From Fibrobacterota bacterium (GTDB taxonomy: Bacteria; Fibrobacterota; Fibrobacteria; UBA11236): a stretch of DNA of 37,523 bases. The stretch is from positions 1 to 37,523 of the forward strand of contig JAHFCH010000041.1 of NCBI GenBank assembly GCA_023249635.1, read 5' to 3'. The position numbers and the translations under genes are program-made. Under the pieces are notes generated by a model. The model did not search any database. It had not been told where the DNA came from and saw only the letters and a program-made list of their open reading frames with translations. Every line of letters begins with the position of its first letter. Positions within the stretch are counted from its first letter, which is position 1. Below, piece by piece: positions 1 to 37,523 of this stretch.

Positions 1-215
1 GGGATGGGGGTGGGGCCGTTCTTGCAATTAAGCGCCTTGGCCAGGATACGCGCCGAAGTGGTCTTGCCCACGCCGCGCGTGCCCGTAAACAGGTAGGCAT
101 GGGAAATGCGCTTGCCTTCGATGGCGTTGCGGATGGTCTGGGCGATATGATCCTGCCCGACCATGTCCTCGAAATTCCTGGGGCGCCACTTGCGCGCCAT
201 CGCCAGATAAGCCAT
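1..215 (-). CDS. dnaX: DNA polymerase III subunit gamma/tau, N-terminal fragment
   Basis: Only the first 71 codons are inside the window; the gene runs off the left edge. The reading begins [15 protein letters not shown], and the conserved family start is the MARKWRP stretch, so translation may begin at 215 or at the internal ATG at 200. Next comes the family signature [14 protein letters not shown], then the Walker A P-loop [13 protein letters not shown] and ALNCKNGP, which opens the zinc-binding module. DnaX is the AAA+ ATPase of the clamp loader, placing the sliding clamp on primed DNA and tethering the polymerase cores. It follows the receiver/ATPase fusion gene on the same strand with a 36-nt gap. 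Identification is firm; whether the gene encodes tau only, or also a frameshifted gamma form, cannot be seen here. Confidence 0.93.
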
Positions 216-251
216 TAGATCAGTTCCGCCATTAAATCAATTCCGCCATGG

Positions 252-1160
252 CTAGGTCCTCCGGCCGCGGTAGGGCACGTCCAGATTCACCACCAGGGTC
301 ACCTCGTTGCCGGTCTCGTTGTAGATCATCTCGTCGAAAGCGTAGCGCGCCATCATGATCCCGCGGCCGTTGCGGTTGAGGATGTTCTCCTTGTCCTTGG
401 GGTCCGGCAGGGAACGCCAATCGAAGCCGCCGCCCTGATCGGCCACGAAATACTCGATACGACGCAAGCTGGGGAACACGCGGGAACGGATGGTCACCAC
501 GCGGTCCTTGAAGGGTTCCTTGTGCGAGCGCTCGATGGCGAGGGGATAGAAGCGCGAGGCCTTGAGGGCGTCGCTCTTCTCTTCGAAAGTGATGCCCAGG
601 TTGCCGTGCTCGATGGCGTTGTTGATGATTTCCGATAGCCCGAGGATGATATGGTACCGGTTCTTCTCGTTGATGGGAAGGGTCCCGTCCACCAGATTCT
701 TGGCCACCTGCATCACCAAGGAGAAATCGTTCGGCATGATGAGGATGCGCTCCTCGTATTTCATGGCGAAGGGATTGTAGGTCTCCGTGTTGTTGGCGAT
801 GATCTTGCTCAGGTTGTAGGAGAGATCGCCGACCTGCAAGGGCAGGGGCAGGCACGCGTAGGTTCCGGCTTGCAGCAATTCCACCATCTTCGCCTGATGC
901 TCTTCGTCCACGATGGCGATCAGGGGCAGGTCGGGGTAATCCTGCTTGCATTTCCGCACGAAAGGGAGGGCGTCGCCATCCAGCAGGGAAAGGTTGAAGG
1001 TGAACGCGAAGGTGCGGCCCTTGCCGATGAGCCGCAAGGCGTCCTCGAGGTTATACGCAGTCTGCATGGCCAGGTCATGATCCAGCACGATGGATTGGAC
1101 CATCTCCTGGATTCCGTCATCGGATTCCAGCAGCAGAAGCGACTTCGATTCCGAAGTCAC
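252..1160 (-). CDS. Pseudo-receiver fused to an RsbW-like (GHKL) ATPase domain
   Basis: The protein has 302 residues. Residues 1-120 have the length and hydrophobic pattern of a CheY-type receiver, but the key positions are altered. The acidic pair reads ES (LLLLESDDG), the phospho-acceptor aspartate aligns with N56, and the conserved lysine aligns with L106. Residues 140-300 resemble the anti-sigma factor/serine kinase ATPase family: N-box EIINNAIEHGN at 177-187, G1 box DQGGGFDW, G2-like NGRGIMMARYAFDE. The start is GTG at 1160, preceded by GGAGGG about 8 nt upstream; no ATG is better placed. In the family such proteins bind an anti-sigma antagonist or a sigma factor in partner-switching pathways, so this is probably a cytoplasmic regulator. 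No partner gene lies beside it. It is followed closely by dnaX. Confidence 0.8.
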   Translation of the reverse strand: MTSESKSLLLLESDDGIQEMVQSIVLDHDLAMQTAYNLEDALRLIGKGRTFAFTFNLSLLDGDALPFVRKCKQDYPDLPLIAIVDEEHQAKMVELLQAGTYACLPLPLQVGDLSYNLSKIIANNTETYNPFAMKYEERILIMPNDFSLVMQVAKNLVDGTLPINEKNRYHIILGLSEIINNAIEHGNLGITFEEKSDALKASRFYPLAIERSHKEPFKDRVVTIRSRVFPSLRRIEYFVADQGGGFDWRSLPDPKDKENILNRNGRGIMMARYAFDEMIYNETGNEVTLVVNLDVPYRGRRT

Positions 1161-1395
1161 TGCCTTAACCCTCCACTGCGTTCAACGGTGGCCAATTTCC
1201 ACGCTCCTCGACCCCAAGCGGGGACGTGTACGAAACAGGACTCCGTGGCCCTTCCCGGCCCCGGTAAAAACACGATAGGTGCTTAAATCTAGTCTAGAAA
1301 ACCGGCCCGGACTACCGGCCGACGCGTCCATGCAGGGAATTCCGGCATCTTGCCGCAGGCCCCGCACGGCCCGTCCCAGCGGGGTTTCCGGCCCC
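1161..1395. other. Intergenic gap between hslO and the receiver/ATPase gene
   Basis: This 235-nt gap lies between two minus-strand genes. On the minus strand it contains the string CTAGATT (TAGATT at 1286-1291), also seen before two other genes in the window, which could be a -10 element about 130 nt upstream of the GTG start. No matching -35 is visible. GC-rich partial inverted repeats occur just after the hslO stop, without a clear U-tract. No open reading frame with family resemblance was recognised. Confidence 0.3.
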
Positions 1396-2313
1396 TCAGG
1401 ATCCGGGCGCGTCCCCGTCCGGTTCTTCCGGTTCCGGCGAGGCGTCCATTTTCTCCAGCAGATCGCGCACCTGGTCGGGCGTGGCCTGGTACCGTTTGCG
1501 GCAATAGTCGCAATGCAGTTCCATGGTCTCTTGCCGCAAGGCCACGTCTTCCAATTCCTCGCGTGGAAGGCCGGACAGCGCCTTCATCACCCCCGTAGAC
1601 GAACAAGGGCAAAAGGGTTGCACGGGCAGTTCCCGGTGGACCGTATACCGGAAGGGTCCGGCCAAATCGGCGAGCAGCTCGCCCAGGTCCAGGCCCTCGC
1701 CGGGCCGATGATAATTGGAGATGGGCGGCAAGGACTGGACTACCTGTTCCATGATGGCCAGGGTCTTTTCATCCGCTTTGGGGAAAGCTTCCACCAGATA
1801 ACCGCCGCAGAAATCCAGGGCCGTGCCGTCCGCATTGGCTTGGGCCTTGATGCCCACCGCCGATTTGGTCTGTTCGCTCTGCAGCAGGTAATACGAGGTG
1901 TTGGGCCCCGCATATTCCGAAGGCATCTCCACGATGCTTTCCGAAATGGGGGAACCGCGTTCGTTCAGCTTGCGCACCGTCATGGTCTGGGGGGCCAGCA
2001 GCGGCTCGAAATCCCCGGTGCGTTTCAGGTCCGCGGCCGGAATCATGCCCCGCAGCAAACCCATCGGTGTCGCGTCCGCCGTGGCCAGCGAGAAGTCCCC
2101 GGAAAACTGGAATTTCACCTGCACGGTGCCGTTGGTCTTTAGTCCCGAAGCCAGCAAAAGGGAAGAGACGAGGGTTTCACCCAATAGGACGCGCGCATAG
2201 CCATGCGCTGCGTGGAAGCCGCCCACGGCATTGGCCGCCGCGGTAGCGTCGACCAGTACGAATCGCAATTCGGCGACCTCGCCGGTCGCCCTGATTATCT
2301 TGTCCGTCATCAT
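1396..2313 (-). CDS. hslO: Redox-regulated chaperone Hsp33
   Basis: Hsp33 is a cytoplasmic holdase chaperone switched on by oxidation. The match rests on the N-terminal TDKIIRATGEVAELRFVLVD region, the central GGYLVEAFP block, and the C-terminal zinc-binding cysteines as CPC followed about 30 residues later by CDYC, the family's CxC...CxxC switch. A short acidic tail follows. The open frame extends upstream to an ATG at 2361 and a TTG at 2367, but homology begins at the MM pair (2313/2310). A promoter-like TTTTCA, 18 nt, TAAAAT also lies inside the longer version, so the shorter start was chosen; 2310 is equally possible. It is divergent from the DJ-1-like gene, with about 57 nt between starts. 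Confidence 0.93.
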   Translation of the reverse strand: MMTDKIIRATGEVAELRFVLVDATAAANAVGGFHAAHGYARVLLGETLVSSLLLASGLKTNGTVQVKFQFSGDFSLATADATPMGLLRGMIPAADLKRTGDFEPLLAPQTMTVRKLNERGSPISESIVEMPSEYAGPNTSYYLLQSEQTKSAVGIKAQANADGTALDFCGGYLVEAFPKADEKTLAIMEQVVQSLPPISNYHRPGEGLDLGELLADLAGPFRYTVHRELPVQPFCPCSSTGVMKALSGLPREELEDVALRQETMELHCDYCRKRYQATPDQVRDLLEKMDASPEPEEPDGDAPGS

Positions 2314-2370
2314 CACCTGGCCGGCCTTTTCGGGCGCCGCCGTATTTATTTTAGGGTACATGGACAAAAT

Positions 2371-2922
2371 ATGAAAAGGGCTTTGTTAATCCTATCCGAA
2401 GGATTCGAGGAATTGGAGGCCGTAGCCCCCCTGGACCTGCTGCGGCGGGCCGGGGTGGAAACCGTGGCGGCCTCGACTGGGACGGACCTTACCGTGGCCG
2501 GCGGCCGCGGGATGCGCCTACAGGCCGATCGCATGCTGGACGATTGCCTGGCGGAAACTTTCGATATCCTCATCCTTCCCGGAGGGCCCGGTACCGACCA
2601 GCTGCGTCAGGATACCCGCGTGCTCGACCTGGTCCGGCGTTACTACGCCGCGGGCACGCCTATCGCTGCCATCTGCGCGGCCCCGGTCCTCCTGGCCGAT
2701 GCCGGGGTGGCCGCCGGCCACGTCATCACTTCCTTCCCCGCGCGCGAAGGGGAATTGCGACCGCAGGTGAAAAGCTATCTGCAGGATCGCGTCGTCGTGG
2801 ACGGCAAGGTGATCACCTCCCGGGGCGCGGGCACCGCGGAGGAATTCGCCTTGGCGCTGATCGCCTACCTGCTGGGTTCCGCCGCCGCCGAAACCGTGCG
2901 CGCCCAGATCGTCGCGCGTTGA
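2371..2922 (+). CDS. DJ-1/PfpI family protein, YajL/ThiJ-like
   Basis: The protein has 183 residues and spans the whole DJ-1/PfpI fold: MKRALLIL (first strand), GFEELEAVAPLDLLRRAG with the conserved glutamate E16, DILILPGGPGTDQL, the nucleophile elbow AICAAPVLLADAG with C102, then VITSFP and VVVDGKVITSRGAGTAEEF. These E and C residues match the DJ-1 active site. The DJ-1 histidine position is F122, as in YajL-type members, which lack it. Such proteins are linked to oxidative or glyoxal stress protection, but the substrate is debated. The start is the ATG at 2371; the longer frame from 2203 overlaps hslO and lacks homology. The stop codon shares a base with the next start (TGATG), so it is translationally coupled to the permease. 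The divergent Hsp33 gene fits a stress context. Confidence 0.88.
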   Translation: MKRALLILSEGFEELEAVAPLDLLRRAGVETVAASTGTDLTVAGGRGMRLQADRMLDDCLAETFDILILPGGPGTDQLRQDTRVLDLVRRYYAAGTPIAAICAAPVLLADAGVAAGHVITSFPAREGELRPQVKSYLQDRVVVDGKVITSRGAGTAEEFALALIAYLLGSAAAETVRAQIVAR

Positions 2923-3662
2923 TGCACGCCTCCGTCCCCGCCTGGGTTTATCCCTACCTGGGCGCCTTCCTCATCGGCCTTTCCAAAGCCGGCTTCGCCA
3001 CCGGGCTGGGCATGCTCACCACGCCCCTGCTCGCCACCGCCGTTCCCGCGCGCCAGGCCATCGGCATCGTTCTGCCCTTGCTCTGCTTCGCCGATCTGCT
3101 CACCCTCTCCGCGTTCTGGAAAAAATGGAAACTGGATTTGATCCGCATTCCCTTCTGGGGAGCCTTGGGTGGGGTGGCCCTGGGGATGGCCTTCGTCAGC
3201 CATATCTCCGAACATCTGCTGCGCGTTTCCATCGGCGCCACCGCACTGGTGCTTACCTGCCTGCTCATCATCCGGAACATCTGGTATCCCCAGCGCGCTT
3301 GGCATCCTACCCTGGCCGCAGCCCTGCTCACCGGAGTCGCCGCGGGATTTTCCTCCACCATCTCGCACGGGGCCGGGCCCATCATGGCCATCTACCTGTT
3401 GGCCCAGAAAACCGACAAGACCGCCTTCGTGGCCAGCAACGCGATATTTTTCACGGTTCTCAACCTGGTGAAGGTGCCGCCCTACGCGCTTTCGGGACTG
3501 ATCACCCCGGCCACGCTCCTTCAGGATCTGCGCTATTTAGCCTGTATTCCCGTCGGGGTCGCCGTGGGCTGGCTCGCTAACCGAATTCTGCCTCAAAAAG
3601 CTTTCGATTGGCTCGTTTACGGCCTTTTGATGGTCACGGGCATTCAGCTCCTGCTCGCTTAA
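2922..3662 (+). CDS. TauE/SafE family membrane permease
   Basis: The protein has 246 residues and is mostly hydrophobic, with about seven to eight helices. It begins MHASVPAWVYPYLGAFLIGLSKAGFATG, the typical first helix of the TauE/SafE (DUF81) family, with the family-style motif GLSKAGFATGLG and a second half-repeat GVAAGFSSTISHGAGP. The two half-repeats (around residues 12-30 and 138-160) reflect the family's inverted duplication. Members export or import sulfite, sulfoacetate and other organosulfur anions; the substrate here cannot be told. The start overlaps the DJ-1-like stop by one base. A much longer in-frame extension back to 2544 lies over the DJ-1 gene and was rejected. Confidence 0.9.
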   Translation: MHASVPAWVYPYLGAFLIGLSKAGFATGLGMLTTPLLATAVPARQAIGIVLPLLCFADLLTLSAFWKKWKLDLIRIPFWGALGGVALGMAFVSHISEHLLRVSIGATALVLTCLLIIRNIWYPQRAWHPTLAAALLTGVAAGFSSTISHGAGPIMAIYLLAQKTDKTAFVASNAIFFTVLNLVKVPPYALSGLITPATLLQDLRYLACIPVGVAVGWLANRILPQKAFDWLVYGLLMVTGIQLLLA

Positions 3663-3827
3663 ACGCGTGGCCTTCGGCTTTCATTAATAATACAATGGGG
3701 CTTGTGCCCTTCCCTGTTTCCCCGGCCCTCCCTCGTTGGGTCCTGCGGGGATTGGAAGGTGGTGGCCCGGGCCTGGACCGGCGGCTGATGCCGTCGGTGT
3801 GAATACCGGGAGAAAGGTTCCTCCGGG

Positions 3828-5954
3828 ATGGATCTCTGGCTGGCGCTCGCCGTCATCAGCCTGGGCGTCAACGGCGTTTTTGCCTGGCGCTGGCGCGCGC
3901 GCGCGCGTCACCTATCGCAGTTGCGCCGCGAGGCCACGGTGCGGGGCGACCAGCAGCGTAGCACCGCCGAAGCCCTGCGTCAGACCCGCGCCGAACTGGA
4001 AGGCCTCAAGCAGGAAGCCAAGCTCGAATTGCAGCGTAGCGAAATGCGCTATCGCGCCCTCGCCGAAAGCAGCCCGGTGGGCATTTGGCATATCCGCATC
4101 GACGGACGCACCATCTACCTCAATCCCGCCATGAGCGACCACCTGGAACTCGAAGGGCCCGGCGATCTCATGGCTTCGGAGCAAACCTTCCACAATTTCT
4201 TCACTCCCGAAAGCGTGGAAGCCATCAGCCGCGAGTCCGGCCGGCGCATGGTGGGGACCCGCTCGCATTACGAAGTCGAAGTCATCGGGCGCTACGGCCG
4301 GCGCACCCGCATGATCGTCTACGGCGCGCCCATCCTCTCCGTAGAGGGCAAGCTCGAAAGCATCATGGGCACCTTCGTGGACATCACCGAGCGCAAACGC
4401 GAAGAAGAAGCCTTGCGCCGCTCCGAAGAGCGCCTGCGCGTGGCGGCCGATTGCGGCAATGATCTCATCTACGAATGGGACATGCTCTCCGGCGTACTGG
4501 AATGGTTCGGACCCATCGACGATCGCCTGGGTTACCCTTCCGGATTCATCCGCCGCACCCTGGAAGGTTGGGAAGGGCTGCTGCATCCCGAAGACAAGCA
4601 AGCCGTCATCGAAGCCATCGAAGTGCACCAGCGCACCCGCCAGCCCTTCCTCTCGGAATACCGCGTCCGCTGCAAGGACGGCTCCTGGCGGGTATGGCGC
4701 GATCGCGGCACGGCCATGTGGGACCATAACGGAGTCCCGCTCAAATGGATCGGCGCGGTTACCGACATCACCGAAGCGCGCCGTTCCGAAGACGCCCTGC
4801 GCGCCAAGGAAGAGCAATTACGGCAATCGCAGAAGCTGGAAGCGGTGGGCCGCCTGGCCGGGGGCATCGCCCACGATTTCAACAACCTGCTGGCCGCCAT
4901 CATGGGCTATTGCGAGTTGATGCTGTTGCGCCTGGAGCCCGATCATCCCGTGCGCCGCGAAGTGGGGGAAATCCTTAACGGCAGCGACCGCGCCGCGGGC
5001 CTCATCCGCCAGTTGCTGGCGTTCAGCCGCCAGGAAATCCCCCAGCCCAAGGTCATCCATCCCAACTTCGTCATCACCTCGATGGAACGGATGCTGCGCC
5101 ACCTGTTGGAAGAGAATATCGAGCTCTCCTTGAGCATGGACGAAGATGCGGGATGCGTGCGCATGGATCCGGTGCAGATGGAGCAGGTGCTCATGAACCT
5201 GGTGGTCAACGCGCGCGATGCCATGCCCGCGGGCGGTAGCCTGGTCATATCCACCGGCAACGTAGGGCTCACCGGCGAAATCCCCGGGGCTTACGGCAAG
5301 GTGCATGCCGGCCCCCATCTGCGCATCACCGTGGCCGATTCGGGCCGCGGCATCGGTATCGATACCCTGCCGCATATCTTCGATCCCTTCTTCACCACCA
5401 AGGACAAGGGCAAGGGATCAGGCCTGGGATTATCCACCGTCTACGGCATCATCACCCAGAACCTGGGCTGCGTGCTGGTGGAAACCGAAGTCGACAAGGG
5501 CAGCGTGTTCTCGGTCTACCTGCCCATTACCGAAGAGGAACCCGAAGAGGAGATCGAAGTCAAGAAGGCCATGCGCGCCTCCTCCTTCGTGCCCAAAACC
5601 GTACTCGTGGTCGAGGACGACGACGAGGTGCGCGGCATCGTGCGCGAGCTGTTGGGCCAGCAGGGCTTCATGGTCCTCGAAGCCCGCCAAGGCAAGGAAG
5701 CCCTGAGCCTGGCGGAAAAATATCCCCAGCCCGTGCACTTGCTCCTCACCGACGTAGTGATGCCCGGCATGGGCGGCAAGGAATTGGCCGACGCCATGGG
5801 CAAGATCATGCCCACCCTGCGCGTCCTCTTCATGTCCGGCTACACCCAGGACGCGGCCTTCCGCCAGGACGTGGCCGATGGGGGACGGGCCTTCATCCAG
5901 AAGCCCTTCTCCATGACGGCGCTGGTGGGGAAGATCCGAGAAGTGCTGGTTTAG
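3828..5954 (+). CDS. PAS-PAS hybrid sensor histidine kinase with C-terminal receiver
   Basis: The 708-residue protein has one N-terminal membrane helix (about residues 3-20), a coiled coil (28-72), PAS 1 (73-190, ending TFVDITERK), PAS 2 (199-318, ending AVTDITEAR) and a short coiled coil. The kinase core follows: H-box [11 protein letters not shown] with phospho-acceptor H349, N-box NLVVNARDA with N461, G1 box DSGRGIG (504-510), F-box IFDPFFTTK and G2 GSGLGLS. The C-terminal receiver (590-708) has acidic residues in VVEDDDE, phospho-acceptor D642 in LLLTDVVMP, and K692. It belongs to the HDFNNLL hybrid-kinase class. The lone helix and intracellular PAS domains suggest a cytoplasmic or membrane-proximal signal. 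GGGAGAAAGG lies upstream of the ATG. No cognate regulator is adjacent; the 165-nt gap before it holds a weak TACAAT (3691-3696). Confidence 0.94.
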
Positions 5955-5965
5955 CGGCTATTAAA

Positions 5966-6775
5966 TCAAGGGGTTTCGCAGGCCGGCGGGGGTCCGTAAT
6001 CCACCGGCTTCGTGATCGTCGGGTTGTCCCCGCATACCGCGCATCCCGGATCACGCTTCCCCTTGATCTCCCGGAAGCGCATCGCCAGCGCATCGAAAAT
6101 CATCAACCGATCCGTCAGCAAATCGCCTTTGCCCAGTAATGCCTTCAGCGCCTCGGTAGCCTGCAAGGTACCCAGCACGCCCGCGATGGCGCCCAGCACT
6201 CCGGCCTCGGCGCAACTGGGCACGGCCGCCGCGGGAGGCGGTTCCTTGAACAGGCAGCGGTAGCAGCGGCTCTTGCCGGGAACCACCGTCATGATCTGCC
6301 CTTCGAAGCGCAGGATGCCCGCATGGGAAAACGGTTTTCCCGCGATTACGCACGCGTCATTGATCAGGAACTTGGCCGGGAAATTGTCCGTCCCGTCCAG
6401 CACGAAATCGTACTGCGAGATTATCCCCACGGCATTGTCCGCCGTCAGGTAACCGGGATGTTCCACCACCTTCACGTCGGGATTGAGCTTGGCGATTTTC
6501 TCCCGCGCCGATTCCAGCTTGGGCCGGCCCACGTCCTCGGTGAAATGGATTATTTGGCGTTGCAGGTTGGACTCGTCCACCACGTCGCCCTCGGCGATGC
6601 CGATGGTGCCTACCCCGGCCGCGGCCAGGTAGTACAGGGCAGGGGAGCCCAGCCCGCCCGCGCCCACGCATAGGACCTTGGATGCCAGCAGCTTTTGCTG
6701 ACCCTTGAAGCCCACTTCGCGCAGGCTCAGATGGCGCCCGTAGCGCCGCATTTGGGTATCGCTGAAAATGGCCAC
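5966..6775 (-). CDS. moeB: MoeB/ThiF-family sulfur-carrier adenylyltransferase
   Basis: The 269-residue E1-like enzyme adenylates the C-terminal glycine of a ubiquitin-like sulfur carrier (MoaD, ThiS or CysO type). Motifs seen are the family start FSDTQMRRYGRHLSLREVG, nucleotide-binding GAGGLGSPAL (about 38-47), DVVDESNLQRQ, DGTDNFPAKFLIND, catalytic-loop cysteine in PSCAEAGVLG, and two zinc CxxC pairs, CYRC and CAVC. No rhodanese domain is attached, unlike many MoeBR/MOCS3 proteins. It is the last gene of rrf2-cysH-cysK-moeB, starting 5 nt after cysK ends, so it probably serves cysteine or other sulfur transfer rather than molybdopterin alone. No carrier protein gene is seen in the window. 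The choice between moeB, thiF and a CysO-activating role is open. Confidence 0.86.
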   Translation of the reverse strand: MAIFSDTQMRRYGRHLSLREVGFKGQQKLLASKVLCVGAGGLGSPALYYLAAAGVGTIGIAEGDVVDESNLQRQIIHFTEDVGRPKLESAREKIAKLNPDVKVVEHPGYLTADNAVGIISQYDFVLDGTDNFPAKFLINDACVIAGKPFSHAGILRFEGQIMTVVPGKSRCYRCLFKEPPPAAAVPSCAEAGVLGAIAGVLGTLQATEALKALLGKGDLLTDRLMIFDALAMRFREIKGKRDPGCAVCGDNPTITKPVDYGPPPACETP

Positions 6776-6780
6776 GGCGG

Positions 6781-7704
6781 TCAGCCTCCGTAGAGCATGG
6801 TGCTCAGGTAACGCTCCCCGCTGTCGCAGGCCAAGGTCACCAGGGTCTTGCCTTTCATCTCGGGGCGCTTGCCTACCTCGAACAGGGCCTTTACGTTGGC
6901 CCCCGTCGAGATACCCGCCAGAATGCCCTCTTCGCGGGCGAGGCGGCGGGCCATGGCCAAGGCATCCTCGTCGGTCACCCTGATGATTTCGTCGAAAGCC
7001 TTGGGGTTAAGCACCTTGGGCACGAACCCGGACCCGATGCCCTGGATATCATGCCGCGAAGGCTTGCCGCCGCTCAGCACCGGCGAAGCCGCCGGCTCGA
7101 CGGCCACCATATGGATGGAAGGCTTACGCGCCTTGAGCACTTCGCCCACGCCCGTAATGGTACCGCCCGTGCCTACGCCCACTACCACCACATCCACCTT
7201 GCCCTCGGTATCCTTCCAGATCTCCTCGGCGGTAAAGCGGCGGTGCGCATCCGGATTAGCGGGATTCTCGAACTGGCCCGGCATGAAACAATCCTTGCGC
7301 GAGCGCACCAATTCCTTGGCCTTCTCGATGGCCCCGGCCATGCCTTGGTGGGCCGGCGTCAGCACCAGCTCGGCCCCATAGGCCTGCAGCAGGTTGCGCC
7401 GTTCCGCACTCATCGATTCCGGCATCACCAGCAGCGCTTTGTAGCCCCGCACGGCCGCGATCCAGGCCAACGCGATACCGGTATTGCCGCTGGTGGGCTC
7501 CACGATGGTCATGCCCGGCTTGAGCTTGCCCGCCTTCTCGCCCTCTTGCAGCATATGCAGGGCGATGCGATCCTTGACCGATCCGCCGGGGTTGCGGTTA
7601 TCGAACTTGGCCAGGAACAGGGCATCGTGATGCGGTACGACCTTGTTGAGGCGCACCAACGGGGTGCTGCCGATAAGTTCGGTGAGGTCGCTATGGTATT
7701 TCAT
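6781..7704 (-). CDS. cysK: Cysteine synthase, O-acetylserine sulfhydrylase family
   Basis: This PLP enzyme joins O-acetylserine (or a related activated serine) with sulfide to make cysteine. The 307-residue protein has [14 protein letters not shown]-like N-terminal sequence ([15 protein letters not shown]), the PLP lysine K44 in NPGGSVKDR, the substrate loop [12 protein letters not shown], the phosphate-binding [10 protein letters not shown] and the C-terminal DSGERYLST. Length and motifs fit CysK/CysM; the two cannot be separated confidently by eye, and CysM or an O-phosphoserine-using form are alternatives. It begins 1 nt after the cysH stop, so translation is probably coupled. The operon therefore supplies sulfide through CysH and fixes it through this enzyme, with MoeB downstream suggesting use of a protein-bound sulfur donor as another possibility. 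Confidence 0.92.
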
Positions 7705-7705
7705 G

Positions 7706-8491
7706 CTACGGCTCGTAATCCAGATGCAGGCCGCACTCCGTCTTCGCCTCGCCCACCCATCTTCCCGATCTGGGGTCGTTGGGATCGAGCGGCTTGCTGG
7801 TGCAGGTCACCGGGCTGCACCCGATGCTGGAATATCCCTGGGCCGCCAGGGGATGTTCAGGCACTTCCCATAAGCGCAGGTACATCTCTACGTCGTCCGC
7901 GGGCCAATCCGCGAACGGGCAAATCTTCAGCTTGCCCTTCTGCACGTGCACGAAAGGCGTATGCGAACGCGAATCGCTCTGATCGCGGCGCAGCCCCGTC
8001 AGGAATGCGCGCACATCGCTGCGCCCCAGAAAGGCGGCCTGAACGCCCACCTTGTTGATGGCGCAGCAGGCGGTGGTATCCGAAATCACCAGGTGCCCAT
8101 CCTTGGCGGCGGCATAACGCCGGTTGTCCGGCTCAAAGGAGCGCGACTCGCGCAGGTCGAGTTTGTAGGCCGAGGTGAGCGTGTCGCGGTAGGCCAGGGT
8201 TTCCGTAAAATGGAAAGAAGTATCGATGAAGAATACCCGCAGGTCCAACGAGAGACGGGAAATGTGGTGCAGCAACAGTCCCGCGTCCCGGCCGAAGGAG
8301 GTGGTTGCGATCAGTTCCTTGCCGAACATGGCGAAGGATTTGCGCAGGCGCTCGTCCGCAGTAAGGGGCGCGAATTCACGATCCAACTCCTGCGCGAACG
8401 CGAGCAAGGTTCCCGGTGCCGCGGCGCCTTCGTCGGCAGGGGCGTCCAAGGCGCCCCTTGGTCCGGATGGTATGGTCTTATCGGCGGTCAT
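7706..8491 (-). CDS. cysH: Phosphoadenylyl-/adenylyl-sulfate reductase
   Basis: CysH reduces (P)APS to sulfite in sulfate assimilation. The 261-residue protein has the PP-loop region [13 protein letters not shown] (63-75), substrate-binding [12 protein letters not shown], an iron-sulfur cysteine pair C142-C143 (TTACCAINK), the second cysteine motif at C225 and C230, and the catalytic ECGLH near the C-terminus (252-256). Paired CC plus a second cysteine motif marks the [4Fe-4S] APS reductase class rather than the E. coli PAPS class. The second motif reads GCSPVTCT, a CX4C spacing; the family normally has CX2C (GCxPCT). The reading was checked on the bases around 7795-7840. It starts 6 nt after rrf2 and abuts cysK, so it sits inside one operon. 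Confidence 0.92.
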
Positions 8492-8497
8492 GCGGCC

Positions 8498-8938
8498 TCA
8501 TAGGTAGTACATGGGAACGGGTTCCAATTGTTGTTTGGCCTTTTCGGCGATCTGGGCCAGCGTCACCGATTCCAGCTTGCGGTCGACCAGTTCGCGGCCT
8601 TCCTGGAAATGCCGGTGCAGCAGCGAGGTAACTACGCCGTTACCTCCCTCGATCTCGGCGCAGGGCAGTATCTCGCCCTCGGTGGCGCGAATCACGCGCG
8701 ATAGGGTGATGTTCTCCGGCAGGTCCGCCAACTGGTAACCGCCTAGCTTCCCGCGCGCCCCGCGCACCAGCCCCACGCTCTTCATGAGAATGGCGATCTG
8801 CTCCAGGAACTTGAAAGGGATGTTGTATTCCTTGGCGATTTCGCGCAGATGAATGGGCTTGGAAGGCCACTCTTTGCTCTTGATGGCCAAGGCGGTCAGG
8901 AAGTGCAACGTATACATCGATTTCGACGTCACCTTCAT
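8498..8938 (-). CDS. Rrf2-family transcriptional regulator of the sulfur operon
   Basis: The protein has 146 residues. The winged-helix N-terminus MKVTSKSMYTLHFLTALA aligns with the usual Rrf2 start (MKLTTKGRYAL), followed by recognition region LREIAKEYNIPFKFLEQIAILMKSVGLVRGARGKLGGYQLA and RATEGEILPCAE. It has only one cysteine in the regulatory region (C93), not the three used by IscR for its cluster, so a CymR-like sensor that does not bind a cluster is more likely. CymR controls cysteine genes in Firmicutes together with cysteine synthase; here the regulator heads an operon containing cysteine synthase, so the same logic is inferred. The start is ATG at 8938; the longer frame to 9319 runs over mutL and was rejected. 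A promoter sits just upstream. Confidence 0.88.
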   Translation of the reverse strand: MKVTSKSMYTLHFLTALAIKSKEWPSKPIHLREIAKEYNIPFKFLEQIAILMKSVGLVRGARGKLGGYQLADLPENITLSRVIRATEGEILPCAEIEGGNGVVTSLLHRHFQEGRELVDRKLESVTLAQIAEKAKQQLEPVPMYYL

Positions 8939-8944
8939 TTCAGG

Positions 8945-8973
8945 AATATAACATATAAAACTGATAGGGACAA
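8945..8973 (-). promoter_or_regulatory. Sigma70-type promoter of rrf2-cysH-cysK-moeB
   Basis: On the minus strand TTGTCC (8968-8973) is followed after 17 nt by TATATT (8945-8950). The predicted transcription start falls at or within a few bases of the rrf2 ATG at 8938, so the message may have almost no leader. The AT-rich spacer could also be where the Rrf2 protein binds its own promoter; no clean palindrome is obvious. Confidence 0.6.
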
Positions 8974-9077
8974 TATGGATAAGGCTGGAATCCCTTAAAA
9001 TGGGCGCCTCGGGCACACTCTCAAGCGCCGCCGGCGCTACCTGGGGGCTTCCGCGAAATCCTAAGTTTAGCATCCCC

Positions 9078-11087
9078 ATGACCGCCATCATCCACCGTCT
9101 CGCGCCCGCCACCATCCATAAAATCGCCGCGGGCGAAGTCATCGAACGACCCGCCAACGTGGTCAAGGAGCTTATCGAGAACGCCTTGGACGCGGGTGCC
9201 ACCAAGATCGCCATTGCCATCGAAGAAGGCGGTCTCGATCTCATCCGCGTGAGCGACAACGGCAAGGGCATGGTCCGCGCCGATGCCGAAAACGCATGGC
9301 TGCCGCATACCACCAGCAAGATCCTCGAAGCCGACGATTTGCAATACGTGGCCAGCTATGGGTTCCGCGGCGAGGCCTTGTGCAGCATGGCCGCCGTGGC
9401 CGAACTCACTATCGAAACCCGCCATGCCGCCGAGGCCACCGGCATCGCCATCACCGTTTCCGATTCGCAGGAGATGGGCAGCCGCGAGGTGGCGCGCAAC
9501 CCCGGTACCACCATCACGGTGCGGAACCTGTTCATGCACAGCCCGGCGCGGCGCAAATTCATGGGCTCCGGCAAGAACGAGGCCGCCCGCATCGCCAACG
9601 TGGTCAGCCGCGTGGCCTTGGCCCATCCCGGCGCGGCCTTCAAGCTTATCGACAAAGGCCGCGAGCTGCTCAACCTCACCGAAGGAACCCTCAAGCATCG
9701 CGTGGGCGAAGTGTTGGGATTCAATATCGCCGGAGAACTGATCCCGGTCGATTGGACCGACGGGCTTAACGGCGCGGGAGGACCGCTGGCCGGTCGCGGA
9801 GCCATCCATGTGGAAGGTTTCATCTGCGTTCCGCAGCAGGCGCGCCTGCGTTCCACCCACCAGTATTTCTTCATCAACCGCCGCGCCATCCAAAGCGGCC
9901 TCATTGCCCGTTCCCTGGCGCAAAGCTACGACGTGCTGCCCCCCGGGCGCTTTCCCATGGCGGCCCTGTACCTCACCTTGCCTCCCGAAGAGGTGGACGT
10001 GAACGTCCATCCCACCAAAAAGGAAGTCCGCTTCCTCAATGAAAGCCGCATCTTCTGGTCCATCGCCCAGGCGGTAAAGGTCTCGCTCCGCAAGGTCGCC
10101 GACATGCCCTCGCTGGACCTGTCCGAACCGCAGCAGGCCGCGCCCGGTTTCGCATCCGGCGCTTCCCCCGATTCCGCCGATCCCTCCGCATATGCTCCCG
10201 GACCCTTGGAGTTGGCTACCGATCTCGGGGAGCCGGGACCGCCCCGTCGGCCCGATCTCGCCCCGGCCTTCCGCTTCGTTCCTCCCGCTTCCAACCCCGC
10301 CGAGCCCGGTGATTCCTCCGGGGAGGGCTTCCCGCGCGCCAAGGTAACCGACACGTTACTGGGGCGGGGGCAAGGCCCCGAGGCCCACAACCAGATTCGC
10401 CTGTTCCCGGCGGCGGCCGCCGGCGCGCAGGGACCGGTATCCCGCTTCTTCCCGGGAGAAGAGCCCGGACCCGGCGGCGCCGTAAAGACCCGCGCTTCCG
10501 ACGTCCCCTTCCTGCAATTGCACAACGGCTTCATCCTCTTCGGCGTCGAGAGCGGATTGATGATGGTCAATCAGCAGGCCGCCCATGAGCGGGTACTGTT
10601 CGAAAAGGCCCTGGAGGAGATGAACCAGGCGGGTCGTTTCTCTTCCCAGCAATTGCTTTTCCCCGAAGTGCTGGAACTGCCTCCTGCCGATAGCGTCTTC
10701 CTGGAAGAGCACATCGATCGGCTGCAGGCGCTGGGTTTCGATCTGGAATCGTTCGGGGGCAACGCCTTCCAATTGCGCGGCCTGCCCATGGAAGTCAAGC
10801 CCGACCAGGGCCGGCGCGTAGTCCACGAAATGCTCGAAGGCCTGCTGCGTCCCGAACGCGCCGGCATGGGTCCCGCACCGCGCGGCGAGGAATTCCAGCA
10901 ACGCCTGGCGCGCGTCTATGCCCGCGTGGCGGCGGTGAAGCTGGGCGATCACCTGGACTATCCCCAGGTGGCCGCCCTCATCGACAGCCTCTTCGCGACC
11001 CAGAATCCCTACGTGTCTCCGGCTGGCGCGCCCATCGTGGTGCGGTTCTCGTTGGACGAGATTCATCGGAAGTTCGGGCTGAAGTAA
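9078..11087 (+). CDS. mutL: DNA mismatch repair protein MutL
   Basis: The protein has 669 residues from the ATG at 9078, the MTAIIHRLAPATIHKIAAGEVIERP start that matches the family; the frame extension to 9000 is not conserved. The GHKL ATPase is intact: ENALDAGA (34-41), DNGKGM (60-65), GFRGEAL (95-101), then the transducer domain with VNVHPTKKEVRF. A Pro/Ala-rich linker follows (about 350-470), then a C-terminal dimerisation domain. In endonuclease-type MutL this carries DQHAxxE and CPHGRP motifs. Here they read NQQAAHE (N498) and SPAGAP (S647-P652), and the Cys-containing AC helix motif is also absent. The protein therefore probably matches MutS and couples ATP use to repair without nicking DNA itself. 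No mutS or mutH is in the window. Confidence 0.95.
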   Translation: MTAIIHRLAPATIHKIAAGEVIERPANVVKELIENALDAGATKIAIAIEEGGLDLIRVSDNGKGMVRADAENAWLPHTTSKILEADDLQYVASYGFRGEALCSMAAVAELTIETRHAAEATGIAITVSDSQEMGSREVARNPGTTITVRNLFMHSPARRKFMGSGKNEAARIANVVSRVALAHPGAAFKLIDKGRELLNLTEGTLKHRVGEVLGFNIAGELIPVDWTDGLNGAGGPLAGRGAIHVEGFICVPQQARLRSTHQYFFINRRAIQSGLIARSLAQSYDVLPPGRFPMAALYLTLPPEEVDVNVHPTKKEVRFLNESRIFWSIAQAVKVSLRKVADMPSLDLSEPQQAAPGFASGASPDSADPSAYAPGPLELATDLGEPGPPRRPDLAPAFRFVPPASNPAEPGDSSGEGFPRAKVTDTLLGRGQGPEAHNQIRLFPAAAAGAQGPVSRFFPGEEPGPGGAVKTRASDVPFLQLHNGFILFGVESGLMMVNQQAAHERVLFEKALEEMNQAGRFSSQQLLFPEVLELPPADSVFLEEHIDRLQALGFDLESFGGNAFQLRGLPMEVKPDQGRRVVHEMLEGLLRPERAGMGPAPRGEEFQQRLARVYARVAAVKLGDHLDYPQVAALIDSLFATQNPYVSPAGAPIVVRFSLDEIHRKFGLK

Positions 11088-11144
11088 GAGCTGTCCGGGG
11101 CGGGGAAGGGCCGGCAGATCCATTGAGCGAATCTGCGCGACAGC

Positions 11145-11245
11145 GTCGGGCGTCGGGCGTACGGGGCGAAGCGCCCCTAGGCGTCGGGCGTTAAGAATAA
11201 TGCGCGCATTTTCTTAACGCCCGACGCCCGACGCCCGACGCCTAG
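11145..11245. repeat. Inverted heptamer element A (GTCGGGC x3 / GCCCGAC x3)
   Basis: The left arm holds GTCGGGC at 11145-11151 and 11152-11158, then after a small GGGGCG/CGCCCC hairpin a third copy at 11183-11189. The right arm has three contiguous reverse-complement copies at 11219-11239. Positions 11180-11197 and 11211-11228 are perfectly complementary over 18 bp, and the core between them contains the 12-bp palindrome AATGCGCGCATT. The arms can also pair in a shifted register (11177-11190 with 11232-11245). The element lies between mutL and the next plus-strand gene. Its function is unknown; transcription termination or DNA-structure roles are possible. Confidence 0.85.
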
Positions 11246-11363
11246 CGCTATGCCTACTCCTCCGCCGCTGCTCCAAGTTTCACTTCAAGTTCTCCCATAG
11301 CTCTTGCCGAAAATCGGTCCTACGCACCTTCACTTCCGCCGTTCAAAGGCCGATAATAAGGGC

Positions 11364-12041
11364 ATGCAAACCTTACTCAAAACCTTGCTTGCGCTGTCCC
11401 TCGGACTCGGATTCCTGGCCCTGGATGCCCGCGCCCAGGATCCCGCCGCGGCTGCGGCGGCCGCGCCCGCCAAGAAACCTACCGTGGCTTTCCTCGGCCT
11501 TACCGAGGGTTCCGATCCGCAGGTATGCGACGCCATCACCAAGCGCATCCGCCGGGAGTTGGGGGCCGATAGCGCATTGACCTCCGTCTCCAGCGAGCAG
11601 GTGGAAATGTTGTACGCCAAAGGCGTGCTGCGCGCCCCCGATGCGCGTCCCGAAGATCCGGGCGCGGTCTCCAAGGCCCTGAAGGCCGAATACTTTGCCT
11701 ACGGAACGTTGGAGCGCATCGCGGTTACTTCCAAGCGCACCTGGTGGAAGCCCTGGTCGACCAAGGTCGCGTGGAAGCAGGGCATGCGTCTGCATGTCAT
11801 CGATGGGACCAAGGGCGTCGTTGCCTTCGACGGCTTGGTCGACGCCATCATGCCGGAAACCAATTGGCTCGATCCCGAAGAGGATTGGGGGATGATTCCC
11901 CCGCTGGAACGCGAAGGGCGCTTGCGCGCCATGGCCGAAGCCATCTCGGTGGAATCGGCGAAGTCGCTGGCCAAAACGGTCAAGGACAAGGCCGCGGCCG
12001 CGGGGACCCCGCCTTCCGCGGCACCCGCCTCCCCGGGCTGA
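11364..12041 (+). CDS. Secreted protein of unknown function, CsgG/TolB-N-like
   Basis: The 225-residue product has a clear Sec signal peptide (MQTLLKTLLALSLGLGFLA, cleavage probably after DARA), then a low-complexity Ala/Pro stretch. The segment KPTVAFLGLTEGSDPQVCDAITKRIRRELG and the following VSSEQVEMLYAKG look like the strand-helix start of CsgG, LpoB and TolB N-terminal domains, which begin with a VAVLxF strand and a helix ending in an RxELxxxxxxxVS pattern. That is a resemblance, not a proven homology. A YFAYGTLERI strand and several Trp residues (TWWKPWSTKVAWK) follow. The tail is Ala/Pro-rich. It is likely periplasmic or envelope-attached. The start at ATG 11364 fits the signal peptide; the frame extension to 11304 does not. 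A bidirectional terminator follows. Confidence 0.72.
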   Translation: MQTLLKTLLALSLGLGFLALDARAQDPAAAAAAAPAKKPTVAFLGLTEGSDPQVCDAITKRIRRELGADSALTSVSSEQVEMLYAKGVLRAPDARPEDPGAVSKALKAEYFAYGTLERIAVTSKRTWWKPWSTKVAWKQGMRLHVIDGTKGVVAFDGLVDAIMPETNWLDPEEDWGMIPPLEREGRLRAMAEAISVESAKSLAKTVKDKAAAAGTPPSAAPASPG

Positions 12042-12076
12042 ACTACATCCGCCAAAGGGCGACTGGAAAATCCCAT

Positions 12077-12111
12077 AAAAAGAAAACCCGGACCTTACGG
12101 CCCGGGTTTTT
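12077..12111. terminator. Bidirectional intrinsic terminator
   Basis: AAAACCCGG (12083-12091) pairs with CCGGGTTTT (12102-12110) around a 10-nt loop. An A-rich run lies on the left and a T run on the right, so it can work on either strand. It sits between the converging secreted-protein gene and the zinc-ribbon gene. Confidence 0.85.
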
Positions 12112-12142
12112 CATTTCCGGATGGAATCGCCGGGATTCCGCT

Positions 12143-12859
12143 CTAGTCTTCTTTCCAGACCAGAATGCTGCCGCAGCTTTCGCAGGTGAGCAGGGAGTTC
12201 TTCTTCGAAATTTCGATCACGCGTTGGGGCGTCTGGGTGCGGTTGCAGACCAGGCAGGCCTTTTGATTGCGGTTGATGGCCGCGATCACGTTGGGATTGC
12301 CACGGCGCTTGACCACGCGGTCGTACACGGCCAGGACCTTCTTGTTGATCTTGTCGCGGGGCGCGTCGGCCTTGGAGGTTTCCGCCGCCATCTTGTCCTC
12401 GATGCCGTTCAGCTCCTCGATGAGCTTGTTCAGTTCGGGCCCGTTGGCGTCCATCACGGTCTTGTAGGCGGTGTCCGAGGCTTCCTTTTCCTTCAGCAGG
12501 TTCTCGAGAATCTGCTGGAAATGGATCACGTTGGCCTGGGAATTGTCGATGTTGCGCTTGTGGGTCGCGATTTCCAAGTGCACCGCATCGTACTCGCGGT
12601 TGGTGCTGATGGCTTCCAGGCGCTTGTTGCTCTCGGTGAGATTGGCCTGCTCCTGAACGGAGAGGTCCTGGTTCTCGGTGATCTTGATCTTGGTTTCGGC
12701 GATGGCAGCATCGGTTTTTTCGGCGTTGCCCTTTTCCCGTTCAATGTCATCCTTCAAGGTCTGGATCCGGACGGGCAGATCCTTCTTCGTGAGCTTAAGT
12801 TCGTAGACTTTCTTGTCCACCGCCGAGAGCTCTAAAAGGTACTGTAAATCCTCTTGCAT
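12143..12859 (-). CDS. C4-type zinc-ribbon coiled-coil protein (COG1579-like)
   Basis: The 238-residue protein is a long charged coiled coil (about residues 5-180) followed by a C-terminal zinc ribbon with two CxxC pairs, CLVC and CESC. This is the layout of the COG1579 family (CdsZ/HP0958/CT398-type), which has been linked to nucleic-acid binding, sigma-54 contacts and secretion in different bacteria; its role here is not settled. The phrase ISTNREYDAVHLEI matches the family's conserved TNREYxALxxEI block. The preferred start is ATG 12859 (MQEDLQYLLELSAVDKK), where homology begins; the frame extension to 12934 passes through a hairpin repeat. It is convergent with the secreted CsgG-like gene, with a shared terminator. 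Confidence 0.85.
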   Translation of the reverse strand: MQEDLQYLLELSAVDKKVYELKLTKKDLPVRIQTLKDDIEREKGNAEKTDAAIAETKIKITENQDLSVQEQANLTESNKRLEAISTNREYDAVHLEIATHKRNIDNSQANVIHFQQILENLLKEKEASDTAYKTVMDANGPELNKLIEELNGIEDKMAAETSKADAPRDKINKKVLAVYDRVVKRRGNPNVIAAINRNQKACLVCNRTQTPQRVIEISKKNSLLTCESCGSILVWKED

Positions 12860-12886
12860 CCTGAATACCTGACTTTTAGTGTAGTG

Positions 12887-12938
12887 AGGCTCGCAGCTCC
12901 GGAGTTTGCTTCGCAAATTCCACGCTGCTCGCAATCAA
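12887..12938. repeat. REP-like imperfect repeat, copy 1
   Basis: Positions 12906-12938 match 14447-14479 in 27 of 33 bases without gaps. The segment folds into a hairpin: GGAGTTTGC (12901-12909) opposite GCAAATTCC (12913-12921), with loop TTC. It lies about 50 nt upstream of the zinc-ribbon gene start. On the minus strand both copies read LIAS(S/R)VEFA(K/Q)Q in the same frame, so most differences fall at third codon positions, though no real gene is seen. Confidence 0.55.
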
Positions 12939-12958
12939 TATTCCATTAAGCAAACTAG

Positions 12959-12991
12959 AAAAAAACCCGCATACGTCTTTTTCCGTGCGGG
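12959..12991 (-). terminator. Intrinsic terminator downstream of rplY-pth
   Basis: On the minus strand CCCGCACG-type stem (CCCGCA at 12966-12971 opposite TGCGGG at 12986-12991) is followed by seven T residues (complement of 12959-12965). It lies 130 nt after the pth stop codon. The intervening 12992-13120 contains no recognised gene. Confidence 0.8.
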
Positions 12992-13120
12992 CGCCCATCC
13001 GAGGCCGGTATCCGCGCGGTTTGGGTCCCACCTCAAAGGCGGGCGCGCACGGCACCGTATTCCGAAAAAGATAAAATAACGGGGTTTGGCCTGCAATGGC
13101 CGGCGGCCACGCCGCTGATA

Positions 13121-13690
13121 TTAAGGCGTGCCGCGACGGTTGAATTCAGATCCCGCGCGCTCCCAACCTTGGGTCAAGCCGGTCTCTACTATGCTTTTGG
13201 CCTGGGTCAGTACCGAATCCAGTACTTTCGCCTCCTCCTGGCCGTACTTGCGCAGTACGAAATCGGCGCGGTCCTGCTCAGGCGGGAAGGGCCCCACGCC
13301 AATGCGTATCCGCGTGAACTCGTCGCCGCAATGCTCCATGAGATCGCGCAGACCGTTGTGGCCCCCATGGCTGCCCTTGGTCCGGATGCGGACGGCTCCG
13401 ATGTCCAGGTAGATATCGTCTACGGCAACGATCAGGTTACGGGGGGAGACCTTATAGAAGGCCAGCAGGCCCTGGGCGGCCTCACCGGAAAGATTCATGA
13501 AGGTTATGGGCTTTGCGATGAGCAGAGGTTTGCCGGCAAGGGTGACACGGCAGGCGAGGCTCTTGGACTCGGTCTTCCATGAGCCCGCGCCCAAAGCCTC
13601 CGCCACGCGATCGGCGAAATCGAAGCCGATATTGTGGCGGGTGCGATCGTACTTGGGGCCCGGATTCCCGAGCCCCAGGAGGATGTGCAC
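13121..13690 (-). CDS. pth: Peptidyl-tRNA hydrolase
   Basis: Pth releases tRNA from stalled peptidyl-tRNA by cleaving the ester bond, in the cytoplasm. The 189-residue sequence has the complete bacterial family pattern: GLGNPGPKYDRTRHNIGF with N9 and the catalytic H19, PITFMNLSG with N66, the VAVDDIYLDIG block with the conserved Asp pair D91-D92, and GSHGGHNGL with N112. Length is normal. It begins 3 nt after the rplY stop, so the two are co-transcribed and probably translationally coupled, a pairing common in bacteria. A hairpin overlaps its stop codon (CACGCC/GGCGTG, 13109-13130) and an intrinsic terminator lies 130 nt downstream. Confidence 0.97.
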   Translation of the reverse strand: MHILLGLGNPGPKYDRTRHNIGFDFADRVAEALGAGSWKTESKSLACRVTLAGKPLLIAKPITFMNLSGEAAQGLLAFYKVSPRNLIVAVDDIYLDIGAVRIRTKGSHGGHNGLRDLMEHCGDEFTRIRIGVGPFPPEQDRADFVLRKYGQEEAKVLDSVLTQAKSIVETGLTQGWERAGSEFNRRGTP

Positions 13691-13693
13691 GGC

Positions 13694-14368
13694 TTACTTC
13701 TTGTCCTTCTTGTCGTCCTTCTTCTCTTCCTTTTTGTCGCCGGGCTTGCCTGCGGCGGCGGCAGGCGCAGCGGCGGCCGCGGGAGCGGCTGCGGCGACCG
13801 GGGTTTCTTCTTCCGCCTTACCGGTGGTCACGCCGTACAGGGCGGTCTTGCCGGGGGTGACGAAGGTACCCTTCTCGAACTTCAGGTCCTTGACGTAGAT
13901 GATGGTGCCCGAGCGGATTTCCGAGACGTCCATTTCGAACTTCTCGGGGATGTCCTGCACCTTGGCGCGCAGCTTGACGAACTTCTTCATCACGGAGAAC
14001 ACGCCGCCCTCGGTCTTTACGCCGTAAGGCATGCCGAACGTGAGCACGGGAACGTTGACGACTACCGAATGCTCGTTGTCCACGCGCAGGAAGTCGATGT
14101 GGACGAGGTCCTTGCGGATGGGGTCGCGCTCGACGGCCTTGATCAGCACCTGCTGGGAGCTGCCGTCGGCGATGGACAAGTCGATGACGTGGTTGCGCTG
14201 CGCGAGATGCGGACGCATGTCGACGGCGGTGACTTCCACCAACTCGGGCTCCTTGTCGAGGCCGTAGATGATGGCGGGGCAACGGCCCTCTTTGCGCATC
14301 ACGTTGAGGAAGGACTTGGTGGACTTGACGCGCTTCTTGGCGCTGAGGGCGATCTTAGGGGCTGCCAT
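13694..14368 (-). CDS. rplY: 50S ribosomal protein L25/general stress protein Ctc
   Basis: The 224-residue protein has the L25 5S rRNA-binding domain at the N-terminus (SLNVMRKEGRCPAIIYGL-type pattern, seen here as SFLNVMRKEGRCPAIIYG), the VIDLSIADGSSQQVLIKAVERDPIRKDLVHIDF block, and a C-terminal beta domain with FVKLRAKVQDIPEKFEMDVSEIRSG. This makes it the long Ctc-type rather than the short E. coli type. After about residue 185 it turns into an Ala/Pro-rich linker and a Lys/Asp/Glu tail, an extension seen in other Ctc proteins but unusually low in complexity. It lies in the order tRNA-Gln, rplY, pth. The upstream 14369-14495 holds a hairpin repeat (copy 2) and no clear ribosome binding site beyond AGGAATCC. 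Confidence 0.95.
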   Translation of the reverse strand: MAAPKIALSAKKRVKSTKSFLNVMRKEGRCPAIIYGLDKEPELVEVTAVDMRPHLAQRNHVIDLSIADGSSQQVLIKAVERDPIRKDLVHIDFLRVDNEHSVVVNVPVLTFGMPYGVKTEGGVFSVMKKFVKLRAKVQDIPEKFEMDVSEIRSGTIIYVKDLKFEKGTFVTPGKTALYGVTTGKAEEETPVAAAAPAAAAAPAAAAGKPGDKKEEKKDDKKDKK

Positions 14369-14435
14369 GACGGATTCCTATTCTGATGCCGGTATCCATG
14401 CGGCCATGGCATGTCTTCCCGACGTATTATGCTCA

Positions 14436-14479
14436 CCGAGCGAGGCTTGCTGCGCAAACTCCACACGGCTCGCGATTAA
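14436..14479. repeat. REP-like imperfect repeat, copy 2
   Basis: Positions 14447-14479 are the partner of copy 1 (27 of 33 identical). The stem is weaker here (GCTTGC against GCAAAC around TGC). It sits between tRNA-Gln and rplY, about 80 nt upstream of the rplY start, in the same orientation relative to the downstream minus-strand gene as copy 1. Confidence 0.55.
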
Positions 14480-14495
14480 ATGGCCACTCCATCGG

Positions 14496-14570
14496 TGGTT
14501 GGGGCGGCAGGATTCGAACCTGCGAATAACGGAGCCAAAGACCGTTGTCTTACCACTTGACGACGCCCCA
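14496..14570 (-). tRNA. tRNA-Gln (anticodon TTG)
   Basis: The 75-nt gene includes an encoded CCA end. On the minus strand the acceptor stem is TGGGGCG with CGCCCCA, discriminator A, then CCA. The T-loop is GGTTCGAATCC, the D-arm GTCAAGTGGTAAGAC, and the anticodon loop CTTTGGC gives TTG for glutamine. The anticodon stem ACGGT/TCCGT has a T-T mismatch next to the loop. The gene lies between ispE and rplY, an arrangement also known from pseudomonads, where prs is normally present as well. A well-formed promoter lies immediately upstream. Confidence 0.95.
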
Positions 14571-14584
14571 CCGATGGGCGCGGA

Positions 14585-14613
14585 AATGTAGGAAGAATTG
14601 CGGGGGGAGACAA
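14585..14613 (-). promoter_or_regulatory. Promoter of tRNA-Gln (and probably rplY-pth)
   Basis: On the minus strand TTGTCT (14608-14613) is followed after 17 nt by TACATT (14585-14590). The start would fall about 8 nt before the tRNA 5' end at 14570. The -35 TTGTC core is the same as in the rrf2 promoter. Confidence 0.65.
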
Positions 14614-14672
14614 CGGATAAGAGGCGGAATTGGGGGAATTTAGAAGGATTTGGAGGGGCACAGGCTTGGAGA

Positions 14673-14808
14673 AGCATACCGTCGGGCGTCGGGCGTCGGG
14701 CGTCGGGCGCGAAAACCGGAAATTATAGCGTGCCGTTACACCGGTTTTCTGCGGCCGCAGAGTGCGGAAAAAGTTTTACGCCCGACGCCCGACGCCAAAC
14801 GGTATGCT
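14673..14808. repeat. Inverted heptamer element B (GTCGGGC x4 / GCCCGAC x2)
   Basis: The element is bounded by perfect 8-bp inverted ends, AGCATACC (14673-14680) and GGTATGCT (14801-14808). Inside the left end are four tandem GTCGGGC units (14681-14708); before the right end are two GCCCGAC units (14780-14793) and a degenerate GCCAAAC. The 71-nt middle contains a second inverted pair, GAAAACCGG and CCGGTTTTC, and the palindrome CTGCGGCCGCAG. It lies between ispE and the tRNA-Gln promoter. No coding capacity is seen. Confidence 0.85.
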
Positions 14809-14861
14809 GGAACGGGGACTGCCTTATCAAGTTCTTTGGGTCTTACTCCAAAACGGTCTTG

Positions 14862-15725
14862 TCAGCTCGCGAACTCCGCCACGCAGGAAAACCTGCACTC
14901 CGCCTTGATCGCTGCTAGGCATTCCTCTGCCTTGCCCCTCTCCCGGAACAGGCTGAACACGCTTGCTCCGCTCCCGCTCAGCAAAGTCTTGATCGGACCG
15001 AATGCGTGCATCTTTCCGGACAACGCATCGATCTGGGGAAAGTGCTTGCGCATGGGGGCGTCGAAGTCATTGCGCATCACCTGATAGAACTCCCAGTCCT
15101 CGAAGTAGGTCACGTACAGGGCCTTGAAGCGCGCCCATTCCTGTTTCCGCTTGGGATCCAGCTGGCCGTAGGCCCAGCCGGTTTCGACGCGGCATTGGGG
15201 CGTGCCGATGACGATGTGGAACGGATAGGGATCCGGGGCGGCTTGCAGCTTTTCCCCGATGCCTTCCCCGAAATAGCAGCCGCCGAAAAGGAAGAAGGGC
15301 ACGTCGGCCCCCAACTTGGCGGCGACGGGGAGCAATTCCTGTTCGGTGAGTCCGAGTTTCCAGATACGATTGCACAATTGCAAGGCGGCCGCCGCGTTGG
15401 AACTGCCGCCGCCGAGCCCGGCGCCGGTAGGCAGGATTTTGGCGAGGGAAAAATGCATCCCCATATCCGCCCGTACCCGCTCCGGAAAGGATGCGCGCAG
15501 CAGCTTGGCGGCCTTGATGACCAGGTTGTCTTCCGGCGAAGCCGTGATGCCATCGCCGCCCGCGAGGGTGAGAGAATCGGCGGGCTCGGCACTCAGCCGG
15601 TCGCCGCAATCCACGGTCTGGAACAGCGTGCCCAGATTGTGGTAGCCGTCCGGCCTGCGATCGCGGATTTCCAGAAACAGGTTGATTTTCCCGAAGCAGG
15701 GAACGGTCTCGGCGGATGCGCTCAT
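14862..15725 (-). CDS. ispE: 4-diphosphocytidyl-2-C-methyl-D-erythritol kinase
   Basis: IspE is the GHMP-family kinase of the non-mevalonate isoprenoid pathway, phosphorylating CDP-methylerythritol. The 287-residue protein has the N-terminal FGKINLFLEIRDRRPDGYHNLGTLFQTVD with the catalytic-region lysine, the ATP loop LPTGAGLGGGSSNAAAAL (about 98-115), LGADVPFFLFGG with the conserved aspartate, and the third GHMP motif TLLSGSGASVFSLF. Length is normal. The start at 15725 (MSASAETVPCFGKINLF) is the first good ATG. It heads the minus-strand group ispE, tRNA-Gln, rplY, pth, but the heptamer element and a separate tRNA promoter lie between, so the genes probably form two transcripts. The AT-rich 15726-15852 region is shared with the divergent argF promoter. 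Confidence 0.95.
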   Translation of the reverse strand: MSASAETVPCFGKINLFLEIRDRRPDGYHNLGTLFQTVDCGDRLSAEPADSLTLAGGDGITASPEDNLVIKAAKLLRASFPERVRADMGMHFSLAKILPTGAGLGGGSSNAAAALQLCNRIWKLGLTEQELLPVAAKLGADVPFFLFGGCYFGEGIGEKLQAAPDPYPFHIVIGTPQCRVETGWAYGQLDPKRKQEWARFKALYVTYFEDWEFYQVMRNDFDAPMRKHFPQIDALSGKMHAFGPIKTLLSGSGASVFSLFRERGKAEECLAAIKAECRFSCVAEFAS

Positions 15726-15787
15726 GGCGGGGTTAAAATTAGCTTTTATTATTTATAAGATTTATGCCATATTGCCCCGGAAACCGG

Positions 15788-15817
15788 TTGTTCCCGTGGC
15801 TTCGATTAACCTATAAT
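15788..15817 (+). promoter_or_regulatory. Promoter of argF and probably the downstream KaiC-like operon
   Basis: TTGTTC (15788-15793), 18 nt, then a perfect TATAAT (15812-15817). The transcription start would be near 15824, giving a leader of about 29 nt with AGGTAAC before the argF ATG at 15853. Confidence 0.72.
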
Positions 15818-15852
15818 CACCGGATATTCCACTTCCCCTTCCACCAGGTAAC

Positions 15853-16791
15853 ATGAGCCAATCCAAGCCTCAGCACCTCAACACCTTGCTGGATTTGGAC
15901 CGGAGCCAACTCGAGTCCGTTCTCGCCTTGGCCGCGGCCATCAAAACCGAGTACAAGTCGATGGGCCCGAGCGATGCCCTCAAGGGCCGTACGGCCGCCA
16001 TGATTTTCGAGAAACCTTCGCTGCGCACCCGCGTCACCTTCGAGGCGGGCATGGTCCAGCTCGGCGGGGAAGCCATCAATCTTGATCCCGGGCAAATCTC
16101 CATCGGCAACCGCGAATCGGTCAAAGACGTCGCGCTCTGCCTTTCGCGTTGGATCGATGTCATCGTGGCGCGCACCTTCAGCCATAAGATGGTGACTGAC
16201 CTCGCCAAGTGGGCGACCATCCCGGTCATCAATGCTTTGACCGACCTGCATCATCCCTGCCAGGCCCTGGCCCTGGGCCAGACCTTGATGGAAAAGCGCG
16301 GCAAGCTTTCCGGACTGCGCCTGGCTTTCGTGGGCGACGGCAACAACGTAGCCAACTCCCTGGCCGAACTGGCCGCGCACCTGGGCATGCATTTCGTGCT
16401 CGCGTGCCCGAAAGGTTACGAGCAGAATCCGGAAGTGCTCAAGACCCTGGATCCCGTATTCAAGAAGAACGGCGGCAGCTATGCCGTTACGCATACCGCC
16501 TCCGAGGCGGTAGCCAAGGCGGATTGCATTTATACCGATGTCTGGGTGAGCATGGGCGAAGAGGCCCAGGCCGAGACCAAGAAAAAACAATTCTCGGGAT
16601 TGCAGGTGAACGCGGAACTGGTGGCCAAGGCCCCGGCCGATTGCCTGGTGACCCATTGCCTGCCCGCCCACGTCGGCGAGGAGATAACCCAGGACGTGAT
16701 GGACTCGGCCCGTTGCGTGTGCTTCGACGAGGCGGAAAACCGCCTGCATGCCCAGAAGGCCGTGTTGCTGACCGTCATCGGGAAACGTTAG
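15853..16791 (+). CDS. argF: Ornithine carbamoyltransferase
   Basis: The enzyme makes citrulline from ornithine and carbamoyl phosphate in arginine synthesis. The 312-residue protein has the carbamoyl-phosphate loop PSLRTRVTFE (55-64; the common form is STRTR, and SLRTR is a known variant), VIVARTFSH, the HPCQALA motif (134-140), the ornithine-side DVWVSMG and HCLPAH. The last two support ornithine rather than aspartate as substrate, and acetylornithine or succinylornithine variants are less likely. The ribosome binding site is AGGT about 4 nt before the ATG. Only 15 nt separate it from the KaiC-like gene, so they are probably co-transcribed; no other arg gene is present. Confidence 0.95.
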   Translation: MSQSKPQHLNTLLDLDRSQLESVLALAAAIKTEYKSMGPSDALKGRTAAMIFEKPSLRTRVTFEAGMVQLGGEAINLDPGQISIGNRESVKDVALCLSRWIDVIVARTFSHKMVTDLAKWATIPVINALTDLHHPCQALALGQTLMEKRGKLSGLRLAFVGDGNNVANSLAELAAHLGMHFVLACPKGYEQNPEVLKTLDPVFKKNGGSYAVTHTASEAVAKADCIYTDVWVSMGEEAQAETKKKQFSGLQVNAELVAKAPADCLVTHCLPAHVGEEITQDVMDSARCVCFDEAENRLHAQKAVLLTVIGKR

Positions 16792-16806
16792 GACCTAAGG
16801 AGAATC

Positions 16807-17589
16807 ATGCTGGAACGAGCTCCATTCGGGATCGAGGCTTTGGACAAGATGATCGGCGGCGGCGTGGTCAAAGGCAGCGCCACCGTAGTGGAAGGCGCGC
16901 CGGGCACCGGCAAGACCACCCTCGGCATGCAGTTCATCGTCAACGGCATCGAAAAGTTCCAGGAGCCCGGCCTCATCCTCACCTTCGAGGAGTTCCCCAG
17001 CCAGTATTACCACGACGCGCTCAACTTCGGTTGGGATCTCAAGAAGTTCGAAGAGCAGGGCATGCTCAAGATCATCTTCTCCGATCCGTCCACCGTGGCC
17101 AGCGAAGTGGAAGAGCTGGGCGGCGGCCTGGAAACCCTCATCGACGAGATGGGTATCAAGCGCTGCCTGGTCGATTCCCTGACCCACTTCGAATACGCGG
17201 CCGAGGAGTCCGATTCCCTCCGCGAGATGGAATATGATTTCATCACCAGCCTTAAGCGCGAGGGCATCACCTCGCTGCTGCTGCGCGAGAACAGCAACCT
17301 GCTGGGCGACACCAGCAGCCTGTCGCAGGCGCCCTTCATCGCGGACAACTACTTCATCCTCCGCTACGTCGAAATCGACAGCGCCATCTCCAAGGCCATC
17401 CTCGTGCTCAAGATGCGCGGCAGCCAGCATGCCAAGGACATCCGCCAGTTCCTGATCGCCAAGAACGGCATCGAGATCATGGAGAAGTTCGTGGGACGCC
17501 AGGGAGTGATGAGCGGTTCGCCGGTGAAGACCGATGCGGATACCTTCGTGGAAGCCTTCTCGGCCTTCGGCAAGAAGAAGGGCAAATAG
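16807..17589 (+). CDS. Single-domain KaiC-like RecA-fold ATPase
   Basis: The 260-residue protein has one KaiC domain: FGIEALDKMIGGGVVKGS (7-24), Walker A EGAPGTGKTT (29-38), catalytic glutamates in ILTFEEFP (E61, E62), Walker B CLVDSLT (120-126), and the family-specific KMRGSQH at 202-208. It is half the length of circadian KaiC. Related single-domain proteins are found with two-component parts in bacteria and archaea. It has a strong AAGGAG 6 nt before the ATG. Downstream, closely spaced, are two small membrane proteins and a lone receiver, so it is probably the ATP-dependent core of a membrane-linked signalling switch. Whether it autophosphorylates is unknown. No kaiA or kaiB is seen, so a clock function should not be assumed. 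Confidence 0.9.
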   Translation: MLERAPFGIEALDKMIGGGVVKGSATVVEGAPGTGKTTLGMQFIVNGIEKFQEPGLILTFEEFPSQYYHDALNFGWDLKKFEEQGMLKIIFSDPSTVASEVEELGGGLETLIDEMGIKRCLVDSLTHFEYAAEESDSLREMEYDFITSLKREGITSLLLRENSNLLGDTSSLSQAPFIADNYFILRYVEIDSAISKAILVLKMRGSQHAKDIRQFLIAKNGIEIMEKFVGRQGVMSGSPVKTDADTFVEAFSAFGKKKGK

Positions 17590-17591
17590 GC

Positions 17592-17891
17592 TTGGCTACG
17601 CTTAACGCGGTGGGCATGGTACTCTCCTCGCTCCTCTTCGCGGTGGTGGGGTTCTACCTCACCCTCATCGCCAAATTCTACCGGATGAAATTCTCCAAGG
17701 GGCCGCCCTACCGCTACCTGCAAATCGCCCTGGCCGTTCTGGTCACCGGTCTCGTAACCGAATTGCTGCGCACCTTACATCTGGTCCACGGCATACCCCA
17801 CTACCTTGCGCCCGCCATCATCTGCGCCGGCGGGTTGGCCTTTTCCGCATTGTGTTACGCGCTGTACCGAACCATGATGAGCGTGGACTGA
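17592..17891 (+). CDS. Small three-helix membrane protein of the KaiC-like operon (1)
   Basis: I do not recognise a family. The product has up to 99 residues, with three predicted membrane helices (about 9-32, 43-66, 70-92) and a basic juxtamembrane loop KFYRMKFSKGPPYRYLQ after helix 1. A TTG at 17592 lies 3 nt after the KaiC-like stop; an ATG at 17616 (MVLSSLLFAVV) would give 91 residues and is an equally good start. Spacing shows it belongs to the same operon. It resembles the next gene product in length, helix number and a K-x-P-x-Y-(R/K) loop, so the two may be tandem duplicates. It is likely to anchor or sense for the KaiC-like ATPase or the receiver. Confidence 0.75.
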   Translation: MATLNAVGMVLSSLLFAVVGFYLTLIAKFYRMKFSKGPPYRYLQIALAVLVTGLVTELLRTLHLVHGIPHYLAPAIICAGGLAFSALCYALYRTMMSVD

Positions 17892-17898
17892 GGGCGGC

Positions 17899-18198
17899 AT
17901 GGTTTCGATTTCCGCCATCACCATCGTCATCCTGCACCTGACCTTCATCGTCACGTTCCTGGTGGTCGCGTCCCTCAGCCGCATCTTCGGCGCGGCGCGC
18001 AAGAAGCGGCCCCTGTACAAACTGTACTACGTCGCCAGCTTCATGATGATGCTTTCCATGGTCTTGAGCATGGTGGGTTTGGATCTAGAATACATGGCCG
18101 TCGCGGCCACCGGCCTGGATTTGGCGGGCCTTATCATCGGATGCGCGGTAACTTACTTTTATTGGGACTGGCTCCCGCGCGAACTGGCTAAGGGATAG
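17899..18198 (+). CDS. Small three-helix membrane protein of the KaiC-like operon (2)
   Basis: I do not recognise a family. It has 99 residues: helix 1 about 5-29, a basic loop GAARKKRPLYKLYYV, helix 2 about 44-62 and helix 3 about 68-88 ending in YFYWDWLPRELAKG. Start ATG 17899 lies 7 nt after the previous stop, with GAGGGCGGC upstream. The same organisation as its neighbour, three helices and a K-x-P-x-Y-(R/K) loop after helix 1, suggests that the two arose by duplication or form a heteromer. It is followed after 19 nt by the response regulator. No catalytic residues are evident. Confidence 0.8.
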   Translation: MVSISAITIVILHLTFIVTFLVVASLSRIFGAARKKRPLYKLYYVASFMMMLSMVLSMVGLDLEYMAVAATGLDLAGLIIGCAVTYFYWDWLPRELAKG

Positions 18199-18217
18199 GC
18201 TCGGAAAGGGGCGTCGC

Positions 18218-18598
18218 ATGGCGAAGATACTCTGCGTAGACGACGAGCGCGATATCGCTGACCTGGTCAAGCTGGTGCTCGAACTGGGAAAGCACGATGT
18301 CACCGTCGTCACCGAGCCCGAATCCGCCGTGGCCACGGCCCTGGAGATATTGCCGGACCTGATCCTGCTCGATGTGGTGATGCCCAACGTGGACGGCTTC
18401 GATATCTTCCGGGAGCTGCGTGAGCAGGCGCCCCTGGCCAAGGTCCCCATCGCCTTCTTGACCAGCAATAACAAATCGGTGGATTTGATGGTGGGCCTGC
18501 ACGTGATGAAGGCCGAGGACTATATCACCAAGCCGTTCGGGAAGCAGGAGCTTCTGGACCGGGTCAATACGTTGTTGAAGAAGTACGGGAAGGCCTGA
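18218..18598 (+). CDS. Single-domain CheY-like response regulator
   Basis: The 126-residue protein is one receiver domain and nothing else. It has the acidic pair D8-D9 (CVDDE), phospho-acceptor D52 in LILLDVVMP, a hydroxyl residue at the T82/S83 switch position and K105 in ITKPF, so it should be phosphorylatable. There is no DNA-binding output, so it must act by protein contact. It is the fifth gene after argF, in the KaiC-like operon, and has no adjacent histidine kinase, so it may receive phosphate from an orphan kinase such as the hybrid kinase at 3828-5954. That link is a guess. The inverted heptamer element follows the stop codon. Confidence 0.93.
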   Translation: MAKILCVDDERDIADLVKLVLELGKHDVTVVTEPESAVATALEILPDLILLDVVMPNVDGFDIFRELREQAPLAKVPIAFLTSNNKSVDLMVGLHVMKAEDYITKPFGKQELLDRVNTLLKKYGKA

Positions 18599-18609
18599 AT
18601 TTGAAATCC

Positions 18610-18669
18610 AGGTTTAAGGTCTAAGGTTTAAGCTAGGGGCATTTTCCTTAGACCTTAAACCTTAGACCT
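18610..18669. repeat. Inverted heptamer element C (AGGTYTA x3 / TARACCT x3)
   Basis: The left arm has AGGTTTA, AGGTCTA, AGGTTTA (18610-18630); the right arm has TAGACCT, TAAACCT, TAGACCT (18649-18669). An 18-nt spacer separates them. The arms pair perfectly over at least 16 bp in more than one register because of the repeated units. The organisation (six facing heptamers) is the same as elements A and B, but the sequence is AT-rich and different. It lies between the converging receiver gene and the gene at 18677-19339 and could act as a terminator for both. Confidence 0.85.
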
Positions 18670-18676
18670 GCTTGTT

Positions 18677-19339
18677 TTACCAGCCCTCTTCCTTCGCCGT
18701 TTCCTTCGCCTTCGCAGCCGATATAATCTCTTCCAATTCCTTCGCGGCCGCGATGTACTCCGTGTTCTTCGGGCTTCTCGCCTTGAAGTGTTCCAGGATC
18801 ACCTGCAGCTTCTCTTCGGTGAAGGTCAATTTCATCTGCTTGGTGACCTTTCCCTTATAACCCCACTTCTGCATCAGCTCTTCGCTGAGTTCGAAGCAAT
18901 CCTCGGGGGCGTAGAAATTCATGTCGGTGGATTGGAATGAATAGCATTCATCCATGTCCATGCATTCCGGCGCGGGAGCGCCCGCTGCCTGCTGTTCCAT
19001 CCACTTATGCACGTGGCGCTTGCGCACTTCCAAGATCTGGTCCAGGCGCATATAGCCGATGATCAGGAATTTCCCGCGGTAGGCTTCCACCAGGCCTTGG
19101 TAACGGGTGCCGAAAAGGAAATAACGGCGGCGGTTCTTCATGGTGGCCAAGCGGGTCTTGGCATTGGCGCATTGCAGGAATCCGTAGGTTCCCGTCTCGT
19201 AATTCGGGTCCGGAATCGGCAATCCCTTATCATCCAAAGGCTCGCGCACGGGCAAGTTATGCTGCTTGGCGGAGTCCAGATGGATCAACACCCCTTCGCC
19301 TTTGCCGCGGTAGTCCTGCCAATTTCCCGTGCTCAACAT
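18677..19339 (-). CDS. Protein of unknown function
   Basis: I do not recognise a family. The 220-residue soluble protein begins MLSTGNWQDYRGKGEGVLIHLDSAKQ and contains the beta-rich central block RRRYFLFGTRYQGLVEAYRGKFLIIGYMRLDQI (about 70-103), whose pattern recalls the small beta barrels of PUA-like nucleic-acid-binding domains; this is only an impression. The C-terminal third is a charged helix. It has no signal peptide and no membrane helix. It has a good promoter (19454-19483) and a leader of about 108 nt containing three hairpins, and ends just before heptamer element C, so it appears to be its own transcript. Confidence 0.7.
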   Translation of the reverse strand: MLSTGNWQDYRGKGEGVLIHLDSAKQHNLPVREPLDDKGLPIPDPNYETGTYGFLQCANAKTRLATMKNRRRYFLFGTRYQGLVEAYRGKFLIIGYMRLDQILEVRKRHVHKWMEQQAAGAPAPECMDMDECYSFQSTDMNFYAPEDCFELSEELMQKWGYKGKVTKQMKLTFTEEKLQVILEHFKARSPKNTEYIAAAKELEEIISAAKAKETAKEEGW

Positions 19340-19447
19340 ATGCTGGACCTTTCGGATGAAAATTGGGGACGCGCCTCAGGCGCGCGAAAACCGGATTTTC
19401 CGGTTCTCGGCAAAAGCGTGATCATGGGCTTTTTAGGCCCTTGGTAG
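19340..19447 (-). promoter_or_regulatory. Structured 5' leader of the unknown gene
   Basis: Read on the minus strand, three hairpins follow the predicted start: GGGCCTAAAAAGCCC (19426-19440), AACCGGAAAATCCGGTT (19389-19405) and CGCGCCTGAGGCGCG (19370-19384). The spacing is compact and the gene starts at 19339. The hairpins could regulate expression or partly terminate transcription arriving from murI. Confidence 0.5.
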
Positions 19448-19453
19448 TGGGTC

Positions 19454-19483
19454 AATATAGGGATAAACCGGAGAAACCGTCAA
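19454..19483 (-). promoter_or_regulatory. Promoter of the unknown gene at 18677-19339
   Basis: On the minus strand TTGACG (19478-19483), 18 nt, TATATT (19454-19459); the predicted start is near 19447. It lies just after the murI stop at 19504. Confidence 0.65.
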
Positions 19484-19503
19484 CGGAAATCCGCTAATTT
19501 GGC

Positions 19504-20319
19504 TCAGATTTCGACTTTTTCCGACGCGACGGGGTGTCCTAAAAAGGCTTCGGAGAGGCGATCGAAACCCTCGGTTTGATCGGTAGTGAGAAAACGTTGC
19601 GACCCGTTCCGGCTGAGCGCTCCCTCCACCTCGGGATGGCGCGCGAGGTAATCCACCAGGCTGGGAGCCACGATATCGCCTTGTACCAGGATGTCGATTT
19701 CCGGCGGCACCAGGGCGCGGATACGTGGGTAGAGCAAAGGGTAATGCGTGCAGGCCAGCAACAGGGCGCCGATATCCTGGCCGCCTTCGGCAACGGTTTC
19801 GCGCCAATATTTACCCAGGTAATGATCGATGCCGGCTCCGCTCAACTCCCCGGCTTCGACCAACGGCACCAACAGCGGACATGCCTTTTGGATGAGCCGG
19901 AGGCCGGGCGCCAGCTTCTCCAGTTCCATGGGAAAGCTGCCCGACTTGACCGTGCCTTCCGTGGCCCACAGGGCCACGCTGCGGTCGCGGGGATAGTCGG
20001 CCAGGGCTTCGGCCGAGGGCCGGATGATGCCCAGCACTTTGCGGTCGGGATGCTCCGCGGGCATGGCCTTCTGCTGGAGCGTGCGCAGGGCCTTGGCCGA
20101 AGCGGTGTTGCAGGCGATGATGACCAGTTTGCAATCCTGGGCGAACAAATGATCAATGCATTCCTTGCTGAAGCGGTAGATGGCGTCGAAGGAGCGGTTG
20201 CCGTACGGAGTGCGCGCATTGTCGCCCAGGTAGACGTAGTCGTATTGCGGCAGCCGCGCGCGAATGCTCCGGTAGATGGAGAGTCCGCCGAAACCGGAGT
20301 CGAATATCCCTATTCGCAT
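19504..20319 (-). CDS. murI: Glutamate racemase
   Basis: MurI makes D-glutamate for peptidoglycan. The 271-residue protein has the family opening IGIFDSGFGGLS with D7 and S8, LGDNARTPYG, the first catalytic cysteine C70 in IACNTAS and the second C190 in LACTHYP, which together remove and add the alpha proton on opposite faces. Length is normal. Start ATG 20319 gives the conserved MRIGIFDSG. It is divergent from the SEC-C operon, with 102 nt between starts, and upstream of the unknown gene on the same strand, which has its own promoter. Confidence 0.96.
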   Translation of the reverse strand: MRIGIFDSGFGGLSIYRSIRARLPQYDYVYLGDNARTPYGNRSFDAIYRFSKECIDHLFAQDCKLVIIACNTASAKALRTLQQKAMPAEHPDRKVLGIIRPSAEALADYPRDRSVALWATEGTVKSGSFPMELEKLAPGLRLIQKACPLLVPLVEAGELSGAGIDHYLGKYWRETVAEGGQDIGALLLACTHYPLLYPRIRALVPPEIDILVQGDIVAPSLVDYLARHPEVEGALSRNGSQRFLTTDQTEGFDRLSEAFLGHPVASEKVEI

Positions 20320-20373
20320 GTTCTTAGGCCCGCCTCCGCGTCCGGACCGGCGCGGTTGCCGCCGGTTGTTTAG

Positions 20374-20380
20374 CTAGATT
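20374..20380 (+). promoter_or_regulatory. Candidate -10 element CTAGATT before the SEC-C operon
   Basis: TAGATT (20375-20380) sits 41 nt upstream of the ATG at 20422, with T-rich sequence just before it. No convincing -35 is seen. The same CTAGATT occurs before nfu (27810-27816) at a similar distance. Confidence 0.4.
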
Positions 20381-20421
20381 ATCATGGGTGGACCTCGAAA
20401 TGGCAGGTCCCGATCCCCGGC

Positions 20422-21720
20422 ATGGATGCAAGCAAGTTAAGAAATAGTTGTATTTGCGGGAATACGCAGCCGTACCTGGAGTGCTGCGGCCGCTATGCCG
20501 ACCCGCTGCGCGGCGCCGACGAAGCATCGGGCGCAGAAACCGCGGGCGCAGAGGGGACGGGAACTCCGGGGGATCAGAATGCCGAAGCCGCCCTCTACCA
20601 TGCCTTCCGCCACGGCTTGCACGAGCTTTCCATGGCCCTGTTCCCTTTGCGATCCCTTTACCAGGCCTACTGGGAAAAGCTCGCCAAGGAGGACTATCCC
20701 CACGACCTGCTTATGGAAGATCCGGAATACGGCCGCTCCATCGTGGAGAATTTCTTCTGGGATCACTTCGTGCAGTATTCCGACGCTCGGCCCATCTTGC
20801 GGACCGCGCGCGAGCTGGAAGGCAAGGATCTCCGCCTGGCGCATGATTTGATGCAATGGTCCTATTCACCGCTGTGGTTCTATCGCGTACAAGAGCGTAA
20901 CGCGCGCACCGCGCGCCTCATCAACCTGGGCAATCTCAAGCCCCACGTGGTTTTCCACAATGGACGCATGCCCGAGGCGGGCGAAGGCGTGCTTACCCGC
21001 GTACTACCCTTCCGCGGACGCGAATTCTGCGGCCACACCGCTTTGGCCTTCTCCGATGGATCCGCCCCGCCGGATACCGCCGCCGCTACGCGCCTGGACG
21101 CGCTATTCCGCGCGGGCTGCCGCGAACTGGGCGTGAAGACTTCCGTCACCCTGCGACCCGACGTGCATTGCGACGAATGGCGTCGGCATGGCGGCGCATT
21201 CCTGGCGCTATGGCGGGCCGAGCGCTACGATTCGCCCGTGGGCCGCCCAGCGCGCCCGTCGGCCGCGGAGCCTCCCGCTTTGGCTTTCAACCTCGCCATG
21301 CGCAGCCGCGAGGCCCTGTTGTCGGCCCTGGCGCAAGCCCAGGACGTGCGCGCCACCGGCGCCGGCCAATGGGAATTGCGCTATAAGTTCCTGCGGCTGG
21401 CCCGCCTGGAGACCAAGGGGGGTAGCTTGCTGGTTACCGTATCCGACCCCGCCTTCCGCGCCCACGTGCGCGATTGGCTGCGCAGCCGCCTGGGCGAGTC
21501 GGTGAGCCCTCCCGAAGAGGGCATGGTGGAATCGTCGCCGGGCGAAAGCGCCGAGTCCCAGGACCTGTGGCTGCATACCTCCCTGGACGCCCTCAACGGC
21601 CAGACCCCTATCCAGGCCAGTACCCATGATCTGGGGCGCCGCCGCCTGAATCTGCTGCTGAAGGATCTTCTGCGCCAGGGCCGCGACGTGGGCTCCCTAA
21701 AGAAGCAGTTGGGCCTATAA
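20422..21720 (+). CDS. SEC-C motif protein with a C-terminal ParS/MbcA-like segment
   Basis: The 432-residue protein opens with a SEC-C zinc motif, C10-x-C12-x8-C21-C22 (CICGNTQPYLECCG), a metal-binding element usually found at the C-terminus of SecA or in YchJ-like proteins. The middle (about 60-360) is a mixed domain I cannot assign, containing FFWDHFVQYSDARPIL and WFYRVQERNARTARLINLGNLKPHVVFHN. The C-terminal segment LDALNGQTPIQASTHDLGRRRLNLLLKDL resembles the (L)NG-x-TPxxA...GRxxLxxLL tail of MbcA/ParS antitoxin-like proteins and of some SEC-C proteins. It is cytoplasmic, with no signal. Its stop overlaps the next start by one base. The next two products are exported, so it might assist their handling; this is inference. 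Confidence 0.8.
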   Translation: MDASKLRNSCICGNTQPYLECCGRYADPLRGADEASGAETAGAEGTGTPGDQNAEAALYHAFRHGLHELSMALFPLRSLYQAYWEKLAKEDYPHDLLMEDPEYGRSIVENFFWDHFVQYSDARPILRTARELEGKDLRLAHDLMQWSYSPLWFYRVQERNARTARLINLGNLKPHVVFHNGRMPEAGEGVLTRVLPFRGREFCGHTALAFSDGSAPPDTAAATRLDALFRAGCRELGVKTSVTLRPDVHCDEWRRHGGAFLALWRAERYDSPVGRPARPSAAEPPALAFNLAMRSREALLSALAQAQDVRATGAGQWELRYKFLRLARLETKGGSLLVTVSDPAFRAHVRDWLRSRLGESVSPPEEGMVESSPGESAESQDLWLHTSLDALNGQTPIQASTHDLGRRRLNLLLKDLLRQGRDVGSLKKQLGL

Positions 21721-23513
21721 TGCGCTTGCTCCGCATGGCGGTAGGCCTGGCGGGCGCACTTGGGGCGGCCCTGTCCGCTGCCGATTTGCTGGAGCTGGAT
21801 TCGGTCCGGGCGCTGATGCTGGACCCCAACAATGTGAGCCAGCGCGACATCTCCATGCTGCCTCCCTCGGCCAAACCCGATGCTTTCCGGCTTTCCCGGG
21901 TGGAATCCGTGCTGCGCGAGCCTTTCCGCCTGGAGGGGGTAACCGCGGAGATACTGTCGCGCACGGCCCAGGCATCCGGCAGACTGCCGGTCCACCCCGA
22001 TTCCCTGTGGCCTCTGTTGGATGCGCCGGTTTCCGCGGCTCCCGTCGACAGCTTCCGCCCCGAGCGGGACTTCGCGGAGATCAAATCCGGACTCAAGGAG
22101 CATCAGGCCGGCCTTACCCCTGAGGAGGCCGCCTTCTTATACCGGGAGGCCCCGGGACTTTTCCTCCAGGAAGAGGAAGACACCACCCGGACCCCGGTCG
22201 AGAACGAATTGCAACGCCAGGCGGATGACGCGCGTTCGCACCGCATCATGGAACTCGCGGGCCGACTGCGCCGCGAAGGGCTATCGCGGGCGGCCGCCGC
22301 GGCCTGGAGATTGCAGACCTGGCTGATCGGGGAAGTGCGCGCGGGCCGCGCCAAGGAAGCCGGGGCGCGTCTTAAGGCCGAGGGCGGCAAGGATTTCCCC
22401 GTCAAGGTGGGTGGACCGGGAGCGGACCGGTACACGGTTGGGCAGGGGATATGGATCGATCCCGGCGGCGATGATGAGTACCTCTTCAAGGGGCCGGGCA
22501 AACCGGGTTCCTTCACCCTGGTGGTGGACGGGGGCGGCGACGATCTGTACCTCTCCAAGGACAGCCTCCATCTGGGGGCGGGTAACCTGGGGGTTTCCCT
22601 GATCGCGGACTTGGCCGGCGCGGACCGTTATCTGGGGTCCAATTTCGCCTGGGCCGCGGGTCTGTTCGGGTACGCCTCCCTGTTCGACGCGGCCGGTCAC
22701 GATGCCTACGAGGGCCGCTGCGCCTCGCTGGGGTTCGGCTTCTTCGGCATGGGCATTCTCCAGGACGAAAGCGGCAACGACATGTATTCCGCCAGCCTCA
22801 TGTCCCAAGGGGCGGGCTCCACGCGGGGACTGGGCGCCATCCTGGACCGTGCCGGCGATGACCGCTACCTGGCGCGGCCGACCTTCAAGGATGATCTCCG
22901 TTATTCGGATCATTACATCCAGATGGTGCAGGGCTTCGCCACCGGCTTCTCCCCGGATTTCGGCGGCGGCATCGGGCTGCTGCGCGACGGCGGCGGCAAC
23001 GACGTTTACCTGGCGGATATCTTCGGGCAGGGATCCGGTTATTGGTACGCCCTGGGTCTGCTCATCGACGAGGCCGGGGACGATCGCTATGCGGCCCACC
23101 AATACGCCCAGGGGGCCGGGGTGCACATCGCCATCGGCGCCCTGCTCGATTTCGGCGGCAATGATCAGCACGCCTCCAAGGGCGTGAGCCAGGGATGCGG
23201 GCACGATTTCGGCTGGGGCTACCTGTACGACCGTAGCGGCGATGATACCTATCTGGCGACGGACATGAGCCAGGGAGGCGGCAGCGCCAACGGCTTGGGC
23301 ATATTGCAGGACGGCGCCGGCAACGATTTCTACACCACGGTGAATCCGGAGATGGCGCTGGGGCATGCCGACCTGCGGCGCGACCGCGGCAGCTTCGGCT
23401 TCTTCCTGGACCGGGGCGGCAAGGACAAGTACACGCGGCCGCGCAGCGATGGCGCGGCCTGGCGGGTATCCAACGGAAAGACCAAGGGAAATGGCTTTGG
23501 GCTGGATCGCTGA
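21720..23513 (+). CDS. Secreted Asp/Gly-rich 26-residue tandem-repeat protein
   Basis: The 597-residue protein has a short Sec signal peptide (MRLLRMAVGLAGALGAALSA), a helical region (about 25-225) and then about 12 tandem repeats of roughly 26 residues (230-585). The consensus is L-x-D-x-x-G-x-D-x-Y, then a small-residue stretch such as SQGAG, then a glycine-rich strand; examples are LIDEAGDDRY, LYDRSGDDTY and LQDGAGNDFY. The periodicity and acidic loops suggest a right-handed beta-helix or similar solenoid binding calcium or carbohydrate at the surface. That fold is inferred; I do not recognise a named family. Its ATG shares a base with the stop of the SEC-C gene, so the two are coupled, and the HEAT-like gene follows 13 nt later. 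Confidence 0.85.
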   Translation: MRLLRMAVGLAGALGAALSAADLLELDSVRALMLDPNNVSQRDISMLPPSAKPDAFRLSRVESVLREPFRLEGVTAEILSRTAQASGRLPVHPDSLWPLLDAPVSAAPVDSFRPERDFAEIKSGLKEHQAGLTPEEAAFLYREAPGLFLQEEEDTTRTPVENELQRQADDARSHRIMELAGRLRREGLSRAAAAAWRLQTWLIGEVRAGRAKEAGARLKAEGGKDFPVKVGGPGADRYTVGQGIWIDPGGDDEYLFKGPGKPGSFTLVVDGGGDDLYLSKDSLHLGAGNLGVSLIADLAGADRYLGSNFAWAAGLFGYASLFDAAGHDAYEGRCASLGFGFFGMGILQDESGNDMYSASLMSQGAGSTRGLGAILDRAGDDRYLARPTFKDDLRYSDHYIQMVQGFATGFSPDFGGGIGLLRDGGGNDVYLADIFGQGSGYWYALGLLIDEAGDDRYAAHQYAQGAGVHIAIGALLDFGGNDQHASKGVSQGCGHDFGWGYLYDRSGDDTYLATDMSQGGGSANGLGILQDGAGNDFYTTVNPEMALGHADLRRDRGSFGFFLDRGGKDKYTRPRSDGAAWRVSNGKTKGNGFGLDR

Positions 23514-23526
23514 ATATATCCTGAGG

Positions 23527-24393
23527 ATGCGGACGGGCTTGGCGGTTCTCGCCGCCATTGCGCTATGCTGCCCGGTTACGGCCGCAACGTCCGTGGACGC
23601 GCCTGCGCCCGCCTTCAAATTCACGCCGCCCGCGCTCACGCGCCAGGACTCGCTCTTCCTCGCGGCCGCTACCGGCGAACCCCGTTTCCAATCCATCCGG
23701 GATTCCGCGCAGCAAATCCTTGTTGCCGAGGATACCCTTACCCTCGATTACCTGATCGCCAAGCGTCTCACCGGCCAGACTCCGCGTCAGCGCCATTACG
23801 TGGAAACCCTTTTCAAGGCCGTCTCCGATTCGGGCCGGCGCCCCTGGCCCGTGGCCCGCCTGGGCGCCGCCCTGCCGGTTTCCCCGGACAGCGTGAAGGC
23901 GCAACTGTTGCACATCGGATCGGAACTGGGCGATTCCGCCTTCCTCAAGGTGGCGCGTATCTACCTGGAAGCCGACAGCGCCGAAGTGCGCAAGAACGCG
24001 GTGCGCAGTCTGGGTGCGTACCCTTCTCCCGCCAACGCCGCCATCCTGGTCACGGGACTGGAAAAGACCCATGACCTGGAACTGGCCGAGCGGCTGTGGT
24101 CCCTAGGCAGGCAGGAGGGCTTCAAGGAATGGGTCAAGGTGCTGCCTTACCTCAAGGATGCGAACCTGTACAACCGCGAGCTGGCGCGGCGCATCGTGGC
24201 GGCCTCTTGCGTCGATTGGTCCAATGTCGAGAAGCTCGCCCCCGCCGATATGGATGATGATCTGCGCTTGGAATGGATTCTGATGGCGGAAGAATCGCCC
24301 GGCCTCTCCGCCAAGATCTGGGTGCGGAAAAACGTACCCCTGCTTTCGCCCGCCCGTATGAAATTCATCGGATCCGCGCTTAGGCTGCAATAG
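23527..24393 (+). CDS. Secreted HEAT-like repeat protein
   Basis: The 288-residue protein has a signal peptide (MRTGLAVLAAIALCCPVTAAT) and then alpha-helical repeats. DSAEVRKNAVRSLGAYPSPANAAILVTGL is a typical HEAT-type repeat (about 155-185), with similar segments before and after it. HEAT proteins are scaffolds; this one should be periplasmic. An in-frame ATG at 23491 (MALGWIAEYILRMRTG) would overlap the previous gene and is an alternative start. TGAGG directly precedes the chosen ATG. The gene completes the unit SEC-C, repeat protein, HEAT protein. No partner function is known. Confidence 0.78.
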   Translation: MRTGLAVLAAIALCCPVTAATSVDAPAPAFKFTPPALTRQDSLFLAAATGEPRFQSIRDSAQQILVAEDTLTLDYLIAKRLTGQTPRQRHYVETLFKAVSDSGRRPWPVARLGAALPVSPDSVKAQLLHIGSELGDSAFLKVARIYLEADSAEVRKNAVRSLGAYPSPANAAILVTGLEKTHDLELAERLWSLGRQEGFKEWVKVLPYLKDANLYNRELARRIVAASCVDWSNVEKLAPADMDDDLRLEWILMAEESPGLSAKIWVRKNVPLLSPARMKFIGSALRLQ

Positions 24394-24471
24394 CCGATCC
24401 GCCTCCAATTCCTCCAGCCCGCCCCGGGAAATAGGCTAAAACAGCGCTTTCTGGCGGTATCCGGCAGGATG

Positions 24472-24477
24472 TATAAT
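24472..24477 (+). promoter_or_regulatory. Candidate -10 (TATAAT) of the glutamate dehydrogenase gene
   Basis: A perfect TATAAT lies 54 nt before the ATG at 24532. The -35 region is poor (TTCTGG at 24449-24454 with 17 nt spacing). The 24394-24471 gap has no other feature. Confidence 0.5.
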
Positions 24478-24531
24478 ATGGGAGAAGTCCCGGCGCCGCG
24501 CAAGTCGCGGCGGGACAACCGGAAAGGCCCA

Positions 24532-25788
24532 ATGATCCAATCGACCGTAAAACTCACCCCCTTCGGCGCCGTCAACGCGCGCGTGAATCGCGCCTCGGAT
24601 CTTCTTGGCATCAAGGAAAACTACCGGCGGCTGCTGACGACTTGTTGGCGCGAGGTCAAGGTTTCCTTGCCGTTCACCGACGACAAGGGCGAGATGAACG
24701 TGTATGAAGGCTACCGCGTACAGCATAACGGCGTGCGCGGCCCATACAAGGGCGGCGTGCGCTTCCATCCGGAAGTGGATCTGGACGAGGTGAAGGCCCT
24801 GGCCTCCTTGATGACCTGGAAATGCGCTATCGTGAACATCCCTTTCGGCGGGGCCAAAGGCGGCATCAACGTCGATCCGTCCAAGCTTTCCGAACGCGAA
24901 TTGCAATCCCTCTCCCGCCGTTTCATGATGAGCGTGAAGCAGATGGTGGGGCCCTACAAGGACATCATGGCGCCGGACGTGGGCACCAATCCCAAGGTAA
25001 TGGGTTGGATGATGGATGCCTACCATCAGGTGCATGGGTATTCCCCCGCCATCGTGACGGGTAAACCGGTGACCTTGGGCGGCTCGCCCGATCGCCTTGA
25101 CGCCACCGGCCTGGGGGTCGCCATGATAACGCGGCGCATCCTCGAAGAGCGTAAGGAATTCCTGAGCGGCAAAAGCGTCGTGCTGCAAGGTTTCGGCAAC
25201 GTGGGCAGCTTCGCCGCGCTCCACCTGCACCGCATGAGCGCCAAGGTGGTTGCCGTCGGTGACGTAACCGGCGTGGTACGCGATGCGAATGGTATCGACG
25301 TGGAGAAGCTGATGGCCCATTTCGAGGCCAAGCGCACCCTGGCGGGCTTTAACGAAGGGGAATTCTCGTCCCGCGAGCAACTCGACGTGCTGACCCTGCC
25401 TTGCGATATCCTGGTCCCGGCCGCCCTGGGGCACGTGATCCATTCCGGCAACATGGATAAGATCAAGGCGCGTTACATCATTGAAGGCGCCAACGGCCCG
25501 GTCACGCCGGAAGCCGACGAATACCTGAACAAGCAGGGAATCATCGTGGTGCCGGACATCCTGGCCAATGCGGGCGGCGTGGTGGGTTCGTACTTCGAAT
25601 GGGCCCAGAACATCCAGGTGCATAGCTGGGAGCGTACGACCACCAAGCTGGAGTTGGATAAGTTCATGTCGGCGGCGCTGGCCGGGGTTTCGAGCGCGGC
25701 CAAGAAGTTCAACATCAACTACCGCGAGGCGGCTTTCGTGGTGGGCGTGGATCGCGTCTACCAGGCGGCCGTGGCCCGCGGCCACTAG
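24532..25788 (+). CDS. gdhA: Glutamate dehydrogenase (Glu/Leu/Phe/Val family)
   Basis: The enzyme interconverts glutamate and 2-oxoglutarate plus ammonia with NAD(P). The 418-residue protein has the substrate site GPYKGGVRFHP (K73), LMTWKCA (K97), catalytic PFGGAKGGI (K109), APDVGTNPKVMGWM and the dinucleotide-binding GFGNVGSFAA. The C-terminal ILANAGGVVGSYFEW also fits. Length and motifs match the short hexameric type (GudB/RocG-like). Coenzyme choice cannot be read safely. The start at 24532 follows GGAAAGG by 4 nt; the extension to 24469 is not conserved. It converges with the envelope gene at 25848-26468; no clear terminator was found in the 59-nt gap. Confidence 0.95.
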   Translation: MIQSTVKLTPFGAVNARVNRASDLLGIKENYRRLLTTCWREVKVSLPFTDDKGEMNVYEGYRVQHNGVRGPYKGGVRFHPEVDLDEVKALASLMTWKCAIVNIPFGGAKGGINVDPSKLSERELQSLSRRFMMSVKQMVGPYKDIMAPDVGTNPKVMGWMMDAYHQVHGYSPAIVTGKPVTLGGSPDRLDATGLGVAMITRRILEERKEFLSGKSVVLQGFGNVGSFAALHLHRMSAKVVAVGDVTGVVRDANGIDVEKLMAHFEAKRTLAGFNEGEFSSREQLDVLTLPCDILVPAALGHVIHSGNMDKIKARYIIEGANGPVTPEADEYLNKQGIIVVPDILANAGGVVGSYFEWAQNIQVHSWERTTTKLELDKFMSAALAGVSSAAKKFNINYREAAFVVGVDRVYQAAVARGH

Positions 25789-25847
25789 TCGCGTACGAGG
25801 TTGGGCGCGGACGCGGGCGCGCGCATGGCGGCCCGCTATCCGGTTGT

Positions 25848-26468
25848 TTACGGTAGGATGTAGAAGAAGTTGGCCCCGATGGTGATGATCACCAACTCGG
25901 AGCGGCCCGGCAGGTGCCCGCCGAGGAAGCGGGTCATATCCAAAGCCAGATCAAGACCGAATGGCTGCGTGTCGAAGGGCATCCAGTATTTCCCCAAGGT
26001 GAGCGTGCCGTACGGTTTCATGCCGGCCTTGACGCCTTCGAAGTCATAGGCGAAATATCCCCCGATGGTCAGCCCGAAGTATTCCGAATTGCGGATGGGC
26101 TCCGCATCCTCGTCCCCGAGCCACAGCTTGCGTAGGTTGAGGCCCGCCTGCGGCAGGAAGTCGTAGCTGGTCACCGCGTCCTGGGGCCGGATGCGCGCCT
26201 GCAGGCCCAGTTGCCAGGCGCCCGGCAGATCGCGGTAACATCCGAGTTGCGGGATGAAACCCAGATCGCTGCCGATCGGCAGGGCCACTCCGCCTTCGAC
26301 CATGGTTTCCAGTTTGGTCTTGGCCGGGGCATCGTCCAGGGCGGGCATGGTATCCTCGCAAACCGCCCGCAACGGGAGTAGAAGGCAGGCGGCGGCCAGG
26401 ACGCGTAAGGCTAAGGCGGCGGAGGCGATCGGCCGAAAGCGATGGGCGCCGGGATAGGGTAGAGGCAT
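25848..26468 (-). CDS. Putative exported outer-membrane-like protein
   Basis: I do not recognise a family. The 206-residue product has a signal peptide with a long basic start (RFRPIASAALALRVLAAACLLLPLRA, cleavage probably near AVC-EDT). The mature part alternates hydrophobic and polar residues in several strands, for example EYFGLTIGGYFAYDF, YGTLTLGKYWMPF and LVIITIGANFFYIL. The C-terminal strand is aromatic, as in small outer-membrane beta barrels, and a barrel is the most likely fold. It begins 25 nt after the DHOD-family gene ends, so the two are probably co-transcribed. No functional clue comes from this pairing. Confidence 0.65.
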   Translation of the reverse strand: MPLPYPGAHRFRPIASAALALRVLAAACLLLPLRAVCEDTMPALDDAPAKTKLETMVEGGVALPIGSDLGFIPQLGCYRDLPGAWQLGLQARIRPQDAVTSYDFLPQAGLNLRKLWLGDEDAEPIRNSEYFGLTIGGYFAYDFEGVKAGMKPYGTLTLGKYWMPFDTQPFGLDLALDMTRFLGGHLPGRSELVIITIGANFFYILP

Positions 26469-26493
26469 GCGGTGGGTCGGGGAGGGGACGGCC

Positions 26494-27675
26494 TCAGGCC
26501 GTAGGCGCGTATCCGTCCAGGCTCTGGATGCCGCGGGCGCGCATGGCTTCCAGCAATTCCCGGTTCATCTTGCGCACGGCGTTCCAGCGGTAGGCGATGA
26601 CCGTGTAGCATTGCACGGCGTCCGCGCCGGCATCGAGCAAATCGAGCACCTTGGAACCATGGTCCACTCCGCCGCAGGCGAAGATGGCGAGCTTGGGCAA
26701 CTGACGCCGGATGTATTGCACCGCCGGCAAGGTGTTCTTGTACAGGATGCGGCCGGATAAGCCGCCCTTGCCTTCGGATCCCGTCACGGGCATGATTTCC
26801 GATTCCGGCGTGCTCATGCGCAGATAGCGGGCCTTGTCGCTGGGGAAGGTATTGAACAGTACCAGCCCGGTTACCCCCGCATCGGAGATGATCTGGAGGT
26901 TGGCGTCGAGGGCGCGGGCGGAGAGATCCGGGGACAGCTTCACCAGTACGGCCTTCTTGGGGGCCAGTCCCTTGCGGGCTTCCATGATCTCGTGCAGCAG
27001 TTCGGCCAGGAAGGCTTCCTGCGTGTCCATGCGGTTCTCGCCCGTGTTGGGGCAGCTCACGTTGAGCTCGATATAGTCGGCGGCGCGATAGGCGCGGCGG
27101 AAGGTCGCGAGCACTTCGGCTATCTTGGCATCGGGTTCCTCGATGCCGGGAGTATCGGCTACGCTGATGCCGAGTACCATCTTGCGGCGATGGCATTTGC
27201 CCAAGGCTTTGTCCACCTCGGTGGCGATGGCCTCGATGCCGGGATTGTTGAGGCCCATGGAATTGCTCATGGAACGATCGGCCGGGAACATGCGCATGCG
27301 CGGGCGGAAGGGATTGCCTTCGCGGGCCTCACGGGTGGCCGAGCCCACCGAGACGGCGCCGAAGCCCATGCCGGCGTACGCGGCGAGATGGTTGGCGTGC
27401 TTGTTGCCGCCGGCGGCGAGCATGATGGGGCTGGCCAGGGTCAACGGCACGCTGCGATCCTGGAAGCGGATGGTCTTCTCCAGATCCAGATTCGGGCGGG
27501 CATGCGGCGGTATGGCATCGGCCATGGCGGCATAGGTGGCGAACAGGTTATGCCGGGTCTCCGGGTTCCGGACCATGCGTTTGATGGTTTCCAGGAGGAG
27601 ATCACCAGGGCCGCGGCGGTAGTCATGATGGACCACGCCTTGGCTTCGCTGTTCGATTTTAAGGGTATCTGACAT
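26494..27675 (-). CDS. Dihydroorotate dehydrogenase-family flavoenzyme
   Basis: The 393-residue protein is a FMN TIM barrel of the dihydroorotate dehydrogenase (PyrD) family: LASPIMLAAGGNKHANHLAAYAGMGFGAVSVGS, the active-site loop IELNVSCPNTGENR, VKLSPDL, VLFNTF, KGGLSGRILYK and ACGGVDHGSKVLDLLDAGADAVQCYTVIAYR. The active-site base is a cysteine (SCPN), as in class 1 and related enzymes, while the N-terminal extension recalls class 2. The classical orotate-binding residues were not all identified, so another DHOD-superfamily reaction is possible and no pyrD symbol is given. The start ATG 27675 fits; the frame extends to 27729 but that overlaps the promoter. GGAAG precedes the ATG. Confidence 0.85.
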   Translation of the reverse strand: MSDTLKIEQRSQGVVHHDYRRGPGDLLLETIKRMVRNPETRHNLFATYAAMADAIPPHARPNLDLEKTIRFQDRSVPLTLASPIMLAAGGNKHANHLAAYAGMGFGAVSVGSATREAREGNPFRPRMRMFPADRSMSNSMGLNNPGIEAIATEVDKALGKCHRRKMVLGISVADTPGIEEPDAKIAEVLATFRRAYRAADYIELNVSCPNTGENRMDTQEAFLAELLHEIMEARKGLAPKKAVLVKLSPDLSARALDANLQIISDAGVTGLVLFNTFPSDKARYLRMSTPESEIMPVTGSEGKGGLSGRILYKNTLPAVQYIRRQLPKLAIFACGGVDHGSKVLDLLDAGADAVQCYTVIAYRWNAVRKMNRELLEAMRARGIQSLDGYAPTA

Positions 27676-27699
27676 GCTTCCGGTGTTGCCCACGTTGTA

Positions 27700-27729
27700 A
27701 CTATAAGGTAATAAACGCTCCCTGCGCAA
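27700..27729 (-). promoter_or_regulatory. Promoter of the DHOD-family gene
   Basis: On the minus strand TTGCGC (27724-27729), 18 nt, TATAGT (27700-27705). The start would be near 27693, with a leader of about 18 nt. Confidence 0.6.
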
Positions 27730-27808
27730 GGCGCCGCGGCCCTTAAGTTACCGGGCCGAACCCCAAGAAACGCTCACATGGATGGAGCAACGTGGCAGGG
27801 TCCTTTTT

Positions 27809-27816
27809 GCTAGATT
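27809..27816 (+). promoter_or_regulatory. Candidate extended -10 (GCTAGATT) of nfu
   Basis: TGC followed by TAGATT (27811-27816) resembles an extended -10 and lies 37 nt before the ATG at 27854. No -35 matches at 17 nt. It resembles the sequence before the SEC-C operon. Confidence 0.42.
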
Positions 27817-27853
27817 AGGAGTAGAACCCCGTATATCCTTGCGCGGCAACATC

Positions 27854-28447
27854 ATGGCCAAAGTACAGAAAACCTCCGAAACCCCAAACCCTCTAGCGAT
27901 CCGCTTCCATCTGGATTGCAAAGCGGTCGCATCGGGTTCGCGTTCCTACCCCGATCCCGAATCGGCGCAGGCGGATCGCGCCGCGGCCCGCTTGTTCTCC
28001 CTTCCTCACGTAACCTCGGTGTTCTACGTGGGCACCACGGTGACGGTGAACAAGGACGAGGATGGCGACTGGAACGAGATGATTACGCCCATCGCGGATA
28101 TCCTCGAGGAACTGATCGTGGCCCCCGATGAGCCCCAGGCGGAATCGGAAGAGGCCTTCGATCCTTATGCGGCCGGAGCGCATATCCAGCGTCCCGAGGA
28201 TTTCTTCAAGCTGACCCTGGAAGACCAGATGGGCCATCTCAACCGCATCTTCGACGAGATGGTGCGACCCGGCCTGGCCGGGGACGGCGGCGGTCTCGAG
28301 CTGATGGGCATCGAGGGCAGCACGGTACGCATCCATTACGAAGGCGCTTGCGGGAGCTGTCCCAGCGCCACCTCGGGCACTTTGATGTACATCGAGGGCG
28401 CGCTGCAAAAAAAAGCCCATCCCGAATTGACGGTCGCCACGTCATGA
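27854..28447 (+). CDS. Nfu-type iron-sulfur scaffold protein
   Basis: The 197-residue protein has two parts. Residues 10-95 match the Nfu N-terminal domain (TPNPLAIRFHLD...SLPHVTSVFYVGTTVTVNKD). Residues 120-190 are the NifU C-terminal domain, with GLAGDGGGLELMGI and the cluster-binding C166 and C169 in EGACGSCPSAT. Nfu proteins carry [4Fe-4S] clusters to target enzymes in the cytoplasm; aconitase, encoded in this window, is a usual recipient. The ATG at 27854 is preceded by a weak ribosome binding site. The frame extends to 27782 but homology starts here. Its stop overlaps the ATG of the next gene by three bases (ATGA), which is odd because that product is exported. Confidence 0.93.
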   Translation: MAKVQKTSETPNPLAIRFHLDCKAVASGSRSYPDPESAQADRAAARLFSLPHVTSVFYVGTTVTVNKDEDGDWNEMITPIADILEELIVAPDEPQAESEEAFDPYAAGAHIQRPEDFFKLTLEDQMGHLNRIFDEMVRPGLAGDGGGLELMGIEGSTVRIHYEGACGSCPSATSGTLMYIEGALQKKAHPELTVATS

Positions 28448-29703
28448 ACCCCCGGAGGTTCCCGCGCCGAGCGCGCGCAACCTCTGCTTTTCTGACGAGC
28501 CTATTCGCAGGCCTTTACTTTCTCCCTGCTTCCGCCAACGAAACCCTCAAGAACCTTCCCGCCGATTCGTGGTACCAGGCGCCCGGCACCAAGATGCGCG
28601 CGGTATGCGCGTCGGAGACGGAGTTCCCGACCATCCGCGGATCGGGCGGCTGCCATAACGTGATCGATGCCTGGGGCGGCGGCGCCTACGATGCGGGCCG
28701 CAAGCGGCTTTGGGTTTGGGGCGGCGGACACCAGGATTATTTCGGCAATGAGCTCTACGCCTTCGACATGGAAACCCTCAAGTGGGCGCGCATCACGGAT
28801 CCTTCCGCGATCACGACCGATAAGCTTTCCGCCGATCCCTTACCGGACGGCAACCCCATATCCAGGCATACCTACGACGGCCTCGCGTTCATCGGCCCGG
28901 CCGATCGGTTGTTCGCCTTCGGCGGATCCATGGCTGGCAACGGCTATGGCACCAGCGTCACCTGGGTTTTCGATCCGGTGGCGGGAAAATGGTCCAACCG
29001 GGTGCCTTCCGGCCAGGCCAACGTGCCCGCCACGGCTTGCTGCAACTTTACCGCCGAGTACGATGGCTTCACGAAGAAGGTGTATATGCGCGATCCCAAT
29101 TGGATCAGCGCCTACGATTTCGAGGCCAATGCCTGGACCCACATACGCGAGTGGTCGCATAGCTGGGGACCGGGCAAAGCCGTGATTGATGGCAAACGAC
29201 ATCTGCTTTTCACCCTCGGGTCGGAGGAATTCCTGGTCTACGACCTGGCGAAGCAAAGCGATGTGAGCGCGGAATGGAAGTCCACGGGGGGTGATTCGCT
29301 TTTGGCCGGTTATGGCGTGGGCGCCGCGTACGACGCCAAGACCGATCGTCTGGTGGGTTGGACGGGCGGCGGAGTGTACGCGATGGATTTACAGACTAAA
29401 GTCTGGAAGCGGATGTCCGGGGCCGGCGCCCCTGCGAAGCCTGCCCTCTCCGGCACCTTCGGCCGGTTCCGTTACGATGCGGAAGACAATGTGTTCGCGT
29501 TGGTGAACGGCGTGGATGAGGACGTATGGTTCTATAAGCTATCGGCAGGGAGCAACACGGGCCTGCGCGCGCCGGCCAGGCTGGCGCCGCCGCAAGCGAA
29601 GGTGGGGGGGCCGTTGCGTGCCGTTGATGGCCGCGCGCGTCGGGCCGCCCTTTCGCTTATCCGCTTTCCCCGTTCCCTTTCGCGTTCCCTGCCTCGGAAC
29701 TGA
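28444..29703 (+). CDS. Secreted Kelch-like beta-propeller protein
   Basis: The 419-residue protein has a signal peptide (about residues 1-33: basic RRFPRRAR, then AFLTSLFAGLYFLPASA). The mature part has Kelch-like blades with glycine pairs and Trp/Tyr at set positions: RKRLWVWGGGHQDYFGNELYAFDMETLKW, RLFAFGGSMAGNGYGTSVTWVFDPVAGKW and VYAMDLQTKVWKRM. A five- to seven-blade propeller is likely. The C-terminal tail contains LRAVDGRA followed by about 21 basic residues, shared with another exported protein at 35832-37385 and possibly a sorting signal. It is translationally coupled to nfu and converges with the permease gene, overlapping it by 47 bp at the end (29657-29703). Confidence 0.82.
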   Translation: MNPRRFPRRARATSAFLTSLFAGLYFLPASANETLKNLPADSWYQAPGTKMRAVCASETEFPTIRGSGGCHNVIDAWGGGAYDAGRKRLWVWGGGHQDYFGNELYAFDMETLKWARITDPSAITTDKLSADPLPDGNPISRHTYDGLAFIGPADRLFAFGGSMAGNGYGTSVTWVFDPVAGKWSNRVPSGQANVPATACCNFTAEYDGFTKKVYMRDPNWISAYDFEANAWTHIREWSHSWGPGKAVIDGKRHLLFTLGSEEFLVYDLAKQSDVSAEWKSTGGDSLLAGYGVGAAYDAKTDRLVGWTGGGVYAMDLQTKVWKRMSGAGAPAKPALSGTFGRFRYDAEDNVFALVNGVDEDVWFYKLSAGSNTGLRAPARLAPPQAKVGGPLRAVDGRARRAALSLIRFPRSLSRSLPRN

Positions 29704-30814
29704 CTCCTACGCCTGCGGGCCTCGCGGTTGGGCTTGCCGCCTCCAGCATCCGTTCTCTCCATGCGGTCAGCGCCGGTGCAAATGCGCCGCCGGTCCCGGC
29801 GCTTATGCGTCGCAGCGCTTCCCGGCCGAACGCCAGGCTGGAGGGGAAGATATCCGCCATCATCGGGAGCGCGAGCAGGAATCCCCGCAACCAGATCGAG
29901 CGCGGATTGCGGGCCCATTGCCAGGGAAAGCGCAAAGTGAGCCACCGTCCGGCCAGAATCAGGGCGGCCAAGCGTGTCGCGTAGGCCAGGAAATGGTCTA
30001 TCCCTTCACGGGTGAGCCAGCCGCCGGCAACGTAAGCCCCTGGCGTATGCAATAGATGCAGCCAGGCCAAATAGAAAAAGAACGGCCAGGCTTGCAGCAG
30101 GATGCGACCGCGCCCGGGCACGGCCATGATCAGCAAGGTCAAGGCGGGTATTTGCAGGACGGGATCGGGAACGCATGCCAGTAGGATAAGGAAGGCCAAG
30201 CCGGCCAGGAAAGGTTCAACCCGGGAAGCAGCCAGATTGGTCTGCGGCAGAGCTGCGCCGGGCGGCAGCGGGGCGAAGAGGGCGTCGAGCTCACGCTCCG
30301 AACCGCGGATAAGCATGGCCACGACGGCTCCCGAGACCAGGGACCAGGCGAGAATGGGGCCCGTCTGGAAATAGAATCCCGCATGCCGGATGAGGGTGGC
30401 GTTGACCGCGGCCAATTGCAGCACATTGAATGCGGAGGCCATCAAGACGCTCGCCCCCAAGGTTCCCAGCAGGCCGCGGCGATAGGACCATTCCACGGCG
30501 GGGCCCAAGGCCAGGAAGGCCCCTATCCCGGACCCCGTGCCTATGAGGAATGTGGTCAGGGGTTGCCCCCCGTACAACAAGGCGACGGCATTGCGCGCGA
30601 CGAAAAGGGCGCAGGCGGGCCGCGCTCCGAAACGCAGCAGGAAAGGGAGGATGACCACATAAGAGAATCCCACCCGCATCCACGGGAAAAGGGGAATGCG
30701 CGGCAGCAGATTCTCCATGATGTGCAGGCTCGATGCCGCCAGCAAGGCAAGGGCGAACGCCTCCGGGGTAACGCGAGGGTTACCCGAGGTTTCCGGTTCA
30801 GTAGGTGATGGCAT
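29657..30814 (-). CDS. Gx-type permease fused to an EcfT/CbiQ-like domain
   Basis: The product has about 385 residues. The N-terminal half (about 20-170) matches the Gx transporter family (heptaprenyl diphosphate synthase component I, Pfam Hpre_diP_synt_I): LLAASSLHIMENLLPRIPLFPWMRVGFSYVVILPFLLRFG, ARNAVALLYGG and FLIGTGSGIGAFL. The C-terminal half (about 200-330) looks like an ECF transporter T component, with VPDPVLQIPALTLLIMAVPGRGR and LTREGIDHFLAYATRLAALILAGRWLTLRF. It ends in a Gly/Asn/Ser tail. Such a fusion would put substrate binding and coupling in one chain; no ATPase component is nearby. The gene overlaps the NusG_II gene start-side by 17 nt (ATG 30814; GTG 30823 is an alternative), so the pair is coupled. 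The substrate is unknown. Confidence 0.8.
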   Translation of the reverse strand: MPSPTEPETSGNPRVTPEAFALALLAASSLHIMENLLPRIPLFPWMRVGFSYVVILPFLLRFGARPACALFVARNAVALLYGGQPLTTFLIGTGSGIGAFLALGPAVEWSYRRGLLGTLGASVLMASAFNVLQLAAVNATLIRHAGFYFQTGPILAWSLVSGAVVAMLIRGSERELDALFAPLPPGAALPQTNLAASRVEPFLAGLAFLILLACVPDPVLQIPALTLLIMAVPGRGRILLQAWPFFFYLAWLHLLHTPGAYVAGGWLTREGIDHFLAYATRLAALILAGRWLTLRFPWQWARNPRSIWLRGFLLALPMMADIFPSSLAFGREALRRISAGTGGAFAPALTAWRERMLEAASPTARPAGVGVSSEAGNAKGNGESG

Positions 30815-31184
30815 CCGGGGCACCCGCGGGATCTTCGCCGCTTTCGATGACGATCAGGAGGCGCGCGGGCAGGCAGACGACTTCGGCGTGGCTATGGGCG
30901 ATCTTACCGGTGCGAACGCAAATCTGGTTGCGGCAGGGGGAAGCGGTGACCCGGGCTGAGCCTTCCCCGAATTCAGCGTTGACCGGACCGATGCGGGTGG
31001 GAATGGGAACGCTATGCCTGGGGCCATCCAAGCTGTACCAGCCGTATTTGTTATCCCCTACGAAGACGATGGCGCGAGCGCCGGGCGTGATCCTGAAGGC
31101 CAGCAGGCCCCAGGCCGAAGCCGCGGCGATGGCGCATAGCACTACGGCGTCCAAGGGGCGGAAAAATGCTCGGGACCCGGTCAC
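30798..31184 (-). CDS. NusG domain II-containing protein
   Basis: The 128-residue protein has one N-terminal membrane helix (VVLCAIAAASAWGLLAF) and an exported NusG_II domain (Pfam 07009). The tell-tale pattern is VTASPCRNQICVRTGKIAHSHAEVVCLPARLLIVIE, that is C-x4-C-x3-GxI...VCLP. This domain is commonly encoded beside Gx transporters and ApbE in anaerobes. Its position directly before the Gx-EcfT fusion reproduces that known pairing; no ApbE gene is seen. The three cysteines suggest redox or metal chemistry outside the membrane, but the role is not established. Confidence 0.88.
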   Translation of the reverse strand: MTGSRAFFRPLDAVVLCAIAAASAWGLLAFRITPGARAIVFVGDNKYGWYSLDGPRHSVPIPTRIGPVNAEFGEGSARVTASPCRNQICVRTGKIAHSHAEVVCLPARLLIVIESGEDPAGAPDAITY

Positions 31185-31229
31185 GGGAAGAATGTAGTCG
31201 AGAATTCCCGCGGCGGGAAGCAGACGCGG

Positions 31230-31934
31230 TCAGTCCTGGTTGTCGCTGTCGGCGGGAACCGATCCCGCGGGATCGGTTGCGGTGACGTCCCCGCCGGTTC
31301 CGGCCGGCGAATTATCCCCCGCCCATGCGGTAAGGCTGGCGGAAATGCGGATGCTCACCTCGGTGCGGAATTCCTCGTAGGAAACCGTCGTGCGGCCGTT
31401 CGCGGACGACTCGCCCTTGGATTTCCAGGCGTCGAGGCGTTTGCGGATTGCTTCCGCGAAATCCTCGCGCGCGCCGCCTTTTTCCGCATGCTCCTTGTCC
31501 CAATGCTCGCGCAAGCGCGCGGCCAAATCGTCGGCGTCGCCCAATTGCGGGAAATGCCCGTGATGGCGTTTCTGGTGCTTATGGGTATGGCCGGTCGACA
31601 TATCCAAAGCATCCATCAGGGAGTTGACCTGCCCGTGGGAGGAAAGCCGATCCGATTCGGAAGGCTTTCCGCAGCCCTCGCCATCGTTGGTTGTTTCGAT
31701 GGTGATCTTGCGGGAGATCTGGATGGCGCGGGCTTCGATGCTGAGCGTAAAGGTATCGCCGTCCTGGTTGCGGGCCACCAGTGCGGATCCGTCGCCGCCG
31801 GCGCCGCCATCGTCGGGCTTGATGGCAGGAACGGCCTGGCCATCCTGCGGCTTGGGCGTGCCGCCGGTGGTCAGCGTCGCTTTGGCGTAAAGACTGAGCT
31901 GGGTATAGCTGGACTGGATCGAAATCTTTTCCAT
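31230..31934 (-). CDS. Protein of unknown function
   Basis: I do not recognise a family. The 234-residue protein begins MEKISIQSSYTQLSLYAKATLTTGG and has no signal peptide. A Gly/Asp-rich region (about 35-60) precedes DTFTLSIEARAIQISRKITIE, then a His-rich patch (STGHTHKHQKRHHGHF, about 112-127) that may bind metal, then an acidic helix with DADDLAARLREHWDKEHAEKG. The C-terminus is low in complexity (Gly/Asp/Pro). It has its own strong promoter and a leader of about 70 nt. The gene lies between aconitase and the NusG_II/Gx pair on the same strand, but apparently as a separate unit. Confidence 0.72.
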   Translation of the reverse strand: MEKISIQSSYTQLSLYAKATLTTGGTPKPQDGQAVPAIKPDDGGAGGDGSALVARNQDGDTFTLSIEARAIQISRKITIETTNDGEGCGKPSESDRLSSHGQVNSLMDALDMSTGHTHKHQKRHHGHFPQLGDADDLAARLREHWDKEHAEKGGAREDFAEAIRKRLDAWKSKGESSANGRTTVSYEEFRTEVSIRISASLTAWAGDNSPAGTGGDVTATDPAGSVPADSDNQD

Positions 31935-32010
31935 GGCTCACCTACACTGCCGGGCGGCCATGCGGGGCCACCCGGAATCCTATCGGCGCGAAGCCTAGGG
32001 ACTTGACCGT

Positions 32011-32039
32011 ATTCTAACGGCGGATGGCGCAGGAGTCAA
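32011..32039 (-). promoter_or_regulatory. Promoter of the unknown gene at 31230-31934
   Basis: On the minus strand TTGACT (32034-32039), 17 nt, TAGAAT (32011-32016), each five of six bases from consensus. The predicted start is near 32004. Confidence 0.7.
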
Positions 32040-32090
32040 AGAAGGTTTTTGGAATCGCGCGGAAGTTAACGCGGATGTTAACGCTGAAGT

Positions 32091-32123
32091 GGAAGCCGCG
32101 CGCGAAGGATCGCGCGAGCTTCC
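32091..32123. terminator. Hairpin downstream of aconitase
   Basis: GGAAGC (32091-32096) pairs with GCTTCC (32118-32123), and the inner CGCGCGA/TCGCGCG arms extend the stem. There is no T-tract, so it may be a weak terminator or an mRNA 3' stabiliser. Two GTTAACGC copies lie just beside it on the plus strand. Confidence 0.5.
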
Positions 32124-32136
32124 GCGCTGCGAGGGA

Positions 32137-34401
32137 TCAGCTCATCAGGTTCAAAGCCGAACCGGCCTTGAACCACGCGATCTGTTCCTGGTTGAAGGTG
32201 TGCGTCACTTCAAAGCTGTCCGAAGCACCGTCCGCATGGGTCAGCGTCACCTTAAGGTTCTTGCCCGGCGCGAAAGCCAGCAAGCCGGTGATGGCGACTT
32301 TATCATCTTCGCGCACCTTGTCGTAGTCCGCCGGGTTGGCGAACTTGAGCGGCAGCAAGCCCTGCTTCTTGAGATTGGTCTCGTGGATGCGGGCCATGCT
32401 CTTGGCGATCACGGCCTTGGCGCCCAGGAAGCGCGGCGACATGGCGGCATGCTCGCGGGACGAACCCTCGCCGTAATTCTCTTCGCCAAATACGACCCAG
32501 CCTATGCCTTTGGCCTGGTAGTCGCGGGCGATTTGGGAATAGGTCTTGCCGGTTTCGCCGGTCAGCACGTTGCGGCCCTTGCCGATGGCTTCCGCGCCAG
32601 CGCTGGCACCGGCGAAAGCATTGGTCGCTCCCAGCAGCATGTTGTCGGAAATCTTATCGAGGTGGCCGCGGAACTTGAGCCATTTGCCGGCGGGCGAGAT
32701 ATGGTCGGTGGTGCATTTGCCGGCGGCTTTGGCGAGCACCAAGGCGCCTTCGATTTCCTTGCCGTCCCATGGCTTGAAGGGCTCGAGCAATTGCAGGCGA
32801 CCGCTGTCCTTCGCGACCTGCACCGTGACCGCGGATCCGTCAGTCGCCGGGGGAATGAAACCCCCATCGTTGAAGGCGTATCCCTTTTTGGGCAGGGCGT
32901 CGGCGACCGGGGCTTGCAGCTTGTACGGTTTGCCGTCCGCGCCTGTGAGGGTATCGGTCAGGGGGTTGAACTTGATGGTACCGGCCAGGGCCATGGCCGT
33001 GACAAGTTCCGGTGATCCGATAAAGGAGAGGGTCGCATTGTTGCCGTCATTGCGGCCGCGGAAGTTGCGGTTGAAGGAACTGATGATGGAGTTGGACACG
33101 CCGTCGACAAGGTCCTTGCGCTGCCATTGGCCGATGCAAGGGCCGCAGGCGTTGGCCATCACGACCGCGCCCATGTTGTCCAGGGTGGCCAGATAACCGT
33201 CGCGTTTGGTGGTGTCGAAGACCTGCTCCGAGCCGGGGCTGACGAAGAATTGCGACAGGGCCTTGCCGCCGCGGGAGAGGGCCTGGTTGGCCACGAAAGC
33301 GGCGCGGCCTACGTCTTCGTAAGAGGAGTTGGTGCACGAGCCGATGAGGGCGGCGGAAAGCAGTTCCGGATACTTTTCCTTTTCGATCTCTTCCTTGAAC
33401 TTGGAGATGGGGCGGGCCTTGTCCGGGCTGTGGGGGCCGACCACGTAAGGCTCCAGGACGTCGAGATCGATCTCGATGACTTCGTCGTAGAATCCCTTGG
33501 GGTTGGCGAGGACTTCGGGATCGGGATTGAGGAAGGCTTGGTATTGATCGGCGAGGTCGGCGATGTCCGACCGGCGGGTGGCGCGCAGGTAGGCGCCCAT
33601 GGCGGCATGATAGGGGAAGACCGAACAGGTCGCGCCCAGTTCGGCGCCCATGTTGGTGACCGTGGCCTGCGCCGTGCACGACAGCGTTGCCACGCCCGCG
33701 CCGAAATACTCGATGACCTTGTTGGTTCCGCCCTTGACGGTAAGGATTTCCAGCAGCTTGAGGATGATGTCCTTGCCCGAGGCCCAGCCGTTGAGCTTGC
33801 CTTTCAGGTGCACGCCGGTGACTTTGGGATAGAGTACTTCCCACGGCATGCCGACCATGACGTCGACGGCATCGGAGCCGCCCACCCCGACGGCCATCAT
33901 GCCCAAGCCGCCGGCATTGGGGGTGTGGCTGTCGGTGCCGATCATCATGCCGCCGGGGAACGCGTAGTTCTCTAGCACGACCTGGTGGATGATACCGGAA
34001 CCGGGTTTCCAGAAACCCATGCCGTATTTCTTGGCGGCCGAGCTGAGGAAATCGAAGACTTCCTTGTTCTCAAGGTTGGCGCTGTCGACGTCCTTGGACG
34101 CGCCGTCGCGCGCGATGATGAGATGGTCGCAATGCACGGTGCTGGGTACAGCCACCTTCGCCTTCTGCGCCTGCATGAATTGGAGGATGGCCATTTGCGC
34201 GGTGGCGTCCTGCATGGCGACGCGATCGGGGCGCAGCAGCGCGAAGGACTTGCCGCGTTCCAGCTTGGGCTGGGCGGCATCGTCGAGATGCGACCAGATG
34301 ATTTTTTCCGCGAGGGTGAGGGCCTTGCCCAGGGTCTTGCGGGCATAGGCGTGCTTGGCGTCCAATCCGGCATAAATCGCTTTGATATCGAGGCCTTCCA
34401 T
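32137..34401 (-). CDS. acn: Aconitate hydratase, mitochondrial-type AcnA
   Basis: Aconitase isomerises citrate and isocitrate in the TCA cycle with a [4Fe-4S] cluster. The 754-residue protein has the three cluster cysteines C356 (GSCTNSSYED), C419 and C422 (NACGPCIGQW), plus GTDSHTPNAGGLGMMAVGVGGSDAVDVM near the N-terminus and the C-terminal swivel domain with GEENYGEGSSREHAAM. Length fits the mitochondrial or AcnA-like form found in FCB-type bacteria, not AcnB. Start: GGAG lies 5 nt before the ATG at 34401; the GTG at 34407 is less likely. The Nfu protein in this window could supply the cluster. No promoter was assigned with confidence; TTGCCG, 17 nt, TAACGT was seen but is weak. Confidence 0.96.
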   Translation of the reverse strand: MEGLDIKAIYAGLDAKHAYARKTLGKALTLAEKIIWSHLDDAAQPKLERGKSFALLRPDRVAMQDATAQMAILQFMQAQKAKVAVPSTVHCDHLIIARDGASKDVDSANLENKEVFDFLSSAAKKYGMGFWKPGSGIIHQVVLENYAFPGGMMIGTDSHTPNAGGLGMMAVGVGGSDAVDVMVGMPWEVLYPKVTGVHLKGKLNGWASGKDIILKLLEILTVKGGTNKVIEYFGAGVATLSCTAQATVTNMGAELGATCSVFPYHAAMGAYLRATRRSDIADLADQYQAFLNPDPEVLANPKGFYDEVIEIDLDVLEPYVVGPHSPDKARPISKFKEEIEKEKYPELLSAALIGSCTNSSYEDVGRAAFVANQALSRGGKALSQFFVSPGSEQVFDTTKRDGYLATLDNMGAVVMANACGPCIGQWQRKDLVDGVSNSIISSFNRNFRGRNDGNNATLSFIGSPELVTAMALAGTIKFNPLTDTLTGADGKPYKLQAPVADALPKKGYAFNDGGFIPPATDGSAVTVQVAKDSGRLQLLEPFKPWDGKEIEGALVLAKAAGKCTTDHISPAGKWLKFRGHLDKISDNMLLGATNAFAGASAGAEAIGKGRNVLTGETGKTYSQIARDYQAKGIGWVVFGEENYGEGSSREHAAMSPRFLGAKAVIAKSMARIHETNLKKQGLLPLKFANPADYDKVREDDKVAITGLLAFAPGKNLKVTLTHADGASDSFEVTHTFNQEQIAWFKAGSALNLMS

Positions 34402-34725
34402 CTTCACTCCATCGCTCGGGGATGCCCGCGGCCACTAACGCCAGGGGCGGGTCCGAAACCGCACAAACGTTAGAATTATGAGGAAAAACCGGCAATTTAC
34501 GCGTTCGCAATCCGCGGAAATGCACCATCGGCCATAAAATGGCGCCAGCTTCTGATCGCAGAAATTGACCGGTGAATCGTCTTATGACCGGCGTAGGGAG
34601 GATGCGTGCCCGCATTCCGGCGCGTTGAGGGGTTTGTGAAGATGGCCCGGTTTTTGATTGGGATGGGCTGTGGATCTTCGGCGGCAGGAAACCGGGAGGA
34701 GCGGGGATCCGAAAAGGGAGAACGC
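34402..34725. other. Divergent intergenic region between aconitase and the exported-protein cluster
   Basis: This 324-nt region holds the upstream sequences of two divergent genes. No gene was recognised. Weak promoter-like strings include TTGACC (34566-34571) without a matching -10 at a good distance. The ribosome binding site for the next gene (GGGAG, 6 nt before the ATG at 34726) lies at its end. Confidence 0.3.
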
Positions 34726-35835
34726 ATGGGTAAGCATATCAGGATGCCAAAGGCGACGGTTATTGCCGTGGCCATGGCGACGTTGGCAGTCGGGATGGGT
34801 ACGGCATGGGCACAGGCGCCGGAGCCGAAGACGTCGGAGTACGATTACGTGCTGGCCGCCGACGGGCTCGGTCTGGGAGTGGAGAATCAATTGCAGAACA
34901 TCGGGAAATTCATGGCCTGGGCCACCCCGGATTCGATCCGGTTCGCGCGGTCGGAGTGGGGATGCACGTTGGATATTCCCGGGCATTGCTCGGCTTTCCG
35001 CAGGAGCCTGCCGGGCATCGCGTTGCCGAAGCACAATAACGCCACGCCTCCGCCCTTCACCTTATCCAGCCTGTTCCCGAAAGCGGTGGCGACGGATTCG
35101 ATGGACGTGGTCGTGGCCGTGGCGATTCCCGGAGGGAAGTTCCACCGCTACGAGCTGCGCCTGCCCTCGACCAATGAAAGCGTGAAGTGGACGGTGCACG
35201 CCCATGACTCCGCCGTGATCCCCTACCAGCCAGGCCAGCGGCCCCTGATGATAGCGATCAAGAGCACCCTTTGGGATAACATCTCTACCACCTACACCAT
35301 CGCGGGCACGGCCCGTCTGTACGAATCCATCGGCTGGTGGCAGGGTAAATTGACCGCCCCCGGGCCCTACCCGTTCCCGGCCCAGGAGGATTGGATGTGC
35401 AGCGGGTCGGGATATTACGGAGCAACCGGCGGCTACATATACGCGGAGGCCGATGATACCCCTCCCATCCGCGCGCCTTCGGGAATGCCCACCTCCGTCT
35501 TGCGCATAGACGGGAACGCGGCGCTCGGCGCCGACGGCTGGGTCTCGCTGCGCAAGGAGTACACCATGACTTGGACCGCATACCATCTCACTCCCGGCGA
35601 TTTCTACGGCTTCCGTATCGTCAAAGACCGCGGCGGGGTGGGCATCTGGCGGCATCGCCGCTCGGGTCCCGCCGTATTCGATTGGCTGATCGATCCGACT
35701 ACTGGGATTGGCGCCGGGCGCGAACGTCCCAGGATGGCCCTCGCGGGCAATACCGGCGCCAACGCGGTTGATGCGACCGGGCGCGTCGTGGACCGCGGCG
35801 TTCGCCGGCTATCCTTCGTAGGGCGTGGGCCGTGA
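34726..35835 (+). CDS. Exported protein of unknown function
   Basis: I do not recognise a family. The 369-residue protein starts at ATG 34726, with GGGAG 6 nt upstream. It has a signal peptide (MGKHIRMPKATVIAVAMATLAVGMGTAWA, cut before QAPEP). The mature part is beta-rich, with many Trp/Tyr residues (YDYVLAADGLGLG, WWQGKLTAPGPYPFPAQEDWMCSGSGYYG), cysteine pairs (for example GCTLDIPGHC) and a final VDATGRVVDRGVRRLSFVGRGP. A carbohydrate or adhesin role is possible but only a guess. The stop overlaps the GTG of the next gene (GTGA), so the two are coupled. Confidence 0.72.
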   Translation: MGKHIRMPKATVIAVAMATLAVGMGTAWAQAPEPKTSEYDYVLAADGLGLGVENQLQNIGKFMAWATPDSIRFARSEWGCTLDIPGHCSAFRRSLPGIALPKHNNATPPPFTLSSLFPKAVATDSMDVVVAVAIPGGKFHRYELRLPSTNESVKWTVHAHDSAVIPYQPGQRPLMIAIKSTLWDNISTTYTIAGTARLYESIGWWQGKLTAPGPYPFPAQEDWMCSGSGYYGATGGYIYAEADDTPPIRAPSGMPTSVLRIDGNAALGADGWVSLRKEYTMTWTAYHLTPGDFYGFRIVKDRGGVGIWRHRRSGPAVFDWLIDPTTGIGAGRERPRMALAGNTGANAVDATGRVVDRGVRRLSFVGRGP

Positions 35836-37385
35836 GGGGGACGATTCTCCGCGCGGCGCTCGCCGCTCTCCTGTGCGCCGTCGCCGTCGTCGCGCAAACC
35901 GGCGACGAAAAGTTCGTCGGGGAGTATTGGCAACGCTTCGTCGCGGGGCGCAAAATCGATCCTGAGCAGCATCCCCAGCATCTGGGGGCGTTGACGGCCT
36001 GGAATACGGAGGATTCCCTCTATCTGCTGCCTTTCGATTTCGTCTGCCCGACCAGCCTGTGTTCCGAATGCCAAAGCGGGAGGTTCGCGCCGCATGCCTT
36101 CCGCCTACCGTTCCGTACCGGCACCACGGTTCCCTTCGCTTTGGTGCGGGAGCAGGGCGCCAGCGTTTACCAGCCTACGCAGGTGAAGGCCCGGGTGGTA
36201 TTCGCCTTGCCGGACGGCAGGCTCTACGGCCTCACCGCGACTTGGAACGGTGCGTACCCCGCTTCGGCCGCTTGGGTGGAAGGGAGCCTGGGCGGGGTTC
36301 CCAACGGGGGAAAGATTCCCCAGGTGGTCGCCCCGGCGCAGGATTTCTCGCCCAAAACCGATTCGGCGGCACTGGTGTTCGGCTCCGCCGGATTGGGACG
36401 TCGGGTGGAGTGGACGCAGAAGGACGGCTTCACTTGGACCGACCTTGGGCTTCCCATCGCGGACTACTGCGCCCGGGGCGGGCGTTATCTGGGGACCGGG
36501 AACGGGACCATCTACCGCTTCGACGGTTTCCCAAACCTGACGGAAGTAAGCCCGACATTCAACTCCGCCGTGATGGCGATGGACTCGACCGCGGCCTTAT
36601 TAAGGGATCATTCGCTCCTTTATTACGAGGACTCCCAGTGGCGGAAGGCCGCGCAGAAGGCCGAGCTTACGGCTCGCGCCTGGGTCCTGGATTGGGACGG
36701 GCAAGGCCTGCGGGCCAAGGTTTGGAGCGACGCCGCCCAGCCTGCTATCCTCCGGCTGTCCGATGACCCGACCCGGTTGTACCGGTTGGTTTCCTTCGAC
36801 GAGTTATTCCCTTTGGATAGCGATGTCGTTTCCGTTTACCCCGACGGCGGCATAGTGACTCTCTTCGCGCAGGATGCGGATCAAGACTTCGATCCCCTTA
36901 TCGTCCGGCGCATCCGCGGGAAGGACACCCTGGTGCTTTCCGGGGATTTCCGCAAGACGGTGCCCGGTTGGGGTCCGGTGCTGGGGAATGCCCGCGGCCC
37001 CGGCTGCGCCGCCGATGGAATTTGTCTGGGAGGCTCGCCGGCGGAGATGTTCCTGGCATTGCGCTCCGATTCGGCCATCCTTACCCTTCCGGTCCTGAAA
37101 GGGATAATGGACAAGATGTGCCCGAACCAGCCCTATTTCTCCACCACCGTGGACACGGCGTACACGCTGCGCATGGATTTCCGGATGCGCGATGAAGTGC
37201 AAGTGGGAATAGGGCGGGATGTGTACCGCGTGAGCTACGCTTCCACGGGAATCCTCGTGCGGCGCCCGCTCTCGCCGGCCTCCATGGGCGCCGGGACCCT
37301 ACGCCGCGTCGACGGCCGGGCGGCGGGTGCGGCGGCCGCGCTTGGCAAGGAAAACCGGCGGCCGGAACGGCTTTTCCGCCGCTGA
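35832..37385 (+). CDS. Exported protein of unknown function with C-terminal LRRVDGRA motif
   Basis: I do not recognise a family. The 517-residue protein starts at GTG 35832, overlapping the previous stop. It has a signal peptide (MRGTILRAALAALLCAVAVVA, then QTGDEK). The mature part is largely beta-structured with repeated short strands (LLRDHSLLYYEDSQW, GRYLGTGNGTIYRFDGF), fitting a propeller-like or jelly-roll architecture. Cysteines appear as CPTSLCSEC. The C-terminal region has LRRVDGRA followed by 20 residues ending RLFRR, matching the LRAVDGRA tail of the Kelch-like protein at 28444-29703, so it may carry the same sorting signal. It sits between two other exported proteins. Confidence 0.74.
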   Translation: MRGTILRAALAALLCAVAVVAQTGDEKFVGEYWQRFVAGRKIDPEQHPQHLGALTAWNTEDSLYLLPFDFVCPTSLCSECQSGRFAPHAFRLPFRTGTTVPFALVREQGASVYQPTQVKARVVFALPDGRLYGLTATWNGAYPASAAWVEGSLGGVPNGGKIPQVVAPAQDFSPKTDSAALVFGSAGLGRRVEWTQKDGFTWTDLGLPIADYCARGGRYLGTGNGTIYRFDGFPNLTEVSPTFNSAVMAMDSTAALLRDHSLLYYEDSQWRKAAQKAELTARAWVLDWDGQGLRAKVWSDAAQPAILRLSDDPTRLYRLVSFDELFPLDSDVVSVYPDGGIVTLFAQDADQDFDPLIVRRIRGKDTLVLSGDFRKTVPGWGPVLGNARGPGCAADGICLGGSPAEMFLALRSDSAILTLPVLKGIMDKMCPNQPYFSTTVDTAYTLRMDFRMRDEVQVGIGRDVYRVSYASTGILVRRPLSPASMGAGTLRRVDGRAAGAAAALGKENRRPERLFRR

Positions 37386-37459
37386 GCGCAACCCTTACGC
37401 GGACGAGGCCCGGACTGGATCCGCTGCCGGGGTAGGCGGTAAAATCCTTCCTCAAGCCC

Positions 37460-37523
37460 ATGCGTCCCCTCGCCTTCCTTACCGCCTTCCTGTTGGCCTC
37501 GGCCGTTTTCGCCGAGGACGATG
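37460..37523 (+). CDS. Exported protein, N-terminal fragment
   Basis: The window ends after 21 codons. The reading MRPLAFLTAFLLASAVFAEDD is a textbook short Sec signal peptide with a cleavage site after VFA. It lies 75 nt after the previous exported protein and so continues the run of exported genes. Beyond that nothing can be said. No good ribosome binding site is visible before the ATG. Confidence 0.6.
   Translation, partial: MRPLAFLTAFLLASAVFAEDD

What the first reader, a model, noticed from the sequence alone, without database searches (positions are those of the whole stretch)
11145..18669. Three intergenic elements with six facing heptamers and the same architecture
Elements A (11145-11245), B (14673-14808) and C (18610-18669) each carry exactly six 7-bp units arranged as two facing arms: 3+3, 4+2 and 3+3. 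A and B use GTCGGGC/GCCCGAC; C uses AGGTYTA/TARACCT. Keeping the unit length, unit number and inverted layout while changing the sequence suggests that a mechanism recognises or generates the geometry (for example a replication, recombination or expansion process) rather than one binding protein. All three are intergenic. Seven-bp tandem repeats are known from cyanobacteria (STRR), but inverted pairs with a fixed total would be different.
Basis: partly seen in the sequence, partly recalled or inferred. Interest (0 to 1): 0.7.

Follow-up and report, generated by a model that had tools for sequence, protein, structure and literature searches.

The report
Heptamer hairpins paired with IVP genes
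The three facing 7-bp repeat elements are members of two genome-wide families of hairpins at gene ends, and each family shares its repeat unit with a small gene of a poorly understood protein family (23S rRNA intervening sequence protein, IVP/S23), a pairing that recurs in distant bacteria and suggests where many unexplained 7-bp repeats come from.

Summary
A, B and C belong to two dispersed families in a 6.75-Mb Fibrobacterota genome: F1 (GTCGGGC) and F2 (AGGTYTA). Among 75 elements in 1.05 Mb, all face inward, total units run from 3 to 7, and only 2 of 72 lie between divergent genes. Period 7 is the only period that clearly forms such facing tandem pairs.

The cause lies outside the window. 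All five PF05635 genes (23S rRNA intervening sequence protein, IVP/S23) found in this genus lie between facing tandem heptamer arms. F1 and F2 are the arms of two of this genome's own IVP genes. Heptamers read only from IVP arms in three other genomes predicted species-specific dispersed repeats: 191, 27 and 79 hits, against 0 to 9 in comparison genomes. IVP genes of other Fibrobacterota, cyanobacterial plasmids and a 23S rRNA insert show the same kind of arms.

Best reading: gene-less hairpin satellites of IVP elements, organised like REPIN and RAYT but with IVP in place of a transposase. IVP-dependent movement is inferred, not shown. No paper in the searched library links IVP to dispersed heptamers.

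The parts
11143..11241 (.). Element A (F1 family): facing heptamer arms, 3+3 units
   Evidence: RNA fold -86.1 kcal/mol, z -9.5
11145..11158 (+). A left arm, units 1-2 GTCGGGC GTCGGGC
11159..11182 (.). A side hairpin GTACGGGGCGAAGCGCCCCTAGGC, a module recurring in other F1 elements of this genome
11183..11189 (+). A left arm, unit 3
11190..11218 (.). A inner hairpin GTTAAGAATAATGCGCGCATTTTCTTAAC; the TTAAGAAAATGCG type recurs among this species' elements
11219..11239 (-). A right arm, 3 units GCCCGAC
14673..14808 (.). Element B (F1 family), 4+2 exact units plus degenerate GCCAAAC (14794-14800) and outer arms AGCATACC / GGTATGCT
   Evidence: fold -89.0 kcal/mol, z -9.7
14681..14708 (+). B left arm, 4 units GTCGGGC
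14760..14779 (.). B inner module GAGTGCGGAAAAAGTTTTAC, which is repeated in several G002 F1 elements
14780..14793 (-). B right arm, 2 exact units GCCCGAC
18610..18669 (.). Element C (F2 family), 3+3 units, between convergent genes; relatives G005 and G002 have an ordinary intrinsic terminator at this place
   Evidence: fold -34.7 kcal/mol, z -5.4
18610..18630 (+). C left arm AGGTTTA AGGTCTA AGGTTTA
18649..18669 (-). C right arm TAGACCT TAAACCT TAGACCT

Best explanation
A, B and C are gene-less members of IVP elements. A full IVP element consists of two facing arrays of a 7-bp unit around a roughly 120-aa gene of family PF05635 (23S rRNA intervening sequence protein, S23, four-helix bundle). 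Each IVP lineage has its own 7-bp unit. Short satellites with the same arms and a small variable hairpin in place of the gene multiply in the same genome and settle or persist just downstream of genes, where they fold into strong hairpins in either reading direction and can stand where an ordinary terminator stands in relatives. SHOWN: the arms around IVP genes, unit identity between IVP arms and dispersed copies in five genomes, species-specific expansions, empty sites in relatives, position at gene 3' ends, conserved sites with swapped unit and loop. INFERRED: that IVP recognises the heptamer arms (as hairpin RNA or single-stranded DNA) and is needed for spread or upkeep; that the copying itself uses a host or unlinked enzyme, since this small family has no known nuclease, transposase or polymerase domain; that the hairpins help end or protect transcripts.
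For: Two families genome-wide: F1 149 two-unit hits in G000, 287 in G002, 10 in G003, none in G001, G004, G005; F2 316 hits in G000 only. Profile PF05635 finds five IVP genes in the genus: L230 (G000, GTCGGGC 3/3), L231 (G002, GTCGGGC 4/4), L233 (G000, AGGTTTA = F2), L232 (G004, AGGGTAMA), L234 (G000, AAAAGTG), all with facing heptamer arms. Prediction tests with units read only from IVP arms: G004 191 hits, against 0, 0, 1, 0, 0 in congeners; G009 27, against 0 in 11 other genomes; G045 79, against 0-3 in genomes of other genera and 2-9 in its own genus. In 95 flanks of 48 IVP loci, 39 have strong period-7 arrays against 1 of 93 control windows; every other period but 8 (9 flanks) and the harmonic 14 (23) is at most 3. 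Left and right flanks match as facing arms in 42 of 48 loci. Cyanobacterial plasmid IVP loci and an Azospirillum 23S rRNA insert also carry them. IVP elements have empty sites in relatives: 25 bp in G002 and 43 bp in G005 at the L233 site. Position: divergent gaps avoided, 2 of 72 in G000 (p 1e-7) and 0 of 30 in G002 (p 1e-5). Shared sites between G000 and G002: 11 both, 1 and 4 in one only, 75 neither (p 3e-10).
Against: No movement, target-site duplication or IVP binding was observed. G003 has F1 elements but no detected IVP gene, and G000's third IVP (AAAAGTG) has no dispersed copies in the 1.05 Mb read. About a third of IVP loci (18 of 48) do not pass the strict period-7 test, though many show degenerate heptamers by eye; Gemmatirosa looks like period 8. 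Shared sites across species, with unit swapped, fit targeted or site-bound turnover better than free random transposition.
Confidence: 0.75

Rival explanations
1. The elements are ordinary bidirectional intrinsic terminators whose stems grew by replication slippage of 7-bp units; the IVP genes merely sit among them.
For: 3'-end location, strong hairpins, terminators of the plain kind at orthologous sites in G005/G002, inner A-hairpin-T structures in some elements (L038, L048).
Against: IVP flanks are specifically period-7 while windows 450 bp away in the same loci are not (39/95 vs 1/93). Units taken from IVP arms predict the dispersed unit of that genome in three of three tests. Identical units at scores of sites plus shared inner modules require copying between sites, which slippage cannot give.
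Confidence: 0.1
2. IVP elements and hairpins are real mates, but IVP only stabilises or processes the hairpin RNA (for example with RNase III) and the turnover is by homologous recombination or gene conversion among old copies.
For: Sites are shared between G000 and G002 with different loops; loops are species-specific and shared among sites, as concerted evolution gives. The IVS of Coxiella is excised by RNase III (PMC4990558).
Against: F2 occupies many sites in one species only and sites with very short gaps in relatives, which needs gain of new sites.
Confidence: 0.2
3. Heptamers are binding sites of a chromosome-organising or DNA-uptake system (DUS/USS-like, or nucleoid sites), with IVP elements as hitch-hikers.
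For: Many copies, exact unit, conserved sites between species; uptake sequences are also found as facing pairs at terminators in Neisseria and Haemophilus (own knowledge).
Against: Units outside the elements are not in excess: F1 161 outside, where a third-order model expects 267 in all; F2 61 against 63. The unit changes completely between sister species and follows the local IVP gene.
Confidence: 0.04
4. REP/REPIN-type repeats moved by a RAYT (Y1 HUH transposase).
For: Same overall layout: short intergenic palindromic repeats plus one related low-copy gene per genome.
Against: No PF01797 gene in G000, G002, G003, G004, G005; REP tags GTAG/CGTC are not the organising motif; the gene between the arms is PF05635.
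Confidence: 0.02

Closest known systems
23S rRNA intervening sequences (IVS) with an S23/IVP reading frame (Leptospira, Coxiella, Brucella; PF05635)
   Same: Same protein family between complementary arms; in Coxiella 3-4 tandem heptamers GACAGAT precede the S23p gene and vary in number among strains (PMC4990558); an Azospirillum 23S insert shows facing heptamers.
   Different: Here the elements are intergenic rather than in rRNA, and most copies lack the gene.
GGGAATC heptamer repeats of Xanthomonas and GGGGAYT of Nostoc (PMC4692102)
   Same: 7-bp units, about 185 sites per Xanthomonas genome, 70-75 facing pairs, on average 28 nt after the upstream gene, few between divergent genes. X. campestris encodes a close IVP relative, XCC0516 (2gsc, E 9e-26).
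   Different: That paper reads them as G-quadruplex sequences and names no associated gene; whether XCC0516 is flanked by GGGAATC could not be tested here.
STRR heptanucleotide repeats of filamentous cyanobacteria
   Same: Tandem 7-mers with several unit types per genome; IVP genes in Nostoc, Calothrix and Anabaena plasmids are flanked by such 7-mers.
   Different: STRRs are described as tandem arrays with no known gene partner (own knowledge); membership was not tested on the original STRR units.
REPIN-RAYT systems
   Same: Dispersed short palindromic satellites tied to a related gene that is low in copy number and can be vertically inherited (L230/L231 and L232/L233 are at the same loci in two species each).
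   Different: Partner is IVP, not a Y1 transposase; arms are tandem heptamers; no mobility demonstrated.

Membership tests
IVP (PF05635) element with heptamer arms | PF05635 gene between facing arrays of the same unit exists in the genome | tested here: met
   L230 for F1, L233 for F2
IVP (PF05635) element with heptamer arms | Dispersed copies carry the unit of the genome's own IVP arms | tested here: met
IVP (PF05635) element with heptamer arms | IVP protein acts on the heptamer hairpin | not testable with these tools
   needs binding and deletion experiments
23S rRNA IVS | Inserted in an rRNA gene helix | tested here: not met
   window elements lie between protein genes or beside tRNA-Gln; no Rfam match to the elements
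REPIN/RAYT | RAYT (PF01797) gene in the genome | tested here: not met
   absent in G000 and G002-G005
Heptameric intergenic repeats of the Xanthomonas type | Facing 7-mer arrays, intergenic, close to upstream stop, rare between divergent genes | tested here: met
   searches compared with PMC4692102
DNA uptake sequences | Excess of single units across the genome including coding regions | tested here: not met
   no excess outside elements
Intrinsic terminators | Hairpin followed at once by a T-run | tested here: inconclusive
   consensus scan finds none at A or C and one weak site at B on the minus strand; some other elements hold a strong inner terminator, and plain terminators occupy site C in relatives

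The most novel reading that the evidence does not exclude
IVP/S23 four-helix-bundle genes define a widespread class of genetic element, 7-bp-unit arms around a small gene without a known catalytic domain, that breeds gene-less hairpin satellites at gene ends; cyanobacterial STRRs, Xanthomonas GGGAATC repeats, rRNA IVSs and the general excess of heptameric repeats in bacteria are all products of it.
Probability: 0.55. Interest if true: 0.9.

Novelty: new variant of a known kind. Interest (0 to 1): 0.8.

Why it matters
Heptameric repeats are over-represented in many bacteria and have been put down to polymerase slippage or G-quadruplexes (PMC4692102), and the IVP/S23 family has no known function although it is common and structurally solved. 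Tying the two together gives each a testable explanation: a repeat unit predicted from the arms of one gene was found dispersed in that genome in three of three trials. If IVP drives or maintains the repeats, this is a self-spreading system built round a small protein without a known catalytic domain, and it reshapes transcript ends at scores of genes per genome.

Tried and rejected
Fixed total of six units: rejected. RAYT/REP: no PF01797. Uptake sequence: no excess of single units. Known structured RNA: no Rfam match except the tRNA. Heptamer tandems of any unit in congeners G001, G004 and G005: none in the first stretches read, later explained for G004 by its own unit, which those small contigs did not hold. 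These stretches were mostly picked because they hold elements, so their density must not be extrapolated. Gene contexts rest on a home-made gene finder.
Full report
OBSERVATION. A (11143-11241) has three GTCGGGC and three GCCCGAC units with a 24-nt side hairpin between left units 2 and 3; B (14673-14808) has four and two exact units plus degenerate heptamers further out; C (18610-18669) has AGGTTTA/AGGTCTA/AGGTTTA facing TAGACCT/TAAACCT/TAGACCT. All are intergenic: A between a MutL gene and an unknown gene (same direction), B between tRNA-Gln and a GHMP kinase gene (same direction), C between a convergent response regulator gene and an unknown gene. Each folds far better than shuffles.

GENOME-WIDE. 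The window is contig C269 of a 6.75-Mb genome. Named congeners are Fibrobacteres/Fibrobacteria MAGs: contig lengths identify G002 with JAQBPN (isolate RYN_348) and G003 with JANYDA. The two-unit F1 motif occurs 149 times in this genome and the F2 motif 316 times. A scan for facing tandem pairs of any unit found only these two units at period 7 (40 of 41 pairs) and none at periods 8-12 (exact version). In 1.05 Mb, 37 F1 and 38 F2 elements were catalogued; every one faces inward; totals of 3 to 7 units. So unit length and layout are fixed, unit number is not.

PLACE. With gene calls covering 87.6% of the stretches, 54 elements lie between same-direction genes, 16 between convergent and 2 between divergent genes, against 97 divergent among 393 gaps of 80 bp or more (p 1e-7). 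In G002 the figure is 0 of 30 against 43 of 148 (p 1e-5). Between same-direction genes they begin a median 12 (F2) or 35 bp (F1) after the upstream stop codon. At site C, G005 has GAAAAAGGCCCGCTCAAGCGGGCCTTTTTC and G002 a similar plain terminator; at another F1 site G005 also has a plain terminator, and the F1 element of G000 encloses one within its arms (L038).

COMPARISON OF SPECIES. G000 and G002 share gene order at about 75% amino-acid identity. Of 91 conserved neighbouring gene pairs, 11 carry an element in both, 1 only in G002, 4 only in G000, 75 in neither (p 3e-10). At three of the 11, G000 has F2 where G002 has F1. Loops and outer ends differ between the species but inner modules recur among sites within a species (G000: TTAAGAAAATGCG; G002: AAAACCGAAGAGC and GTGCGGAAAAAGTTTTAC). 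Sites A and B are empty, with 43-69 bp gaps, in G004 and G005 (B also in G003).

THE PARTNER GENE. One G002 F1 element has arms of 4+4 units set 427 bp apart, and between them an open frame that matches PF05635, 23S_rRNA_IVP, at E 3e-37. A profile search of the six genus members found five such genes: three in G000, one each in G002 and G004, none in G001, G003, G005. All five are enclosed by facing tandem heptamers: GTCGGGC in L230 and L231, AGGTTTA/TAGACCT in L233, AGGGTAMA in L232, AAAAGTG in L234. Thus F1 and F2 each equal the arms of an IVP gene of the same genome. L230 and L231 are at the same locus in two species, and so are L232 and L233, whose units differ, so an IVP locus can be inherited while its unit changes. 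Relatives without the gene have short gaps there (25, 43 and 151 bp at the L233 site).

PREDICTION TESTS. The unit from the G004 IVP arms was sought in all six genomes: 191 hits in G004, one in G002, none elsewhere. The unit from the L252 arms: 27 hits in G009, none in 11 other genomes. The unit from the L239 arms: 79 hits in G045, 2 to 9 in three genomes of its genus, 3 in one other, none in seven. The listed places are mostly facing pairs for G004 and G009; in G045 many listed arms stand alone at this strict pattern.

BEYOND THE GENUS. PF05635 is present in 100 of 168 Fibrobacterota genomes. Over 48 IVP loci (34 Fibrobacterota, 14 from plasmid records), 39 of 95 flanks hold a strong period-7 array against 1 of 93 windows 450 bp away; period 8 has 9, and 14, the harmonic, 23. 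Flanks match each other as facing arms more than as direct copies in 42 of 48 loci (p 8e-6). By eye, loci below the threshold mostly show short or degenerate heptamers. Nostoc, Geminocystis, Calothrix, Anabaena, Trichormus and Aulosira plasmid loci carry facing heptamers with different units, and an Azospirillum frame lying within 23S rRNA-like sequence is enclosed by RGAKGAC units (the rRNA identity is read by eye).

LITERATURE. In the library searched, the Coxiella IVS paper notes three to four tandem heptamers GACAGAT before the S23p gene, varying among strains (PMC4990558). Xanthomonas GGGAATC repeats include 70-75 facing pairs, lie on average 28 nt after the upstream gene and are rare between divergent genes (PMC4692102); X. 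campestris makes the closest solved relative of our IVP (2gsc). Neither the Xanthomonas/Nostoc paper nor the Beggiatoaceae TAACTGA paper mentions IVP or S23, and searches for the two ideas together found only the Coxiella paper. Subscription papers and preprints are not held, so novelty is not proven.

MECHANISM. Shown: shared unit, arms, species-specific multiplication, 3'-end placement, hairpin folding. Inferred: IVP recognises its unit in a hairpin (RNA or single-stranded DNA) and promotes spread or upkeep; copying is done by another enzyme. Invariant IVP positions in 48 sequences include P32, E35, Q42, S49, N53, E56 and E79 of L231, without a recognised catalytic motif (the absence of one is a judgement). 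A homopentameric ring of four-helix bundles is reported for the Xanthomonas protein (cited in PMC4990558). Single units show no excess outside elements, against an uptake-sequence role; RAYT is absent; Rfam has no matching family.

Noticed in passing
L269, L273, L272 (plasmids of Anabaena sp. 90, Pseudanabaena galeata, Picosynechococcus PCC 7003): IVP genes sit inside CRISPR-cas operons: between cas6 and cas4 in two loci and between cas10 and cmr3 in one type III-B locus, each with flanking repeats.
   Followed up: partly
L276 (Azospirillum lipoferum 4B plasmid AZO_p2, 13510-15630): An unannotated IVP-like frame within 23S rRNA-like sequence, bounded by facing RGAKGAC heptamers, which links rRNA intervening sequences to the intergenic elements.
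   Followed up: partly
L293 (G003), orthologous site of the L230 IVP gene: G003 has several F1 elements but no IVP gene; at the IVP locus a short GCCCGAC-containing scrap remains, possibly the scar of a lost IVP element.
   Followed up: partly
L207, gap orthologous to element A (G002:C90 about 81255-81780): G002 has no heptamer element at site A but a large nested inverted repeat (GCCCCGGGGGCCGCGCGGGGCGGGC ... GCCCGCCCCGCGGGGCCCCCGGGGC), a different kind of intergenic palindrome.
   Followed up: no
L270 (Gemmatirosa kalamazoonensis plasmid): IVP gene flanked by an apparent 8-bp unit (AGGGCAGG) rather than 7, so the period may not be universal.
   Followed up: no
L052:5516-5595 (JAFDVN010000051, Acidobacteria SZAS-17): A facing GTCGGGC element with GTCAGGC variants in an unrelated genome: independent use of the same unit or mis-binning; no IVP gene within the 8 kb held.
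   Followed up: partly
L234 (G000:C245): A third, diverged IVP gene (AAAAGTG arms) without dispersed copies in the 1.05 Mb read.
   Followed up: partly
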